Assembly (NCBI RefSeq): GCF_014042165.1
Contig: NZ_JACDZE010000001.1
Span: forward strand, 310,001 to 374,000
Direction of reading: 5' to 3'
From: Moheibacter lacus
GTDB lineage: Bacteria > Bacteroidota > Bacteroidia > Flavobacteriales > Weeksellaceae
Length of the DNA stretch: 64,000 nucleotides
The position numbers were made by a program, and so were the translations under genes. The notes beneath the pieces are model-generated. The model did not search any database. It saw nothing but the letters and a program-made list of their open reading frames with translations, and was not told the DNA's origin. Below, piece by piece: positions 1 through 64,000 of the stretch; within the stretch, counting starts at the first letter, position 1; each line of letters opens with the position of its first letter.

Positions 1-129
1 ATCGCAGAAGTAGGCGCAACATCTGGAAAAGATATAGGAAAAGTAATGGGTGCTGCTTCTTCAAAACTGGCCGGAAAAGCGGAAGGGAAAGCCATCGCTG
101 AAACAGTTAAGAAGTTGCTTAACTCTTAA
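1..129 (+). CDS. GatB/YqeY domain protein, C-terminal fragment
   Basis: The first 42 codons are open from the window edge and end at TAA 127-129. The text (GKDIGKVMGAASSKLAGKAE, then a VKKLL ending) matches the C-terminal tail of the YqeY/GatB-like family, a small helical domain related to the tail of the Asp/Glu-tRNA amidotransferase B subunit. The bulk of the gene lies outside the window, so its start and length cannot be judged. The gap to the next gene is about 110 bp and holds that gene's promoter. Confidence 0.8.
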   Translation: MAEVGATSGKDIGKVMGAASSKLAGKAEGKAIAETVKKLLNS

Positions 130-215
130 AGCCTGTTTAAATATTAAAACAGAATCTTAAATATTTCTTTAAAAACTATTAATTTTCCCTTAACAGAAAA
201 GATTTGACTTCAACA

Positions 216-223
216 TAGTTTTG
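216..223 (+). promoter_or_regulatory. -7 promoter element of the TonB receptor operon
   Basis: TAGTTTTG fits the Bacteroidota -7 consensus TAnnTTTG and lies 17 nt before the receptor ATG. I see no TTG at the usual 17-23 nt upstream distance, so the -33 half is weak. Inference from motif only. Confidence 0.5.
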
Positions 224-240
224 CGGTAAAATTATTTTTT

Positions 241-3069
241 ATGAGGTTCTTTCATCTACTTTTATTTCTTTTATCTCTCAATTTTTCATTTGCCCAGTCT
301 TCTGGCATTATTTCAGGAAAAATTACGGAAAAAGACGGAAATCTATCATTGCCGGGAGCAGTAGTAACACTTAGCGAGGGGAATCGTTACACGATTTCCA
401 ATCAAGATGGCTCTTACGAATTCTTAAACGTTCCACAAGGAAATTATACCATCGAAGTAGATTATTTGGGTTATGAAATTACGCAACAAACTGTTACAGT
501 AATAGGAAATGAAAATTCAGTTATCGATTTTCAATTAAGCGCTGAAACTCACATTCTTTCAGAAGTAGTCATATTGGGAGATCGATTGAAGGGACAAGCC
601 AAAGCTTTGAACCAACAAAAAAACAATCAGAATATTACCAATGTGATCTCTTCAGATCAGGTTGGTCGTTTTCCCGATGCCAACATTGGCGATGCTTTGA
701 AGCGCGTCCCGGGAATCACGATGCAAAATGACCAAGGAGAAGCAAGGAACATCATCATCAGAGGTTTGGCTCCCAATTTAAATTCGGTTACACTCAATGG
801 AGACCGCATTCCTTCAGCGGAAGGTGACAATAGAAATGTGCAGATGGACCTCATTCCTTCTGACATGATTTCGACAATCGAAGTAAATAAAACCCTTACG
901 CCAGACATGGATGCAGATGCAATCGGTGGCTCTGTCAACTTGATTACAAGGGCTTCGCCAAATGGTGAGCGTATTTCAGCAACACTTGCGGGCGGATACA
1001 ATCCGATCAGAGAAAATGGAAATTATACGGCAGGATTTGTTTATGGCAATCGATTTTTTGATGAAAAATTGGGCTTGGTTTTCAGTGGTTCATATAACAA
1101 CAATAATTTTGGATCTGATAATGTGGAAGGAGTTTGGGCAGAATATGAAGATGAAAGTAATGCAAACGATAATTTTGCATACATCGAGGAAATGGACATC
1201 CGTAAATATGATGTCCAAAGAATTAGAAGAAGTGTGGCAATTGCACTCGATTATGAATTCAATCAAAATCATAAAATCTATGCAAATGGTATATACAACT
1301 GGCGAGATGACCGAGAAAATCGTTTCAGAACAAGATACAGAAATATAGAACCCATTTTTGAAGGAAATAATGTGGTAGGATATGAAGGAAACATACGCCG
1401 TCAGACCAAAGGCGGTATAGACAATAACAAAAATAAAAATACCCGTTTAGAAAGACAGATTGTTCAAAATTACGCCATCGGTGGTGAACATTTATTGGGC
1501 TCAAAAATTGACATGGATTGGTCTGCAAATTATGCAACTGCAAGTGAAGATCGTCCAAATGAAAGGTACATCGAATTTCAAGGTTCGGGTTACACTTTTG
1601 AATCAGGTTTGAGTGATCCTAAAAAATTCAATTTAACACCTATCGGTGAATCGATTGAACAATATTCGCTCAAAGAAATTTCTGAAAACAATGATTGGAC
1701 AGAGGAGAGAGAATTCGGTGCAAAACTAAATTTCAGAATTCCACTTTCTGTTATTACTGATCAAAAAGGACGTTTGCGTTTTGGTGGACGTTTGAGAATC
1801 AAGGACAAAGAACGGGACAACATCTGGACAGAGTATTCTCCAGTGGGAGATTTCGGAAATTTAAATCAAATCCCCAATGTATACTTTGATGGAGAAGGAT
1901 ACCAAGCTGGATCTCAGTATGTCCCCGGTTACTTTGCCTCTCCAGAATTTTTAGGGAATTTGGATTTAAACAATCCCAATTTGTTTGAAGGTGAATTGGT
2001 TCCGGCCGAATACCTTTCTCAGAACTACAAGGCAAAGGAAAATATTTATGCAGGTTATTTCAGATGGGACCAAGATTTCACCAATAAACTTTCCATGATT
2101 ACCGGAGTCCGGGTTGAACATACATCGATCGATTACACTGGAAATTATGTTCAAGATGAAGAGGATTTAATCGGTGAAATCAACAATAAAAATGATTATA
2201 CCAACATTTTACCGAGCATTGCTTTTAAATACAGTGCGAATAAAGATTTGATTTTCAGAGCTGCCTTCACCACTGCATTGGCGCGACCTAATTATTATGA
2301 TTTGGCACCTTATGTAAGTTCATTTGTAGAAGACATGGAATTATTTGCAGGAAATCCAGATTTAGATGCAACTTATGCCTATAATTTTGATTTGATGGCA
2401 GAGAAATATTTCAAATCTGTCGGAATTCTTTCAGGTGGTGTTTTTTACAAAAATTTGAATAATTTCATTTACACTTATCGAAACAATCGATATTCAAGAG
2501 AGAATTTCGCCAATGATTTTCAAGATCAATTCAATCCGATTGAAGGTTCAGATGAATGGAAATTTATCCAAAAAAGAAATGGTGACAATGTAGATGTGTA
2601 TGGGTTTGAAGTAGCTATCCAAAGACAATTCGACTTTATTCCAGGCAAGTTTTGGAAAGGATTAGGAATCTATCTGAACTATACTTTTACAGAGTCAAAA
2701 GCCAAAGGGATTACCAATGAAGATGGGGAAGAACGTACGGATGTTAACCTTCCTGGAACGGCTCCTCATATGTTCAATGGATCTCTTTCATGGGAAAACA
2801 ATAGATTTTCGGCACGTGTTTCCCTGAATTATGCCTCAGATTATTTAGATGAATTGGGAGGTAGTGAGTTCGAAGATCGTTATTATGATGAGCAACTCTT
2901 TTTGGATGCCAATGCTTCCTTTAAGATTACTAAAAACTTCCGAATTTTTGCTGAAGCCAATAATTTAACCAATCAACCTTTGCGGTATTATCAAGGAATT
3001 AAGGACAGAACCATGCAGATGGAATACTATCAGCCAAGGTATAATTTCGGAGTAAAATTTGACTTTTAA
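241..3069 (+). CDS. TonB-dependent outer-membrane receptor (probable organophosphate/phytate uptake)
   Basis: 942 aa. A signal peptide (residues 1-18, ending FAQS) is followed by a carboxypeptidase-regulatory-like Ig domain (about 22-105), a plug domain (about 125-240) and a beta-barrel ending in aromatic F-D-F. The plug carries the RVPGI...RGL...LNGDRIPS...DADAIGGSVN signature of the Xanthomonas/Caulobacter-type receptor family (TIGR01782-like). It heads a cluster with a secreted metallophosphatase (77 bp downstream) and a beta-propeller phytase. Receptors of this type beside beta-propeller phytases are known in other Gram-negatives, so uptake of phytate or its products is inferred. The actual substrate is not shown by the sequence. 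Confidence 0.9.
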   Translation: MRFFHLLLFLLSLNFSFAQSSGIISGKITEKDGNLSLPGAVVTLSEGNRYTISNQDGSYEFLNVPQGNYTIEVDYLGYEITQQTVTVIGNENSVIDFQLSAETHILSEVVILGDRLKGQAKALNQQKNNQNITNVISSDQVGRFPDANIGDALKRVPGITMQNDQGEARNIIIRGLAPNLNSVTLNGDRIPSAEGDNRNVQMDLIPSDMISTIEVNKTLTPDMDADAIGGSVNLITRASPNGERISATLAGGYNPIRENGNYTAGFVYGNRFFDEKLGLVFSGSYNNNNFGSDNVEGVWAEYEDESNANDNFAYIEEMDIRKYDVQRIRRSVAIALDYEFNQNHKIYANGIYNWRDDRENRFRTRYRNIEPIFEGNNVVGYEGNIRRQTKGGIDNNKNKNTRLERQIVQNYAIGGEHLLGSKIDMDWSANYATASEDRPNERYIEFQGSGYTFESGLSDPKKFNLTPIGESIEQYSLKEISENNDWTEEREFGAKLNFRIPLSVITDQKGRLRFGGRLRIKDKERDNIWTEYSPVGDFGNLNQIPNVYFDGEGYQAGSQYVPGYFASPEFLGNLDLNNPNLFEGELVPAEYLSQNYKAKENIYAGYFRWDQDFTNKLSMITGVRVEHTSIDYTGNYVQDEEDLIGEINNKNDYTNILPSIAFKYSANKDLIFRAAFTTALARPNYYDLAPYVSSFVEDMELFAGNPDLDATYAYNFDLMAEKYFKSVGILSGGVFYKNLNNFIYTYRNNRYSRENFANDFQDQFNPIEGSDEWKFIQKRNGDNVDVYGFEVAIQRQFDFIPGKFWKGLGIYLNYTFTESKAKGITNEDGEERTDVNLPGTAPHMFNGSLSWENNRFSARVSLNYASDYLDELGGSEFEDRYYDEQLFLDANASFKITKNFRIFAEANNLTNQPLRYYQGIKDRTMQMEYYQPRYNFGVKFDF

Positions 3070-3098
3070 TTCATTCTTTAAAACATTATCAAATGCCG

Positions 3099-3124
3099 GC
3101 CGATGAGTAAAATGCCTCATCGGC
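3099..3124 (+). other. Intergenic hairpin between receptor and phosphatase genes
   Basis: A perfect 9-bp inverted repeat (GCCGATGAG / CTCATCGGC, 8-nt loop) lies 30 nt after the receptor stop and 22 nt before the phosphatase ATG. No T-tract follows on the plus strand, so it is not a standard terminator. It may stabilise the receptor mRNA or attenuate read-through. Confidence 0.6.
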
Positions 3125-3146
3125 TTGGTCATCAAAATAAATACCA

Positions 3147-4142
3147 ATGAATAGATTTATATTTACATTTTGCCTTCTAATTTTCATCTCAAACTTATTC
3201 GGCCAAACTCCCTTTGAGTACGAAAAATCAACCGGATATTCCGGAAATGATATTCCAGGTTTAAAATATGAAGATGACAGTTTTAGTTTTTTGGTTTTGG
3301 GTGACTTTGGCAGAGTAGGAGATTATTATCAAAAAGATGTTGCGCGTGAGTTAGGTAACGCAATGATCGTTCTCGAAGGAGAGTTCATCGTTTCAGTGGG
3401 TGATAATTTTTATCCAAATGGAGTTCAAAGCACACAAGATTACCACTGGATTTCTTCTTTTGAAAATGTATTTACCAATCCTGCTTTGTACGCTGACTGG
3501 TATGTAGCCTTGGGAAATCATGATTATCGCGGCAATGTTCAAGCCCAAATTGCGTATTCTGATGTTAGCAGAAGATGGAATATGCCGGCGAGGTATTACA
3601 GCAAAACATTTGAATTGGAAGACGGTGAAAAATTATTGATGGTCGTGATGGACACCAATCCTTTTATTGACAGCTATCATGATAATCCTGAAAAATACAG
3701 GGAAATAGATACTCAAGACACTACTAAACAAAAAAACTGGTTGATCAAAACTTTAGAAACAAAAGATCCTGCGATAAAATGGAAAGTTGTAGTAGGTCAT
3801 CATCCATTGTACAGCGGCGGAAAAAGAAAAACGAATCAAGACACTTTAGAATTTGAGAAAAAATTCGCCGATTTATTTGACCAATATAAAGTCGACGCCT
3901 ACATCTGTGGTCATGAACACGACCTGCAAATCATCCAACCAAAAGGCAGATATACAACTCAGTTTCTTTCCGGAGCGGGAAGTGAAGTCAGAGAATCGGG
4001 TAATCGTGAAGGAACAATTTTTGCAGCAGCAGAGCCCGGATTTATGACATTTTCTTTTTTAAAGAATAAATTAATAGTACAAACTGTAAAAGCCGGAAAA
4101 GAAAAAGCGGAAGTTTTACATTCTTATGAAATCAAAAAATAA
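3147..4142 (+). CDS. Secreted purple-acid-phosphatase-like metallophosphatase
   Basis: 331 aa with an N-terminal signal peptide (1-20, ending LFGQ). All calcineurin-like metallophosphoesterase blocks are present in order: GDFG (52-55), GDNFY (85-89), GNHDY (123-127), GHH (217-219) and GHEHD (255-259). The GDNFY/GNHDY spacing resembles the tartrate-resistant acid phosphatase (ACP5) subgroup. It probably hydrolyses phosphomonoesters in the periplasm or outside the cell. The phytase gene follows after 6 bp, so the two are almost certainly co-transcribed; joint release of phosphate from inositol phosphates is inferred from this. Confidence 0.88.
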   Translation: MNRFIFTFCLLIFISNLFGQTPFEYEKSTGYSGNDIPGLKYEDDSFSFLVLGDFGRVGDYYQKDVARELGNAMIVLEGEFIVSVGDNFYPNGVQSTQDYHWISSFENVFTNPALYADWYVALGNHDYRGNVQAQIAYSDVSRRWNMPARYYSKTFELEDGEKLLMVVMDTNPFIDSYHDNPEKYREIDTQDTTKQKNWLIKTLETKDPAIKWKVVVGHHPLYSGGKRKTNQDTLEFEKKFADLFDQYKVDAYICGHEHDLQIIQPKGRYTTQFLSGAGSEVRESGNREGTIFAAAEPGFMTFSFLKNKLIVQTVKAGKEKAEVLHSYEIKK

Positions 4143-4148
4143 ATTCGC

Positions 4149-5207
4149 ATGAAAAATTTAATTATATCATTATCCATCATCACCTTAACTTTCTCATGTT
4201 CAGAGAAATTAGCGCCGGTTTTACCGGGTGCATTAACACCAGAAGTTATAACCGAACCCACTGAACACGACACTGACGATCCTGCAATTTGGATCAATCC
4301 TAATGATTTTTCAAAAAGTCTAATTATCGGTACCGATAAAGAAGTCGGCGGCGGACTATATGCTTATGATTTGGATGGAAAAATCGTCCATAAATTTCTC
4401 GATATGCAACGTCCAAATAATGTGGATGTGGCTTATGGACTAAATTTTAATGGGAAAAAAGTGGATATAGCAGTCACAACGGAACGTAAATCCCATAAAA
4501 TCAGAGTTTTCAGCTTACCTGATTTGACACCAATTGACAATGGAGGTATCGAAATCTTTGAAGGTGAAACCGGTGAAGGATTCCGTGACGGAATGGGAAT
4601 TGCCCTTTACACCAATCCAAATGGGGAAATTCACGCCATAGTCGGAAGAAAAACAGGCCCTTCAGAAAATTATCTTTGGCAATACAAACTTGCAGATGAC
4701 GGAACCGGTAAAGTAATAGGAGAAGTAGTTAGGAAATTTGGGAAATACAGTGGTAAAAAGGAAATAGAAGCCATCGCTGTAGACAACGAACTGGGTTTTG
4801 TTTATTATTCGGACGAACAAGTTGGCGTGAGAAAATACCAAGCAAATCCCGAAAAAGGCAATGAAGAACTCGCATTTTTTGCACAAAAAGATGCAAAATC
4901 TGACCATGAAGGAATTGCCATCTATAAAAAAGACGATTCAACAGGATATATTTTGGTTTCCAATCAACAAAGAAATACTTTTTTGGTATATGAAAGAGAA
5001 GGACATAATGGAAATCCAAATGACCATCAATTGATAGCTGAAATTCCGGTCTCTACCATAGAGTGTGACGGCGCAGATGCCTCAAGTGTGAATTTCGGCT
5101 CAAAATTCCCCAATGGATTTCTGGTTGCCATGAGCAATCCTAAACTTTTTCATTTGTATGAATGGAATAAAATCCAAACCTTAATTGACCAAAATTATAA
5201 GCCCTAA
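4149..5207 (+). CDS. Beta-propeller phytase, lipoprotein
   Basis: 352 aa. The lipobox LTFSC gives a lipidated Cys17. The phytase signatures DTDDPAIW (41-48) and NNVDVAYG (90-97) are present, followed by the EAIAVD and DHEGIAIY calcium/phosphate-site strands typical of beta-propeller phytases. These calcium-dependent enzymes remove phosphates from phytate. In Bacillus-type enzymes the second motif reads NNVDIRY; here the Arg position is Ala (VDVAY), which could alter phosphate binding. Last gene of the receptor-phosphatase-phytase cluster. Length matches the family. Confidence 0.9.
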   Translation: MKNLIISLSIITLTFSCSEKLAPVLPGALTPEVITEPTEHDTDDPAIWINPNDFSKSLIIGTDKEVGGGLYAYDLDGKIVHKFLDMQRPNNVDVAYGLNFNGKKVDIAVTTERKSHKIRVFSLPDLTPIDNGGIEIFEGETGEGFRDGMGIALYTNPNGEIHAIVGRKTGPSENYLWQYKLADDGTGKVIGEVVRKFGKYSGKKEIEAIAVDNELGFVYYSDEQVGVRKYQANPEKGNEELAFFAQKDAKSDHEGIAIYKKDDSTGYILVSNQQRNTFLVYEREGHNGNPNDHQLIAEIPVSTIECDGADASSVNFGSKFPNGFLVAMSNPKLFHLYEWNKIQTLIDQNYKP

Positions 5208-5361
5208 AAAATTAGTTGTTAAAAAAATTAACAGTTTTTTAATTTTTAACAGAAGTTTAACCACACACTCAAACTTGCTTAAATAAAGCGTTTACAGCGA
5301 TTTTCGGACTTATAATAAGTAGCAAAAAAAGCAAGGAGATGTTCAAAAAGAGGAAGCTTCG

Positions 5362-5369
5362 TACTTTTG
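5362..5369 (+). promoter_or_regulatory. -7 promoter element of the RlpA-like gene
   Basis: TACTTTTG matches TAnnTTTG, 26 nt before the ATG. A TTC at 5342-5344 sits at N17 as a degenerate -33 element. The rest of the 188-bp gap after the phytase gene is AT-rich with imperfect TTAAAAA/TTTTTAA repeats and no recognisable gene. Confidence 0.55.
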
Positions 5370-5395
5370 CCGAGCAAATCTGAAATAAACGAATA

Positions 5396-5767
5396 ATGAA
5401 ATCAGTAATTACATTTGTATTGCTTATCGGATTTATCGCCTTCGGTGGTGCTGCTCTTTATAATGGGACCACTTGGTTATCCGGTAGTGGAAAAGCTTCT
5501 TGGTATGGAGATAAATTCCATGGTAAAAAAACAGCAAGCGGTGAAAAATATGATATGCATGATTTTACAGCTGCACATAAAACACTTCCGTTTGGAACAA
5601 AAGTAAAAATCACCAACCACAGAACAGGAAAATCTGTAGTAGTGGAGGTAAATGACAGAGGTCCATTTGTGAAATCCCGTCAATTTGATTTGAGCAAAGC
5701 TGCTTTTAATGAAATTGGTGATGTAAACAGAGGGATCATGTCCATAGATTATGAAGTGGTTAACTAA
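5396..5767 (+). CDS. RlpA-like double-psi beta-barrel protein
   Basis: 123 aa: one N-terminal hydrophobic segment or signal anchor (1-20), then a complete double-psi beta-barrel domain (GKASWYGDKFHGKKTASGE ... FGTKVKITN ... VNDRGPF ... FDLSKAAF). These match the RlpA septal-ring lytic transglycosylase core, including the Asp of the NDRGPF motif. The C-terminal SPOR domain of classical RlpA is absent, so this is the minimal form common in Bacteroidota. Likely a periplasmic peptidoglycan-active or peptidoglycan-binding protein. Confidence 0.85.
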   Translation: MKSVITFVLLIGFIAFGGAALYNGTTWLSGSGKASWYGDKFHGKKTASGEKYDMHDFTAAHKTLPFGTKVKITNHRTGKSVVVEVNDRGPFVKSRQFDLSKAAFNEIGDVNRGIMSIDYEVVN

Positions 5768-5794
5768 TATCTTTATAAAAGAATTATCAAAAAG

Positions 5795-5821
5795 AGCTCC
5801 TGATTCCGGGAGCTTTTTTTG
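5795..5821 (+). terminator. Rho-independent terminator after the RlpA-like gene
   Basis: AGCTCC/GGAGCT stem with an 8-nt loop, followed directly by seven T. It lies 28 nt after the upstream stop codon. Confidence 0.85.
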
Positions 5822-5848
5822 TATCTTAATTTAAAAATTCTTGAATCC

Positions 5849-6895
5849 ATGGCCATTGACCTTATTTTTTATTTCTCTTCCTTTTTATGGATCAGCCTCA
5901 GTTTAATTCCTTTAATTCAATCACCCAAATGGTACATCAGAATCTGGGACTATCCTCGTTTTCAGTTTTTTTGCATTTCCATCCTTATCCTTTTGTATGC
6001 GGGAATCTTCGTGAAATTTGATCAACCTATGAAATGGATAATTCTGGGATTATTAATTGCCAATACCAGTTATTTATTTTGGTTCATCTATCCCTATTCT
6101 TTTTTTTCAAAAAAAATGTTGAATTCTGAACAGGAAAAAAACCCCAAACACAGCATTAAATTCCTCACCATCAATGTTTACCAAAAAAACACAGCCTTCC
6201 AAAAAGTCTTAACCAGAATTCAAGAAGTTCAAGCAGATGTTGTATTTTTATTGGAAACGGATGAAAAATGGAAACATGAAATGCAATCCCTGAAAAGCAA
6301 CTTCCCCTATTTTATTGAAGTCCCAAAAGAAAACACTTATGGTTTATTGTTTTATTCTAAATTTCCAATTCAAAATAAGCAGGTCAATTATTTAATCGAT
6401 AAAGAAATTCCATCCATCGTTGCAGATCTGGAATTGGGAGAAAAACGGATTCGAATATTTGGCATCCACCCCACTCCACCGGTTCCTATTGAAAATCAGG
6501 AAAGCACAGAAAGAGATGCAGAACTATTGATCGTAGGCAAAAAAGCCAAAGAATTTGATGGTCCTTCCATCGTCTTTGGAGATCTAAACGATGTTGCTTG
6601 GAGCCATACGACACGTTTGTTTTTAAGAATTAGCGAAATGCTTGATCCTCGTATCGGTAGAGGAATGTTCAATACTTTTCATGCCAAATATCCATTGATG
6701 CGTTGGCCGCTTGATCATTTTTTTGTGAGCAGTCATTTCAGATTAATTGACTTAAAAATTGAAAAAGAAGTTAATTCTGACCATTTCCCGATCAGCATCC
6801 ACCTTTCAGTGAAATTTGAGGACAAAGAAAAAGAATTAGATGCCACTCAGTCCGACCATAAAGAAGCCAATAAAATCATTTCGGAAGCGAAATAA
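5849..6895 (+). CDS. Membrane-anchored endonuclease/exonuclease/phosphatase family protein
   Basis: About 348 aa from ATG 5849; an upstream TTG lies in the preceding terminator T-tract and is rejected. Three hydrophobic N-terminal segments (about residues 5-95) precede an EEP domain with the usual motifs: TINVY, LLETDEKW, GIHPTPP, FGDLNDVAWS, DHFFVS and SDHFPI. The active site should face the periplasm. EEP enzymes cleave phosphodiesters or phosphomonoesters; the substrate here is unknown. Proximity to the phytate cluster is suggestive but not proof of a shared role. Confidence 0.82.
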   Translation: MAIDLIFYFSSFLWISLSLIPLIQSPKWYIRIWDYPRFQFFCISILILLYAGIFVKFDQPMKWIILGLLIANTSYLFWFIYPYSFFSKKMLNSEQEKNPKHSIKFLTINVYQKNTAFQKVLTRIQEVQADVVFLLETDEKWKHEMQSLKSNFPYFIEVPKENTYGLLFYSKFPIQNKQVNYLIDKEIPSIVADLELGEKRIRIFGIHPTPPVPIENQESTERDAELLIVGKKAKEFDGPSIVFGDLNDVAWSHTTRLFLRISEMLDPRIGRGMFNTFHAKYPLMRWPLDHFFVSSHFRLIDLKIEKEVNSDHFPISIHLSVKFEDKEKELDATQSDHKEANKIISEAK

Positions 6896-6913
6896 TTTGA
6901 ATTTTAATGAATG

Positions 6914-7465
6914 TTAAGACTCAAAATCAAAAAATGAAAAATGGACATTTCCATATTTTCGGGTTTGAAGCAAATGCGGATGCTCATCAAATTGAATATG
7001 GGACGAATGCTCCAAAACCAATTCTCCTTCCGGTTTTAACCAATCATTTTCTTTGACCAATTGAATGATTTTATCATAATCCGTTTGTTCAAAAACAAAT
7101 GGCGGATCTGCAAAAATCACTTCAAAATTTCCAAACGAATTGCGATTTAGAAACTGAAAAACATCATTGCGCACGATGGAATTCACCTCACCTAAATTCA
7201 TGCTTTGAATCATTTCACTTAAAAATTTCACACAACCAGCATCTTGATCCACAGAAACGATACGTTTACTTCCTCTTGACGCAAATTCAAGTGAAATACT
7301 ACCGATCCCCGAAAATAAATCCAATATCGAAATTTCATCAAAATCATAATGGTTGTTCAGAACATTGAACAAAGCTTCCTTCGCAAAATCTGTCGTGGGA
7401 CGAACGGGAAGGTTGGATGGAGCGTTTATTTTTTTCCCTCTGAATTGACCTGAAATGATGCGCAT
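6914..7465 (-). CDS. rsmD: 16S rRNA (guanine966-N2)-methyltransferase
   Basis: 183 aa, the usual RsmD length. N-terminal MRIISGQFRGKKINAP...VRPTTDFAKEALFNVL is diagnostic. The SAM-binding motif DLFSGIGSISLE spans 49-60 and the catalytic ADPPF motif 119-123. It methylates N2 of G966 in 16S rRNA during small-subunit assembly. Its start overlaps the end of the upstream DUF3822 gene by 40 bp, a conserved pairing in Bacteroidota, so translational coupling is likely. Confidence 0.95.
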   Translation of the reverse strand: MRIISGQFRGKKINAPSNLPVRPTTDFAKEALFNVLNNHYDFDEISILDLFSGIGSISLEFASRGSKRIVSVDQDAGCVKFLSEMIQSMNLGEVNSIVRNDVFQFLNRNSFGNFEVIFADPPFVFEQTDYDKIIQLVKENDWLKPEGELVLEHSSHIQFDEHPHLLQTRKYGNVHFSFFDFES

Positions 7466-8262
7466 TTGGATATAGAATAAATGGTGAAATGTCTTAAAAA
7501 CGCTTCGTCTTTTGAAGCCGCATATACATGACGAACGTATTTTCTTAGAATTTGGAACACTTTGGTCTCCGGCATCAATTCGCCGTAAGTTTTGACAACA
7601 ACTTTGTTGGTGTCCAACTCCAATTGTTCCATAACAAAAAGCGTGAAAAACAATATATCCTCGCCCGTTGGGGTTTCAAATAGATTATAAAACAATACTT
7701 TGGATTCAGATGTTACGGCAATTTCCAATTGATGCTGATTCAAATTCAAATGAACTGTGGTTGGCAGTCCATTTTCAATCGACTTTAAAAACACCTCACC
7801 CGAATGAAAAAACTGAACCTTTCCATACTGTTCCTTGAGCTTTTTGATCAAAACAGAAGAAGTTCCATAAACAAAGGAAAATTCAGCCTCAGAAACTGAA
7901 TGGATCAATTGATTGTCTTCGAATTCTGCTTCAGAAAAATTCAATAAAACTTCAGGATTTTCAGCTGCATAATCCTTGGGCACCAAACTGAAAAAAGAAG
8001 AAATAAAAGCTGCCTTGACCTCATCAAAATTTCTTTTCAACCTGAGGTTTACTTCCAATTCTTTGATGATTTCGGTTTCCCAAAGATTAAAGTGTGTGAC
8101 TTTAAAATGAGAAACTTTATCGGTTTTCGTTGCTGAATCTGCTATCCAGAATGAAAAACCTTCTTTGTAAAAAAGAAAGTACAAGGATTTATTATGTTCT
8201 TTTTGAGCTAAAATAGTATCAAATTTTTCGGCGTAAAGATAATGTATTCCTGCAAAACCCAA
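7426..8262 (-). CDS. DUF3822 family protein
   Basis: Up to 278 aa. Function unknown; the DUF3822 family is almost always found just upstream of rsmD in Bacteroidota and resembles an actin/ASKHA-like fold. The start is uncertain. No in-frame ATG exists between the upstream stop (about 8311) and the conserved part; the first usable codon is TTG 8262. An ATG at 8296 would join this frame only if a 6-T run lost one T. A TATCTTTA element inside the ORF (8241-8234) could mean a still later start. Confidence 0.75.
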   Translation of the reverse strand: MGFAGIHYLYAEKFDTILAQKEHNKSLYFLFYKEGFSFWIADSATKTDKVSHFKVTHFNLWETEIIKELEVNLRLKRNFDEVKAAFISSFFSLVPKDYAAENPEVLLNFSEAEFEDNQLIHSVSEAEFSFVYGTSSVLIKKLKEQYGKVQFFHSGEVFLKSIENGLPTTVHLNLNQHQLEIAVTSESKVLFYNLFETPTGEDILFFTLFVMEQLELDTNKVVVKTYGELMPETKVFQILRKYVRHVYAASKDEAFLRHFTIYSISKCASFQVNSEGKK

Positions 8263-8381
8263 TTGTAAACAACGTTCAAAAAATCCACTCTTCCATTTGG
8301 ATTCAAAAAATCATCTGAAAACTTGAATTGAAATTAAAGAATGAATCGCTTATTTGAACTTCTTTATTAATTGGATTTTCG

Positions 8382-8389
8382 TACTTTTG
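8382..8389 (+). promoter_or_regulatory. -7 promoter element of kdsB
   Basis: TACTTTTG, with TTC at 8360-8362 (N19) as a weak -33 element. It lies 21 nt upstream of the TTG start and supports initiation there. Confidence 0.55.
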
Positions 8390-8410
8390 GTTTAAAGCAA
8401 AATCAAATAT

Positions 8411-9157
8411 TTGAAAACAATTGCAGTAATACCGGCTAGATATGCCGCCTCTCGTTTTCCCGGAAAATTAATGGCGCAATTAGGTGCAAAATCCGTCATC
8501 CTTACGACTTATGAAAACACCTTAAAAACGGAACTTTTTGACGATGTTTTTGTGGTTACCGATTCTGAAATCATTTTTAAGGAAATTACAGGAAATGGAG
8601 GAAAAGCCATCATGAGTCTGACTGAACATCAAACCGGAAGTGATCGGATTGCGGAAGCAGTTGAAAATCTGGAATGTGATATCGTGGTCAATGTCCAGGG
8701 TGATGAACCATTTGTTAAAAAAGAAGCACTACAAAAATTGGTTGATGCGTATCAAAATGATTTGAATGATGAAATTTCTTTAGCCACTTTAGCGCAAGAA
8801 ATCACAGAAGAAGAAGACATTTACAATCCAAATAGTGTAAAAGTAAATTGGGATGTCAATCTTTTTGCACTTTATTTTTCAAGAAGTCCAATTCCTTATC
8901 CACGAGAAACCAATTTTAAAGCCAAATATTACCAACACATCGGAATTTATGCTTTCCGAAAAACGGCTTTGTTAAAGTTCGCAAAATTACCTATGTTGCA
9001 GAACGAAAGAGCTGAGAAATTAGAGCAATTACGGTATTTGGAATACGGCATGAAAATCAAAGTATTGGAAACCGGATTTATGGGGATAGGAATCGATACA
9101 GTAGAAGATCTGAATAAAGCCAATGCTTATTTAAAAAAACAACAAACAACGGAGTGA
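8411..9157 (+). CDS. kdsB: CMP-Kdo (or CMP-8-amino-Kdo) synthetase
   Basis: 248 aa. The N-terminus ([16 protein letters not shown]) is the nucleotide-binding motif of 3-deoxy-manno-octulosonate cytidylyltransferases. Further blocks are [19 protein letters not shown] and SRSPIPYPR. It activates Kdo with CTP for lipid A-core synthesis. The only possible start is TTG 8411: the frame is closed by TAA at 8393-8395 and contains no ATG before the conserved first strand. The next gene, a probable kdnB, overlaps its stop by one base, so the physiological substrate may be 8-amino-3,8-dideoxy-Kdo. Confidence 0.93.
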
Positions 9158-10230
9158 TGAGTTTCAAAAATTTCCCCATGGTGCCGCGCGTCGTTTATGG
9201 ACGTGGAAGTGCTGAGCAAATTGAAGAAATAGCGGAACCCATTCGTAAAAATGGTTATCCGATTATTTATTTTGCAGACCATTGTTTTGAAAACAAATCA
9301 CTTGCTCATCATATTCCGGTCAAGCGAAATGATAAAATCATTTTCATCGACACCTCTGAAGAACCGAAAACTTCTTATGTTGACAAAATCCGCGATGATC
9401 TTAAAGAAGAGTTTGGGAAAATTTCCGGCATCATCGGTTATGGAGGCGGAAGCGTCATGGACATGACCAAAGCCGTTTCGCTGATGATGACCAACCCTGG
9501 CTCGTCTGCAGATTATCAAGGTTGGGATTTGGTGAAAAATGAAGGCGTTTACCATGCCGGAGTTCCCACTTTGAGCGGAACCGGTGCTGAAGTTTCCAGA
9601 ACTTGTGTGCTGACCGGACCGGTTCGTAAATTGGGGATGAATTCAGATTTCACGCCATTTAATCAAGTCATTTTAGATCCAAATTTAACACAAGGCGCAC
9701 CAAAAGACCAAGCCTTTTTTACCGGAATGGATTGTTACATCCATTGTATAGAATCGCTAAATGGTACTTTCCTAAATGCTTTCAGTAAAAGCTATGGCGA
9801 AAAGGCACTCGAACTTTGCAAAAAAAATTATCTGGAAAAAGCCGAATGGGACGATGAATCCAACGAAGACTTGATGATGGCTTCCTGGCACGGCGGCATG
9901 AGCATTGCTTATTCGCAAGTTGGTGTAGCACATGCTTTAAGCTATGGACTTTCTTATATTTTAGGCATCAAACATGGAGTAGGAAACTGCATTGCTTTTG
10001 ACCAAATTGAAGAATATTATCCGGAAGGCGTACATGATTTCAAAAAAATGGTCGATAAATTTCAAGTCGAAATCCCTAAAAATGTTTGTGCTCATTTAAG
10101 CGATAATGAAATGAATAAAATGGTGCAAGTCGCTTTGAATTTAGTTCCGCTTTGGGAAAATGCTTTGGGAAAAAACTGGAAAGAAAAAATCAATGAAAAT
10201 ACGCTGAGAGAATTGTATGAAAAAATGTAA
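9157..10230 (+). CDS. kdnB: Iron-containing alcohol dehydrogenase, probable Kdo 8-oxidase KdnB
   Basis: 357 aa from ATG 9157 (TGATG overlap with the kdsB stop). Group III Fe-dependent alcohol dehydrogenase fold: GYGGGSVMD (94-102) for NAD(P) and four metal ligands D192, H196, H259 and H273. In Shewanella, KdnB oxidises C8 of Kdo and KdnA then transaminates it to 8-amino-Kdo, with kdsB in the same cluster. The tight coupling to kdsB here is the main reason for the specific name. No kdnA-like aminotransferase lies in the window, so a generic alcohol dehydrogenase role remains possible. Confidence 0.75.
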   Translation: MSFKNFPMVPRVVYGRGSAEQIEEIAEPIRKNGYPIIYFADHCFENKSLAHHIPVKRNDKIIFIDTSEEPKTSYVDKIRDDLKEEFGKISGIIGYGGGSVMDMTKAVSLMMTNPGSSADYQGWDLVKNEGVYHAGVPTLSGTGAEVSRTCVLTGPVRKLGMNSDFTPFNQVILDPNLTQGAPKDQAFFTGMDCYIHCIESLNGTFLNAFSKSYGEKALELCKKNYLEKAEWDDESNEDLMMASWHGGMSIAYSQVGVAHALSYGLSYILGIKHGVGNCIAFDQIEEYYPEGVHDFKKMVDKFQVEIPKNVCAHLSDNEMNKMVQVALNLVPLWENALGKNWKEKINENTLRELYEKM

Positions 10231-10246
10231 AACTGAAGGGAGAATT

Positions 10247-10918
10247 ATGAGATTTGATTTACGAGTTAAAATTTTATTTTTTATTGTTTTTGCTTCGCTA
10301 ATTGGTCAAGCACAAACAGCAGAACAAATCATCCACCAGCATCTGGAAAATTCAGGTGGGATTTCCAATTGGAAAAAACTCAACAGCCTGATTATCAAAG
10401 GAGATGCGGTACTTGGACTGGAAGAATCCTATCCCATGACCATTTACCATCGTCGTCCTTACGATAAAAAAGTAACTTTTATGGTTCAGGGAAAAGAAAT
10501 GCTCAACGAAGGTTTTGATGGAAAAAACGGTTGGACTTATAACGAAATCTCTGGTAAAAATGAAGTCTTAATCGGTTATGAACCTGATAGTTTCGATTCG
10601 GACATGATGGATTTTCAGAAAAAAGGATTTACGGCAGTTTATACCGGAAAAGCCAATTTCGAAGGAAAAGAATGCTACAAAGTAGAACTGACCAAAAATG
10701 TCAACAAAGTTACGTATTGCTTTTCCACAAAAGATTACACATTACTTTGGGAAGAAAATCAGGAAGAAAAATTGATGTATTACGATTATAAAAAATTCAA
10801 CGGTTTGGAATTTGCTACGCGAATTGTGGGGCAACCCAAAGAAGGCGGCGAATACGTCATTCAATTTTCTTCCATTCAAATCAATCCGACAATTGACGAT
10901 AAGGTTTTTAAATTTTAA
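10247..10918 (+). CDS. Secreted LolA-like (outer-membrane lipoprotein-sorting-like) protein
   Basis: 223 aa from ATG 10247, which has a purine-rich GAAGGGAGA upstream and begins a clean signal peptide ending QAQT. An earlier ATG at 10217, inside the preceding gene, would put ten polar residues in front of it. The body (AEQIIHQHLENSGGISNWKK..., then beta-rich repeats with GFDGKNGWTYN) resembles Bacteroidota periplasmic proteins with a LolA/LolB-like half-barrel. Function not established. It sits 16 bp after kdnB and may belong to that operon. Confidence 0.65.
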   Translation: MRFDLRVKILFFIVFASLIGQAQTAEQIIHQHLENSGGISNWKKLNSLIIKGDAVLGLEESYPMTIYHRRPYDKKVTFMVQGKEMLNEGFDGKNGWTYNEISGKNEVLIGYEPDSFDSDMMDFQKKGFTAVYTGKANFEGKECYKVELTKNVNKVTYCFSTKDYTLLWEENQEEKLMYYDYKKFNGLEFATRIVGQPKEGGEYVIQFSSIQINPTIDDKVFKF

Positions 10919-10988
10919 TTGAGATTTCATTTAAAACTAAGCTAATTTCTGCTTCTTCTTATAAATATTGCATTAAATGAAACATTAT

Positions 10989-11076
10989 CGTTGTGAACTT
11001 TGTGAAATACTTTGTGACCCTAGTGGTTAAATTTTACCACAAAGAAACACGAAGTAGAAAACACAAAGTGCACTAT
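10989..11076. repeat. Imperfect palindromic intergenic repeat
   Basis: This non-coding stretch holds ACTTTGTG on the left and its complement CACAAAGT on the right. Inner pieces CTTTGTG...GTGGT and ACCAC...AAAG flank a TAAATTTT centre. The wording (CTTTGTGA..., AGTGGTTAAA..., ACCACAAAGA) is like a dispersed intergenic repeat I have seen in Bacteroidota genomes. It lies between two convergent genes and could fold in RNA from either strand. Confidence 0.55.
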
Positions 11077-11113
11077 AAAAGTTTATTATTTCAGAACTAA
11101 ATCTTCAAAAAAT

Positions 11114-12478
11114 CTATCGTCTCATCCCGATTTCGATTCCTTTGATTCTTCTGTACAATTCTGTTGCGTAATTATCTGTCATTCCTGACACAAAATCGAG
11201 CACACCCAGCATTTTTTCATAATCCGTTCCTTCTTCATAGATGAATTGAGTCGGAATTAATTTGATCGCTTTTTCTTCTGATTTGCTTCGATCAGTTTTT
11301 AAAATCGGTCCTGCAAAATGAGAAAGCAATTCATACATCACATTATAACCTGCATTTTCGATTTCGACTACCGAATGATGGTTGTAAATGAATTCGATAG
11401 AAAAAGCTTCAATTTCCTTTAAAACTTCAGCCGATTTTTCGTTTTGAATTTTCACCAAATCCAATAAAGATCGTTCAAGATTTCCTTCTAAAATTGGATC
11501 CAAGTGCGTTTCATAAACTTTAGCCGTTTCTCGAATCAAATTGCCAATGGATTTCGCACGTAAGTAAGCTATTTTCTCATTTCGATCAGAAATACCGTCC
11601 AGTCTGGATTTGACTTTATCAACTCCTTTTGGATCAAAAGATGCAATTAAACTCATCATCAAATCCTTGCATTTGTCATGGTCGATGATCCCCAGTCGAT
11701 GCGAATCTTCCAAATCAATGATGTTGTAACAAATATCATCAGCCGCTTCCACCAGCCAAACAAAGGGATGTCGTTTGTAAATTTTAGGATCTTCACCATC
11801 TTGAATCATATGGGTGGTCGAAGCTATTTTCTCGAAATTCTCTTTTTCCGATTGAAAAAAACCAAACTTTTTACGATGAAGAAATTTTTTGTTTCGAGCG
11901 GTGGATTCACAAGGATATTTGGCGATGGCGGCCATCGTGGCAAAGGTCAAACTCAGCGCTGATTCGGATTTGCCATTTTGCTTGTGTGTGAGAATTCTTA
12001 TCGCATTTGCATTTCCTTCAAAATGAACAAAATCGGTCCATTCCTTTTCCGAAAACCGACTTTTCAAGCTCTCCTCATTTCTTTCAAAATAAGAAGCAAT
12101 CGCATCTTCACCCGAATGTCCAAATGCAGGATTTCCGATGTCATGACACAAACAAGCTGAGGAAATCACGTTGTATAAATTGTGCTGATAAAAATCAAGC
12201 GATTCTGGTTTTAAGACTTCTTTGAATCTATCTACGATAAATTCACCGGCTAAACTACCTAGCGAACGCCCAACTGAAGCCACTTCCAATGAATGCGTTA
12301 ATCGATTATGCACAAAAACGCTTCCCGGCAATGGGAAAACCTGGGTTTTATTTTGCAAACGACGGAAAGCCGAAGAAAAAATAATTCGATCAAAGTCGCG
12401 CTGGTATTCGCTTCTCGTATCTTTTGTATGGTTAATTCCCAACCGTTGGGAAGAAAATATCTCGTTGATATCTGTCAT
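11114..12478 (-). CDS. dgt: Deoxyguanosinetriphosphate triphosphohydrolase
   Basis: 454 aa, HD-domain dNTPase. Opening NHTKDTRSEYQRDFDRIIFS...FRRLQNKTQVF is typical of Dgt. Metal ligands: H62 (RLTHSLEV) and H112/D113 (CHDIGNPAFGHSGED); a distal Asp lies in VEAADDICYNI. It converts dGTP to deoxyguanosine and triphosphate, tuning dNTP pools. Its -7 promoter element ends only 4 nt before the ATG. Confidence 0.93.
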   Translation of the reverse strand: MTDINEIFSSQRLGINHTKDTRSEYQRDFDRIIFSSAFRRLQNKTQVFPLPGSVFVHNRLTHSLEVASVGRSLGSLAGEFIVDRFKEVLKPESLDFYQHNLYNVISSACLCHDIGNPAFGHSGEDAIASYFERNEESLKSRFSEKEWTDFVHFEGNANAIRILTHKQNGKSESALSLTFATMAAIAKYPCESTARNKKFLHRKKFGFFQSEKENFEKIASTTHMIQDGEDPKIYKRHPFVWLVEAADDICYNIIDLEDSHRLGIIDHDKCKDLMMSLIASFDPKGVDKVKSRLDGISDRNEKIAYLRAKSIGNLIRETAKVYETHLDPILEGNLERSLLDLVKIQNEKSAEVLKEIEAFSIEFIYNHHSVVEIENAGYNVMYELLSHFAGPILKTDRSKSEEKAIKLIPTQFIYEEGTDYEKMLGVLDFVSGMTDNYATELYRRIKGIEIGMRR

Positions 12479-12482
12479 GGAA

Positions 12483-12490
12483 CAAATATA
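12483..12490 (-). promoter_or_regulatory. -7 promoter element of dgt, adjacent to the start codon
   Basis: TATATTTG (read on the minus strand) followed by TTCC and then ATG. With transcription starting about 5 nt after the element, the mRNA would have essentially no leader. Confidence 0.55.
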
Positions 12491-12533
12491 GAATTTGGGA
12501 ATGAGTTAATTGGAAATTTAGAAATAAACTTAT

Positions 12534-12594
12534 GATGGATGTTGGGAGTTGGATGTTGGATGATGGATGTAAGATGTAAGATGTAAGATGTAAA
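12534..12594. repeat. Short tandem repeats (GATGTTG / GATGTAA units)
   Basis: About 60 bp upstream of dgt made of 7-nt units: GGATGTT variants, then consecutive GATGTAA units. A second repetitive patch (CCTTAAACTTTAAACCTTAAAC) follows at about 12612-12633. No coding content seen. Confidence 0.75.
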
Positions 12595-12652
12595 GTTATA
12601 AAGACTTGAAACCTTAAACTTTAAACCTTAAACAAAAAAGATTTTTGAGAAT

Positions 12653-13450
12653 TTACCAACTACCACTGGCTCCACCGCCACCGAAGCTTCCACCACCAAA
12701 TCCGCCAAATCCTCCTCCGGAACTTCCGCCGCCCCAAGAAGAACCGCCGCCGCCCCAGGAGCTGCTTCCGCCACTGGTAAAAATCACATCGCCCCAATTG
12801 AATCCTCGTCGGGAACGCGAACCTCCACTTCCACCACCTCCTTTGCTGGCGATAATGATGAAAATGATGATGATCCCTACAAAAAATAGAAAGACCAAAA
12901 TTCCACCCAAATCACCTTTAGAAGATTTGGGTTCAGCTTCATATTGACCAGCCAATTGTTGCTGAATGGCATTGACCGCATTATCCAATCCTTGGTAATA
13001 ATTGCCGTTTCGGAAAGAAGGAATCATTTCCCGATCGATGATGAGTTTCTCAATCGTCGGAGGCATTTTTGCCTGGAGGCCGTAACCGCCTCGCAAAGTT
13101 ACCTTCCGGTCTTCATCGCTTACCACGATAACGATTCCATTGTGTTTATCTTTTTGACCAACGCCCCAATTCTCCCCTATTTCATTTCCAAGCAATTCGA
13201 TCGGATAACCTTCCAAATTTTTGAAAGTTACCACGACGATTTGGGTTGAAGTAGAATCGTTAAAAGCGACCAATTTATTTTCCAATTGGCTGCGTTCAAC
13301 CGGATTTAAAATTTCTCCAAAATCATGCACCAATTTTACTTCATGCTCATAATTTTTATCGGTAACTTGATAAGGTGTAACCTGCGCCCATGAAAAGATG
13401 GCACAAAGCAAAAACGATAAAAAAACTAGTCTAACTCCAACTGATCTCAT
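12653..13450 (-). CDS. TPM-domain (YgcG-like) membrane protein with Gly/Ser-rich tail
   Basis: About 265 aa from the chosen ATG at 13450; an ATG at 13462 is also possible. Signal peptide ending SWAQ, a TPM phosphatase-like domain (VHDFGEILNPVE...TQIVVVTFKN...NGIVIVVSDEDRK...GYGLQ), one transmembrane helix rich in Ile/Phe, then a tail of Gly/Ser/Trp/Phe repeats. It overlaps the preceding TPM gene by 20 bp and is last in a lemA-TPM-TPM operon. TPM proteins are implicated in membrane-protein quality control and photosystem repair elsewhere; the bacterial role is unclear. Confidence 0.85.
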   Translation of the reverse strand: MRSVGVRLVFLSFLLCAIFSWAQVTPYQVTDKNYEHEVKLVHDFGEILNPVERSQLENKLVAFNDSTSTQIVVVTFKNLEGYPIELLGNEIGENWGVGQKDKHNGIVIVVSDEDRKVTLRGGYGLQAKMPPTIEKLIIDREMIPSFRNGNYYQGLDNAVNAIQQQLAGQYEAEPKSSKGDLGGILVFLFFVGIIIIFIIIASKGGGGSGGSRSRRGFNWGDVIFTSGGSSSWGGGGSSWGGGSSGGGFGGFGGGSFGGGGASGSW

Positions 13451-13862
13451 CCGGCAATTCATTTTTATCATCGTCTTGATAAGGAAAATGTTGTTGTAAA
13501 GCTTCACCGGCCATTTTGATGCCAAGTGTCAATCCTTTGACATATTTTCCTTTTTTAAATTTTTTGATTACGGTTTTCTTGATTTCATCCCAAAAATCAT
13601 CTGAAGTTACGGCATCGATGCCTTGATCGCCGATGATCGTGAAATTATGATCTGTAGGTGAAACATGAAAAAGAACACCGTTGCGGTCTTTGGTTTGGTC
13701 CATTTTGAGCGAATGAAAAACCGCAGCGGTAGTCTCAAGGTGATTTTCAGAAGGTTCAGCGTCGATGTGTACACGGATTTCGCCGCTTGTATTTCGCTCT
13801 GCTTCTTTAATCGCCTTGATGATTTTTTTTTCTTCCTTTTTGGATAGAGAAAATTCTTTCAA
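13431..13862 (-). CDS. TPM-domain protein, soluble form
   Basis: 143 aa. Lacks a signal peptide and consists of a single TPM (DUF477) domain: ERNTSGEIRVHIDAE...KDRNGVLFHVSPTDHNFTIIGDQGID...DDFWDEI. Cytoplasmic by sequence. Located 6 bp after lemA. Paired secreted and cytosolic TPM proteins downstream of lemA are a frequent arrangement in Bacteroidota. Confidence 0.88.
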   Translation of the reverse strand: MKEFSLSKKEEKKIIKAIKEAERNTSGEIRVHIDAEPSENHLETTAAVFHSLKMDQTKDRNGVLFHVSPTDHNFTIIGDQGIDAVTSDDFWDEIKKTVIKKFKKGKYVKGLTLGIKMAGEALQQHFPYQDDDKNELPDEISWS

Positions 13863-13868
13863 AGTAAA

Positions 13869-14471
13869 TTAGTTTGAAAAGTCAATAGTTGGTGCTTTAT
13901 CAGCTCCTTCAGCTGCTTTGAAATATCCTTTATCTTCAAATCCTCCGAAATTTGCAATCATATTGTTCGGTACTTTTTGGATATAATTGTTGTATCCTTG
14001 CGCAGTATCGTTAAATTTTCTTTGTTCAAACCGGATTTCGTCTGCCATACTTTCCAAACTGGTTTGGAGATTTAAGAAATTTTGATTCGCTTTTAATTCC
14101 GGATATCTTTCTACAACCACCATCAAACGGCTCAAAGCACTAGAAAGTCCATCTTGAGCTTGCTGAAATTGTGCAATATTTTCAGGAGTTAAATTGGTCG
14201 GATCAATTGTCGTTTGCGTGGCTTTTGAACGGGCTTCGATTACTTGTGTCAACGTTTCTTGTTCAAAATCTTTTGCTCCTTTTACGGTTTGAACCAATTG
14301 TTCAGTAAGATCAGCACGTTTTTGGTATGCAGTTTCCACATTTCCCCATTGGCCTTTCACAGCATTGTCAAGTGGAATGATCCCATTGTAAATGCCTACG
14401 CCCCATAAAACTCCGATTACAACCAAAGCCAAGAGCCCTACTATTCCACCGATTAAACAACCTTTTTTCAT
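13869..14471 (-). CDS. lemA: LemA family protein
   Basis: 200 aa. One N-terminal transmembrane helix (about 5-27), then the helical LemA domain: NGIIPLDNAVKGQWGNVETAYQKRADLTEQLVQTVKG, and the ...SLESMADEIRFEQRKFNDTAQGYN block. LemA proteins are membrane-anchored helical bundles of unclear function. First gene of lemA-TPM-TPM. Confidence 0.93.
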   Translation of the reverse strand: MKKGCLIGGIVGLLALVVIGVLWGVGIYNGIIPLDNAVKGQWGNVETAYQKRADLTEQLVQTVKGAKDFEQETLTQVIEARSKATQTTIDPTNLTPENIAQFQQAQDGLSSALSRLMVVVERYPELKANQNFLNLQTSLESMADEIRFEQRKFNDTAQGYNNYIQKVPNNMIANFGGFEDKGYFKAAEGADKAPTIDFSN

Positions 14472-14558
14472 CTGTTTTCGTTTTTAGTTTAAATTGAATT
14501 GTAAATGTAAATGTAATTAATTTTTGGTTTTTTATTAAAATCTAAATTTGCTTGAAAC

Positions 14559-15044
14559 TTAAGAAGTTTGTGCAGTATCTAACAAACTCCCAACCCAACT
14601 CTCTGAAATAGGCAATTCCCATCCTTCTTCAAATTCGCCAAGCGATGTAATCCCGTTATGAAAAACACTTGCATGAAGTGGAATTTCTCCGTTTTTTACT
14701 TTTTGTTTGAATTCGTTTAATGGTAATGTGATAATTTCTTCTCCTAAATTATAGGAAACCAACATGCGGTTGAGCAATCCGAAGTTGTATTTTTCTTCCA
14801 ATCTTTTCACAATTCTGGTCATACTGTCGATGGAACAACCCGAAGCCATTTCTACATTTTCATCTACTGCAAGCACGATGAATCGATCATAAGGAATGGC
14901 ATAAGCAGCGGTTAATTTCGCTCCGTGTGCGTTCCATTCTAGCATGAATTGATCGAGTGTTGTTTCGATTTCGGAAATTTCTTCTGCATTAAAATTTCGG
15001 GTGGATTGGAAAATCCATATTTTGGAATCTGATGGTAAATTCAT
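14559..15044 (-). CDS. Conserved Bacteroidota protein of unknown function
   Basis: 161 aa, no signal peptide and no transmembrane segment. Homologues in flavobacteria are often labelled ABC transporter ATPase, but no Walker A, Walker B or signature motif is present, so that name is unsupported. Distinctive segments are WIFQSTRNFNAEE, MLEWNAHGAKL, FIVLAVDENVEMASGCSIDS and FGLLNRMLV. One invariant-looking Cys (GCSIDS) could be functional. Possible operon partner of mgsA upstream (67-bp gap). Confidence 0.7.
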   Translation of the reverse strand: MNLPSDSKIWIFQSTRNFNAEEISEIETTLDQFMLEWNAHGAKLTAAYAIPYDRFIVLAVDENVEMASGCSIDSMTRIVKRLEEKYNFGLLNRMLVSYNLGEEIITLPLNEFKQKVKNGEIPLHASVFHNGITSLGEFEEGWELPISESWVGSLLDTAQTS

Positions 15045-15111
15045 CTTAAATAATTTTATACAAATATCTTGAATTTGTATAAAATTCGACTAAAAAGCTG
15101 ATAGGAAATCT

Positions 15112-15477
15112 CTATTTCAAATGATCAATCAACAAAGATGCCGTAGCAGGATTGGTCGCAAGCGGCACATTCCAAACATCGCATAAACGGAGCAACATGT
15201 TGATATCGGGTTCATGCGGATGTTTATCCAGCGGATCTCTGAAAAAGAAAACCATATTGGTCTTTCCTTCTGCAATTCTGGATGCGATTTGGGCATCACC
15301 ACCTCTTGGGCCTGAAAGCATTTTGCTTACTTGAAGTCCGGCTTTTTCCACAAAACTTCCGGTAGTTCCGGTTGCGATGATGTGGACATTGTTGTTTTTC
15401 AATTTATCGATGTTTTGCATCAAGAAGTTGACCATTTCGGCCTTTTTTCCGTCGTGTGCGATGATGGCGAGTTCCAT
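15112..15477 (-). CDS. mgsA: Methylglyoxal synthase
   Basis: 121 aa. Opening LAIIAHDGKK (H8), phosphate-binding ATGTTG (35-40), catalytic Asp61 in GPRGGDAQI, and HPHEPDINMLLR with H88 and D91. It converts dihydroxyacetone phosphate to methylglyoxal, a bypass of lower glycolysis that releases phosphate when phosphate is scarce. This fits the phosphate theme of the window, though the linkage is not direct. Confidence 0.93.
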   Translation of the reverse strand: MELAIIAHDGKKAEMVNFLMQNIDKLKNNNVHIIATGTTGSFVEKAGLQVSKMLSGPRGGDAQIASRIAEGKTNMVFFFRDPLDKHPHEPDINMLLRLCDVWNVPLATNPATASLLIDHLK

Positions 15478-15501
15478 TCTTTACTTTTAATTTTTGTAAA
15501 A

Positions 15502-16068
15502 TTAAGGTTTCAATCTAAAATACTGCGCATTAATCACATAAAAAACGAAATTGATTTCTTTATCAAATCGCTCTGAGTTGATTTTATTCCATTCGGGGTT
15601 TCCAATGGCCATGAACCTTAAAATACCACCGGAATGGGGAATGTAAAAATCAGCGATTTGTTTTTCATTGAATTCGTATTGATAGCCTAAACCAGATGTT
15701 AAAGGAATCGACTGGAAACGGGTTTTGGGCTTTTTAATTTCATTTAACAATAAATCGGGATAATAATAACCGATGATGTTCAAGTAATAAGGTGTATCAT
15801 TATGCAAAAACAAGGTTTGTTTATTTTTGGAAGAATGAATAGTGGATCTTTTGAGTTGATTTAATTCTTTGGCATTGATGTAGACGACATCGAGGTTGAT
15901 GGTGTCGTGATAATAATCTTTGTATGCATTAAATTCCAATGTTTCTCCTCCAACAGGCATTTCAAAGGCTCTGTACATTTCTTTTTCTTCTGTTGGATTG
16001 GAAAATTCATAAAAGTTTGAGCAAGAAATCAGGAGTAGAGTCGATATAAGGAAGGGAATTATTTTCAT
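15502..16068 (-). CDS. Hypothetical lipoprotein
   Basis: 188 aa with a lipobox (LLISC, Cys16). The rest is beta-rich with no motif I recognise. It lies between mgsA and a toxin-antitoxin pair. Confidence 0.6.
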   Translation of the reverse strand: MKIIPFLISTLLLISCSNFYEFSNPTEEKEMYRAFEMPVGGETLEFNAYKDYYHDTINLDVVYINAKELNQLKRSTIHSSKNKQTLFLHNDTPYYLNIIGYYYPDLLLNEIKKPKTRFQSIPLTSGLGYQYEFNEKQIADFYIPHSGGILRFMAIGNPEWNKINSERFDKEINFVFYVINAQYFRLKP

Positions 16069-16130
16069 CGATAAATGTTCATTTAATATTTCAATTTATT
16101 AATTTTTGTGTGAAATATTAGCGTTTTGCA

Positions 16131-16436
16131 TTAAAGAAATTGCATAGGTCTTTTTCGATTGTCGAAGAAAAACATTAGATAAATTTCATTATTTTCTTGA
16201 ATGATTTTGAAAAACAAGCTGACGTTTTGATGTACTAATGCTCTGCGAATATTTTTTGAATCTGGATAAATCGGAAATTGCAAAGGGTTTTCTTGAATTC
16301 TATTAATCGTTTTATCGGCCAGAAAATAGAAATCATCAATTTGTTTTTGCCCCCATTTGAATTTTAAAAATTCGAGTATTTCTTCAAAAGTAAATTTAGC
16401 AGCTTCAGTCCAAATGACTTTATTTACCGATTCCAT
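16131..16436 (-). CDS. RelE/ParE-type toxin
   Basis: 101 aa from ATG 16436; an alternative start at 16454 would overlap the antitoxin more. The fold signature is clear: KVIWTEAAKFTFEEILEFLKFKWGQKQIDDF, PLQFPIYPDSKNIRRALVHQNVSLFFKI, and C-terminal YLMFFFDNRKRP. Such toxins act on ribosome-bound mRNA (RelE) or gyrase (ParE); the sequence does not decide. Overlaps the antitoxin stop by 17 nt, the usual coupled arrangement. Confidence 0.85.
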   Translation of the reverse strand: MESVNKVIWTEAAKFTFEEILEFLKFKWGQKQIDDFYFLADKTINRIQENPLQFPIYPDSKNIRRALVHQNVSLFFKIIQENNEIYLMFFFDNRKRPMQFL

Positions 16437-16668
16437 ATTGCTCTTTGAATTCATTCATCACATTTTCATGTTTGAATACTTTTCCATTTTGAATATCGGC
16501 TTCACTTTTTTCCAATAGTTGAAGGATTTTTTGCTTTTCTTCATCTGAAAATCTAAATGAATGAAGCGCGGTTTTTTGTTGGATGGATTGTAATAATTCT
16601 ATTAAGGAAATGTCTTCTAAGGAAGTGATCCATTCAATTAATTTATATTTTTCGGCTTGGACATCCAT
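16420..16668 (-). CDS. Antitoxin of the RelE/ParE pair
   Basis: 82 aa, helical, charged C-terminus (KVFKHENVMNEFKEQYG), directly upstream of and overlapping the toxin gene. The residue pattern resembles the short antitoxins paired with ParE-like toxins in Bacteroidota. It presumably masks the toxin and autorepresses the promoter. Confidence 0.75.
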   Translation of the reverse strand: MDVQAEKYKLIEWITSLEDISLIELLQSIQQKTALHSFRFSDEEKQKILQLLEKSEADIQNGKVFKHENVMNEFKEQYGIGK

Positions 16669-16691
16669 CCTAACAAATTTAAAGAATTATT

Positions 16692-17483
16692 TTACAAATC
16701 CTGCGCCTCCGCAATTAATTCCGCCAAATCTTTCACCAAAACTTCTGACTCTTTATTGGCGTGTTTGATGCCGTCTGTCATCATCGTATTGCAAAACGGA
16801 CAGCCGGTTGCGATGATGTTGGGCTGGATTTGAAGGGCTTCTTCTGTACGTTCGATATTGATGTCTTTGTTGCCTTTTTCTGGTTCTTTGAACATTTGTG
16901 CACCGCCGGCTCCACAACAAAGACCACGGGTTTTGCAACGTTTCATTTCGACCAATTCGGCATCCAATTTTTCAATCAAAGTTCTCGGTGCTTCATATAC
17001 ATTATTTCCTCTTCCCAAATAACAAGGATCATGAAACGTAATCCGTCTTCCTTTAAATGGCTGATTTCCCTCGATGGTCAACTTTCCTTCGTTGATGATT
17101 TTTTGTAAATATTGAGAATGGTGAAGCACCTCATAATTTCCACCCAAAGATGGATATTCATTTTTCAAGGTATTGAAACAATGCGGACAAGTCGTCACGA
17201 TGGATTTGATTTCGTAGGCATTGAGGACTTCGATGTTCATCATGGCTTGCATCTGAAATGCAAACTCGTTTCCGGCGCGTTTTGCAGGATCACCTGTACA
17301 GCCTTCTTCCGTTCCCAAAACGGCAAATTCAATCCCTACTTTATTCATAATTTTCACAAAAGCTCTTGTGATTTTTTTGGCCCTGTCATCAAAACTCCCG
17401 GCACATCCTACCCAAAAAAGGACTTCGGGTTGAGTTCCTTCGGCCATGTATTGCGCCATCGTTTTTACCTGTAATTCTGCCAT
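16692..17483 (-). CDS. CCG-domain (Fe-S)-binding protein, heterodisulfide-reductase-like
   Basis: About 263 aa from ATG 17483. An upstream TTG sits inside the promoter and is rejected. Two cysteine-rich CCG-type segments are visible: CPHCFNTLKNEYP, and CCGAGGAQMFKE followed by GCPFCNTMM. These bind a non-cubane [4Fe-4S] cluster in HdrB/HdrD, GlpC and LutA relatives. The other half of an EtfD/HdrD-like protein (transmembrane part plus two 4Fe-4S clusters) is encoded at 18187-19512, so the two probably form one membrane electron-transfer complex. Confidence 0.87.
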   Translation of the reverse strand: MAELQVKTMAQYMAEGTQPEVLFWVGCAGSFDDRAKKITRAFVKIMNKVGIEFAVLGTEEGCTGDPAKRAGNEFAFQMQAMMNIEVLNAYEIKSIVTTCPHCFNTLKNEYPSLGGNYEVLHHSQYLQKIINEGKLTIEGNQPFKGRRITFHDPCYLGRGNNVYEAPRTLIEKLDAELVEMKRCKTRGLCCGAGGAQMFKEPEKGNKDINIERTEEALQIQPNIIATGCPFCNTMMTDGIKHANKESEVLVKDLAELIAEAQDL

Positions 17484-17498
17484 GAAAAAAGTTTGAAC

Positions 17499-17527
17499 CA
17501 AAAGTAAGAAAATTTCTAATTTATCAA
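17499..17527 (-). promoter_or_regulatory. Consensus promoter of the CCG protein gene
   Basis: Minus-strand TTG, 18-nt spacer, TACTTTTG: a full match to the Bacteroidota TTG-N17/23-TAnnTTTG promoter. It ends 15 nt before ATG 17483, so this gene has its own promoter besides any read-through from upstream. Confidence 0.7.
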
Positions 17528-17615
17528 TCTTTCAAAACAAGCAATAGCTTGTCAAAACCATATTTATTGAGAATTTGGAAATAATATAAATAAGAAATTC
17601 TATATAATTAAAAAT

Positions 17616-18062
17616 TTACAACCCAGAATCATCATCAAAAACCTCGATGGTCACTTCTTTTTCGATCAAATCAGTAAATTTTCCTTTGTATCGGGTGGCT
17701 TTCACCAAATGGTTGTCGATCCAATGGTAATTTCCGCCTCTTGGTTTTCCAAAAAGAATTCCATGGTATTTGAATCCGTGTTTTTTCAACCAGGTTTCTG
17801 TGTATCCACGATGCGCTTCCGTTCGAGAAGTAAAGAAAAAGATAACATGCCCTTCGTCATACCAGCAATTTAAAGTTTCCAAAGCATCTGGATAAACTTC
17901 AGCCGTAAGCATGCGCTCCGGTTCTTCATTTGGGATGTCATCACAGATGGTACCGTCTATGTCTATCAGATAATTTTTAATCCCTTCTGGCAAAACCGGA
18001 CTGATGTGCTCTCCATCTTGTAATTTTTCTTGCAATAATTTTTTGACTTCTTCGGTATTCAT
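17616..18062 (-). CDS. HAD-superfamily phosphatase-like protein
   Basis: About 148 aa from ATG 18062. HAD motif I is DIDGTICDD, motif II is FFTSRTE, and a C-terminal VFDDDSG serves as motif IV. Homologues in Bacteroidota are sometimes labelled phosphoheptose isomerase, but the sequence is a HAD hydrolase with no SIS domain. A HYHGILFGKPRGGNYHWIDN segment suggests a phosphorylated substrate. It separates the two halves of the putative EtfD-like complex. Confidence 0.75.
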   Translation of the reverse strand: MNTEEVKKLLQEKLQDGEHISPVLPEGIKNYLIDIDGTICDDIPNEEPERMLTAEVYPDALETLNCWYDEGHVIFFFTSRTEAHRGYTETWLKKHGFKYHGILFGKPRGGNYHWIDNHLVKATRYKGKFTDLIEKEVTIEVFDDDSGL

Positions 18063-18186
18063 GATCGATTTCTTAAATTTCAAACAGATCGTAAAAATAG
18101 AAGAATACTAAATTTAATCGTATAAAATCTCAGATTTTATTCAAGTATTTATAAACAAATCAAAAATTAATTGAAAAATCAACAAA

Positions 18187-19512
18187 TTACTCCACCCAAT
18201 TCAAACGATCTTGTTGATTGAATTGCCATGGTGCGCTGTTGTTTTCGATGTTGGACATCATCAGGTTCAATTCTTGTGGAGCAGCAGACTGTTCCATCAC
18301 CAAATAACGACGTAAATCGATGATAATGGAAAGCGGATCGATGTTGATCGGACAGGCTTGGGTACAAGCATTACAAGTCGTACAAGCCCAAAGTTCTTCG
18401 GCAGAAATATAATCGTTTACCAACATTTTCCCATCATCTTCCCATTTTCCCTTTTCATCGATGATTTTGCTGACATCTTCCAACCTATCACGCGTATCCA
18501 TCATGATTTTACGTGGAGACAATTTCTTTCCGGTGATATTGGCAGGACATTCCGAAGTACAACGCCCACATTCGGTACAAGTATAAGCATTCAAAAGTTG
18601 AACGGCATTTAGGTCAAAAATATCTTTTGCTCCAAAGGTTTCCGGAACGGCTACTTCTGCTCCTTCAGCCGGTACTGCAAAAGGATCTGCGTTGGGATCC
18701 ATCATCAATTTCACTTCGTTGGTAACGGATGCTAAATTGGTAAATTCGCCTTTAGGCAATAATTTGGAAAAATACGTATTGGGGAAAGCTAAAATGATGT
18801 GCAAATGTTTGGAATAGTATAAATAATTCAAAAAGAATAAGATTCCAACGATGTGAAACCACCAACAAATACGTTCGATTACCACTAAAGTTGTTTCACT
18901 CAAACCACTTAAAAACGGTTCGGTCAACCATCCACTGATGAAAAAACTTCCGGTTTGGGAATAATGATCAGCGCCTAATTTTTGCAAAGCTGTGTCGGCT
19001 CCGTTCATCGTCAACAAAGCCACCATAAAGGCAACTTCCATGTACAAAATATAATTGGCGTCGTTTTTCGGCCAACCTTTCATTTCAGGGTTCAGAAAAC
19101 GTTTGACTTTGACGATGTTTCGTCTGATGAGAAAAATAACACAAGAAATCAAGGTCAACAAGGCCAATACTTCAAAGAAACCGATCATTCCTTTATAAAA
19201 TCCGCCTAAAAATCCAAAGATACGGTGCGTCCCAAAAATCCCGTCGATGAGGATTTCCATGACTTCGATGTTGATCAAAAGAAAACCGACATAAACAAAA
19301 CCGTGAAGGATAGCGGGAATGGGACGAACGCCCATTTTTCCTTGACCCAGCGCTACTCTAGCCATGGTTTTCCATCGATCAGCAGGACGATCAAAACGAT
19401 TGATGGGTTTGCCCAATTTGATATTGCGAATCAGTTTTTTAACGTTTCGGCTGAAAAACCAAACCGCAAAAACTAACAATAAGGTAAACAGGATGTTATC
19501 GATGTATTGCAT
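18187..19512 (-). CDS. EtfD/HdrE-like membrane protein with two 4Fe-4S clusters
   Basis: 441 aa. N-terminal half: about six transmembrane helices of NarI/HdrE type with haem-compatible histidines (AILHGFVYVGF, WWFHIVGILFFLNY, SKHLHIILAF). C-terminal half: ferredoxin-like cluster motifs CTECGRCTSECP and CTTCNACTQACPINIDPL. In full-length EtfD a CCG domain would follow; here it is a separate gene (16692-17483). Likely role: passing electrons between a soluble donor and menaquinone. The gap to mlaD upstream is 6 bp. Confidence 0.85.
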   Translation of the reverse strand: MQYIDNILFTLLLVFAVWFFSRNVKKLIRNIKLGKPINRFDRPADRWKTMARVALGQGKMGVRPIPAILHGFVYVGFLLINIEVMEILIDGIFGTHRIFGFLGGFYKGMIGFFEVLALLTLISCVIFLIRRNIVKVKRFLNPEMKGWPKNDANYILYMEVAFMVALLTMNGADTALQKLGADHYSQTGSFFISGWLTEPFLSGLSETTLVVIERICWWFHIVGILFFLNYLYYSKHLHIILAFPNTYFSKLLPKGEFTNLASVTNEVKLMMDPNADPFAVPAEGAEVAVPETFGAKDIFDLNAVQLLNAYTCTECGRCTSECPANITGKKLSPRKIMMDTRDRLEDVSKIIDEKGKWEDDGKMLVNDYISAEELWACTTCNACTQACPINIDPLSIIIDLRRYLVMEQSAAPQELNLMMSNIENNSAPWQFNQQDRLNWVE

Positions 19513-19518
19513 ACATTA

Positions 19519-20475
19519 TTATTCTTCTGGTGGCGCTTGCTTTTTACCAAAGATAGAAAATTGAACATATCGGTTGGGATTTTCTTTCAAATCGGCCAAT
19601 AGTTCATCGAGCGTATTTGATGTTCTAGCCAAATTATCATAGAGCTCACGATCGTTCATAAGCGCTCCCAGCGTGCCTTTGCTGTTGTTTACGTTATCAA
19701 GCGTAGTATTTAATTTGGTAGATGCTTCTTCAAAGTTTTTGATAATTTTTTCCAATTCTAAATTATTGAACTTATTGGCAACCGTCCCAAATTTATCCAT
19801 GGTTTGTTCAGCCGAAGCCAGGGTTGCTTTCAATTGTTCATTGTTGTTGGCAATCATTTGGTTGGCTTGGTCAGAAGTTTGGGTCAGGGATTTTGAAGTT
19901 TGTCCAAATGAAACCAGTGTTGCATCTAAATTTTTCAAAACTTGCTTCAGCGTTTGACGATTTTCTTCATCGAGCATTTTATCTACACTTCCCATCGTAG
20001 AATTAAAGGTCACCAAAAGCGAATCCAATTTTTGTTTGGTAGGTTCCAATTCTTTTGAAAAAACGTCAGTCAAAGAGGACTTCACTTTACCTCTTAGTGT
20101 ATCACCGCTTTCAGCAGTTTGACCTTGATAATCCATTAACAACCTGACTTCGGCGCCGGACATCAGTCCCGGCTCATAAATTTCAGCTTCTGTATTGGTT
20201 GAAAAATTTAAATCTCTATCCAGCTTGATGGTCACCACAAAATAAATGGGCGAAACGTTGTCGATGATTTTGATTTCATCGACTCTACCGATGCGCAAAC
20301 CGTTTACAGTAACAGGTTTTGAAGGAGCTAAACCACTTACGTTTTCATATTTGACATAGTATGTATTTCCACCTGAAAAAAGGTTTTTCCCTTTTAAAAA
20401 ATTATATAAAGCATAGAAAGCTACCAATGTAACAATCACGACAAACCCCGTTTTCACTTCTTTTGTGATTCTCAT
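19519..20475 (-). CDS. MlaD family (MCE) lipid-transport protein
   Basis: About 318 aa from ATG 20475. A TTG 21 nt earlier is part of the -7 element and is rejected. One N-terminal transmembrane anchor (VVIVTLVAFYALYNF), an MCE domain (YYVKYENVSGLAPSKPVTVNGLRIGRVDEI...), then a long helical region rich in Asn/Gln/Leu that could form a needle. MCE proteins shuttle phospholipids across the periplasm. No MlaE or MlaF gene is adjacent. Confidence 0.9.
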   Translation of the reverse strand: MRITKEVKTGFVVIVTLVAFYALYNFLKGKNLFSGGNTYYVKYENVSGLAPSKPVTVNGLRIGRVDEIKIIDNVSPIYFVVTIKLDRDLNFSTNTEAEIYEPGLMSGAEVRLLMDYQGQTAESGDTLRGKVKSSLTDVFSKELEPTKQKLDSLLVTFNSTMGSVDKMLDEENRQTLKQVLKNLDATLVSFGQTSKSLTQTSDQANQMIANNNEQLKATLASAEQTMDKFGTVANKFNNLELEKIIKNFEEASTKLNTTLDNVNNSKGTLGALMNDRELYDNLARTSNTLDELLADLKENPNRYVQFSIFGKKQAPPEE

Positions 20476-20493
20476 TTTTCGAAAATTTTTGGC

Positions 20494-20501
20494 CAAAATT
20501 A
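20494..20501 (-). promoter_or_regulatory. -7 promoter element upstream of mlaD
   Basis: TAATTTTG on the minus strand just after the amidase stop codon, 18 nt before the mlaD ATG. The nearest TTG is at a 24-nt spacing, longer than usual. Confidence 0.45.
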
Positions 20502-20505
20502 CGGA

Positions 20506-21819
20506 TTATTTTTTGGCCGATTCATCAATTAACTTTTCTCCGTCAAAAGTGACAATGATGGCAGACTTAAATCCTTTGTCTTGTGCCAATTTTAAATCTT
20601 TTTGGGCTTGTTCATAGGTTTTAGTTGAACCATAGAAATATAGGTGCATATTTCCTTGTTTCACACGCAACACATTTTTCAAACCTCCAAATTTATTATC
20701 ACGATCCCGGTATTTTTTATTGGAAGCTAGGAACTGGATACGGTAATTTTGGTTTCCTTCCAGTTTTTCATTGTTGATGAATTCAGCTACAAAGGCATCT
20801 TTAAATCCTTTTCTAATCGCATAAGCCAATAAATCATCGCGCTCAGAAGCCAGGTTGGTATTTCCATAATAATATTTAAATACATCTCCGAACTGAACCA
20901 CTTCAACTCCGGTCAAACCGTTGAGTTGTTTGGCACTTGGTCCATATTTATTTTTTGAAACTAAGATTTGAATTTTAAAGGTTTTACCCGCAACCGGTTT
21001 TTCAACTTCTTTGGGTTTAACTTCTTCTTCTCCTGTGATACCATTTTTACGGTCGTATTCTTTTTTAAATTTTTTAAACGCCTCAAATAAACTTTCTGTT
21101 GCTTTCCTTTTTCCTAATTCTGAACCGAGGAAATTTCCTTCATCTTGATTGGAAATAAATCCAAGTTCGACTAAAACAGCCGGAGAACCATTGGTACGCA
21201 AGACGTGAAAATTACTTTGCTTCACACCACGGCTGGAACGACCATTTTTCACAAATTCTTCTTCTACCAATCTGGCATAGTCCAAACTTTGGTCTTTAAA
21301 AGCTGAGAACATAATTTCAAATGCAATGACAGCTTCCGGATCATTCGGGTCAAATTTTTGGTATTTTTCCTGATTGTCTTCCAATAAAATCACACTATTT
21401 TCCCGCTTGGCCACATCCATGGTTTCGTTGCTTCTACTTAGTCCCATCACAAAGGTTTCCGTTCCATACGCACTGCGATTGGTAGCTGAATTACAGTGAA
21501 TGGACACGAACAAATTGGCATGATGGTGGTTAGCGATTTGCGTGCGTTCCCAAAGTTCTAGAAACACATCCGTTTTCCGTGTATAGACCACTTGTACATC
21601 TTTGAATTCTTTTTCAATCATTTTACCCAATCTCAAAGAAACATCCAGTACGATGTGTTTTTCATCTTCTACTACACCTCTGGCTCCCGAATCTTTCCCG
21701 CCATGTCCAGCGTCAATTACGATGGTAAATGACTTTTTTTGGGCGTTTATAGACACTCCCAGAAATAGGGTTAAAAGAAATGATAATAAAATTTGTTTGT
21801 TAATCCTTGTTAATCTCAT
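20506..21819 (-). CDS. N-acetylmuramoyl-L-alanine amidase with two SPOR-like repeats
   Basis: 437 aa. Signal peptide ends VSINAQ. Amidase_3 domain: IDAGHGGKDSGARG with a zinc His, the catalytic Glu-type VELGFISNQDE, and SIHCNSA with a second zinc His. The C-terminal third contains two repeats (FKIQILVSKNKYGPSA... and YRIQFLASNKKYRDRD..., each ending in a YYYGNT/YFYGST-type strand) that look like SPOR domains for binding denuded glycan strands at the septum. Cleaves stem peptides during cell separation. Confidence 0.92.
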   Translation of the reverse strand: MRLTRINKQILLSFLLTLFLGVSINAQKKSFTIVIDAGHGGKDSGARGVVEDEKHIVLDVSLRLGKMIEKEFKDVQVVYTRKTDVFLELWERTQIANHHHANLFVSIHCNSATNRSAYGTETFVMGLSRSNETMDVAKRENSVILLEDNQEKYQKFDPNDPEAVIAFEIMFSAFKDQSLDYARLVEEEFVKNGRSSRGVKQSNFHVLRTNGSPAVLVELGFISNQDEGNFLGSELGKRKATESLFEAFKKFKKEYDRKNGITGEEEVKPKEVEKPVAGKTFKIQILVSKNKYGPSAKQLNGLTGVEVVQFGDVFKYYYGNTNLASERDDLLAYAIRKGFKDAFVAEFINNEKLEGNQNYRIQFLASNKKYRDRDNKFGGLKNVLRVKQGNMHLYFYGSTKTYEQAQKDLKLAQDKGFKSAIIVTFDGEKLIDESAKK

Positions 21820-21840
21820 TATTCAGCCACAATTTTTGAT

Positions 21841-21848
21841 TACTTTTG
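21841..21848 (+). promoter_or_regulatory. -7 promoter element of lptD
   Basis: TACTTTTG, 32 nt before the TTG start. A second near-match (TTACTTTG) overlaps the start codon itself. Confidence 0.45.
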
Positions 21849-21880
21849 ACACGATTTAGCGCAAAAATAAGTTTATTACT

Positions 21881-24478
21881 TTGCATAAAAGATTTTTTAA
21901 ATATCTATTTGCATTATTTTTTCTACTGCTTTTCAACAGTAAGGGATTTTCGCAAGTCGAGCCCGAATCTCCGGGTAAGACGGATTCTACTATAAATGTG
22001 GTAGATACCATCAAAATTGATACCGTTCGGGAAGAAAGGTTGGAAGATATTTTGGTTTATAATTCTGATGATCAAATTCATGAATGGCGCAAAAAGATGA
22101 GTTATTTGCTCCGAAATGCCATCGTTCAGTATACCGATATGGAAATCCGCGCGGACTATATCGAGATCAATTGGGAGACCGGCGATGTATATGCCGATGG
22201 AAAAAGGGATTCGCTCGGCATGATTACCGAACCTACCATTTTTAAACAAGCCGGAACTGAATACGAGCAACATAGCTTCAAAATCAATTTCAAAACCAAA
22301 GTCGGAATTGCTTATAATGTCCGAATGGTGGAAGGAGAAGGCGTCCTCATAGGTGATCGAGTGAAGAGAGCCAACGATAGTACGATGTACATCCGAGGTG
22401 CAGACTATACAACTGATACCTATTTTAAGGATAAAAAAACGGATGATCCGGATTATGTTTTGCGCACTCAGACTGCAAAATTCATAGACGGTAAAAACAA
22501 AGCCATGGTCACTGGCCCTATCAATATGCGAATTTATGATGTACCTACTCCTTTGACGTTGCCATTTGCTTATTTACCGATGGGTGAAACGAGATCTGCC
22601 GGTATCATCATTCCTTCCTTTGGGGAAAGAAATGATGTCGGATTTTTCTTAGAAGGTCTCGGTTTCTATTTGCCGGTTGGTGAATATTTGGATCTTTCTA
22701 TTTTGGCAGATATTTACACCAAAGGAAGTTGGGGAATTCGTGCCAATTCCACCTACAAAAAAAGGTACAGATACAACGGTAGTTTTGGGCTAGATTACCA
22801 AAACAGAATTACGGGAATAAAAGGACTAGATGATTATTCCAAAACCAAGTTGTATTCACTAACCTGGAGACATTCACAAGATTCAAAGGCCAATCCCAAT
22901 TTGATTTTTAATGCGAGCATCAATTACCAGAGTTCAAGGTATTACCGTGATGGAATCAATAATGGGAACATCATCAACGGAAATGTTTACCAAAACAATA
23001 GTAGTTCGTCGATTTCGGTTAACAAAACTTTTCCAAATTCTCCTTTCAGTTTGGCATTGACCGCTTCTAACAACTCCAATTTCAACACTGGAGTCATGCA
23101 ATTTATGCTTCCACAATTGACTTTTAACATGAGTCGGATTTATCCGTTTGCGCCAAAAGCAGGAAGCAAAAAAGGATTGATTAAAAATTTGGCAGTAGGT
23201 TATAATTTAAATGTCATCAACAGCATCAATACAACGGAAGATGATTTATTTACAAGCCGCATGTGGGATGAAGCCAAAAATGGAGCCCGCCACAGGGTCG
23301 ATTTGAACACGGGTATGACGCTTGGGTCTTATTTCCCAATCACTTTTACCGCCGGATATGAAGAAACATGGTATTTAAAAACATTTGAAAAATATTATGA
23401 TCCAATTGAAGAAGAAGTTGCCGAATTGGATCAGAATGGATTTGATTCCTACCGTACATTTAATATGGGAGCGAGTGTAACGACCAATCTATATGGAACT
23501 TATCTGGCACCGGAAGATAAAGATGCAATGATCAAGGGAATTCGTCACGTGATTTCACCTACGGTTGGGCTTGGTTACAGACCTGATTTCGGGACGGAAG
23601 AATGGGGATATTATGATTATTACCGAGGTGCTGATGGTCGAAAAGTTTTGTATTCACGATTTGAGGGAGGTTATTATGGAGCACCACCGACTGGTCAAAA
23701 TGCTTCATTAAATTTCAGTTTGCGCAATAATTTGGAGATGAAAGTTCGTTCCAAAACAGATTCGACCGGTTTTTCAAAAATCAAAATATTTGAATATTTG
23801 GACATTACGTCTTCCTATAATATGGCGGTTGATGAGTTCAATTGGTCTGATATCAACATTTCGGGTATGACCAGATTGTTCAATCAGAAATTGAATTTAC
23901 AGTACCGAGCATCATTTGATCCATATAAAATCGTGTTTGAAGAAGGAGAAACCATCGGAACGCCTATCAATGAATTTGGTGCTTTTCGATTGAGCAGTTA
24001 CAGCATCAATTTCGGTTATAATTTTGACAATAAAACTTTTGGTGGCGGAGAAATCGATTCAAAAAAATACAAAAAGCGAGGTGAAGTTAGAAATGAGAAT
24101 TTCTATTTTGATGATGAGGATTATGCTCATTTTTCGATTCCTTGGAAATTGGGCTTAAATTTTACACATAATTACACACGAGGAGATAACCGAGAAGGCA
24201 CACATGCGACTGTCCTTGCGCTAAATGCTTCTGTTTCACCATCTCCTTTCTGGAGCTTGAGCACTTCTACTTCTTATGATTTCCGTTCAAAAGAATTCTC
24301 CCAAGCTCGAATTTCGTTTAACCGTGATTTGAGAAGTTTTAATATTTCCTTTTCTTGGGTGCCATTTGGCCGATACAAAACATGGGATTTCTTTATCGGT
24401 ATCAAAGCCAACATCCTGAAGGATGCAGTGAAATACGACCAAAATGCTTCTACACAATTGAGAGGTGGAAATTTCTAA
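21881..24478 (+). CDS. lptD: LptD-like LPS assembly outer-membrane protein
   Basis: 865 aa. Signal peptide ends KGFSQ. An OstA-like N-terminal domain (AIVQYTDMEIRADYIEINW...VYADGKRDS...GIAYNVRMVEGEGVLIGDRVKR) precedes a large beta-barrel. This is the Bacteroidota LptD form that inserts LPS into the outer leaflet. The only in-frame initiator after the upstream TAG (21857-21859) is TTG 21881, directly before the signal peptide. Divergent from the amidase gene. Confidence 0.88.
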   Translation: MHKRFFKYLFALFFLLLFNSKGFSQVEPESPGKTDSTINVVDTIKIDTVREERLEDILVYNSDDQIHEWRKKMSYLLRNAIVQYTDMEIRADYIEINWETGDVYADGKRDSLGMITEPTIFKQAGTEYEQHSFKINFKTKVGIAYNVRMVEGEGVLIGDRVKRANDSTMYIRGADYTTDTYFKDKKTDDPDYVLRTQTAKFIDGKNKAMVTGPINMRIYDVPTPLTLPFAYLPMGETRSAGIIIPSFGERNDVGFFLEGLGFYLPVGEYLDLSILADIYTKGSWGIRANSTYKKRYRYNGSFGLDYQNRITGIKGLDDYSKTKLYSLTWRHSQDSKANPNLIFNASINYQSSRYYRDGINNGNIINGNVYQNNSSSSISVNKTFPNSPFSLALTASNNSNFNTGVMQFMLPQLTFNMSRIYPFAPKAGSKKGLIKNLAVGYNLNVINSINTTEDDLFTSRMWDEAKNGARHRVDLNTGMTLGSYFPITFTAGYEETWYLKTFEKYYDPIEEEVAELDQNGFDSYRTFNMGASVTTNLYGTYLAPEDKDAMIKGIRHVISPTVGLGYRPDFGTEEWGYYDYYRGADGRKVLYSRFEGGYYGAPPTGQNASLNFSLRNNLEMKVRSKTDSTGFSKIKIFEYLDITSSYNMAVDEFNWSDINISGMTRLFNQKLNLQYRASFDPYKIVFEEGETIGTPINEFGAFRLSSYSINFGYNFDNKTFGGGEIDSKKYKKRGEVRNENFYFDDEDYAHFSIPWKLGLNFTHNYTRGDNREGTHATVLALNASVSPSPFWSLSTSTSYDFRSKEFSQARISFNRDLRSFNISFSWVPFGRYKTWDFFIGIKANILKDAVKYDQNASTQLRGGNF

Positions 24479-24639
24479 TTCTTTTTCATAAAACAATTCT
24501 CCTACTCATATGGACAATCTTTGATTTAGTTTTCTGACCCAAAAAATTAGTCTAAATAAATCATTCATAAAATTTTATGGCCTATGGATTATTAAAAAAT
24601 TTCCATATAGATTTTCTCCTTAAAATCAGTGCATAAAAA

Positions 24640-24664
24640 AAACCGGAAACAATGTCTCCGGTTT
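24640..24664 (-). terminator. Terminator of the propeller lipoprotein gene (minus strand)
   Basis: AAACCGGA / TCCGGTTT 8-bp stem with a 9-nt loop; on the minus strand it is followed by a run of T. It also lies 160 bp past the lptD stop and may act weakly there. The remaining 24479-24630 stretch is AT-rich and shows no gene. Confidence 0.85.
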
Positions 24665-24684
24665 CAATTTATTTCAAATAAACA

Positions 24685-26007
24685 TTATCTCAATTTGATA
24701 ATCAACAAATCATCCAAACCTTTATTCGTGGAAATATCCCCATCACTACTGGCCGAATTCCCGACAGCGACAATGGTATTGTCCGGTTTTTGAATGGCAT
24801 CAAAAGCGAAATCCAATTGAGTTCCACCAACTGATTTCTGCCATAACAATTCCCCATTTGAATCAGTTTTTAATATCCAGGCATCATTTGAACCTTGATT
24901 TTGTCCTACGTCTCCATCTCCACTTTTTGAACTTCCTGAAACCAAATAGCCGTTGTCAGAGGTTCTCATCACGGAACGACCTACATCAAATCCGGTTCCG
25001 CCGTAGGTTTTACTCCAAAGAATTTCTCCATCCTGATTCATTTTGATCATCCATAAATCTGCAGATCCCTTGTTTTCCGGCACATCTTGATCGTTGCTTC
25101 TTGTATCACCTATGATGATGAAATTCCCATCACCGGAGTCTGTAATTGCTCGTGCTTCATCGATCCCAGATCCTCCGAAGTTTTTGTTCCAAACCAATTC
25201 TCCATTTTGGTCAATTTTAATCACCCAAACATCATAAGTTCCTTTGTTGTCAAACAACTCTACTTCATAACTATCTGAAGAACCGACGATAATATAACCA
25301 TCATCTTCTGTTTGGATCGCTCCATAGGCTGTATCTGTGAAATATCCGCCATAATGACGACTCCATTCCTTATTTCCTTGTGCGTCCAATTTGATCATCC
25401 AATAATTTCCACCAGGATGTTTATTGAAAGTATTTCCCTCTCCACCAGATGCAAATGCGTCCAGCACGCCGGTCAATAAATAACCACCGTCATGCGTCGG
25501 AGTCAGAACCGTTCCTGCATCACCACCCACATATCCAAATGATTTCTCCCAAAGCAAATTTCCTTCAGCATCCAATTTGGCAATCCAATAATCTGACATC
25601 CCTGCATTTTCACTTACATCTCCATCGCTGCTCTGACTGTACCCCAAAATGGCATAACCTCCATCTGTCGATTGAACCAAATCAAAACCATGATCATTCT
25701 GGCTTCCACCATAGGTTTTAGTCCATTGGACACTGTCTTGATTGTCAAATTTAATCAGCCAAAAATCATAACTATCGTCATTTTTATCGGTAATATTACC
25801 GTCCATGCTTTGGGTTGATCCCAAAATGGCATAACCACCATCAAGGGTATTGATAATCGCTCTTGCATCATCGTTTTTTGAACCACCTAGAGTTTGGGTG
25901 AATTCGATTTCGTTGGCAAATTCTTCATCAGAAGAAGATGAAACGTCGTCATTTGAACAACTCCAGACCAAAATTCCTGACATCAATATTTTAAATACTA
26001 ATTTCAT
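24685..26007 (-). CDS. Lipoprotein with seven beta-propeller-like repeats
   Basis: About 440 aa from ATG 26007. Lipobox LVWSC lipidates Cys17. Seven tandem repeats of about 55-60 residues follow the pattern GG...D.A..I..T.DGGY.I.G...S.DGD...N.G..D.W.IK.D..G...W.K. Each ends in a Trp before the next GG. Seven copies fit a closed seven-bladed propeller. Surface-exposed or periplasmic; function unknown. It is the last gene of the MbnP/MbnH locus but has its own promoter region with palindromic sites. Confidence 0.8.
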   Translation of the reverse strand: MKLVFKILMSGILVWSCSNDDVSSSSDEEFANEIEFTQTLGGSKNDDARAIINTLDGGYAILGSTQSMDGNITDKNDDSYDFWLIKFDNQDSVQWTKTYGGSQNDHGFDLVQSTDGGYAILGYSQSSDGDVSENAGMSDYWIAKLDAEGNLLWEKSFGYVGGDAGTVLTPTHDGGYLLTGVLDAFASGGEGNTFNKHPGGNYWMIKLDAQGNKEWSRHYGGYFTDTAYGAIQTEDDGYIIVGSSDSYEVELFDNKGTYDVWVIKIDQNGELVWNKNFGGSGIDEARAITDSGDGNFIIIGDTRSNDQDVPENKGSADLWMIKMNQDGEILWSKTYGGTGFDVGRSVMRTSDNGYLVSGSSKSGDGDVGQNQGSNDAWILKTDSNGELLWQKSVGGTQLDFAFDAIQKPDNTIVAVGNSASSDGDISTNKGLDDLLIIKLR

Positions 26008-26040
26008 GTGTATATTTTTAATTTTTTTAATTGACACATG

Positions 26041-26048
26041 CAACCTTA
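26041..26048 (-). promoter_or_regulatory. Possible -7 element of the propeller lipoprotein gene
   Basis: TAAGGTTG differs from TAnnTTTG at one position. It lies immediately downstream (minus-strand sense) of two palindromic operator-like sites. Confidence 0.35.
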
Positions 26049-26049
26049 G

Positions 26050-26098
26050 ATGATTAAAATAATCATTACGCTGTGTGTTTAAAGATTATTTTAATCAT
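26050..26098. promoter_or_regulatory. Paired palindromic operator-like sites
   Basis: ATGATTA-AAA-TAATCAT (26050-26066) is a 17-nt palindrome. A second site GATTA-TTT-TAATC (26084-26096) is the same core inverted, giving a perfect 15-bp inverted repeat across a 19-nt spacer. Centre-to-centre distance is about 32 bp, close to three DNA turns, as expected for two dimers on one DNA face. Sits just upstream of the presumed promoter. Confidence 0.6.
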
Positions 26099-26127
26099 GT
26101 CGGTTTCATTTTTCTGTTTTTCAACAA

Positions 26128-27582
26128 TTATCGGACGACCAATTTTTTGGTAGCTCCTTCATTGATTTTTACGATATAAACTCCTTTTGAAAAATTAGTT
26201 ACAGGCAATGTAAATTCTTTTTGATTGATCCGGGTTTGAGTAAAAATCTCTTGCCCCAAAATGCTGTAAACCTTCACACTTTCTATCTGAGCATTTTTTC
26301 CTGCAACCAATTTGGCAAATGATGTTGCCGGATTTGGATAAATAGAAAAAGTGCCCATATTCATATCGTTCACGCCCATGGTTCCGTCACTTGGACGTAC
26401 CAAAAAGAAACCTCTTGAAATATCACTGATGACGACGTTTCCACTTTCAAAATAAGGATAAACACTCCACGCACCGTCAAAATCGGCCACGTTGCTTTGC
26501 GGATAGGTATCAAAATACCCTATTTCTTCCATCGCATTATTTGAACTCGCTACATTAGAAACATCCACTACACGTAGTCCTGCTGTATAATTGGCCAAAT
26601 AAAATTTATCTTCCAAAACATATCCATTATGATCGATGGCTTCAGTTGGGCCATAATATTCATTGTGAACTTGTGGATTATCCAAATCCTGAACATCAAA
26701 AATGATGGTTCTGGTATTGATCCCAAAGCTCTGCTCATCCAATTCATCGCCCAATAATAAATAATTTGAATCCTCTGTAAGCCAAGCTTGGTGCGTATAT
26801 CCGGGACTATCGTAATCAATATCAGAAATTAAAACCGGATTGTTTTTATTGGTTACATCCACAAATACCACTTTGTTATTACTCCCAAAACTTCCATTGC
26901 TACCTATATAAATCTCACGACCGGTATAATCTGCGTCAGGACCATCATAAGTAACAACTTGCGCATCATGGGTATAGCCGCTATCTGCATAACCACCAGC
27001 TCCTTGAGGATTGAGAGGATCTGAAATATCAACAAATACTGCTCCACCTGAAAAATCATCACAACCTACCAAATAAGCATAAGGCTCAGATGGATTGATC
27101 ACGATATTATGGCAACTTCCAATTCCTCCATAGCGTGCATCGGCATCAAAAACAACCGGCGGATTTGCGACATTTCTCAACCTCGTTAAATCAAAAACCT
27201 GCATTCCATGATTACCGGCAGCATCTGCTACGATAAAAGCATAATTTCCATAGACTTTAATATCTCTCCAAACACTGGAAAAAGTTTCCGTTTCTACTCT
27301 TCCTAAAAAAATAGGATTGATAGGATCGGAAATATCTATAAAAGCTGTACCATTGGTAAGCCCAACAATGGCATATTCCTTTCCAGAATCAGGATCTGTC
27401 CATCCCCAACTGTCATTTCCACTTTCCTGATTGCTTCCTGCCAAAACATTTAAGGAAAGTTGAGATAGCAAATCATATCCATTACAAGGATAATTCCCAG
27501 CCATTCCGTTTTCACAGGGAGTTTGTCCCATAAGGTTGATGGCATTTGCGCCAATGGCAAAAAGTAAAAGTAATTTTTTCAT
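26128..27582 (-). CDS. Choice-of-anchor-B family protein with T9SS sorting domain
   Basis: 484 aa. Signal peptide ends NLMGQ. LVIVD-like repeats run through the body (AFIDISDPINPIFLGRVET, VFVDISDPLNPQGAGG, VFVDVTNKNNPVLIS, RVVDVSNV), matching the choice-of-anchor-B family. The last about 80 residues are a type A T9SS C-terminal domain (FSIYPNPATSFAKL...VKVYSILGQEIF...FSKGVYIVKI...KKLVVR). It is thus secreted through the PorU/PorV system, part of which is encoded at the end of this window. Ligand unknown; neighbours suggest copper. Confidence 0.88.
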   Translation of the reverse strand: MKKLLLLFAIGANAINLMGQTPCENGMAGNYPCNGYDLLSQLSLNVLAGSNQESGNDSWGWTDPDSGKEYAIVGLTNGTAFIDISDPINPIFLGRVETETFSSVWRDIKVYGNYAFIVADAAGNHGMQVFDLTRLRNVANPPVVFDADARYGGIGSCHNIVINPSEPYAYLVGCDDFSGGAVFVDISDPLNPQGAGGYADSGYTHDAQVVTYDGPDADYTGREIYIGSNGSFGSNNKVVFVDVTNKNNPVLISDIDYDSPGYTHQAWLTEDSNYLLLGDELDEQSFGINTRTIIFDVQDLDNPQVHNEYYGPTEAIDHNGYVLEDKFYLANYTAGLRVVDVSNVASSNNAMEEIGYFDTYPQSNVADFDGAWSVYPYFESGNVVISDISRGFFLVRPSDGTMGVNDMNMGTFSIYPNPATSFAKLVAGKNAQIESVKVYSILGQEIFTQTRINQKEFTLPVTNFSKGVYIVKINEGATKKLVVR

Positions 27583-27657
27583 TTTCTATGTGTTAATTAA
27601 ATTTTTAAGGGTGAAAGTTAATGAACTTCAATTCATTATACAATTTAAATTCATAAG

Positions 27658-28716
27658 TTAAAATTCTGAAAATGCTGGATTGCTTATAAAGTCTTGGTCC
27701 GTTAAAGTGTTTAAAAATTGAATCAAATCTTGTTTTTCTCCATCTGAAATAGGAATTCCAACTTGATCTCCATTTCGCAAAAGTGGATCTAGCCTAGGAT
27801 TGTCTTCGATTCCTTCTCTATAAAAATCCAAAACAGCTTCCAGCGAATAAAATCTACCATCATGCATATAAGGTGAAGTAATGGCTATATTTCTCAGGCT
27901 TGGCACCCTAAATTTCATGGAGTCTTCCGGATTTAACGTCACCCTAAATAATCCTGCATCTGCCAATTGTTCATTAAAATACAAACCGGTATTTCGAAAA
28001 GATTCATCGGTTTGAAGCGCTCCGGCATGACAAGCACTGCATTTCTGTTCAAAAAGAATCCTTCCATTTTCTTCTGAATCGGATAAACTGATTTCTCCTT
28101 TTTTATATTGATCAAATTTGGATTGATCCGAAATCATGGTTGCCATAAATTGACCCAAAGCCATCAAAATCCGGTCGGCATTAATTTCTGAATCACCATA
28201 CGCTTCACTAAACATATTTGGATAATTTTCATCTTCTGAAAGTTTCTGAATGATGTCCGGAAAATTGGAATCCATTTCTTCGAAAGCGCTAATCGGACTT
28301 ATGGGTTGATCATTCAGTTCGTGAATCACACCATCCCACATGAAGCGGTTTAAAAAGGCAAGATTTTGTAACGGTGGCGCATTTCTCAAACCCAACCGAT
28401 CATCTATCCCATGACTGATACTATGTCCATGATGCGTAAAAGCAAATTCCTGAATGTGACAAAAACCACACGAAATGGCATTGTTTCTGGACAATTTTCC
28501 TTCATAAAATAACTTCTTGCCGAGTGAAATTTTATTTCGGGTCAAAGGCGTTGATGCATAGGTAAATTCCGGGAAATAATTGGGAAATGAAAGTGTAACT
28601 ATTTCATCTACCGGCGATCCTTCCTCCACTTCATCTTGACAAGAATTGATCAGAAAAAAACTAAAAATACAAATCCAAAAAACAATTTTTAAATGATTTA
28701 CGGAGTTGGGGTTCAT
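27658..28716 (-). CDS. Di-haem MauG/MbnH-like enzyme, lipoprotein
   Basis: 352 aa. Lipobox LINSC (Cys26). Two c-type haem sites: CGFCH (83-87) and CSACH (226-230), in the di-haem cytochrome c peroxidase/MauG fold (LGKKLFYEGKLSRNNAISCGFCHIQEFAF...). The gene starts 5 bp after an MbnP-type gene. In characterised pairs MbnH oxidises a Trp of MbnP to kynurenine to make a copper site, so MbnH is the best specific call; an ordinary haem peroxidase is the alternative. Confidence 0.85.
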   Translation of the reverse strand: MNPNSVNHLKIVFWICIFSFFLINSCQDEVEEGSPVDEIVTLSFPNYFPEFTYASTPLTRNKISLGKKLFYEGKLSRNNAISCGFCHIQEFAFTHHGHSISHGIDDRLGLRNAPPLQNLAFLNRFMWDGVIHELNDQPISPISAFEEMDSNFPDIIQKLSEDENYPNMFSEAYGDSEINADRILMALGQFMATMISDQSKFDQYKKGEISLSDSEENGRILFEQKCSACHAGALQTDESFRNTGLYFNEQLADAGLFRVTLNPEDSMKFRVPSLRNIAITSPYMHDGRFYSLEAVLDFYREGIEDNPRLDPLLRNGDQVGIPISDGEKQDLIQFLNTLTDQDFISNPAFSEF

Positions 28717-28721
28717 TAATT

Positions 28722-29558
28722 TTAATTATTATGAATATGCGAAATGCTGAACATCTTGCTTAAATTATTGGTCACATTTACCAAATGTTCAGATGATCCC
28801 ATCGCTTCATGATTGGTATCATCCAAAATTAAATCTGTCTCTCCACTTAGATAATGATTCAAATCTGCTATGAAATGAATGCCTGGAAAAGTTTGGGGTG
28901 TAACGACCAATTGGTCCGGTAAATCCAATTCTATTTCTCGGTACAAATCTGGAGTTTCCGTTACGACCACATCACCCATATTTCCAGTATGATTGATAAA
29001 ATTAACATCCAGAGCATCTGTTCCGTATTTCCCTTCTAATTTCGCAAAAATATATCCTGCCGCCCAAGACCAGTTCATCCCTTCTGCTCCGGCTTCAGCC
29101 CAAAATTCTCCCTGACTTTCTCCACCTAGCAAATAGGCGTCTTGACTGATTCCCAATCCAAATTTCACCTTATTGTAAACCCCAGCCGGAATCGAATCCA
29201 ATTCTAAACTCACCTCATTATTGAAATTCGCATCGCTTTGGTCCACGATAAAAGCGCCTTTGTCAGGATCGTTTAAATGGAATGTGAAATTAACCCCTTC
29301 AGTATTGGTCAATGTAAAATTGCTCACGATATATTTCAAGGTAGAAAACTGGTGTTTCTGCCCACTGGAAGAAGTCTGTGTTGTATTGTTCAAAATGATC
29401 GGACTCAAACCTTCAAATCGATTGTCAAATTTAATTTGAACAGCTCCCCATTGCTCTTCAGGCGGATTTTGATCTGAATTTTCATCATCAGTTGAACAAT
29501 TCAAAATGAATAATGAAAATAGCACGAACATTGAAGTTCTAAATAAATTGAGTCGCAT
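28722..29558 (-). CDS. MbnP-like copper-binding lipoprotein
   Basis: About 278 aa from ATG 29558; the longer frame adds 33 non-signal-like residues. Lipobox FILNC (Cys21). The MbnP family signature AEAGAEGMNWSWAAGYIFAK spans 154-173, with W163 and W165. This segment contains the Trp that partner MbnH converts to kynurenine in studied MbnPs. Other family blocks: LKYIVSNFTL and AGVYNKVKFGLGI. First gene of a likely mbnP-mbnH operon. Confidence 0.85.
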   Translation of the reverse strand: MRLNLFRTSMFVLFSLFILNCSTDDENSDQNPPEEQWGAVQIKFDNRFEGLSPIILNNTTQTSSSGQKHQFSTLKYIVSNFTLTNTEGVNFTFHLNDPDKGAFIVDQSDANFNNEVSLELDSIPAGVYNKVKFGLGISQDAYLLGGESQGEFWAEAGAEGMNWSWAAGYIFAKLEGKYGTDALDVNFINHTGNMGDVVVTETPDLYREIELDLPDQLVVTPQTFPGIHFIADLNHYLSGETDLILDDTNHEAMGSSEHLVNVTNNLSKMFSISHIHNN

Positions 29559-29613
29559 GTATTGTGTGTTAAAAATAAAATTCAATACAAAAATAAAAAA
29601 TTTTAGTTCATTC

Positions 29614-29633
29614 AATTCTAATTTACTAGAATT
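29614..29633. promoter_or_regulatory. Inverted repeat in the divergent mbnP/ridA region
   Basis: AATTCTA-ATTTAC-TAGAATT, a perfect 7-bp inverted repeat with a 6-nt spacer, about 56 nt upstream of the MbnP start. Candidate operator; no regulator gene is adjacent. Confidence 0.4.
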
Positions 29634-29693
29634 CCATTTCTTCATAAAAATGTCCAATTAAGAAGATTTAATTTCGAATAAATGAAACTTCAA

Positions 29694-29701
29694 TATATTT
29701 G
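29694..29701 (+). promoter_or_regulatory. -7 promoter element of ridA, adjacent to the start
   Basis: TATATTTG, then CAAA, then ATG 29706. A degenerate TTC (29673-29675) at N18 could be the -33 element. Predicts a leaderless or nearly leaderless transcript and excludes the upstream ATG at 29682. Confidence 0.55.
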
Positions 29702-29705
29702 CAAA

Positions 29706-30086
29706 ATGAAAAATACGATCAATACCCTAAACGCACCACAAGCCATCGGTCCATATAGTCAAGCCATTTCTTTTGATAAAATCCTTTTTATTTCAGGACA
29801 AATTCCTGCAAATCCGGCGACTGGAGAAATCGTTTCTGGTGGTGTTGCTGAAGAAACCCATCAAGTCATGAAGAACTTGAAAGCCATTTTAGAAGAAGCA
29901 GGAAGCCATTTTTCAAACGCAATCAAAACCTCCATTTTCTTAAAAAACATGCATGATTTCGCAGTAGTAAATGAAATTTATGCTTCCTATTTTGAAGAAG
30001 GAAACTATCCTGCTCGTGAAACCGTTCAGGTTGCAAAACTTCCGAAAGATGTTAACGTAGAAATTTCCATGATCGCTCACCTTTAA
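29706..30086 (+). CDS. ridA: RidA family reactive-intermediate deaminase
   Basis: 126 aa from ATG 29706. Starts with NTLNAPQAIGPYSQAI, followed by FISGQIPANPATGEIVSGGV and the C-terminal PARETVQVAKLPKDVNVEISMIA with the invariant Arg. RidA hydrolyses reactive enamine/imine intermediates from PLP enzymes. Length and motifs match the family. Confidence 0.95.
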   Translation: MKNTINTLNAPQAIGPYSQAISFDKILFISGQIPANPATGEIVSGGVAEETHQVMKNLKAILEEAGSHFSNAIKTSIFLKNMHDFAVVNEIYASYFEEGNYPARETVQVAKLPKDVNVEISMIAHL

Positions 30087-30088
30087 TT

Positions 30089-30535
30089 ATGGGGACATTT
30101 TTACGAAATTTTATTGCCGTCATTCTAGGACTAGCCGTTGCGCTGGTCATCATCACATTTGGGATTACATTAAATGACAATTGGATTGAATACGATTATT
30201 CAAGATTTCCGTATGAACACTGGAACCGTGTGATCCGCTATGCGGCTCGTACACCAGAAGTCAGAGATGAATTCTTTCTCGCACTGTTGTTTTCAAATGG
30301 TGTCGGTGCTATTTTTGGCGGATTGGTCACTGCCATGATCGTCCCAAAAGCCAAAAAAGCCTATGCCGTTTTTGTGGGATTTATTTTATTCCTCATCGCC
30401 ATGGGTGATGTGATATTTACGCCAAATCATCCCACTTGGTATGAATTGGCCATTTTGCCGGTACTCTTTTTCTTTTCCTGGCTGGGAGGATTGATCACAG
30501 ATTTGGTGTCGAAGAAACTGGCTCGTTTATCCTAA
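30089..30535 (+). CDS. Hypothetical four-helix membrane protein
   Basis: 148 aa with about four hydrophobic helices (about 7-27, 63-84, 92-107, 117-140). Begins 2 bp after ridA, so probably co-transcribed. No family recognised. Its end overlaps the convergent hydroxylase gene by 41 bp. Confidence 0.7.
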   Translation: MGTFLRNFIAVILGLAVALVIITFGITLNDNWIEYDYSRFPYEHWNRVIRYAARTPEVRDEFFLALLFSNGVGAIFGGLVTAMIVPKAKKAYAVFVGFILFLIAMGDVIFTPNHPTWYELAILPVLFFFSWLGGLITDLVSKKLARLS

Positions 30536-32279
30536 CCGGATTTTCTGACAACCAAATCCCATCTTCAATCAGATGCGCCACTTCTTTTTGTTGCGAAATC
30601 AACTGAAGCAAATAGTCTTTGACTTCATGTTGTAAAACAAATTTGTTGAAAAAAGCCAATTCGTAGATTTCTACCGGAAGCAACCATTCGGTCGGATATT
30701 CCGATTTCATAATCTGAAAAATTTCGGACAATTTTTCTTCTACCACCAAATTATTTTCACGCATTCCCTTAAGTTCCTGGTACAATTCTCTGCGTTTTTG
30801 TTCCTTCGGTTCGATTTCCAATTTCTTTACTTTCGTTTCCAATTCGTGAGAAATCATGTTAAAAGAAGTAAAATCGGCCGGTCCGGCGTAAGCCGAAACG
30901 ATGGATTTCCCAATCGCCATGTCATAAATTCCCCAATCCGGATGAAACAGAACTTCATCATGATGTTTAACTGTACAATTTTTAAAGGAAACGATCAGAA
31001 CTTTTCCTTTTCGGTTTCGGGTTCCGGTGATGACTTCGCCTTCTACTGTGATTCCACCTTCAAATTCAAGTTGGGTCATTTCACCTTCCTTGATTTTATA
31101 GGCTTCCAAATCATAAGGCGACATATTTTCAATGGCGATATTGATGTTTTTTAATTTGCCTATCGGCGAACCAAATCCATGCGCATGATAATTCGTTCCG
31201 TGTCCGATCAATTCTTTTTCATGGTACGAAAGCGCCGTCGGACCTTCTGTTTGGATATAAACCGGATTGTCATGACCATCTGTAATGACACGTTTGAAAA
31301 CACCAGAAACCTGAATTCCGGTGTTGTATTCGATCGTTCCGAGATTTTTAGATTCAATCAATTGTTTTATGCCTTCCGTCCCTCCGGTTCGCAATCCCAT
31401 TTGGTTGGCAAATTGTTCCAAAACAAAATTCAAATGTGCAAAATCGGGCGTTACAAACAATTGCGGTTGTGGTTTGGTGATGTCAAAGGAAACGTCTGCC
31501 GCCGATAAATCATAAGGCAATTTTTTAACCTCATCTGTCATGCACCATTTGCTCTCACCGATGGACGAAAGCAGTCCCGCTCCATAAATCTTCGGATTTT
31601 CCAGATCGCCGATCAAACCATATTCTACTGTCCACCAATGTAAATTTCGGATTTTTGCCATTTCGGACAATTCGGTCATGGAATTTTGTAAATCCAATAC
31701 TTTTTGCTCCGCCCGGTCGATGACTTTGGGATCGCTTTCCCTATCTTCCTTTACGATCGACAAATGCCGAATCGCTTCGTACATTTCATAGTCCAAAGCC
31801 GAAGAAATCGCTTTGCTCCCGATTTCCCCAAATCTTCTTAAATATTCAGCATATTCAGGATTGGCAATAATCGGTGCATGACCGGCCGACTCATGGATGA
31901 TATCCGGCGCAGGTGTGTATTCTATATTTTGAATTTGTCGGATGTCTTGAGCGATTACGAGAACGTTATAAGCCTGAAATTCCATAAAAGCCGTCGGCGG
32001 GATAAATCCATCTACGGCAACTGCTGCCCAGCCTATGTCTTTCAGGATACGGTTCATCCCGTACATACTCGGAATGTTCTCGATGGAAATTCCGGTTTTC
32101 TGTAGTCCGTCTACATAACTTCCATGGGCTACTTTTTTCAGATAATCCACATTTTTGCGCATCACATACCGCCAAACCTCTTGATCCACCGGTGTGTAAT
32201 TTTTATAATCCTGATCATTTATAAATTGTTTCAAATGCTCCGGCAATCGCCTCAATACTTCATTTTCTTCGTAAGCCAT
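30495..32279 (-). CDS. Aromatic amino acid hydroxylase with long C-terminal extension
   Basis: 594 aa. Pterin-dependent hydroxylase core in the first about 300 residues, with Fe(II) ligands H129 (PAPDIIHE), H134 (AGHAPI) and E219 (WWTVEYGL). Probably converts phenylalanine to tyrosine. Bacterial PheH is usually under 300 aa; here about 290 further residues follow, beginning with beta-rich segments (EYNTGIQVSGVFKRVI, EYKIKEGEMTQ-like, FKNCTVKHHDEVLF) and ending helical. The extension is known in Bacteroidota members but has no assigned function. Confidence 0.88.
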   Translation of the reverse strand: MAYEENEVLRRLPEHLKQFINDQDYKNYTPVDQEVWRYVMRKNVDYLKKVAHGSYVDGLQKTGISIENIPSMYGMNRILKDIGWAAVAVDGFIPPTAFMEFQAYNVLVIAQDIRQIQNIEYTPAPDIIHESAGHAPIIANPEYAEYLRRFGEIGSKAISSALDYEMYEAIRHLSIVKEDRESDPKVIDRAEQKVLDLQNSMTELSEMAKIRNLHWWTVEYGLIGDLENPKIYGAGLLSSIGESKWCMTDEVKKLPYDLSAADVSFDITKPQPQLFVTPDFAHLNFVLEQFANQMGLRTGGTEGIKQLIESKNLGTIEYNTGIQVSGVFKRVITDGHDNPVYIQTEGPTALSYHEKELIGHGTNYHAHGFGSPIGKLKNINIAIENMSPYDLEAYKIKEGEMTQLEFEGGITVEGEVITGTRNRKGKVLIVSFKNCTVKHHDEVLFHPDWGIYDMAIGKSIVSAYAGPADFTSFNMISHELETKVKKLEIEPKEQKRRELYQELKGMRENNLVVEEKLSEIFQIMKSEYPTEWLLPVEIYELAFFNKFVLQHEVKDYLLQLISQQKEVAHLIEDGIWLSENPVRINEPVSSTPNL

Positions 32280-32349
32280 TTTGTTTGTTTTGGAAAAGCT
32301 AATTTACGGTTTTAATTTGAGAATGGTAAGGTTTGGAAGTTTGAAATTG

Positions 32350-32958
32350 TCATTCTGAATAGTTTTCAACCGCTTCTAATTCTTTGTTGTTAATGCGTCG
32401 AATCATATAAGCATTCATCCCATTGTCCTCCATAAAATTCAGAATATCATGCATAAAACTTCCTTTTAAAGTATCGTTTTTTAGGGCAAACGTAATATTC
32501 ACCGGAGATTGTCTGTATTCTTTTCCGGCAATGATTTCATCTCTATTTTCAGTCAAATATTTTCTTATGTCGGTTAATTTAATGGGTTGAATACTGTCTA
32601 AATATTTATTGAAACTTTTTCGTTCTCTTTCTATATCGGAATTATCAATTACACCACAAAGTAGAACATCTGGGTAAGTTTTGGCTTTTGAATAATAAAA
32701 AGCATCCTCTTCATCCAAAATTATAAAATGAAATTTTCCAGAAACAAAGTCAGAAGGAATTCCTCTTAAAGTTTTTTGCTCTATTTCAAGACCTTTATCA
32801 AAAGCAGCATTTTTAATACTATCCAACCATCTATTATTTTCCGAAACAATGAATCGGTCTTTTCTTGGATAGTTTTTTTCATCTTCAACTGTCGCTTCTT
32901 TAGGTTGACAACTCAACAAAAAAATTAGTCCAAAAAATAAAATCCCAATTTTTTTCAT
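32350..32958 (-). CDS. Hypothetical lipoprotein
   Basis: 202 aa, lipobox FLLSC (Cys17). The body alternates strands and helices and has segments such as RFIVSENNRWLDSIKNAAFDKGLEIE and GSFMHDILNFMEDNGM, faintly like a periplasmic solute-binding lobe. Function not recognised. Confidence 0.65.
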   Translation of the reverse strand: MKKIGILFFGLIFLLSCQPKEATVEDEKNYPRKDRFIVSENNRWLDSIKNAAFDKGLEIEQKTLRGIPSDFVSGKFHFIILDEEDAFYYSKAKTYPDVLLCGVIDNSDIERERKSFNKYLDSIQPIKLTDIRKYLTENRDEIIAGKEYRQSPVNITFALKNDTLKGSFMHDILNFMEDNGMNAYMIRRINNKELEAVENYSE

Positions 32959-32973
32959 AATCCCAAATTACAA

Positions 32974-33006
32974 AAAATCCCTTTCCGTAAAACGAAAAAG
33001 GATTTT
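32974..33006. repeat. Left palindrome flanking the toxin-antitoxin module
   Basis: 15-nt arms (AAAATCCCTTTCCGT / ACGAAAAAGGATTTT) with an AAA loop; 13 of 15 positions pair. On the minus strand it is followed by T6. Nearly the same sequence recurs at 33601-33631. Confidence 0.75.
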
Positions 33007-33009
33007 CAT

Positions 33010-33017
33010 TAACTTTG
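33010..33017 (+). promoter_or_regulatory. -7 promoter element of the toxin-antitoxin operon
   Basis: TAACTTTG, 24 nt before ATG 33042. It overlaps a TTG that would otherwise seem an upstream start. Confidence 0.5.
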
Positions 33018-33041
33018 ACTCAATCAAATTTTTCAAAAATC

Positions 33042-33263
33042 ATGGACATACAAGCAGACATAAAATGGATACAAAATGAATTGAGCAATGTGAATGATCC
33101 GGATTTGATAGAGGCATTTAAACGATTGTTGCAGTTTCGAAAAAAAACAGAAACATTTACCTTAGAACAATACAATCTCGAGCTTAAAGAAGCTGAAAAC
33201 CGAATAGAACAAGACAACTATTTAACTCAAGAACAGGTTGAAAAACGTTTAAGAGGATCATGA
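33042..33263 (+). CDS. Antitoxin (short helical, paired with RelE/ParE toxin)
   Basis: 73 aa from ATG 33042. Opening MDIQADIKWIQNELSNVNDP followed by a Gln/Glu-rich tail (NRIEQDNYLTQEQVEKRL), the pattern of prevent-host-death-like short antitoxins in Bacteroidota. Overlaps the toxin by ATGA. Confidence 0.75.
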   Translation: MDIQADIKWIQNELSNVNDPDLIEAFKRLLQFRKKTETFTLEQYNLELKEAENRIEQDNYLTQEQVEKRLRGS

Positions 33264-33556
33264 AAAAAGAAGTTGTATGGGATGAGTTGGCTGTACTTCA
33301 ATTGGAAAGTCAATTGGATTACATCAAAGAAACATCCATTTTACAAGCAGAAAAAGTGAGAGAATATATTCTAGAGCAAACAGCAGAATTAGCAACTTTC
33401 TCAGAAAGACATCCAAAAGACAAATACAAAACGGATAACGATGGTACTTATCTTACGTTCGAAATTTACCATTACCGAATCTCTTATCGTATTACCCAAA
33501 ATCAAATCAGAATTCTTCGATTTAGAAGCACTTACCAAAACCCGAAAGAATTTTAA
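33260..33556 (+). CDS. RelE/ParE-type toxin
   Basis: 98 aa: VVWDELAVLQLESQLDYIKETSILQAEKVREYIL, FSERHPKDKYKTDNDGTYLTFEIYHYRISYRI and IRILRFRSTYQNP. Conserved ParE/RelE topology with the late Arg-rich strand. Second such module in the window; its sequence is clearly different from the one at 16131-16436. Confidence 0.85.
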   Translation: MKKEVVWDELAVLQLESQLDYIKETSILQAEKVREYILEQTAELATFSERHPKDKYKTDNDGTYLTFEIYHYRISYRITQNQIRILRFRSTYQNPKEF

Positions 33557-33600
33557 GTTCAAAAAGTCGATAATTTGGGAGTTTGAAAATTATTCAATCA

Positions 33601-33635
33601 AAAATCCCTTTTCGTCAAACGAAAAGGGATTCAAA
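33601..33635 (-). terminator. Right palindrome / terminator of the response-regulator gene
   Basis: Perfect 13-bp stem (AATCCCTTTTCGT / ACGAAAAGGGATT, CAA loop) followed by TTTTTG on the minus strand, so it terminates the two-component operon. It may also stop the convergent toxin transcript. Near-identical to the palindrome at 32974-33006. Confidence 0.85.
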
Positions 33636-33655
33636 ACGATTCCTATAAATGGAAA

Positions 33656-34351
33656 TTATTCAGATACCAACAACCTAAACCCTTCTCCATGAATATTGAC
33701 AATTTCCACGTTGGAATCGTCTTTTAAATATTTTCTTAGTTTGGCGATGTACACATCCATACTTCTGGACGTAAAATAATTATCATCATGCCAAATTCTC
33801 GTCAGTGCCACTTCTCTCGGCATCAAATCATTTCTGTAAACCGCAAGTAAGCGTAACAATTCACTTTCCTTTGGTGACAATTTATGCGAAATACTTCCAA
33901 TTTGCAATTGGCGAAGCTTTGCATTGAAATGAAATTTCCCGATTTTGAATTCGTCCTGTTCAAATTTCTCTTCATCGGCCGAATGTCTTTGCAGTACGGC
34001 TCTGATTTTGTGAAGCAAGATTTCGGAATCAAAAGGTTTGGTGATATAATCATCAGCCCCGATTTTGTATCCGTTTAGCACATCATCGCGCATATTTTTT
34101 GCTGTAAGAAAAATGATCGGTTGTTCATTTTTCAAATCTTTGATTTCTTTCCCGAGTGTAAATCCGTCTTTTTTAGGCATCATCACATCCAGGATACATA
34201 GGTCGTATTCGGAAGATTTAAATTTTGACAAACCATCCTCGCCGTCAACAGCGTGGGTCACGTCAAAATCATTTATAGCAAGATAATCTTTCAAAACAGC
34301 TCCGAAACTCGGATCGTCTTCCACCAAAAGTAGTTTTTGCTTATCGTTCAT
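33656..34351 (-). CDS. OmpR/RprY-type response regulator
   Basis: 231 aa from ATG 34351 (22 extra upstream codons are within the kinase 3' region and are rejected). Receiver domain with acidic pocket EDD (11-13), phospho-Asp55 in LCILDVMMPKKDG, T/K residues (FLTAKN, TKPF). Winged-helix DNA-binding domain from about 130 to the end (KLSPKESELLRLL...TRIWHDDNYFTSRSMDVYIAKLRKYL). Follows its histidine kinase after 7 bp. RprX/RprY-like pair. Confidence 0.92.
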   Translation of the reverse strand: MNDKQKLLLVEDDPSFGAVLKDYLAINDFDVTHAVDGEDGLSKFKSSEYDLCILDVMMPKKDGFTLGKEIKDLKNEQPIIFLTAKNMRDDVLNGYKIGADDYITKPFDSEILLHKIRAVLQRHSADEEKFEQDEFKIGKFHFNAKLRQLQIGSISHKLSPKESELLRLLAVYRNDLMPREVALTRIWHDDNYFTSRSMDVYIAKLRKYLKDDSNVEIVNIHGEGFRLLVSE

Positions 34352-34358
34352 GTTCTCG

Positions 34359-35906
34359 TTATTTAGTGGGCAATTTGATATAGAAAGTACTTCCTTTTCC
34401 CGGTTCACTTTCCGCATACACCTGCCCTTTGTGTAATTCTACTATTTTTTTAACATAAGCCAATCCCAGTCCGTGTCCTTTTACATTGTGCACATTTCCG
34501 GTTTCTTCCCGGTAGAATTGGTCAAATATTTTTTTCAAAACCGATTTGGACATCCCGATTCCTTCATCTCTCACTTCTATAACGTACATTTCTGCTTCGT
34601 TGTATGTTTTAACAAAGATTTGGGGATTTTCGCCCGAATATTTCCTTGCGTTGTCCAAAATATTGTTGATCGTATTTTCCAAATGGAAGGCATCACCATC
34701 CACTAAAGATCGACTCGCCTGATAATCTTCAAAAATAATGCCATTCAAATTATCTACGATGAATCGCATGGTCGATACACTTTTCTTTACCAGATCGTTA
34801 AGGTCAAATTCTTGTAAATGGATATCGACTTGATTTCGTTCCAATTTGGCCATTCGCAACACCATTTCCACTTGTGAATTCATCCGTTTGTTTTCCTGTT
34901 TGATCAAATCGGCATAATAACGAATTCGCTCATGATCAGAAATCACCTTATCATTTTTCAAAGCATCTGAAGCGATGTTAATCGTCGCAATCGGCGTTTT
35001 GAATTCGTGCGTCATATTGTTAATGAAATCGGTTTTGATTTCGGAAATATTGCGCTGCAGCTGCATATAATAAATCGCCAATGAAAACACCGAAATGATG
35101 ATGATGGTAAAAATAATGGTCAACATCACGATGGGGATAATCGGTCCGAGAATCGACAATTGCTTGTCCGGAAAATAAGTCGTGAGCAGATATTGAGGTT
35201 TATCCGTATTGTCATAAAAAATCGGAATGGTGTATTCGCGGTCTTTCAGATCAAATTCTTCCGTCGCCACTTTGGTTTGGGAGGAATCGGCTTTTAAAAT
35301 GGCCAATTGCGGATGAGATTGAACACCTCTTTTGCGCAATTGTTTGGTGAAAATAGAATCCAACGCATTGATATCAATTCTTGCATCAATCGGTCTGTTT
35401 CCCGCATCCAATCTCGCCAAACGCTCAATCGTATAAGTTGAATTTTTAAAATTCTCTTCCGTGTCCAAACTTAGGTTTTGGATCATATTGGCACCTGAAT
35501 CTTTTGGGATTTTCAGCACTTTTTCTTGCGAATATAAATTGGCACTGATCAAACTATCGTTGTATTGTTCCGACATAGGCACGACTGAACGCTCTAAAAT
35601 ATAGCGGGTTAACGTGATGTAGGTAGTTCCTGCCGAATCCTGAATCAACTGAGATGACATCACTTGCGGTTTGTCGGTTGTAGATTTGAAATCGTTGTGT
35701 ACATTTTCAAACCGCGTATAGTACAATTGCAATTCTTTCTGATTGATTTCTTCCGCTGTTTCGTTTAAGGCTTGATAAACGCGGCCGTTAAACTCTTCTG
35801 TATGCGAAACAAAGACCTTTTGCGTCCAATAAAACTGAATGATGACAAGGCCGATCAAAGCCACGCTCATTAAAATGATCAATATCTTATTGAATCCTTT
35901 TCTCAT
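34359..35906 (-). CDS. Sensor histidine kinase (RprX-like)
   Basis: 515 aa. TM1 about 8-26, a large periplasmic sensor of about 225 residues, TM2 about 255-280, HisKA with phospho-His300 (NNMTHEFKTPIATI), and HATPase_c with N box (NTINNILDNARKYS), G1 (VRDEGIGM) and G2 (KGHGLGLAYVK). Signal unknown. Its promoter element is 13 nt before the ATG. Confidence 0.92.
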   Translation of the reverse strand: MRKGFNKILIILMSVALIGLVIIQFYWTQKVFVSHTEEFNGRVYQALNETAEEINQKELQLYYTRFENVHNDFKSTTDKPQVMSSQLIQDSAGTTYITLTRYILERSVVPMSEQYNDSLISANLYSQEKVLKIPKDSGANMIQNLSLDTEENFKNSTYTIERLARLDAGNRPIDARIDINALDSIFTKQLRKRGVQSHPQLAILKADSSQTKVATEEFDLKDREYTIPIFYDNTDKPQYLLTTYFPDKQLSILGPIIPIVMLTIIFTIIIISVFSLAIYYMQLQRNISEIKTDFINNMTHEFKTPIATINIASDALKNDKVISDHERIRYYADLIKQENKRMNSQVEMVLRMAKLERNQVDIHLQEFDLNDLVKKSVSTMRFIVDNLNGIIFEDYQASRSLVDGDAFHLENTINNILDNARKYSGENPQIFVKTYNEAEMYVIEVRDEGIGMSKSVLKKIFDQFYREETGNVHNVKGHGLGLAYVKKIVELHKGQVYAESEPGKGSTFYIKLPTK

Positions 35907-35919
35907 AGATAAGTAGTTA

Positions 35920-35927
35920 CAAACTTA
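35920..35927 (-). promoter_or_regulatory. -7 promoter element of the two-component operon
   Basis: TAAGTTTG on the minus strand, 13 nt from the kinase ATG, giving a leader of only about 8 nt. No clear TTG at -33. Confidence 0.5.
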
Positions 35928-35965
35928 AGGTTTCCCGAAATGTTAAAATAAGGTTTAACATGCTA

Positions 35966-36562
35966 TTAACTTGATCGAAATCGCTTTAACAATTTCTTAT
36001 AAAGTTGGTCAAATTTTATTTTTAAATCTTCTAAATTTGAATTATTTTCAATCACAAAATCAGATTTTTCAATTCTTTGTGTATCTGTCCATTGATTGTT
36101 TATGCGTTGTCTGATTTGTTCTTCTGAGATTTCATCTCTTTTCAAAACTCTCTTGATGCGAATCTCTTCATCAGCAACCACTGAAACCACTAGATCACAG
36201 TCTTTATAAGAACCCGATTCAAATAAAATTGCCGCTTCTTTTACAACGAAATCGGATGCTTGATTTTCTACCCAATTTTGAAAATGTTTAAAAACTTCCG
36301 GATGAACAATTTGGTTTAATTGATGGAGTAATTCTTTGTCTTGAAAAACTTTAGACGAAACGAGTTTACGGTTATAGATGCCATTTTGATAAACTTCTTC
36401 ACCAAATAATTCGGTTAATTCAGCAATGATTTTTTCATTTTCATTCATCAATTTTTTGGCTTCCAAATCTGCATTGTAAACCGGAATTCCCAGTTCCAAA
36501 AACCATTTGGCTATCGTGCTTTTTCCCGATCCGATTCCACCAGTAAGTCCTACAATTTTCAT
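35966..36562 (-). CDS. coaE: Dephospho-CoA kinase
   Basis: 198 aa. P-loop GLTGGIGSGKSTIAKWF at the N-terminus, then YNADLEAKKLM, VKEAAILFESG and RQRINNQWTDTQRIEKSDFVIENN. Last step of CoA synthesis: phosphorylates the 3' hydroxyl of dephospho-CoA. Separated from yajC by that gene's terminator. Confidence 0.95.
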   Translation of the reverse strand: MKIVGLTGGIGSGKSTIAKWFLELGIPVYNADLEAKKLMNENEKIIAELTELFGEEVYQNGIYNRKLVSSKVFQDKELLHQLNQIVHPEVFKHFQNWVENQASDFVVKEAAILFESGSYKDCDLVVSVVADEEIRIKRVLKRDEISEEQIRQRINNQWTDTQRIEKSDFVIENNSNLEDLKIKFDQLYKKLLKRFRSS

Positions 36563-36606
36563 TTCTAAATTCGAATTTGAAATGTTAAAATTAATCTATT
36601 TCTACC

Positions 36607-36637
36607 AAAAAAAAGCCGAAGTTCAAACCCCGGCTTC
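36607..36637 (-). terminator. Terminator after yajC
   Basis: AAGCCG / CGGCTT stem with a 12-nt loop; on the minus strand it runs into a tract of eight T. About 20 nt past the yajC stop. Confidence 0.85.
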
Positions 36638-36656
36638 TGAATTTATTTCGTGAGAA

Positions 36657-36989
36657 TTAATCCTTTTTCTCGGTTGCAGCCGAATATCGACTAGCACTCA
36701 ATTCTTTTGAAATCGCAGCACGTTCAAATTTGATTTTACCGGCCCCGGTTTCCAAAACAACCGTATCGTTTGATAACTCAAAAACTTTTCCATGAATACC
36801 GGAAGTTGTCACGACCCAATCTCCTCTTTTCAATTCTTCTTGGTATTTCTTTTCTTGTTTTTGTTTGCGTAAGTTGGGCCTGATCATCAAAAAATACATG
36901 ATGATGAACATCCCACCAAACAACATCAATGTTGACCAACCTCCACCAGCATCTCCTGCTTGGGAAAAAATATAAGCTATTTGATTCAT
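36657..36989 (-). CDS. yajC: Preprotein translocase subunit YajC
   Basis: 110 aa. One transmembrane helix (STLMLFGGMFIIMYFLMIRP), then the typical NLRKQKQEKKYQEELKRGDWVVTTSGIHGKV block. Accessory subunit of SecDF-YajC. Starts 10 bp after the DUF1573 gene. Confidence 0.94.
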   Translation of the reverse strand: MNQIAYIFSQAGDAGGGWSTLMLFGGMFIIMYFLMIRPNLRKQKQEKKYQEELKRGDWVVTTSGIHGKVFELSNDTVVLETGAGKIKFERAAISKELSASRYSAATEKKD

Positions 36990-36999
36990 TTATTTAAAA

Positions 37000-37488
37000 T
37001 TAAGATCCTGTCAAAGGATTTGGTTTTGCTGCCGGAGCTGCATCATTTGGTAAAGTTGCGATGAAAGTACAAACTTCTTTTCCTTTTACCGTGTTTGTCG
37101 TTAAAGTAACCGTTTTTTGTTGTCTTCCTTTTTGGGAACCTGCATCATAAGTGATTTTGATGGAATCTGTAGCACCTGGTGCGATTGGCTCTTTTGGAAA
37201 TTCAGGAACGGTACAACCACAAGAACCTTTTGCATCTTTGATGATCAAAGGTGATTTTCCCGTGTTGGTGAATTTGAAATAATGGTCCACTTTTGCAGCA
37301 GCCGGAAGATTTCCGAAATCATAAGTTTCAGATTCAAAAGTCAACACAGCTGCGGTTGCAGGATCTACTACAGATTCGGCTTGTTCTTGTTTTTCTGCAT
37401 CTGTAAACAATTCTGATGCTTTCTCGTCTTTGCATGAAGTCAATGCAAATGCTGCCAAAATCCCGACAGCCAATAGTGTATGTTTCAT
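37000..37488 (-). CDS. DUF1573 domain lipoprotein
   Basis: 162 aa. Lipobox ALTSC (Cys19). DUF1573 Ig-like domain: ESETYDFGNLPAAAKVDHYFKFTNTGKSPLIIKDAKGSCGCTVPEFPK, including the conserved SCGCT motif. The DUF1573-yajC pair downstream of nusB is conserved in Bacteroidota. Role unknown. Confidence 0.88.
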   Translation of the reverse strand: MKHTLLAVGILAAFALTSCKDEKASELFTDAEKQEQAESVVDPATAAVLTFESETYDFGNLPAAAKVDHYFKFTNTGKSPLIIKDAKGSCGCTVPEFPKEPIAPGATDSIKITYDAGSQKGRQQKTVTLTTNTVKGKEVCTFIATLPNDAAPAAKPNPLTGS

Positions 37489-37573
37489 TTTATGTGAATT
37501 TAAATTTAAATTAAAGCGCCTAAATTTACTGAAACTATTTGATTTGACGCTATATGAAATATCTAAAACTAAG

Positions 37574-38488
37574 TTAAAATCCTTTCAATTCTTTTAAAGA
37601 TCGATCCAAAATCCCATTCACAAAAATCTTACTCTTTTCTGTAGAATAAATTTTGGACAAATCGATGTATTCGTTCAGCGTAACTTTTGGTGGAATATTT
37701 TGGAAATAATGGAATTCAGTCAAAGCCATCTGCATCAACACCAAATCCAAAACCGCAATTCGATCCAGTTCCCAATTGGTCGCTTTCTCTTCGATCATTT
37801 TCAGCGTTTCTTCGCTATATCGGATGGTTTTTCGGAATAATTCGATGATAAACTCTCTATCATCATCGTCTTTGTATACTTTGAACAATTTGATTTTACC
37901 CGAACTTTTTGGTACAAAAGACTTTAGAGTTGTAACTACCATAGAATTGGCAATATGCAAATCATCTGCCCAATACAAATTCTTTTCCTCTAACCAATCA
38001 TGAAGATTTTCATTGGGTGCGATAAATTTTTCATACAATCCGATAACGAAATCTTTGTCTGCGTCAAAAGAACGCTGAGGGTTATTCATGTAGGCTGCAT
38101 ACTCCTCAGTTGCGATGATTTCTTTGAAAATAGAATTGGGATAAGTATCCAATAAATCCCATTGTAATTGTTTGTTTTTTGAAGAATAGGCATTTAGTTC
38201 TTCGTTTTCATCCAAAATTCTAAAAATTGGATTTTCTACAAATTTTAAATTGGGATTTAAATCTTCAGGAGTTGGAAAATTCTTGTTTTTGGCCAATTCC
38301 ATTTTATGTTCCGCTATGGATTTTTGAAATTCTAAAAGATTAAGAAGATAAATGTATAAATCATAAATTTCATCAACTCCTTTTAACATATTTCTCTCGA
38401 TGGACCGTTGGTCTGCATCCTCACCTGAAGTCTTCCAAGCATAAACGGCTTGCATGGCTTTTTCACGAAGTTGTCTTCTTCCTAACAT
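37574..38488 (-). CDS. nusB: Transcription antitermination factor NusB, long form
   Basis: 304 aa, about twice the usual bacterial NusB. N-terminus MLGRRQLREKAMQAVYAW and C-terminus (EKATNWELDRIAVLDLVLMQMALTEF, NEYIDLSKIYSTEKSKIFVNGILD) match NusB; the middle about 150 residues are an insertion common to Bacteroidota. Binds boxA RNA with NusE in rRNA antitermination. Confidence 0.9.
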   Translation of the reverse strand: MLGRRQLREKAMQAVYAWKTSGEDADQRSIERNMLKGVDEIYDLYIYLLNLLEFQKSIAEHKMELAKNKNFPTPEDLNPNLKFVENPIFRILDENEELNAYSSKNKQLQWDLLDTYPNSIFKEIIATEEYAAYMNNPQRSFDADKDFVIGLYEKFIAPNENLHDWLEEKNLYWADDLHIANSMVVTTLKSFVPKSSGKIKLFKVYKDDDDREFIIELFRKTIRYSEETLKMIEEKATNWELDRIAVLDLVLMQMALTEFHYFQNIPPKVTLNEYIDLSKIYSTEKSKIFVNGILDRSLKELKGF

Positions 38489-38527
38489 AATTTCAATTTT
38501 CAGCTTTTAATTCTGGATAAGCGACTG

Positions 38528-38535
38528 CAAAGGTA
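38528..38535 (-). promoter_or_regulatory. -7 promoter element of nusB
   Basis: TACCTTTG on the minus strand, 39 nt before the nusB ATG. It is back-to-back with the ABC exporter's element (38548-38555), so the two promoters overlap. Confidence 0.5.
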
Positions 38536-38547
38536 ATCAAAAAGACG

Positions 38548-38555
38548 TAAATTTG
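38548..38555 (+). promoter_or_regulatory. -7 promoter element of the ABC exporter, adjacent to GTG
   Basis: TAAATTTG, then CGCC, then GTG 38560. Predicts an almost leaderless mRNA starting with GTG. Confidence 0.55.
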
Positions 38556-38559
38556 CGCC

Positions 38560-40332
38560 GTGAAAGAATTATTGTCCTTAAATAAATTTCTTTGGAAATA
38601 CCGTTGGGAGTTGATTGCAGGCTTTGTAATGATCATTTTGTCCAATTTTGTTTCCATCTTTTCTATCAATTATGTCGGAAATGCTATCGACGGAATCGAA
38701 TCCCTTTTAACCAAATTCAAATCTGGCGAAGCTTCTGAATTAAGTGAAGTAAAAAAAGGACTGATGAACGCTGCATTGCTTTTCATCGGCCTGAAAGTTC
38801 TTGCCGGACTATTATTGGTCGGTGTTCGTTTGATGATCATCGCAACTTCCCGACACATTGAATATGATTTGAAAAATGACATTTATGAACATTACCAAAA
38901 ACTTTCGCTTTCTTTCTACAAAAAAAATAAAACCGGTGATTTGATGAACAGGATTACGGAAGATGTGGCATTTGTTCGTCAATATTTAGGTCCCGGAATC
39001 ATGTATCCGATGGATTTGATTTCGAGAGCAACCATCATTTTGGCATTTATGATCAACATCGATCCGCTGTTGACTTTATACACTTTAGGACCACTTCCGA
39101 TTCTTTCTTTTTTGATTTATAAAGTGGCTTCTACGATCAATAAAAAAAGTACCGAAGTCCAAAAACAACAATCCAACATTTCTTCCATCGTTCAAGATAC
39201 TTTTTCCGGCATACGTGTGATCAAATCGTTCAATACGGAGAATTCAACCCAAGAAAATTACGCAAAAGAAGCGGAGCTTTATGAGAAAAAAGCACTTTCC
39301 CTCGCCCAAACTGAAGCTTTCTTTTTTCCGCTTATGGTGCTGATTGTCGGTATCAGTAATTTATTGATTTTGTATATGGGAGGTGTTCGGTATGCCGAAG
39401 GAAAATTAAGCATCGGTGTGATCGCCCAATTTTTCATGTATTTGAATATGTTGATTTGGCCGTTTACGAGTTTGGGTTGGGTGACGATGTTGATTCAACG
39501 AGCAGAAGCTTCCATGACGCGCATCAACGAATTCTTAAAACAAAAACCGGAAATCCAAAATGCAGTAGAACATGAAACGCCGATCGAAGGAAAAATTGAA
39601 TTCAAAAATGTAAGTTATACTTATGAGAACACCGGAATTGAGGCTTTAAAAAACCTTTCATTTACCATAGAAAAAGGGAAATCACTAGCGATTATGGGTA
39701 AAACCGGATCAGGGAAATCTACGGTCGTTTTATTGTTGGCCAGATTATTACAACCTACATCCGGACAGATTTTGATCGATGGCGTTCCTTATGAGAATTT
39801 GAATTTAAAATCGCTTCGCAAAGCCATCGGATTTGTTCCTCAAGAAGCTTTTCTATTTTCCGACACCATTCAGCAGAATATTTTGTTTGGAGCAGAAGAT
39901 GGCAAAAATTTAGATGACGCAAAGAATTTTGCAAAAAAAGCAGCTGTTCATCAAAACGTCGAAGGGTTTAAAGATCGTTATGACACGATTTTGGGTGAAA
40001 GAGGCGTAACGCTTTCCGGTGGTCAAAAACAACGGATTTCCATCGCTCGTGCTTTGATCAAAGAACCGGAAATTCTAGTTTTTGATGATAGTTTATCAGC
40101 CGTTGATACGGAAACAGAAGAAGAAATTTTACGCAATCTGAAGTCTGAAATGAATCAAAAAACGACACTCATCGTAACGCATAGGATTTCTTCCGCCAAA
40201 AATGCTGATGAAATTTTGGTGTTGGATGATGGTCAAAAAATAGAATTAGGTTCTCATTCAGATTTGGTAGCAAAAGAAGGCGCTTATTTTTCTTTGGTCA
40301 AAAAACAATTAATAGAAACGGAAAACTTATAA
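38560..40332 (+). CDS. ABC exporter, fused permease-ATPase (MsbA-like)
   Basis: 590 aa with GTG start. Six-helix type I exporter domain (about 1-310), then the ATPase domain: Walker A GKTGSGKST, Q-loop VPQEAFLFSDT, signature LSGGQKQR, Walker B ILVFDDSLSAVD, H-loop THR. Acts as a homodimer or with a partner; substrate not predictable (lipid or drug). Confidence 0.93.
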   Translation: MKELLSLNKFLWKYRWELIAGFVMIILSNFVSIFSINYVGNAIDGIESLLTKFKSGEASELSEVKKGLMNAALLFIGLKVLAGLLLVGVRLMIIATSRHIEYDLKNDIYEHYQKLSLSFYKKNKTGDLMNRITEDVAFVRQYLGPGIMYPMDLISRATIILAFMINIDPLLTLYTLGPLPILSFLIYKVASTINKKSTEVQKQQSNISSIVQDTFSGIRVIKSFNTENSTQENYAKEAELYEKKALSLAQTEAFFFPLMVLIVGISNLLILYMGGVRYAEGKLSIGVIAQFFMYLNMLIWPFTSLGWVTMLIQRAEASMTRINEFLKQKPEIQNAVEHETPIEGKIEFKNVSYTYENTGIEALKNLSFTIEKGKSLAIMGKTGSGKSTVVLLLARLLQPTSGQILIDGVPYENLNLKSLRKAIGFVPQEAFLFSDTIQQNILFGAEDGKNLDDAKNFAKKAAVHQNVEGFKDRYDTILGERGVTLSGGQKQRISIARALIKEPEILVFDDSLSAVDTETEEEILRNLKSEMNQKTTLIVTHRISSAKNADEILVLDDGQKIELGSHSDLVAKEGAYFSLVKKQLIETENL

Positions 40333-40389
40333 TTCAATTACACTTCCTAACTCCAAATGGCTTCAATCCTTTAAATTTTGATAGAAGAA

Positions 40390-40419
40390 TTGTTATTTAA
40401 CAAAATTTTTATAGTTTTG
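40390..40419 (+). promoter_or_regulatory. Consensus promoter of the PUR-alpha-like gene
   Basis: TTG (40390-40392), 19-nt spacer, TAGTTTTG (40412-40419): a full match to the Bacteroidota promoter consensus. Leader about 27 nt. Confidence 0.7.
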
Positions 40420-40451
40420 TTAGCAAAGTATTAACACTTCTTAAATTACAC

Positions 40452-40850
40452 ATGATGGGCGAAAATGAAAATTTTGAAAGATCTGAACCGGATGGAATTT
40501 ACTCCAAAGTACTCAGAGCAGGTAGGAGAACTTATTTTTTTGATGTAAGAGAGACCCGAGCGGGTGATTATTACCTGACGATTACGGAAAGCAAAAAGAA
40601 CACAAATGAGGATGGTTCTTTTTTCTACAAAAAACACAAAATTTATTTGTACAAAGAAGATTTCGGGAATTTCAAAGAGATTCTAAATGAAATCACTTCG
40701 TATGTAGTGGATGAAAGAGGTGAAGAGGTCATCTCTGAAAGACATCAAAAAAACTTTGATGGTTTTACAGAAACGCCTGTTTCCACAAACGGGGAGGCAT
40801 CAAAACCTTCTACCGAATCTTTTACCGATGTAGATTTTGATGACATCTGA
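40452..40850 (+). CDS. PUR-alpha-like DUF3276 protein
   Basis: 132 aa; ATG 40452 or 40455. The core YSKVLRAGRRTYFFDVRETRAGDYYLTITESKK...FFYKKHKIYLYKEDFGNFKEIL matches the PUR repeat family of single-stranded nucleic acid binders. The C-terminal tail is acidic and Ser/Thr-rich. Probably an abundant DNA/RNA-binding protein. Confidence 0.88.
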   Translation: MMGENENFERSEPDGIYSKVLRAGRRTYFFDVRETRAGDYYLTITESKKNTNEDGSFFYKKHKIYLYKEDFGNFKEILNEITSYVVDERGEEVISERHQKNFDGFTETPVSTNGEASKPSTESFTDVDFDDI

Positions 40851-40860
40851 TGATGTCATC
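40839..40860. other. Perfect hairpin across the DUF3276 stop codon
   Basis: GATGACATC-TGAT-GATGTCATC: a perfect 9-bp stem with a 4-nt loop that contains the start of the stop codon (TGA 40848-40850). It lies about 35 nt before the terminator. Confidence 0.7.
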
Positions 40861-40890
40861 TGAAATTTCAAGATGATTTAAAAGCACAAA

Positions 40891-40925
40891 AAAACCGTCT
40901 CGGCTAAGCCAAGACGGTTTTTTTT
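40891..40925. terminator. Bidirectional terminator between DUF3276 and the coiled-coil gene
   Basis: ACCGTCT.GGC / GCC.AGACGGT stem (one mismatch, 3-nt loop) with a T-tract on the plus strand and an A-tract before it, so it can serve the convergent genes on both strands. Confidence 0.9.
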
Positions 40926-40943
40926 ATGGGTTTGAGTGAAATT

Positions 40944-41729
40944 TTAACCTTTAAGCAAAGCTTCGATTTTCTCTTTTTCTTCTTGTGCCAATTCTCCATC
41001 AACTAAAATTCGTCCGCTGTGCTCATCAGAAATGATTTTCTTGCGCTGTGCGATGTCCATCTGTCTTTGAGGCGGAATCGTAAAGAAAGAACCTACAGAA
41101 GCATCTCTATGAACCGGAACTACGGCCAAACCATTTTTCATATTGCTGCGAATTCTCGTATAGGCTTTGAACAATCTTTCGTCCAAAATACCAGAAAACT
41201 CTTCTGATTTTTTGATCAAAAATGCTTCTTCCTTCTCTGTTTCTTTGATGATCGCATCCAACTCAGATTTTTTATGGTCCAAATGCGATTTCATCGAATC
41301 CAATTTGGTGTTGATCTCCTCTTGGATTTGTTTTTTATGGTCAATCTTTGCGTTGAATTCTTTGATTCTTTTTTCAGACAATTGGATTTCCAATTCTTGG
41401 TACTCCACTTCTTTTGCCAAAGAATCAAACTCACGGTTGTTTCTTACGTTATCCTGTTGCTTGGTGTATTTTTTCATCAAAGCTTCAGAATTTTTGATGG
41501 CTTCTTTTTTTAGCTTGATTTCACCATCCAATTCTTTGATTTCATCATCAATTTTATGAATTCGGGTTTCCATCTGAGCAACATCATCACTCAAATCTTC
41601 CACCTCCAGCGGTAATTCTCCACGTGTATTACGGATTTCATCCAAACGGGAATCAATTAATTGTAAATCATACAAGGCGCGCAATTTTTCTTCTACGCTC
41701 ATTTCTTTTTGCTGATCTTTCTTTGCCAT
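40944..41729 (-). CDS. C4-type zinc-ribbon family coiled-coil protein lacking all cysteines
   Basis: 261 aa. Long coiled coil (about 45-180) and a C-terminal segment SFFTIPPQRQMDIAQRKKII...SGRILVD that aligns with the zinc ribbon of the DUF164 family (CxGC...IPPQ...CPxCGRIL). The four ligand positions here read S211, S214, D235 and S238, and the whole protein has no Cys. Metal binding should therefore be lost. Starts 3 bp after the Nif3 stop (minus strand), so co-expressed with it. Confidence 0.85.
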   Translation of the reverse strand: MAKKDQQKEMSVEEKLRALYDLQLIDSRLDEIRNTRGELPLEVEDLSDDVAQMETRIHKIDDEIKELDGEIKLKKEAIKNSEALMKKYTKQQDNVRNNREFDSLAKEVEYQELEIQLSEKRIKEFNAKIDHKKQIQEEINTKLDSMKSHLDHKKSELDAIIKETEKEEAFLIKKSEEFSGILDERLFKAYTRIRSNMKNGLAVVPVHRDASVGSFFTIPPQRQMDIAQRKKIISDEHSGRILVDGELAQEEKEKIEALLKG

Positions 41730-41732
41730 ATC

Positions 41733-42827
41733 TTATGTGTAATGAACAGGATTCGTATTAATCTCTGATTTTTGGACTGCAAAATTAGGAAATTTTTCTG
41801 ATAGATAAGCAGTTAATAAATTTTTAGTGAATTGTTCCGACTCATAATGACCGATATCTGCCAATAAAATTTCGTTTTCTGCTTGAAAAAAGTAATGGTA
41901 TTTTAAATCGGCCGTCAAGTAAACATCCGCTCCTGTCCTTTTTGCATTTGCGATCGCAAAACTTCCAGAACCGCCTAGAACCGCTACTTTTTTGATTTTT
42001 TTGTTCAAAAATTTAGAATGACGGATCATTTCCGTCTGCATTTTTTCTTTTACAAATTTTAAAAATTCTTTTTCTTCTAATTCATTTTCCAATTCGCCTA
42101 CCATCCCAATTCCGATCGTTTGGTTTTTATTTTCCAATTTAAAAATTTCATAAGCCACCTCTTCATAAGGATGATTTTTTTTCAAAGCCGATAAAATCTT
42201 TCCTTCCAAATCTTTGTTAAAAATGACCGAAATTCTCGTTTCCGGTTCATATTGGATTTTCCCGATTTCGCCTATATGCGGATTGGCGCCTTCTTTTGGT
42301 CGGAAAGTTCCCGTTCCCTCCAGATTAAAACTGCAATAATCATATTTACCGATGCTTCCTGCACCGGCTTCTGATAATGCTTTTCGCAAATTTGCCGCAT
42401 CAGCAGTTGGAACATAGGTCACAAGATGACGCAATGTATCGTTTTGTGGAATCAGGATTTCGGTGTTTTTTAAATCCAATTGTTGAGCGATTTGATGATT
42501 CACCCCAAACTGCGAATTGTCCAAAGCCGTATGCGTCGCATAAATGTTGATGTCGTTTTTGATCGCCAATTGCACCACACGTTCTACATAATTTCTCCCG
42601 GTGATTTTTTTCATTCCGGAGAAAATAATCGGATGAAAACTTACAATCAAATTTGCACCTTTTTCGATTGCTTCTTTTACGACTTCTTCCGTCGTATCCA
42701 GCGTTACCAAAACCTTTAAAATTTCCGCATTTGGGTCACCGACCAGAAGTCCGACGTTGTCAAAGTCTTCAGCATAGGTCAAAGGTGCTAATTTTTCGAG
42801 TTCGGAAGTTATTTGGGAAAGTTTCAT
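41733..42827 (-). CDS. Nif3-like dinuclear metal-centre protein
   Basis: About 364 aa from ATG 42827. Motifs: LAPLTYAEDFDNVGLLVGDP, ANLIVSFHPIIFSG, NIYATHTALDN and LADIGHYESEQFT, which supply the His/Asp/Glu metal ligands. The middle insertion (about 130-240) is the PII-like domain of long Nif3 proteins. Sometimes called GTP cyclohydrolase I type 2; true role unclear. Confidence 0.92.
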   Translation of the reverse strand: MKLSQITSELEKLAPLTYAEDFDNVGLLVGDPNAEILKVLVTLDTTEEVVKEAIEKGANLIVSFHPIIFSGMKKITGRNYVERVVQLAIKNDINIYATHTALDNSQFGVNHQIAQQLDLKNTEILIPQNDTLRHLVTYVPTADAANLRKALSEAGAGSIGKYDYCSFNLEGTGTFRPKEGANPHIGEIGKIQYEPETRISVIFNKDLEGKILSALKKNHPYEEVAYEIFKLENKNQTIGIGMVGELENELEEKEFLKFVKEKMQTEMIRHSKFLNKKIKKVAVLGGSGSFAIANAKRTGADVYLTADLKYHYFFQAENEILLADIGHYESEQFTKNLLTAYLSEKFPNFAVQKSEINTNPVHYT

Positions 42828-42833
42828 AAGGAA

Positions 42834-42841
42834 CAAATATA
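42834..42841 (-). promoter_or_regulatory. -7 promoter element of the Nif3 operon, next to the start
   Basis: TATATTTG on the minus strand, then 6 nt, then ATG 42827. It excludes the upstream ATG at 42845, which would precede the transcript start. Confidence 0.55.
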
Positions 42842-42861
42842 TCAATTCATTTTATAAAAAA

Positions 42862-42889
42862 GTAGAGCCGCATTGCAATGCATCTTTAC
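42862..42889. repeat. 28-nt palindromic repeat, left (degenerate) copy
   Basis: Starts GTAGAGCCGC and ends CATCTTTAC, preceded by TATAAAAAA. It matches the perfect copy at 43501-43528 at 23 of 28 positions. Two of the differences (12 and 17) swap a base pair and keep pairing. Confidence 0.75.
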
Positions 42890-42899
42890 AACGTATTTA

Positions 42900-43448
42900 T
42901 TAATTTCTAAAATTCCATTCAACCATTAAAAAATTTTCTTCAGTCAACCCAAACTCAAGTGACGACTTTAGCCATTTATTTTGAGTTGATTGAATGTAAT
43001 CTTTTTTCGATCTTTTACTTTCAGCAAAAATTATTTGATCATTTTTCCAAGCAACTACATCCCAGATTCCACCAAAATTGTGTGCATTAATCTTTGCAAT
43101 TTCATTCAATAAATTTTGAATTTTATCATCGTCAATTGCATTATGAGTTTGATGTTTAAACCCTTCTTCATTCCATTCCGTCAAATGAATTGGTTTTAAT
43201 TTTGGTTTTCCATACGTTTCAATCCACCTTGCATTCCAATTGTCCTGCAAAAATAAATTCATAATTGCCAGTTCAGCAAATATTCCAACATTATTAAAAT
43301 CGATACAAGGTTTGCCTCCAAAAGTATTTTTAATTGGAGTTCCGTTCCATTTTTCAAATTCAATTTTGACTTTTGGAATTGAAATTATTTGATTATTTAA
43401 TTCAAAAATTTCGACTGAATTAGGTTTTAGTTTTTCAGGATAAATCAT
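42900..43448 (-). CDS. VRR-NUC-like nuclease-fold protein
   Basis: 182 aa. The C-terminal third has GIWDVVAWKNDQIIFAESKR followed by SKKDYIQSTQNKWL. This matches the PD-(D/E)xK VRR-NUC pattern (G.PD...F.E.K...D...Q..WL), with D130, E143, K145 and Q156 as candidate catalytic residues and E59 as a possible helix Glu. The N-terminal part is not recognised. Bracketed by two copies of a 28-nt palindrome, suggesting acquisition as a cassette. Activity is inferred, not shown. Confidence 0.6.
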   Translation of the reverse strand: MIYPEKLKPNSVEIFELNNQIISIPKVKIEFEKWNGTPIKNTFGGKPCIDFNNVGIFAELAIMNLFLQDNWNARWIETYGKPKLKPIHLTEWNEEGFKHQTHNAIDDDKIQNLLNEIAKINAHNFGGIWDVVAWKNDQIIFAESKRSKKDYIQSTQNKWLKSSLEFGLTEENFLMVEWNFRN

Positions 43449-43500
43449 TTATAAAAAATGTTTTTGAGATTTATATAAAACAAATCTCAAATATAAAAAA

Positions 43501-43528
43501 GTAGAGACGCAATGCATTGCGTCTCTAC
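43501..43528. repeat. 28-nt palindromic repeat, right (perfect) copy
   Basis: GTAGAGACGCAATG joined to its exact reverse complement, preceded by TATAAAAAA. Perfect palindrome, 14-bp arms with no loop. Repeats of this GTAGAGACGC type occur in multiple copies in some Bacteroidota and cyanobacterial genomes. Confidence 0.85.
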
Positions 43529-43552
43529 GAAATATTGGTATCTAAAATAGTT

Positions 43553-44632
43553 TTACTCCAAAATCTCCATATCGAAATAAAGCGTTGCATTTGGTGGAAT
43601 CACACCGCCTGCGCCTTGTGGTCCATAACCCAAATCAGCCGGAATGATCAAGAAAACTTTTGATCCTTTTCTAAACAAAGTCAAAGCTTCCATCCAACCT
43701 TTGATCAATTGGGTTTGCCCTACGATCGCATCCAATGGCTGGTTTCTGTCATGCGAAGAATCCAATTTCTCACCGTCCTTCAGACGCAACGTATAATGTA
43801 CTTTAACTTTTTCACCATTTTTCGGAACAGCTCCATTTCCCTCCTGCTCAATTACATACATCAATCCGGATTCTGTTTTCTGTGCATTGGCAGTCAAATC
43901 TTTCTGGCGTTGGATTTCTTTGTCTTTTTCGGCTTGTGCTTTGGCATTAATTTCTGCCAATTTCGCTTCATGAGCCGCTTCCGCTTTGGCAAAAGCTTCT
44001 CCTCCATCGTATTTTTTATATTGGTCACCTTTTTTGATGATGTGAACATGGTTGATCACGACATCTTCAACCGGACGATCTTGCGCACCTTTTTTCACAT
44101 TGGCAATCGTATCGATCACATCCAGTCCGTCGACCACTTGACCGAAAATCGTGTGTTTTCCATCCAACCAAGGTGTCGGAACTTCTGTGATAAAAAACTG
44201 GCTTCCGTTGGTTCCTGGACCTGCGTTTGCCATGGAAAGAATTCCTTTTTTGTCATGCTTTCTATCAGAGAAAAATTCATCTGCAAAATCATATCCGGGA
44301 CCGCCAGTTCCTTTTCCGTCGGGATCTCCACCTTGGATCATGAAATCTTTGATCACACGGTGAAATACGATTCCGTCGTAATAAGGCGTTCCAAGTGGTT
44401 TGGCTTTATTTTCTTTGGTTCCCTCGGCCAGACCGACGAAATTGGCTACCGTAAGTGGCGCTTCTTGCTCAAATAGTTCGATGGTCATGTTTCCTTTGTT
44501 TGTTTCCATTTGGGCATACAAACCATCCTTTAAACTGCTGTATTCTTCTTTACTCATTGATTCTGGTATTTTGACTGTAGAACAACTCGTTACAAGCGCT
44601 GCTACGGTCAGGATTGTTATTAATTTTTTCAT
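43553..44632 (-). CDS. Lipoprotein peptidyl-prolyl isomerase, cyclophilin-FKBP fusion
   Basis: 359 aa. Lipobox LVTSC (Cys17). Cyclophilin domain about 30-205 ([59 protein letters not shown]). A charged Lys/Gln/Ala linker leads to a C-terminal FKBP domain ([60 protein letters not shown]). Two isomerase folds on one outer-envelope lipoprotein, next to GldI. Confidence 0.93.
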
Positions 44633-44741
44633 CTCTTACTCATTATTGTTTTTAAAGGTCAGATGGAATTTGCTTTTAATTTTGAATTGTTTTTCGATTC
44701 TAAAAGCCAATTTCATTTTATGTCAATTATTTCGGTCAAAT

Positions 44742-45278
44742 TTAATTCGATTTCTTTTGAATTTCCTGTATTTTGATTTTAAATATCAAAGGTTCATTTC
44801 CCAGTATTTTATTACGGTCGCCATATCCGCCATAAGCCAAAAAAGAAGGCAATAAAACCGTTGCCGCATCTCCTTTTTCGATCATCTGCAATGCAAATTG
44901 AATGCCTCTAGGCAAATCGGACCTTCCCATCATGATGGTTTGGGTTCCGGTTTCGGCTTCTGAATAAATTATTTCGTCATCAAAATTGGAAACCGAATAA
45001 GCATATTTCACCACATCACCTGATTTGGCCATGGTTTGGGTGGTTTCACCCGAATTGGAAATCCAAAATCCATATGAAGTTCTTTGAAATTTCAAATCTG
45101 AACGATCGATGTAATTTTGAATCAACGCATTGTCTTCATCCAGAATTTGTTTGTTTCGGTCATGCGAAAATTCCATGAATTTCGCACGGTCGTCATCATA
45201 ACTCACCGGATATTGCACCACTTTATTTTTACAAGCTGCAAGACTTAATATTGCGCATATTAAAGCGATTTTTTTCAA
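44742..45278 (-). CDS. gldI: GldI-like FKBP-type peptidyl-prolyl isomerase lipoprotein
   Basis: 178 aa. Lipobox SLAAC (Cys16). FKBP domain with GDVVKYAYSVSNFDDEIIYS, LPRGIQFALQMIEKGDAATVLLPSFLAYG. GldI is a gliding-motility lipoprotein in Flavobacterium, located beside an nrnA-like gene, as here (ATGA overlap). GldI is needed for motility in species that have it; this strain's motility cannot be judged. Confidence 0.85.
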   Translation of the reverse strand: MKKIALICAILSLAACKNKVVQYPVSYDDDRAKFMEFSHDRNKQILDEDNALIQNYIDRSDLKFQRTSYGFWISNSGETTQTMAKSGDVVKYAYSVSNFDDEIIYSEAETGTQTIMMGRSDLPRGIQFALQMIEKGDAATVLLPSFLAYGGYGDRNKILGNEPLIFKIKIQEIQKKSN

Positions 45279-46297
45279 ATTTCTACGGCTTTTAGTTCTT
45301 CTTGATAATCATTCAATAATGCTCGGAATTTCGCCAAAGTTTCTTCTTTGCTCAATTCTGAGCGACCTCCGGCTGCATTGATGTGTCCGCCGCCGTTAAA
45401 ATGTTTACGAGCAAATGTATTGACGTCAAAATTTCCTTTGGATCGAAATGAAATTTTGATGTAATCATGTTGTTGATCTTCAATAAAAATAACGGAAAAC
45501 ACAAAATCATTGATCCCCAAACCATAATTGACAAAACCTTCTGTATCACCTTTTTGTGAACTGAATTCCAGTTGTTGCTCACGCGACAAAAACATACAAG
45601 AAGCCCGATGTTCCGGAAAGGTTTCCATAGAATCCAGCGCGAGCCCCAAAAGCTTTAAACGATTGGGGGATTGCGTATCAAAAACGTTGTTGTTAATTTT
45701 ATCGATTTCGATCCCGCGATCGAGCAATTCTGCAACCACTCTATGCGTGGCAGATGAAGTATTTCGGAAACGGAAATTCCCGGTATCGGTCATGATGCCG
45801 GTGTAAATGCATTCGGCAATGGTTTTATCGATCAAATCCAAATCGCCCATTTTCTCGATGAAATTATAAATCATCTGACATGTGGCAGGAATAGTGACGT
45901 CCGAATACATAAAATCAAATTCTTCCGGTTCTTGATGATGGTCGATCATGACTTTTGGTGCCGAAGAACGTTGCAACCAATCTCCCACTTCATCAATCCT
46001 GGCAATCGAATTGAAATCGAGAATGAAGATCAATTCGGCTTTTTCAATCAAAATTCTGGATTTCGCAGGATTGTATTCGCCGATGTTGATTTTCTTTGCA
46101 CCGTCCATCCATTTCAGGAATTTGGGGAAGTCATTGGGCGCAACGATTTCACATTCATGACCCAGTTTGGATAGATAATGTAACATCGCTAAAGTCGACC
46201 CAATTGCATCACCATCCGGATTTCGGTGTGGAATCAATACAATTCGTTTGGGCTGGCTGAGCAAGTTTTTCAGCTGATCAAAATTCTCCATTTGCAT
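45275..46297 (-). CDS. nrnA: DHH/DHHA1 phosphoesterase (NrnA-like oligoribonuclease)
   Basis: 340 aa. DHH motifs: HRNPDGDAIGSTLAM near the N-terminus, LDFNSIARIDEVGDW, MIDHHQEPEEF (DHH), TGIMTDTGNFRF, and the DHHA1 motif GGGHINAAGG at the C-terminus. Degrades nanoRNA and pAp. The start may be ATG 46291 instead. Confidence 0.92.
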   Translation of the reverse strand: MQMENFDQLKNLLSQPKRIVLIPHRNPDGDAIGSTLAMLHYLSKLGHECEIVAPNDFPKFLKWMDGAKKINIGEYNPAKSRILIEKAELIFILDFNSIARIDEVGDWLQRSSAPKVMIDHHQEPEEFDFMYSDVTIPATCQMIYNFIEKMGDLDLIDKTIAECIYTGIMTDTGNFRFRNTSSATHRVVAELLDRGIEIDKINNNVFDTQSPNRLKLLGLALDSMETFPEHRASCMFLSREQQLEFSSQKGDTEGFVNYGLGINDFVFSVIFIEDQQHDYIKISFRSKGNFDVNTFARKHFNGGGHINAAGGRSELSKEETLAKFRALLNDYQEELKAVEI

Positions 46298-46382
46298 AGT
46301 TTGCGAAGATAAACTATTGTGTAGAATTGAACAAAGTATAATTCGAAATCTGGTATTGAGAACCTTAACTACTTAATAAATA

Positions 46383-47222
46383 TCACAAATCTCTCTTTTT
46401 CAATAACCTATAAGAAAGAAATAAAAATATGAAGGTATAAATAATGGAAGCTACTACAAATGTCCAATCTACTGTTGAATATTTAAAAACAGAACCTCCA
46501 AACACAAATCCTTCCATGCTCATTTTTGGGAGGTCAATCAATTTGGAAGAAGTGTTTAATGGAAGATAGTTGGAAATAAAAACACCATATGGATCTACTT
46601 TTTCGAGTCCTTTTTCCATCCAAGCTTTAAATAAAAATTCAACAGCCGAAATTGTTCCTTCTCCCATCCAAAGCACGATCAATCCCAAAAAAGCAAAAGC
46701 CGCTTTACGCAGTAAAATTGCTAAGAACAAAGCAATAGCAAAAAACAAATTCAACTTTAAAAAATAGGCTCCTACGAACTCCATTCCTTTAAAAATCCCT
46801 TCTTCAGATTGCGAAAAAGTCAACCCCAGAAACAAACAAATGCCCAATACAAAAACCGTGGAAAGGGAAGCAAATATCAAATTGGTTAAAATTTTTGAAG
46901 TCAAAAATTCTTTTTTGCTCAAACCATCGATCAAATTTTGTTTCAAAGTCCCGTTGGAGAACTCATTGGTCACGTTGGTAATAATGATAACCGCAATGAA
47001 GATTTTAGCAATTGCCACCAAAAATGTAATGTTTTGCCAAACAAAAGGAAAATCAAAAGTTCCGAGTTTCGCTATATCCAATTTCATCCCACCTATTTCA
47101 GGCTTGATCAGCGATAAAATCCCGCCGATCGCAAGCAGCATGAGGAAATAAATGATGGTGAAAATTCGGGTGGCTTTGTAATAAAAAATCTTATTCCATT
47201 CTATTTTGAGTAATCTGAGCAT
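46383..47222 (-). CDS. ABC transporter permease
   Basis: 279 aa with about six transmembrane helices, ABC-2 type. Paired with the ATPase gene one base upstream. Substrate unknown; bacitracin/lantibiotic-type exporters share this layout. Confidence 0.85.
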   Translation of the reverse strand: MLRLLKIEWNKIFYYKATRIFTIIYFLMLLAIGGILSLIKPEIGGMKLDIAKLGTFDFPFVWQNITFLVAIAKIFIAVIIITNVTNEFSNGTLKQNLIDGLSKKEFLTSKILTNLIFASLSTVFVLGICLFLGLTFSQSEEGIFKGMEFVGAYFLKLNLFFAIALFLAILLRKAAFAFLGLIVLWMGEGTISAVEFLFKAWMEKGLEKVDPYGVFISNYLPLNTSSKLIDLPKMSMEGFVFGGSVFKYSTVDWTFVVASIIYTFIFLFLSYRLLKKRDL

Positions 47223-47223
47223 C

Positions 47224-48126
47224 TTAATTTTGGTTTTGGGTGATTTGTAAAAATTGGTTTTCCAGGCTTTCTTTTCGTTTCACCAAATGGGTCAAAACGA
47301 TTCCTTTTTCAAACAATATCCGGTTCAAACTTTCTGCGCTTAAATCTTCTTTTAAAATGGCTTTGATCTGGCTGCCATTTTCCGCAATTTTATCAAAAGC
47401 GGTTATGGAATTCAAGGCTTGAAATAAAACGGAATTATCCGCAGAAGAAAGTTCAAAATACCCAAAACTCGCCGTCATTTCGTCTACACGACCACTGTAA
47501 AGCGTTTTTCCTTTTTCTAAAATTACCACATGCGAACAAACTTTCTCCACTTCATCCAACAAGTGACTTGCCAGAATGATCGTCGTTCCTTTTGCTGCAA
47601 TATCGAGTATGATTTCACGGATTTTGATGATACCTTGCGGATCGAGACCGTTGGTCGGCTCATCCAAAATCAAGACATCGGGATCATTTAACATCGCAGC
47701 AGCAATCGCCAAACGCTGTTTCATCCCAAGTGAAAAAGTGGAAAATTTGTCTTTTTTACGGTCTAACAATCCTACGATTGATAACTTCTCATCGATCTTA
47801 GATTTGGAAGCACCTTTTATCAAAGCTACATTTTCCAGATTTTTCTCAGCCGACAAATAAGGATAAAAATTAGGTCGCTCGATGATGGCGCCAACTTTTT
47901 TAAGCGAATCAATGGAATGTTCTTTTTCAAACCACCGCCAGTGACCGTCCGTAGGATTTACCACGTTCAAAATCATCCCAAGTGTAGTGGATTTCCCACT
48001 TCCATTTGGACCGAGCAATCCATAAACATTTCCCTTCTCGACCGAAAAACTGAGGTTGTCCACAGCGGTCATACGTCCAAATTTTTTGGTGAGATGGTTG
48101 ATTTCCAATACTTTTTCCATAGCCAT
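47224..48126 (-). CDS. ABC transporter ATPase
   Basis: 300 aa; the start may be ATG 48120. Walker A GPNGSGKST, signature FSLGMKQRL, Walker B VLILDEPTNGLDPQG, H-loop ASHLLDEVEK. C-terminal about 80 residues typical of BcrA-like ATPases. Partner of the downstream permease. Confidence 0.93.
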   Translation of the reverse strand: MAMEKVLEINHLTKKFGRMTAVDNLSFSVEKGNVYGLLGPNGSGKSTTLGMILNVVNPTDGHWRWFEKEHSIDSLKKVGAIIERPNFYPYLSAEKNLENVALIKGASKSKIDEKLSIVGLLDRKKDKFSTFSLGMKQRLAIAAAMLNDPDVLILDEPTNGLDPQGIIKIREIILDIAAKGTTIILASHLLDEVEKVCSHVVILEKGKTLYSGRVDEMTASFGYFELSSADNSVLFQALNSITAFDKIAENGSQIKAILKEDLSAESLNRILFEKGIVLTHLVKRKESLENQFLQITQNQN

Positions 48127-48227
48127 AGTTCAATTCGAAGTTTAAATTTCGTTTGTTATTTAGTAGTCGTTTTGATAAAAATGTAACAGTTGAATGGGAA
48201 TTTTTCCTAAATCCTTCTTTTTTAGGA

Positions 48228-48524
48228 TCAATTCATCTTTGAAAGAAAGTTTTCCGGGTTTTCAGCAAAGGTTTCTTTGCAACCTGCGCTGCAAAATCCA
48301 TAAACCTTACCTTGATACTGAATCGTGTCGGACAAATGTTCGGCCGTTTTCATCCCACAAACCGGATCCAAATCATTTTCAACCTCCACATCTAATTTAT
48401 GTGCAGCATGCATCATCTGCTCATCTGCCTTGTGAACCTCAATTTCAGTTTGTTCCTCCTTTTGATTACAAGAAATTGCCATAATGGATAAAATACTAAC
48501 CGATAAAATTTGGATGGTTTTCAT
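48228..48524 (-). CDS. YHS-domain lipoprotein (metal-binding)
   Basis: 98 aa. Lipobox MAISC (Cys19). A YHS domain: DPVCGM, then YGFCSAGCKETFAENPENFL. YHS domains bind metals such as copper or zinc and often accompany copper-handling proteins. The SCO gene is just upstream (32-bp gap), supporting copper delivery or protection. Confidence 0.88.
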   Translation of the reverse strand: MKTIQILSVSILSIMAISCNQKEEQTEIEVHKADEQMMHAAHKLDVEVENDLDPVCGMKTAEHLSDTIQYQGKVYGFCSAGCKETFAENPENFLSKMN

Positions 48525-48556
48525 ATTTGAAATGTTTTTTGAATTTTAAATTTAAA

Positions 48557-49213
48557 TTATTCTTCTAATAGTTTTTTGATGTCTTCTTTCAGCCATTCGA
48601 TCTGCGGATGATATTGCCCGGCAAGACTTCCGTTTTTCCCTTCCGGATCTGTATAATTAAGCCCCGAATAATATAAAATCGGAAAGCCCCGTTCGTCATA
48701 TCGAGATCGAATTTTCCCGTTTTTATCGATAAGAGCCAATTTACCACTGTGATTCAATCCTTCGGCTGTCGACTCGTCTTCGCCTACATAAATATTAAAT
48801 TCAGTACTCAGCTTGTAGATATAATCACGATCACCGGTAAGGAAATGCCAATTCGGATTTTGAATCCCCAAACGGTCTGCATGGATTTTCAGATTTTCAG
48901 GCGTATCTCTTTTTGGATCAATCGTGATGGAAATCACCCCAAAATTGGAATCGGAAATAGCCTTTTCCACTTCTTTGAGATTTTGATTCATGATCGGACA
49001 AATCGTAGGACAATTGGTAAAAAAAAATTCGACGACATAAACTTTCCCGAGCATATCTTGATCGGAAATCGTTTGATTATTTTGGTTGGTCAATTCAAAT
49101 TTCGGGACATCCATGACCTGAAACAATTCCTCATTTGTTTGATTTCGCCAAATATAAACCAGCAAAGGGACTATGGTTACGAGAGCCAGTATTAAACCTA
49201 ATTTTTTCTTCAC
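48557..49213 (-). CDS. SCO-type copper chaperone
   Basis: 218 aa, GTG start. N-terminal membrane anchor, then the thioredoxin-like SCO domain with CPTIC (C68, C72) and a distal His in GLNHSGKLALID. Delivers copper to the CuA site of cytochrome c oxidase, or acts as a thiol reductase. Strong promoter immediately upstream of the start codon. Confidence 0.92.
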   Translation of the reverse strand: MKKKLGLILALVTIVPLLVYIWRNQTNEELFQVMDVPKFELTNQNNQTISDQDMLGKVYVVEFFFTNCPTICPIMNQNLKEVEKAISDSNFGVISITIDPKRDTPENLKIHADRLGIQNPNWHFLTGDRDYIYKLSTEFNIYVGEDESTAEGLNHSGKLALIDKNGKIRSRYDERGFPILYYSGLNYTDPEGKNGSLAGQYHPQIEWLKEDIKKLLEE

Positions 49214-49217
49214 TTTA

Positions 49218-49247
49218 CAAATTTAAGGTTTAAATGATTTGAACAAA
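49218..49247 (-). promoter_or_regulatory. Consensus promoter of the SCO gene, adjacent to GTG
   Basis: Minus-strand TTTG, 18-nt spacer, TAAATTTG, then TAAA and GTG 49213. Full consensus promoter with only 4 nt before the start codon, so a leaderless transcript is likely. Confidence 0.65.
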
Positions 49248-49252
49248 CGAAC

Positions 49253-49277
49253 TTAACCTGATTAGAATCATGGTTAA
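49253..49277. promoter_or_regulatory. Inverted repeat in the divergent SCO/heme promoter region
   Basis: TTAACC-TGATT-AG-AATCA-T-GGTTAA: two nested inverted-repeat blocks, with one extra T. Adjacent to the SCO -33 element and about 60 nt upstream of the heme operon promoter. Candidate site for a metal-responsive repressor. Confidence 0.45.
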
Positions 49278-49337
49278 AAAAAGTATAAAATCGGGGATTT
49301 CTGATCGAGGCGCTTAACTTATGTAAAATTAATTCAA

Positions 49338-49345
49338 TAGTTTTG
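49338..49345 (+). promoter_or_regulatory. -7 promoter element of the heme operon
   Basis: TAGTTTTG, 39 nt before ATG 49385. No TTG at the -33 spacing. Confidence 0.5.
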
Positions 49346-49384
49346 CGCTTATTTAGATTTAATAAAAATTAAAAAACCTCACGA

Positions 49385-50260
49385 ATGAAAAAAATAACTT
49401 TAATGTTAGCGGTAGCTGTTTCGTTATCGGCCATTTCATGTAAAACTGATAATAAAGAAGTTAAGGATAAAGACGCAACCGAACAACCGGTTTCTGAAAA
49501 CAAAATCGTCACCTTAAATGGTGCGATCACAGAAACGGTTGCGGCGCTTGGAAAAGGTAGTGAAATCGTAGGAAAAGACGTGACCAGCACTTTTCCGGCA
49601 GATTTAACTGCAAAAGATTTGGGACATGTAGGGAGAGGAATGACGATAGAAGGATTGATGTCTGTTAATCCAACTTTGATCATCGGGACTTCAAAAGAAG
49701 AAAATCCTGATTTGATGGGAAAAATCAAAGAATCAGGAATCCAATTGGAATTGATCAACCAAGAATATTCGGTTGAAGGCGCAAAAAAATTGATCAAAGA
49801 CGTTGCTGGAATCGTTGGCGTAACTGAATTTCAAAATTTAAATGATAAGATCGATGCAGACATTGCGCAAATCAAACCTTTTGAGAAAAAACCAAAAGTA
49901 CTTTTCATTTATGCACGTGGCGCCGGGAACTTAATGGTAGCCGGAACTGGAACGCCGATGGAGGCTTTGATCAAAATCGCCGGAGCTGAACCTGCCGTTA
50001 CTGAATTTGCAGATTTCAAACCTTTGACACCAGAATCTTTGGTTCAGGGAAATCCAGATGTGATTTTGATGTTTGATTCAGGCGTTCAGAGCATGGGCGG
50101 AGTCGATGGACTTTTAAAAGTTCCAGGTGTAGTACAAACCAATGCAGGTAAAAACAAAAAAATCGTAACCATGGACGGTGGTTTGATGTCCAACTTCGGA
50201 CCTAGAGTGGGTGAAGCTGCTTTGGAGTTGAATCAAAAATTAGCTGAAGCTACTAAATAA
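49385..50260 (+). CDS. Heme/hemin ABC transporter substrate-binding lipoprotein (HmuT-like)
   Basis: 291 aa. Lipobox LSAISC (Cys19). Class III periplasmic binding fold: NGAITETVAALGKGSEIVGKD, SVNPTLIIGTSKE, YARGAGNLMVAGTGTPM (typical HmuT block) and ESLVQGNPDVILMFDSGVQSMGGVDGLL. Binds heme for the downstream permease and ATPase. First gene of the operon. Confidence 0.9.
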   Translation: MKKITLMLAVAVSLSAISCKTDNKEVKDKDATEQPVSENKIVTLNGAITETVAALGKGSEIVGKDVTSTFPADLTAKDLGHVGRGMTIEGLMSVNPTLIIGTSKEENPDLMGKIKESGIQLELINQEYSVEGAKKLIKDVAGIVGVTEFQNLNDKIDADIAQIKPFEKKPKVLFIYARGAGNLMVAGTGTPMEALIKIAGAEPAVTEFADFKPLTPESLVQGNPDVILMFDSGVQSMGGVDGLLKVPGVVQTNAGKNKKIVTMDGGLMSNFGPRVGEAALELNQKLAEATK

Positions 50261-50338
50261 TAATCATTTCAGATCTCCAAACTACTCCTTCAGATTTTAC
50301 AAAAGTCAAGGTAATTTTGTAAGTCTTTTTTTTATAAA

Positions 50339-51373
50339 ATGCAAAACAAATTATTCCTATATCTCAGTTCTGGTATCCTTTTGCTCATTCTTTTGGCGAT
50401 TGGATCTTTGTACATGGGTGTTTATGATTTTGGTGGGAAATCACCCTTAAATGTTTTGCAAGGAATCCTATCAAATGATCCTAACATTTCACCCAGTGAA
50501 AAATATGTACTATGGGATGTACGGATGGCCAGAATCATCATGGCGATTTTGATCGGAAGTATTCTAGCCGTTTCTGGAACAGTGATGCAAGGGATGTTTA
50601 AAAATCCATTGGCAACTCCTGATTTAATTGGAATCACAGCCGGTGCTACTTTAATGGCTGCGATTACCATCGTTTTGGGTTCTTATTTTAGAGAATATTT
50701 ACCTGAATTTTTGCAATTATCACTTTTGAGTATTGCCGCATTTATCGGCGCTTTGGTGACGACTTTTGCGGTTTATCGAATTTCCACAACCCAAGGAAAA
50801 ACCAATGTGGTGATCATGTTGCTTTCAGGTGTTGCGATTTCGGCATTGGGTTTTGCGATCGTAGGATTTTTGATTTATTTATCGAAAGATGAACAGTTAA
50901 GAGATTTGACCTTTTGGAATTTAGGAAGTTTAGGAGGAGCTACTTGGACCAAAAATGGCATCCTGTTAGCAGTTTTGGTTCTTTCTTATATTGTTTTGAT
51001 CAATAAAGGAAAAGCGCTAAACGCCATGATGTTAGGCGAAAAAGATGCCGAACATTTGGGTATTCCGGTTGAGAGAATCAAAAAACAAATCGTCGTTTTA
51101 ACAGCTTTGATGGTCGGAGCATGTGTGGCATTTTCCGGAACCATTGGATTTGTCGGTTTGATTGTTCCCTATATTTTGCGTTTGATATTTAAATCCAATT
51201 ATCAACTCGTCCTTCCACTTTCTGCCGTGATGGGAAGTATTTTGTTGTTGGTTGCCGATACCTTTAGCCGTACAATCGTTGCGCCATCCGAAATCCCAAT
51301 TGGCGTTATCACAGCGTTTTTAGGTGCTCCGGTATTTATCGCAATTTTGATTCGTTTTAAAAATTCCATGTGA
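50339..51373 (+). CDS. FecCD-type heme ABC permease (HmuU-like)
   Basis: 344 aa, about ten transmembrane helices. Conserved FecCD segments: VRMARIIMAILIGSILAVSGTVMQGMFKNPLATPDLIG, WNLGSLGGATW, GTIGFVGLIVPYILRLIF. Follows the binding protein by 78 bp. Confidence 0.93.
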   Translation: MQNKLFLYLSSGILLLILLAIGSLYMGVYDFGGKSPLNVLQGILSNDPNISPSEKYVLWDVRMARIIMAILIGSILAVSGTVMQGMFKNPLATPDLIGITAGATLMAAITIVLGSYFREYLPEFLQLSLLSIAAFIGALVTTFAVYRISTTQGKTNVVIMLLSGVAISALGFAIVGFLIYLSKDEQLRDLTFWNLGSLGGATWTKNGILLAVLVLSYIVLINKGKALNAMMLGEKDAEHLGIPVERIKKQIVVLTALMVGACVAFSGTIGFVGLIVPYILRLIFKSNYQLVLPLSAVMGSILLLVADTFSRTIVAPSEIPIGVITAFLGAPVFIAILIRFKNSM

Positions 51374-52149
51374 TGATCAAAGGGAAAAACATCAACTATT
51401 CGCACAAAGAATTTGACATTTTAAAAGAGGTCAATGTGGAAATGCTAAAGGGAGAATTTCTCGCTATCGTAGGACCAAACGGCGCCGGTAAATCGACTTT
51501 GTTAAGTATTTTGGCCAATGAATTAACAGCCAAAAACAAAAATAAAATTTGGTTTAAAGAAAAAGAATTCAAACACTGGAATTTAAAAGATTTGGCTAAA
51601 AACAAAGCCAAATTTTCCCAGCATAACCCAAATGACATCACCTTAAACGTAAAAGATGTCGTGATGATGGGTCGCTATCCTTATTTCTATACGACACCTA
51701 ATCACGAGGATTTTCAAGCAACTGAAGATGCGATGAAAGAAACAGATGTTTTTCATTTAAAAGAGCGGGAATATAACCATCTTTCAGGAGGTGAAAAACA
51801 AAGGGTGCATTTGGCAAGAGTCTTGACACAACTTAAAAATGAAGTGGCAGAAAAGCTTTTATTTTTGGATGAACCATTGAACAATTTGGATGTAAAGCAC
51901 CAATACAAAGTTTTACAAACCATCAAAGATTTTACGCTAAAGTCCAATTCGGCCATCGTGGTTTTACACGATTTAAATCTGGCGGCGCAATTTGCAGATA
52001 AAATAATATTGATGAAAAACGGGAAAATTACAGCAGACGGAAAACCCCAAGATGTTTTTGTAAAAGAAATCATCCAAGAAGCTTATAATTTCCCTTGTGT
52101 TATTTTTAACAATCCGGTTACCCAAAAACCCATGATCGTGTTTGGGTAA
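51373..52149 (+). CDS. Heme ABC transporter ATPase (HmuV-like)
   Basis: 258 aa from ATG 51373 (TGATG overlap with the permease). Walker A GPNGAGKST, signature LSGGEKQR, Walker B LLFLDEPLNNLD, H-loop LHDLN. Powers heme import. Confidence 0.93.
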   Translation: MIKGKNINYSHKEFDILKEVNVEMLKGEFLAIVGPNGAGKSTLLSILANELTAKNKNKIWFKEKEFKHWNLKDLAKNKAKFSQHNPNDITLNVKDVVMMGRYPYFYTTPNHEDFQATEDAMKETDVFHLKEREYNHLSGGEKQRVHLARVLTQLKNEVAEKLLFLDEPLNNLDVKHQYKVLQTIKDFTLKSNSAIVVLHDLNLAAQFADKIILMKNGKITADGKPQDVFVKEIIQEAYNFPCVIFNNPVTQKPMIVFG

Positions 52150-52184
52150 TCTTAATTTAATTTGAATTAAACGAAACAAAAAAT

Positions 52185-53216
52185 ATGAATATCGAAGCCA
52201 ATACTTTAAAAGAAAAATGGAATGCTTTAAAAGCAGAACAACCGCAATTGCGCATCAGAAATGCTGCTGACGCACTTGGTGTAAGTGAAGGAGAATTATT
52301 GTCCACTCAAGTTGGAGAAGAAGTTACCGTATTAAAACCTGATTTTCCGGCGATTCTTTCAGAGATAGAATCTCTAGGAAAAGTAATGGCTTTAACGCGA
52401 AATGACCAATGCGTTCATGAAAGAAAAGGTGTTTATTTGAACGGAGATTTCAGTAGCCCTCATGCCCAACTTTTTGTAGGAGAAGACATCGATTTGCGTA
52501 TCTTTTTAAGCCAATGGAAATTTGCTTTTGCTGTAGTAGAAGGTGATAAAAAATCATTGCAATTTTTCGGCAAAGACGGATTGGCGATTCATAAAATTTA
52601 TTTGACCAAAGACAGTAATCCGGAAGCTTTTGATGCTTTGGTAGAAAAATTCACAGCTGAAGAACAACCTACAGGAATCCAAACCGAAGCCATTGCGCCA
52701 AAAGCACCAGAAAAACCGGACAGTGAAATCGACGTTGCAGGTTTTCAAACGGCTTGGAAAGAACTAAAAGACACCCATGATTTTTTCATGATGTTGCGCA
52801 AATTTGGGGTAAGCCGTGTGCAAGCATTGCGTTTGGCTCCAGATGCTACTTTTGCTAAAAAAATAGACAATGAAAAAGTGGTAAGCCTTCTAGAACAAGC
52901 TTCTGCAAGAGATTTACCGATCATGGTTTTTGTTGGAAACAGAGGAAACATCCAAATCCACACCGGAAACGTAAAAAAAGTAATGTGGCATGGTCCATGG
53001 TTCAATGTGTTGGATCCTAATTTCAATTTGCATCTCGATACTTCAAGAATTGCTGATACCTGGGTGGTACGTAAACCCACCGACGACGGAATGGTCACTG
53101 CGGTAGAAGTTTTTGATAAAAACGGCGAAATCATCGTCCAATTTTTCGGAAAAAGAAAACCGGGCATTCCTGAATTGGAAACTTGGAGAGATTTAGTAGC
53201 TGAATTGGAAGCTTAA
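52185..53216 (+). CDS. Hemin-degrading factor, HemS/ChuS-like
   Basis: 343 aa, two HemS-type half domains (about 1-165 and 185-343). N-terminal helix LKAEQPQLRIRNAADALGVSEGELLS is typical. Binds and degrades imported heme in the cytoplasm, releasing iron. Ends the heme operon, with a terminator 15 nt later. Confidence 0.93.
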   Translation: MNIEANTLKEKWNALKAEQPQLRIRNAADALGVSEGELLSTQVGEEVTVLKPDFPAILSEIESLGKVMALTRNDQCVHERKGVYLNGDFSSPHAQLFVGEDIDLRIFLSQWKFAFAVVEGDKKSLQFFGKDGLAIHKIYLTKDSNPEAFDALVEKFTAEEQPTGIQTEAIAPKAPEKPDSEIDVAGFQTAWKELKDTHDFFMMLRKFGVSRVQALRLAPDATFAKKIDNEKVVSLLEQASARDLPIMVFVGNRGNIQIHTGNVKKVMWHGPWFNVLDPNFNLHLDTSRIADTWVVRKPTDDGMVTAVEVFDKNGEIIVQFFGKRKPGIPELETWRDLVAELEA

Positions 53217-53230
53217 AACAAAACGAAAAT

Positions 53231-53257
53231 GAGACCTCTATTGAGGTCTTTTTTTTA
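53231..53257 (+). terminator. Terminator of the heme operon
   Basis: AGACCTC / GAGGTCT 7-bp stem with a 4-nt loop, followed by eight T. It abuts the stop of the convergent UspA gene. Confidence 0.92.
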
Positions 53258-53686
53258 TTCGTTTGGAATCAACATCATCGGAATTTTTGATTTTTTGATT
53301 ACTTGATCAGCAACACTTCCAATTAAAAACCGATAAGCCGCCGAGTGTTTGTTCAGCCCCATAAAAATCACATCGATGTTTTCGTCCTCTGCAACTTCCA
53401 AAATTTTTTCATGTGGCGTGCCGGATTTTAAAACATGCCGAAATGGAATGGCTGCTTCATTTAGTTCATCTTCTATCGCTTTGAGGCGCAAAAGGATTTG
53501 ATGTTTGATATCATCAGCATGATGCGCCATGACCGGCTCTATTTCCAAAGAACGATTGTCCAACTCAATCGGATCTACATTCAACAAAATGATTTTACCG
53601 TCAAAAGCCTTTGCCCAATTTTTTGCGGCTGTCAAAACTTTCTGTCCATTTCCTTTAAAATCAACCGTTACCAATGCTTTTTTCAT
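53255..53686 (-). CDS. Universal stress protein (UspA family)
   Basis: 143 aa: ALVTVDFKGNGQKVLTAAKNWAKAF, HVLKSGTPHEKILEVAEDENIDVIFMGLNKHSAAYRFLIGSVADQVIKKSKIPMMLIP. The C-terminal G-2x-G-9x-G(S/T)-type ATP motif is altered (MGLNKHS...GSVADQ). General stress role. Confidence 0.9.
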   Translation of the reverse strand: MKKALVTVDFKGNGQKVLTAAKNWAKAFDGKIILLNVDPIELDNRSLEIEPVMAHHADDIKHQILLRLKAIEDELNEAAIPFRHVLKSGTPHEKILEVAEDENIDVIFMGLNKHSAAYRFLIGSVADQVIKKSKIPMMLIPNE

Positions 53687-53851
53687 TTCTCTTTCATTTT
53701 TAGAATTCTTTTAAATTTAAGGATTTTGATGAGAATTCTCTCCAATTTTTTCCAAAAATTGATTTTATTAACATGAGAAATATTTTCTCTAATCATTTGG
53801 CAATTTGATGGTTCTGACGTTTTTTTGTATCCAATCAAATATTTGAATTTT

Positions 53852-54724
53852 ATGAAATCTCTTGCTGCAATATTCTTCTTTTTCTCCTGCCTTTCATTTG
53901 GTATTTCTCAAGAAACCCTTCCTTATCAATTGTACAATAAAAAAGGAAAAACGGTGAAATTTGAAAAAATGGTGAATGATTTGGCCAATTACGACATCGT
54001 ATTTTTTGGTGAACACCATAATAATTCCATCAATCATTGGCTGCAATTGCGTTTAACAGAAGCGCTGTATGCCAGAAAGCAAAACCGTTTGATCCTAGGC
54101 GCTGAAATGTTTGAACGTGACAACCAGTCTCAGTTATCGGATTATTTAAATGGAGAATTGGATGAAAAAGTACTGAAAGATTCCATGCGTTTGTGGAACA
54201 ATTTCAATACAGATTATAAACCATTGGTCGATTTCGCAAAAGAAAAAAAGCTAAAATTTATCGCAACCAACATTCCGCGACGCTATGCTTCCATTGTGGC
54301 AAAAAAAGGATTGGATAGTTTGAATACGGTTACTGCAAAGGAAAAAGCATGGATGATGCAATTGCCGGTGGAAGTTACTTTGGACACGCCGGGCTATCCT
54401 GAAATGAAAGAAATGATGGGTGATCATGCTGGTTCAATGGTGATGAATTTCATTGCGGCTCAAGCGGTGAAAGATGCTACGATGGCCGAGTCCATTGCAG
54501 ATAACTATCAAAAAGGACAATTGTTTCTTCATTATAACGGAGATTTTCACAGCAAACAATATGGGGGAATTTATTGGTACCTGAAAAAAATCCATCCCGA
54601 ATTGAAAATTGCGGTGATTTCAGTTTTCGAATCGGAAGATGATGGACTTCCCGTTCCAAAAGAAGATTTTATTCCGACAGAATACAATTTGGTGTTTCCT
54701 GCAGATATGACCAAAACCTATTAA
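53852..54724 (+). CDS. ChaN family heme-regulated/heme-binding exported protein
   Basis: 290 aa from ATG 53852. Signal peptide ends FGISQ. Contains the DUF399/ChaN motifs FFGEHHNNSINHW, LGAEMFERDNQ, NIPRRYASIVA and HYNGDFHSKQYGG. ChaN-type proteins bind heme and are iron-regulated. Close to the heme operon, so a link to heme handling is plausible. Confidence 0.85.
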   Translation: MKSLAAIFFFFSCLSFGISQETLPYQLYNKKGKTVKFEKMVNDLANYDIVFFGEHHNNSINHWLQLRLTEALYARKQNRLILGAEMFERDNQSQLSDYLNGELDEKVLKDSMRLWNNFNTDYKPLVDFAKEKKLKFIATNIPRRYASIVAKKGLDSLNTVTAKEKAWMMQLPVEVTLDTPGYPEMKEMMGDHAGSMVMNFIAAQAVKDATMAESIADNYQKGQLFLHYNGDFHSKQYGGIYWYLKKIHPELKIAVISVFESEDDGLPVPKEDFIPTEYNLVFPADMTKTY

Positions 54725-54735
54725 TCTTCCCCCAA

Positions 54736-54752
54736 CCCCTCCAAAGGAGGGG
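54736..54752. repeat. G+C-rich palindrome CCCCTCC-AAA-GGAGGGG
   Basis: Perfect 7-bp stem with AAA loop inside CTTCCCCCAACCCCTCC..., strikingly G+C-rich for this genome. It is similar to a short intergenic repeat seen widely in Bacteroidota. No T-tract, so not a standard terminator. The rest of 54753-54920 shows no gene. Confidence 0.6.
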
Positions 54753-54920
54753 AACTTTAGTAAGAACGCTAAAATGTCCAATCCCGAGAAGAAATAATAA
54801 AGATTTCGGACACGTGGAAAACCAATCGCTCTTATATGCGGCATTTTTATCTAAAAAAAGAGAGGAAGAATTGCAATTTATTGATTATCTTTAGTAGCCC
54901 TAATCCAAACCATAAGTAAT

Positions 54921-55274
54921 ATGAAACCAATTGTACTATTGACATTCATCTTGTGTGGACTTACATCGGCGCAAGAAAATCTAAACGAAGCGGACTTAAC
55001 GCAATATGTCGACAAACAAGTCAGGTATTGTGATTATGTTTATGGATCTCACGTCACGAAAGGTGAAAAACCTGTTATTTTATTGAATTTAGGAGCGGAT
55101 TATCCAGATGCGAAATTGGTCGTGGCGATTTTCCATGATGATTGGAAAAACTTTGACTATCAACCGGAAGAATTTTTAAAAGAAAAACAAATCTGTGTCA
55201 AAGGGAAATTGGTTTTATACAAAGGAAAACCGGAAATCATCGTAAAAGGCCCCAAACAAATTGAAGTAAGATAA
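54921..55274 (+). CDS. Exported OB-fold-like small protein
   Basis: 117 aa. Signal peptide ends LTSAQ. The mature part (VDKQVRYCDYVYGSHVTKGEKPVILLNLGADYPDAKLVVAIF...KQICVKGKLVLYKGKPEIIVKGPKQIEV) resembles exported OB-fold nucleic-acid-binding proteins. Function not assigned. Directly abuts the SDR gene. Confidence 0.7.
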   Translation: MKPIVLLTFILCGLTSAQENLNEADLTQYVDKQVRYCDYVYGSHVTKGEKPVILLNLGADYPDAKLVVAIFHDDWKNFDYQPEEFLKEKQICVKGKLVLYKGKPEIIVKGPKQIEVR

Positions 55275-56069
55275 ATGAATTTAGAAAATAAAATCGTCTG
55301 GATTACCGGTGCTTCAAGCGGAATCGGGAAACAATTGGCTTTGAATTTGGCCAAAAGGAATTGCAAACTTATTCTTTCTTCCCGAAATCTTGAAAAACTA
55401 GATGAAGTCAAAACCGAATGTCAAAAATTCACCTCTGATGCCGTTGTTTTACCACTTGATTTAGAAAAAATTGAGCTTTTAAAACCCAAAGGAAATGAAG
55501 CAGTCGAGGCTTTTGGGAAAATAGATGTTTTGATCCATTGTGGCGGCCTCAGTCAGCGTTCATTGATTGCAGAAACAGAGATTGAAGTCGACCAAAAATT
55601 GATGAATGTGGATTATCTCGGTACAGTGGCGCTGACGAAATCCATTCTTCCGCATTTCAAGCAAAACCAAACCGGAACTTTTGTGGTGATATCCAGTGTG
55701 ATGGGGAAATTCGGTTCGCCTTATCGGTCAGGATATTGCGCCGCCAAACATGCGCTTCATGGATTTTTTGATGTTTTGCGAATGGAACATGAAAAAGACC
55801 AAATTAAGGTAACGATTATCTGTCCCGGATTTGTCAACACAGATGTCACGCGAAATGCAGTGATGGGCGATGGTTCTATTTACCGTCAACAAGACAAAAA
55901 AACGGAAGAAGGACTGGATGTAAAAGATTTTACGAAACGGATGATTCGAGCGATTGAAAAAGAGAAATTTGAAGTGTACATCGGTGGAAAAGAAGCCAAA
56001 GCGGTTTATCTCAAACGGTTTTTTCCAAAATTGCTTCATAAAGTAATCATGAAAAGTCAGGTGAGGTGA
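55275..56069 (+). CDS. Short-chain dehydrogenase/reductase
   Basis: 264 aa. TGASSGIGKQLA nucleotide motif, NAAG-like IHCGGLSQ, catalytic Ser (VVISSVMGKFG) and YxxxK (YCAAKHALHGFF). Resembles DHRS7-type SDRs. Substrate unknown. Starts immediately after the previous stop. Confidence 0.92.
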   Translation: MNLENKIVWITGASSGIGKQLALNLAKRNCKLILSSRNLEKLDEVKTECQKFTSDAVVLPLDLEKIELLKPKGNEAVEAFGKIDVLIHCGGLSQRSLIAETEIEVDQKLMNVDYLGTVALTKSILPHFKQNQTGTFVVISSVMGKFGSPYRSGYCAAKHALHGFFDVLRMEHEKDQIKVTIICPGFVNTDVTRNAVMGDGSIYRQQDKKTEEGLDVKDFTKRMIRAIEKEKFEVYIGGKEAKAVYLKRFFPKLLHKVIMKSQVR

Positions 56070-56117
56070 TGAACTATTTCAAATTATTTTTCGTTTGAAA
56101 ATGGAAACTTTCTTTAC

Positions 56118-56732
56118 ATGAAAAAATTACCCGCTCTATTTTTTATTTTCGTCATATTTTGGAGTTGTCAAAATACTAAACCAAAGAAGAAAATTGAAAT
56201 TGATCATTCAAAAACCCAACCCATATTCATAAAACTAGGTTTATATCCTTCTTTTAACCAACCAGGAGAAATTCTCATTAATTTTAATGAAAAGTATATT
56301 TTATTTTATAATGCTTCTCCCTATTCTTATGAAGAATTATGGCGTTCAGAATACAATCAAAATATACCTGAAAAACAAAATAATTTATATTTTGAAAATC
56401 ATTATACAATCGTCCCTTATCACTCGAAACTCTCTGATGATCAAATCAATCCGATTATCCAAAAAATCAACTCTTTATCAGAAAAGGATTATCAATTTGA
56501 TCCAAATTTTATGATGCTAGATGGAATGTGTTATTATTTTCAAATTCTCTTTTCAGATCATACTTTTAGAGAAATCAATCCATTAAATTATCCAAATAAA
56601 AATCAATTCGAATTGAGCAAAATGATCATTGATTTAGTAGAAGAAAATTCTTTAAATGAAGCAAATGACCAAGTCTTAAATACTTTTAAAGATTATCAAA
56701 AAGGCTTAGAGAAAAGATACAACGAAGAGTAA
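56118..56732 (+). CDS. Hypothetical lipoprotein
   Basis: 204 aa. Lipobox IFWSC (Cys17). Low-complexity, Asn/Lys/Ile-rich; A+T content looks higher than that of its neighbours. No family recognised. Possibly acquired or fast evolving. Confidence 0.6.
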   Translation: MKKLPALFFIFVIFWSCQNTKPKKKIEIDHSKTQPIFIKLGLYPSFNQPGEILINFNEKYILFYNASPYSYEELWRSEYNQNIPEKQNNLYFENHYTIVPYHSKLSDDQINPIIQKINSLSEKDYQFDPNFMMLDGMCYYFQILFSDHTFREINPLNYPNKNQFELSKMIIDLVEENSLNEANDQVLNTFKDYQKGLEKRYNEE

Positions 56733-56749
56733 TTTATTCGAAATAAACT

Positions 56750-57814
56750 TTAAAACAACCTAATAAAATAATAAATCAACGCAGCGATCAAAGCTGAAAC
56801 CGGGATGGTCAAAATCCAAGCCCAGAGCAAATTAATCGTTACGCCCCATCTTACAGCTGAAACTCTTTTCGTAATTCCAACTCCGATGATGGAACCCGTA
56901 ATCGTATGGGTAGTAGAAACCGGAATCCCCAAATATTCCATGATATAAAGTGTCATTGCGCCGGAGGTTTCGGCAGCAACACCTTCAAGCGGAGTAACTT
57001 TTGTGATTTTGGTACCCATGGTTTTGACGATTTTCCATCCGCCGGACATCGTTCCCAAACCTATCACTAAGAATGAAACAAATGGTACCCAACCCCATTG
57101 GTCCACAAAATAATTGAATTGATTTTCAGAGGTGATCCAGTCTTGATGTCCTGCTTGCACATGATAAAATATAACCGCTGCACCTATGATTCCCATAACT
57201 TTCTGCGCATCGTTACCTCCGTGACCTAAACTGAACAAAGCCGAGGAGACCAATTGCAATCTACGAAACCAGTTTTCCGCCTTTTTATGGTTAGACCGCC
57301 TACAAATGTTCATGATGAGAATCGTGAGAAAATAGGCTATGAACATCCCGATCATGGGCGCAAGGAAAATACAAAGAAAAATAGGAATCACTTTTACATA
57401 ATTGATGACGTCTTGACCATTTTCTGCAAAAGCTCCGGCATGTGCTATCGCTGCTCCCATAAATCCACCGATTAAGGTATGTGAGGAAGAAGAAGGAATC
57501 CCAAACCACCATGTCAATAAGTTCCAAATGATCGCCGCAATGATTCCGGCGAGAATGACTTCAAGTGTAATGAATTGTTCATTGACCGTTTTGGCGATGG
57601 TATTTCCAATTTTAAATTCGCCGATCCAATATTTGGAAATAAAATAAGCTGCAAAATTAAAAGATGCAGCCCATAAAACGGCTTGAAAAGGTGTTAAAAC
57701 ACGTGTTGCGACAATGGTTGCGATGGAATTGGCAGCATCGTGAAAACCATTTATAAAGTCAAAAGCCAATGCCAAAACGATGATCACAATCAGCAGTATC
57801 AGTTGAGTATCCAT
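56750..57814 (-). CDS. Inorganic phosphate transporter, PiT family
   Basis: 354 aa, about ten transmembrane helices with the PiT duplicated motifs: FDFINGFHDAANSIATIVATRVL at the N-terminus and SALFSLGHGGNDAQKVMGII in the second half. Imports phosphate with H+ or Na+. Last of a DUF47-PiT pair on the minus strand. Confidence 0.94.
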   Translation of the reverse strand: MDTQLILLIVIIVLALAFDFINGFHDAANSIATIVATRVLTPFQAVLWAASFNFAAYFISKYWIGEFKIGNTIAKTVNEQFITLEVILAGIIAAIIWNLLTWWFGIPSSSSHTLIGGFMGAAIAHAGAFAENGQDVINYVKVIPIFLCIFLAPMIGMFIAYFLTILIMNICRRSNHKKAENWFRRLQLVSSALFSLGHGGNDAQKVMGIIGAAVIFYHVQAGHQDWITSENQFNYFVDQWGWVPFVSFLVIGLGTMSGGWKIVKTMGTKITKVTPLEGVAAETSGAMTLYIMEYLGIPVSTTHTITGSIIGVGITKRVSAVRWGVTINLLWAWILTIPVSALIAALIYYFIRLF

Positions 57815-57833
57815 TCTGTTGAAATAATAAAAT

Positions 57834-58478
57834 TTAGGAGTGTTTTACAGAAATTCCTTCCAGCACATCTGCAACGTATTTGCATTTGTCAGTCGTGGTT
57901 TCCAAAGCAGAAAATACTTCTTTGTACTTGATGATTTCTTTTACATTTTCGTTTTCATTAAAAATGTCAAAGATTTCTTTGTCGTAGATATTGTCCACTT
58001 TATTTTCCAATTTATTGATTCGCTCACAACATTTGATTACGGTTTTTGAATCTTTAAATCCTTCCAATGCTTCTATCGCTTTTTGAATATTTTCACAAGC
58101 TTCTAGATTTGCTTCGGTAATTTTCCGGATGGATTTTTTCACTTTTTCGACCTGATAAAGTTTCATTCTGCTTGCACTAGCATCGATAAAGTCGGTCACT
58201 TCATTCATTTTACTGGTCAAAGCATAAATATCCTCGCGGTCAAATGGCGTCAAGAAATTTTTACTCAGCTCAAAATTAATTTTATGGGTCAACTTTTCAC
58301 TTTCTTCTTCTAATTTTCCAATTTTTGTGAAATATTTTTCCCGATCTTCGGCTTTTACATTTACCGCTTCATGAAGCGTTGAAGCCATTTCAACTAAAAT
58401 TTTGGCATGTTGATGAAATAAAGGGAAGAACTTTTTATCCTTTGGCACTAGAAATTGTAGAAAACTATTCAACGACAT
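57834..58478 (-). CDS. DUF47 (PhoU-like) phosphate-transport partner
   Basis: 214 aa, all-helical: MLVPKDKKFFPLFHQHAKIL, FLTPFDREDIYALTSKMNEVTDFIDASASRMKLY and KCCERINKLENKVDNIYDKEIF are typical. Regulates the adjacent PiT transporter. A 19-bp gap separates it from the transporter gene. Confidence 0.92.
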   Translation of the reverse strand: MSLNSFLQFLVPKDKKFFPLFHQHAKILVEMASTLHEAVNVKAEDREKYFTKIGKLEEESEKLTHKINFELSKNFLTPFDREDIYALTSKMNEVTDFIDASASRMKLYQVEKVKKSIRKITEANLEACENIQKAIEALEGFKDSKTVIKCCERINKLENKVDNIYDKEIFDIFNENENVKEIIKYKEVFSALETTTDKCKYVADVLEGISVKHS

Positions 58479-58526
58479 AATTATTTTTTAATTGGTTGCA
58501 AATATCGCTATCTCAATATTAAATTA

Positions 58527-58541
58527 AAGTTAATTTAACTT
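58527..58541. promoter_or_regulatory. Palindrome in the divergent phosphate-locus region
   Basis: AAGTTAA-T-TTAACTT, a 15-nt perfect palindrome (7-bp arms), between the DUF47 gene and the divergent long PiT gene. Candidate operator controlling both promoters. The rest of the 209-bp gap is AT-rich. Confidence 0.5.
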
Positions 58542-58676
58542 ATATTCAATATTAATTCATTTGACTTAAATTTAGACAATATAAATAGATGTCCTTTTAT
58601 TTAAATTAAGGTTATGAATTTGAATTTTATTTAAATATAAGTTGAGTTGGTCGTAAAATTGCAAAAAATTTATTGG

Positions 58677-58684
58677 TACTTTTA
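58677..58684 (+). promoter_or_regulatory. -7-like element of the long PiT gene, adjacent to ATG
   Basis: TACTTTTA (last base differs from TAnnTTTG), then AAA and ATG 58688. Would give a leaderless transcript and exclude the upstream TTG/ATT start. Confidence 0.4.
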
Positions 58685-58687
58685 AAA

Positions 58688-60919
58688 ATGGAAACATCCT
58701 TTATCATTTTCATCGTCGTATTGTTATTCATTCTTGCCATTTCCGATTTGATCGTTGGGGTGAGTAATGATGCCGTAAATTTTTTAAATTCAGCCATCGG
58801 ATCAAAAGTTGCGCCTTACAAAGTGATCATTTTAACGGCTATCGCCGGTATCATTTTGGGGTCGCTTTTTTCCAGTGGAATCATGGAAATTGCAAGAAAA
58901 GGGATTTTCCATCCCCAATTTTTTACATTTGACAAAATACTCATTGTTTTTCTGGCCGTGATGTTAACGGATATCGTTTTGCTCGACATTTTCAACACAC
59001 TTGGCCTTCCTACTTCCACAACGGTTTCCATTGTTTTTGAATTACTTGGAGCAGCGTTGATGGCAGGTCTTTTGATTACGATTGATCAGAACGGTGTCAT
59101 TTCTGATGCTTTTAAATTCATCAATTTCGAGAGTACGGGGTCTATTGTGTCAGGTATTTTCCTCTCCATAATTATTGCTTTCACCGCAGGTATTGTCATC
59201 CATTATTTTACGAGATTGGCATTTACCTTTCAATATGCCAAAAATTTAAATAAATATGGTTCTATTTACGCCGGACTCGGACTAACATCCATTGTTTATT
59301 TCTTGTTAATCAAAGGATTAAAAGGAACGACTTTATTGTCTTCAGAGACAAAATCATTTATCGACGAACATACCATCATCCTCCTTATCGCATTATTTTT
59401 CATTAACTTTTTGATCAGTTTTATTCTTCAAAAATTTTGGAAAGTCAATCCATTAAGAGTTGTGGTATTGGCCGGAACTTTTTCATTGGCCATGGCGTTT
59501 GCAGGAAATGATTTGGTGAATTTCATCGGGGTTCCTATTACCGGATTTTTGGCGTATGAAAATTGGAGTGCTTCTGGCGTTGCTCCAGAAAGTTTGTACC
59601 AAGATTATTTGGCCAGTAGCGATGTAATCGTACCCAATTATATGTTGCTCATTGCTGGAATTGTGATGGCATTGACGATTTGGTTGAGTGCAAAAGCAAA
59701 AAAAGTAACAGAAACAGAGGTAAACTTAGGAAGACAAGATGAAGGAGAAGAACGATTCAGACCTAACGAAGTTTCCAGAAATATCGTGACAACTTCCATG
59801 AGGATTGGAAATTTCTTCAACCTATTGGTTCCAACGCGTTTCCGCAATCGATACAATGTCAGTTTTGAAAAAAGCAAATTAAAAAAAGCGACCAAAACCC
59901 AAGAGTTTCCGGCATTTGATTTGGTGAGAGCTTCTTCCAATTTGATCATTGCTTCTATTTTGATCGCTTGGGCAACTTCTTTAAAACTTCCACTTTCCAC
60001 TACTTATGTTTCTTTTATGGTGGCAATGGGAAGTTCACTTGCTGATAAAGCTTGGGGTAGAGACAGTGCTGTTTACAGAGTTGCCGGTGTAATGAGTGTA
60101 ATCGGAGGATGGTTTATCACCGCATTCATTGCTTTTAGCGTTGCGGGAATATTTGCGTTAATCCTTTATAAAGGTGGAATGATCGGAACGATTATTTTGG
60201 TTTTAGTTGTGTTGGTTTACATCATTTTTTCCCATGTTTCTTTTAATAAAAAAGAAAAAAGAGCCAAAGAAAATAAAAACAAACTTTTGGATTTGGACGA
60301 GTCAGACATGGACATTTTAATGAAAAATCAATTGAAAACCTCCAGAATCATAACTGACATACAACAAGCTTATTCTCAAATATTTACCGGATTAAAGTCC
60401 AGCGACAAAAAGAAATTAAAAGAAGCGCTAAAAACGGTAAAAGACTTAGAGGACTACGCCAATAAAATGCGCAATAAAAACATCAAACTCATCCGAAATT
60501 TACAAACGGAAGATAGAAAACCAATTGAAGTTTTGATTTACAGTCCGGATTTGGTTCAAGATTTACTCCAATCTTTGGTTCAGATTTCCGAGGACAGTTT
60601 AAGTTATGTCAAAAACCTGCACAACCCTCCTACTGAGAGCTTTATCCTCACCGCAAAAGAAATGGAAGGGAAAATGCATTTGCTTTTTGACCAAATTACT
60701 CAAGCTTTGAACGAACCTGATACTGCTTCGCTAAAAGAAATTTCAGAAGTCAGAAACGAGGTTAGAAAGTTCATCAACAACTTTTTGGATGAACAAATCA
60801 TAGACATCCAGAAAAATAATTTAGGTGTAAAACAAAGCGTTTTCCAAACCGCTATTTTCTTACAAAGCCGTGACATACAAGCTGTGTTGATGCGGATTGC
60901 TAAAATTTATTTTAAATAA
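58688..60919 (+). CDS. Long PiT phosphate transporter with C-terminal PhoU-like domain
   Basis: 743 aa from ATG 58688. N-terminal PiT core (DLIVGVSNDAVNFLNSAIGSKV and MAFAGNDLVNFIGVPITG plus about 12 helices), then a cytoplasmic helical region of about 220 residues (MDILMKNQLKTSRIITDIQQAYSQIF...) like PhoU/DUF47. It thus carries its regulatory partner in cis. Divergent from the separate DUF47-PiT pair. Confidence 0.9.
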   Translation: METSFIIFIVVLLFILAISDLIVGVSNDAVNFLNSAIGSKVAPYKVIILTAIAGIILGSLFSSGIMEIARKGIFHPQFFTFDKILIVFLAVMLTDIVLLDIFNTLGLPTSTTVSIVFELLGAALMAGLLITIDQNGVISDAFKFINFESTGSIVSGIFLSIIIAFTAGIVIHYFTRLAFTFQYAKNLNKYGSIYAGLGLTSIVYFLLIKGLKGTTLLSSETKSFIDEHTIILLIALFFINFLISFILQKFWKVNPLRVVVLAGTFSLAMAFAGNDLVNFIGVPITGFLAYENWSASGVAPESLYQDYLASSDVIVPNYMLLIAGIVMALTIWLSAKAKKVTETEVNLGRQDEGEERFRPNEVSRNIVTTSMRIGNFFNLLVPTRFRNRYNVSFEKSKLKKATKTQEFPAFDLVRASSNLIIASILIAWATSLKLPLSTTYVSFMVAMGSSLADKAWGRDSAVYRVAGVMSVIGGWFITAFIAFSVAGIFALILYKGGMIGTIILVLVVLVYIIFSHVSFNKKEKRAKENKNKLLDLDESDMDILMKNQLKTSRIITDIQQAYSQIFTGLKSSDKKKLKEALKTVKDLEDYANKMRNKNIKLIRNLQTEDRKPIEVLIYSPDLVQDLLQSLVQISEDSLSYVKNLHNPPTESFILTAKEMEGKMHLLFDQITQALNEPDTASLKEISEVRNEVRKFINNFLDEQIIDIQKNNLGVKQSVFQTAIFLQSRDIQAVLMRIAKIYFK

Positions 60920-61306
60920 GCTGAATTGATTTAGGTTTTTGAGAGTGTTTATTCTCACTTTATTTTTTGCAATTACAACCAAAATAAATTGTATTTAAAT
61001 TTCTACAGATATAGCTAAGTCGATATAAAATGGCATAGAAATTTTGAGAATTTCAAGGCAAAAAACGCAGGCATAGCTTAGTTAAATCGAGTATTTTAAC
61101 GAAAAAAATCAGTTTAATACACTAAAGATTTCAGTTGTATCTCTCTATTTTAAAACGTTCTGAATCCTAAAGATTAATCGAACTCAAGTTAAAAGTTCTC
61201 GATACATTTTTTGTTTCATTTCATTACACAAAAAACACTCGAACTGACGTAACCAAATAATTATCAATCAAGTTGAATTTGAAAGTTCAGAAATAGAATC
61301 ATAAAA
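60920..61306. other. Non-coding region between phosphate transporter and porV
   Basis: About 387 bp with no credible ORF on either strand. The middle (about 61010-61145) contains ATAGCTAAG...CATAGCTTAG and TTTTAACGAAAAAAATC-like text resembling a dispersed repeat I have seen in flavobacteria, but this cannot be confirmed here. No tRNA-like cloverleaf recognised. Confidence 0.5.
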
Positions 61307-61338
61307 AAATGCCTGATCAATCACTCGATCAGGCATTT
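61307..61338 (-). terminator. Terminator of the porU-porV operon
   Basis: AAATGCCTGATC / GATCAGGCATTT: 12-bp perfect stem, 8-nt loop; on the minus strand it runs into seven T. It lies 20 nt after the porV stop. Confidence 0.93.
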
Positions 61339-61357
61339 CCAATTCGTATAACAGAAA

Positions 61358-62539
61358 TTAATAATCCCAGTTGTTATTGGTTTCACCTCCAAATTCCCAA
61401 GTAAGGGCAAAACGAAGGGTATTTTCAAGCGCATTATTGGTATCAGACATCGGAATCAAATAAGAGAAATCCAGCCCGAAAGCATTGTATTTCAAACCTG
61501 CTCCCAGCGTAACATGCTGTCTGTCTCCTTTCATAGGGCTTTCATGGAAATAACCACCACGTACAAATAAAACGTCATTGTAGGAATATTCAGCAGAAGC
61601 TCCCCAAGTGAATTCTTTCATTTCTTCGCCAAATCCTCCCGGAGCATCCCCAAATGAAGAGAACATTCCTTCTACTACACCTTTGTTTGGAATGTATCTA
61701 GACCCTGGCACTTCAGCCCCTGTGCTATCCGTTTCATATTGCGGAGTTGGTACGAGAAGTTTATTGGCTTCAAGCGTTACGGCAACGGTGTTATATTCGT
61801 CCAAAATAAAGTCATATCCAGCACCGATTCTTAAATTCGTAGGCAAATAAGCGGCGTTGTCCTCAGAGTTGGAATAATCCAATTTCGGACCGATGTTGCT
61901 GATGTTGAATCCGGCTCTTGCGCGTCCTTCAAAATTGCTAAAGCTATGTCTCGGCGTCTGATAAAAACCGGAAACGTCTACTGCAAAGGTATTGGCAGGT
62001 TGAACAGTTCCGTCGTCTATGTTGTTAAACAAATCGGAACGGATGAAACGACCTGTAACCGCCATGGAATAAGTATCTGACAATCTCAATCCATAAGACA
62101 AATCAAAGGCAAATTCGTTGGGTTTTGCAATCCCGGTATTTACAATTTGGGTTCCGACTAATTCGGTCAAATCGATTTCACCGATGTTGAAATAATACAA
62201 ACTCGCGGACAACGTACTTCTTTCTTCTTGTCCCAAAAAGGTGTAAAACGAAGCATTTAATAAAAATACGTCATCTGTAATGCTACTCATATAAGGTGTA
62301 TAGGAAACCGCTACACCAGAATAACTTTTACTGAAAGCATATTTAGCCGGGTTCCAATATTGTGAAAATGCGTCTGTTGAAGTTGCCGCCCCCATATCAC
62401 CCAATGCGCCTGAACGGGCGTCTGGAGATACGCGTAAAAACGGCGCACCGGTTAGAACAGGGTTAGGCTGCTCTTCTTGTGCAAATGCCATCGCTGAAGC
62501 CAGCATAAGACATCCCATCGAAATTTTCTTTATCATCAT
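61358..62539 (-). CDS. porV: Type IX secretion outer-membrane protein PorV (LptO)
   Basis: 393 aa. Signal peptide ends MAFAQ. FadL-like barrel with the PorV opening APFLRVSPDARSGALGDMGAATS and the late YFHESPMKGDRQHVTLGAGLKYN. PorV carries T9SS cargo and forms the attachment complex with PorU. Ten bases after porU. The choice-of-anchor-B protein at 26128-27582 is a likely client. Confidence 0.95.
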   Translation of the reverse strand: MMIKKISMGCLMLASAMAFAQEEQPNPVLTGAPFLRVSPDARSGALGDMGAATSTDAFSQYWNPAKYAFSKSYSGVAVSYTPYMSSITDDVFLLNASFYTFLGQEERSTLSASLYYFNIGEIDLTELVGTQIVNTGIAKPNEFAFDLSYGLRLSDTYSMAVTGRFIRSDLFNNIDDGTVQPANTFAVDVSGFYQTPRHSFSNFEGRARAGFNISNIGPKLDYSNSEDNAAYLPTNLRIGAGYDFILDEYNTVAVTLEANKLLVPTPQYETDSTGAEVPGSRYIPNKGVVEGMFSSFGDAPGGFGEEMKEFTWGASAEYSYNDVLFVRGGYFHESPMKGDRQHVTLGAGLKYNAFGLDFSYLIPMSDTNNALENTLRFALTWEFGGETNNNWDY

Positions 62540-62549
62540 CTTTAATTAA

Positions 62550-64000
62550 TTATTTTAATATCACTAATTTTTCTATTGCTGTTGCGGATCCTTTGCAGGT
62601 CTCCGGATTTACCCCCCTCGCTGTGACGCGGTAAATATACACACCTTTTCCTATTTTGTCACCAAAATCATCCAATCCATCCCATGGAATTGCAAATCTT
62701 CCCGTCCTGTATCCTTCTCGCCAAGGCTCTGCTGAAACAGTTTGGCGAATGGTTTTGACCAATTTTCCTGAAATGGTAAAAATCTGAACCATGACTTCCA
62801 ATTCTGTATCACAATTGTGCTCAAAATGAAAATAGGTCTGATTGGTAAAAGGGTTGGGCCAGTTCAATAATTTTTCGATGTGAATATGATCCGAGCCTTC
62901 TTCCATCACTACGAAATCTAACGTTTGCTCAGAGGAATTATTGTTGATATCCCAAGCTTTGAATACGATTTGATGATTTCCTAACTCCAAACTATTCAAC
63001 CTGTACATCACTTGTCCTTTTTGGTAATCGAGTACTTGAGGGTTGGTACAAGGATTATTGTCGCCTCCTTCATAATATTCGTTCAACACATAAGTTCCTT
63101 CTACATTTTGGTCCAAAACTCCCGTTATATCGTGACCTATGGCAATTCCACTCGTATTGATTCCCGAACTGTCCACTAAACATGCCAACAAATAAGGATT
63201 TCGGTTGGTGATTCCGCCATCTACAAAGTTTAGATTGTTCATGTACAAACCGATTGTAGGGCCGTCATCATCATTGAGTCCTTCCGGATTTTGATCACCG
63301 ACTTTTACGGTTTTGGTCGTTACACCATCGATGACATTATTATGCGCATAAACCGTAAATTTCCCATCACCAATTTCGTAGTTGATATCTTTTGGGATAT
63401 AAAATTGGAATTTAAATTGACCATAAGTCACGTTGGTTCCACCTTTAAAGATTGAATTGATTTGTTCTTGATAGTCCATCACTTGCGGCGTTACAGAAGT
63501 ACCCCAACCGTTATTGTTCAAAGTAGATTTGTTCACCGGTTTATCAAAAAGCACTCCATTTGCTTTTCCATTAAAGGAATTGTCGCGCATGGTTCCATTT
63601 TCATCTAGCACTTCACCTTCGATTTCGACAAAGTCCATCGCACGTAAAACTCCGTCAAAAGTATCGGCATCTTCTCCATTGATTTTGGTAATTTTGATTT
63701 GCCTTGGCGGTCTGGCGATGCTCATCATGGGATCACCTAAAAGGTTAACACTCAAATTATAACCAGAACTATCCATTACTTTTGCATTGGTCAAAGCCTG
63801 TCCAAGAGATTGATATTGGTCTCCCTGAACTTCCAAAACTTCTTCGATCACGTTTTCATTGAATACACCACCGAAATAAGTTCCAACCGGTCGGCTGGTC
63901 GTCAACATCGCAGAGGCACCACCCTGGGGTGCTTTGTACATATAAACTCCAGCCGATGGCAAATAATTTAAATCCCAAACGGTAAATTCACATGTGATGG
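62550..64000 (-). CDS. porU: Type IX secretion sortase PorU, C-terminal part
   Basis: Open to the window edge (about 483 codons). The edge contains TCEFTVWDLN.PSAG, the catalytic-Cys region of the gingipain-type (C25) peptidase domain, followed by APQGGASAMLTTSRPVG. The remainder is the beta-rich region and a C-terminal domain with a FlgD-like FxIxWDG-type segment (PWREGYRTGRFAIPWDGLDDFGDKIGKGVYIYRV). PorU removes the sorting domain and attaches cargo to A-LPS. The 5' end is outside the window. Confidence 0.93.
   Translation of the reverse strand, partial: ITCEFTVWDLNYLPSAGVYMYKAPQGGASAMLTTSRPVGTYFGGVFNENVIEEVLEVQGDQYQSLGQALTNAKVMDSSGYNLSVNLLGDPMMSIARPPRQIKITKINGEDADTFDGVLRAMDFVEIEGEVLDENGTMRDNSFNGKANGVLFDKPVNKSTLNNNGWGTSVTPQVMDYQEQINSIFKGGTNVTYGQFKFQFYIPKDINYEIGDGKFTVYAHNNVIDGVTTKTVKVGDQNPEGLNDDDGPTIGLYMNNLNFVDGGITNRNPYLLACLVDSSGINTSGIAIGHDITGVLDQNVEGTYVLNEYYEGGDNNPCTNPQVLDYQKGQVMYRLNSLELGNHQIVFKAWDINNNSSEQTLDFVVMEEGSDHIHIEKLLNWPNPFTNQTYFHFEHNCDTELEVMVQIFTISGKLVKTIRQTVSAEPWREGYRTGRFAIPWDGLDDFGDKIGKGVYIYRVTARGVNPETCKGSATAIEKLVILK

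Follow-up and report, generated by a model that had tools for sequence, protein, structure and literature searches.

An MbnP-MbnH pair coupled to a conserved module of choice-of-anchor-B propellers in Moheibacter lacus and marine Flavobacteriaceae

Main Finding

The MbnP-MbnH pair (MbnPH) is already known; what is new here is its coupling to a propeller module consisting of a choice-of-anchor-B protein (CAB) and a repeat lipoprotein (SBBP), and this coupling is real and conserved. The functional link between MbnPH and CAB-SBBP is well supported, and we regard it as very probable. The best explanation of the data as a whole is that a surface MbnPH pair which would build a copper site works together with the CAB-SBBP module, the role of copper being presumed; we give this reading a probability of about 0.5.

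Organization of the Locus and Genomic Context

The stretch of DNA analyzed here (the window) comprises 64,000 nucleotides of the M. lacus contig NZ_JACDZE010000001.1, from position 310,001 to position 374,000. The list of ORFs places four genes on its minus strand, transcribed in the order MbnP, MbnH, CAB, and SBBP (Table 1), as a previous reading of the sequence alone had proposed. An MbnP carrying the AEAGAEGMNWSW stretch and a di-haem MbnH separated by 5 bp, also part of this sequence-only reading, were confirmed by the ORFs, the PF20243 match and the two CxxCH motifs. The repeat lipoprotein announced at the locus is present as well, but just beyond the segment in which it had been placed; the position of its start codon was chosen by us. 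Since the other two gaps amount to 75 bp (MbnH-CAB) and 120 bp (CAB-SBBP) and the order of the genes is reversed in comparison with the operons of Flavobacteriaceae described below, it is uncertain whether the four genes form a single transcript.

Table 1. Features of the MbnP-MbnH-CAB-SBBP locus (positions in the window)
Feature	Position	Strand	Basis
MbnP lipoprotein, 278 aa, lipobox Cys21, W163-S-W165, H190	28722..29558	-	PF20243, fold match 7L6G
W163-S164-W165 codons (WxW motif)	29064..29072	-	residue numbering
MbnH, di-haem MauG-like enzyme, 352 aa, predicted lipoprotein (Cys26), CxxCH at 83-87 and 226-230	27658..28716	-	best solved relative 6E1C
CAB, choice-of-anchor-B (LVIVD) seven-bladed propeller, 484 aa	26128..27582	-	TIGR04312, structure model
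CAB H158/H205/H264/H318 region, candidate metal site	26629..27111	-	invariance and strand positions in the model
CAB T9SS type A sorting tail, residues 414-483	26131..26343	-	TIGR04183, PF18962
SBBP, repeat (propeller-like) lipoprotein, 440 aa, lipobox Cys17	24685..26007	-	weak NF047494; follows CAB in relatives
Promoter-like TTG-N17-TANNTTTG upstream of MbnP	29588..29615	-	position only

The promoter-like pattern has 13 matches in the window where 13.8 are expected, and is therefore without statistical weight. No RNA family was found within the locus, nor any sign of copper regulation in the sequence of the window.

The genome (2.77 Mb, 99.8% complete) contains only one MbnP, one CAB, and one match to the MbnH model, so that their adjacency is not expected to be due to chance. 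The MbnB-family gene (PF05114) has no match across the whole genome, in agreement with the earlier remark that no methanobactin genes were visible. The MbnPH of the window adjoins lptD and an amidase gene.

Identity of MbnP and MbnH

The window MbnP matches PF20243 with 118.4 bits (cut-off 27) and TIGR04052 with 32.9 bits, under the cut-off of 140. As TIGR04052 also misses one relative (40 bits) and one member of the Flavobacteriaceae operons (no match), this model does not appear to cover these Bacteroidota; the protein belongs to the wider PF20243 family, and membership of the TIGR04052 equivalog is not claimed. In a search with phmmer, the window MbnP alone found no match in the PDB, but fold and profile searches did: the structure model (pLDDT 81) matches the MbnP of M. 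trichosporium (7L6G) with a Foldseek E-value of 3.8e-7 and a Z score of 15.8, the runner-up entry reaching 5.8, and a profile of 24 MbnPs aligns the GMxWxW motif and a downstream His with GMAWNW and VHVGS of 7L6G. H190 is invariant in every MbnP compared.

MbnH shows the fold of cytochrome c peroxidases and MauG (PF03150, 167 bits), and its two CxxCH motifs correspond to two c-type haem sites. The best NCBIfam model is TIGR04039 (229 bits, vs. 172 for TTQ_mauG), the score being below a cut-off of 363 that is exceeded in only 3 of the 247 genomes of the phylum sample. The closest solved structure is 6E1C ("Di-heme enzyme"; E 1.9e-46, 162 bits), which we take to be the MbnH of M. trichosporium, whereas the best bacterial cytochrome c peroxidase (CCP) scores 125 bits and MauG 72 bits; judging from these sequence scores, neither bacterial CCP nor MauG is as close to the protein as MbnH is. 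Residue Y299, which is kept in nearly all MbnHs, aligns with the Tyr of VIDIYSEG in 6E1C and presumably occupies the position of the MauG-type Tyr ligand, in place of the Met ligand of CCP. The identity proposed for both proteins is thus supported by fold and sequence.

Distribution and Assembly of the Four Genes

The survey covered a phylum sample (247 genomes) and an order sample (346 genomes). MbnP was detected in 67 genomes of the phylum sample and a CAB match in 93. In the order sample, almost all the CABs scoring above 500 bits belong to a single family, which is taken to be Flavobacteriaceae; the SBBP of one of its loci is identical to that of an Ulvibacter locus. Profiles built in this analysis served to annotate 80 loci. 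SBBP stands next to CAB in almost every locus with a high-scoring CAB, the pair being usually flanked by a thiL-like gene on one side and by the suf iron-sulphur genes on the other. The annotated loci show the CAB-SBBP-MbnP-MbnH arrangement in eight cases and CAB-SBBP alone in six. The existence of six Flavobacteriaceae genomes harboring CAB-SBBP without MbnP indicates that this module is able to work without it.

All four genes are present in 66 of the 79 named CAB loci, a proportion that is not a prevalence because the scan was ranked by likeness to the window CAB. These loci, mostly from Flavobacteriaceae and including Tenacibaculum, Winogradskyella, Aequorivita, Olleya, Lacinutrix, Mesonia, Aquimarina, Polaribacter, and Psychroflexus, carry a tight CAB(1-6)-SBBP-MbnP-MbnH operon with median gaps of 8, 7, and 4 bp, in which CAB is repeated up to six times and which is again usually located between thiL and suf genes, and not beside lptD as in the window. 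An independent figure comes from the order sample, where CAB is adjacent to MbnP in eight of the nine Flavobacteriaceae genomes that combine a high-scoring CAB with an MbnP.

In quick trees (SH-aLRT support in brackets), the window MbnP (95) and MbnH (99) group with those of their own family, apart from the main CAB-linked clade (99), while the window CAB groups with the CABs of the Flavobacteriaceae operons (99) and SBBP falls inside an operon-rich set of 27 rows (100). Since the window MbnPH appears to be native to its own family and CAB and SBBP go with the Flavobacteriaceae operons, it is most simply supposed that CAB-SBBP joined a resident MbnPH in this lineage. The CAB operons also include a third MbnPH lineage (Aquimarina, Kordia, Mesonia, Psychroflexus), which branches within MbnPHs without CAB (98), so that CAB-SBBP stands beside three distinct MbnPH lineages; according to these trees, the four-gene unit is one that has been assembled more than once. 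This repeated assembly, along with the recurrence of the unit in marine Flavobacteriaceae, argues that the neighbors are partners and that their proximity is not accidental. The association of propellers with MbnPH, which was first suggested by neighborhood, is thus upheld by a survey giving the opposite of freely varying neighbors.

The Trp Site of MbnP

The WxW motif formed by W163 and W165 presumably corresponds to the place where Trp is reported to be converted to Kyn in other MbnPs. At these two positions, the MbnPs without CAB have WW in 55 cases out of 59, whereas the 75 CAB-linked MbnPs are distributed between WW (30), WV (25), and FV (20), which means that W165 is lost in 45 of them and both Trp in 20. 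A His is present at position 170 in 66 of the 75, including all 45 of those showing Trp loss; the nine CAB-linked MbnPs without H170 are all of the WW type, and the window MbnP likewise has WW and no H170. The MbnHs of the CAB operons have kept both haem motifs and their conserved residues despite the loss of Trp in MbnP. Going by the residues present, the window MbnP is likely to form kynurenine, and the FV forms would be unable to do so at these positions. Since the WxW motif is damaged in most of the CAB-linked operons while MbnH is kept, the kynurenine-copper reading is not transferable to the whole operon family, and in the wider family MbnH may serve another purpose.

Along this line, the four genes might form a functional unit whose job is not to make a kynurenine-copper site: MbnH would oxidize some other target, such as a different Trp in MbnP or one of the propeller proteins, or act as a surface peroxidase, and MbnP would be, in most members, a metal protein with His ligands, of which the window retains an old-style form. 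The Trp losses beside an intact MbnH, each of them coinciding with H170, speak for this explanation, which we nevertheless consider rather unlikely, given that the window has WxW without H170, that both Trp are kept in 30 of the 75 CAB-linked MbnPs, and that no alternative substrate residue stood out: none of the Trp or Tyr residues of CAB or SBBP is conserved solely when MbnPH is present, the conserved Trp being equal with and without it.

CAB, SBBP and Their Surface Location

CAB is a clear member of the choice-of-anchor-B family (TIGR04312, 538 bits vs. a cut-off of 100). Its C-terminal tail matches TIGR04183 (48.7 bits, cut-off 23) and PF18962 (Por_Secre_tail, 50.5 bits). The claim that the propellers are exported by the T9SS therefore holds for CAB; it does not extend to SBBP, which is a lipoprotein, leaving one T9SS-sorted protein among the two propeller-like ones. 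SBBP itself has a weak match to NF047494 (LipL53-like, 56 bits), and its homologs directly follow CAB in 89 neighboring pairs. A simple pattern test predicts MbnP, MbnH, and SBBP to be lipoproteins in most cases, the lipobox Cys being followed by acidic residues; the members of the CAB family carry either a T9SS tail or, in some cases, a lipobox. Since this combination of lipobox and acidic residues resembles the surface export signal of Bacteroidota lipoproteins (PMC5080379), all four proteins are probably located on the outer surface.

In the structure model of CAB (pLDDT 90), H158, H205, H264, and H318, which are invariant in 182 aligned CABs, each open the inner strand of one of four consecutive blades, as assigned by ourselves from the strand order; this suggests a putative metal site. 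The nearest solved fold by Foldseek is the phosphotriesterase of Sphingobium sp. TCM1 (5HRM/5IOJ), a propeller with LVIVD-like repeats: 5HRM is the top match (E 2.3e-12, 15% identity), with a Z score of 30.1 over 337 residues, but many metal-free WD40 propellers also reach a Z score near 30. CAB H158 falls on a His of 5HRM in a motif alignment that is weak (E 0.018); 5HRM has a binuclear metal centre, of which this His is presumably a ligand. Apart from generic propellers, the phosphotriesterase as the closest fold is a lead pointing to metal and not to copper, and at 15-18% identity catalysis is not inferred for CAB.

These data bear on the idea that CAB works as a hydrolase on the cell surface by means of a binuclear metal centre, MbnPH supplying or protecting the metal in the extracellular turnover of organophosphorus compounds or esters. 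The fold match, the position of H158, and the four invariant His are in keeping with it, but the WD40 scores and the poor sequence match make it quite improbable. The literature searched, which yielded no paper using the term choice-of-anchor-B and no activity for the family, also counts against it; no paper was found either that joins MbnP to Bacteroidetes or LVIVD to flavobacteria, a result of little weight as the papers searched included few subscription ones.

Alternative Partner Genes

Other MbnPHs often have c2, a small Cys-containing protein with no Pfam match, upstream and c3, which resembles an outer-membrane protein and has a DCDACGCAAGNG stretch, downstream. Genes with a copper theme also occur near them (SCO1, YHS, and a TonB receptor that weakly matches a copper receptor). 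When the MbnPs were sorted by the genes present within 3 kb, 9 had CAB, 40 had c2 or c3, 19 had neither, and none had CAB together with c2 or c3; both c2 and c3 are absent from all 68 of 68 named CAB-linked MbnPs, and the genome containing the window has no match to either. In three relatives, a c2-MbnP-MbnH-c3 group lies close to the corresponding place by lptD and the amidase gene. That CAB and SBBP are ordinary surface proteins sharing a common genomic hot spot with MbnPH, without any joint function, would agree with the presence of CAB-SBBP alone at the thiL-suf site but is very improbable in view of the three MbnPH lineages beside CAB-SBBP, that of the window being by lptD and in another order, the gaps of a few bases, and the exclusion of c2/c3.

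Discussion

The window locus resembles the pairs known as metallo-mystery pairs (TIGR04052/TIGR04039, GenProp0940; M. trichosporium 7L6G and 6E1C) in the adjacency of the two genes, the MbnP fold, the GMxWxW motif with a downstream His, and the MauG-like enzyme; it differs from them by having no methanobactin genes, by its linkage to CAB and SBBP, and by scores under both NCBIfam cut-offs. Genome mining in 2013 found the pair to be conserved far beyond the methanobactin producers (PMC3621798). CorA/CorB of M. album and MopE/SACCP of M. capsulatus likewise combine a surface-associated copper protein, in which Trp is converted to Kyn, with a di-haem peroxidase-like protein; in CorA, Kyn62, His64, and His114 surround Cu(I) (PMC3912023). 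CorA has Kyn-x-His where the MbnP type has W-x-W, and neither CorA nor MopE is known to have propeller partners. The choice-of-anchor-B family is here coupled to MbnPH through the window CAB.

In the preferred reading, in which the surface pair works with the propellers, MbnH, as a di-haem MauG-like enzyme, would oxidize W163 or W165 of MbnP to kynurenine. By analogy with the MbnPH and CorA proteins studied, this kynurenine and H190 would then form a Cu(I) site on MbnP as an outer-membrane lipoprotein. CAB, a probable metal-binding propeller, and SBBP would share this surface with MbnP and act together with it to bind the metal or pass it on. A role in copper acquisition or sensing, as suggested by the sequence-only reading, is likewise putative.

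A broader view, which we put forward as doubtful, is that MbnPH serves as a modular pair for maturation at the surface, whose partner sets (c2/c3 or CAB-SBBP) can be exchanged, and that the Trp site of MbnP gave way stepwise to a His site in those operons of marine Flavobacteriaceae that contain CAB-SBBP, MbnH being retained.

MbnPH outside the methanotrophs thereby gains a conserved partner module of surface propellers, the two partner sets (CAB-SBBP and c2/c3) show a pattern of exclusion, and the choice-of-anchor-B family gains a functional lead. The forms WW, WV, and FV make up a natural series in which the supposed substrate residue vanishes and the enzyme stays, which makes the substrate and the purpose of MbnH testable in culturable Flavobacteriaceae. 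If the replacement of Trp by His is true, MbnH would have gained another substrate, possibly in a complex with the propellers, and the operons would encode a metal-binding surface assembly not described so far.

Organization of the MbnPH loci

The suf iron-sulphur assembly genes usually lie directly downstream of the operon consisting of one to six CAB (choice-of-anchor-B propeller) genes, the repeat lipoprotein gene SBBP, MbnP and the di-haem enzyme gene MbnH. The CAB genes can occur in tandem upstream of SBBP, in up to six copies, which vary in length and in their anchor, either a T9SS tail or a lipobox (comparison loci L178, L126, L130, L139, and L157). In Kordia zhangzhouensis, MbnP and MbnH are separated by a gene encoding 925 aa and by smaller ones, and some MbnP genes are followed by two tandem MbnH-like genes (L089, L090, L099, and L108).

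Many of the MbnPH pairs in Flavobacteriales are flanked by two protein families, c2 and c3: c2, a small protein with a CxGKC motif, gave no matches in Pfam or NCBIfam, and c3, which carries DCDACGCAAGNGSSGFESLL, matched only Phenol_MetA_deg (Pfam).

Coordinates of the features described
Feature	Locus	Position
Palindromic repeat (~75–80 bp), CAB/SBBP intergenic gap	Window	26033–26112
c2, example	L055	10515–10886
c3, example	L055	7499–8446
Separated MbnP and MbnH, K. zhangzhouensis	L190	14838–18698
Operon upstream of suf	L036, L038, L040, L044–L048, many of L112–L190	

Intergenic repeat

The palindromic repeat between CAB and SBBP is present at about nine sites in the window's own genome, the ends ATGCAACC..GGTTTCAT and the core arms being conserved among the copies. 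It folds strongly (z -5.2) and can be described as a MITE- or REP-like element.
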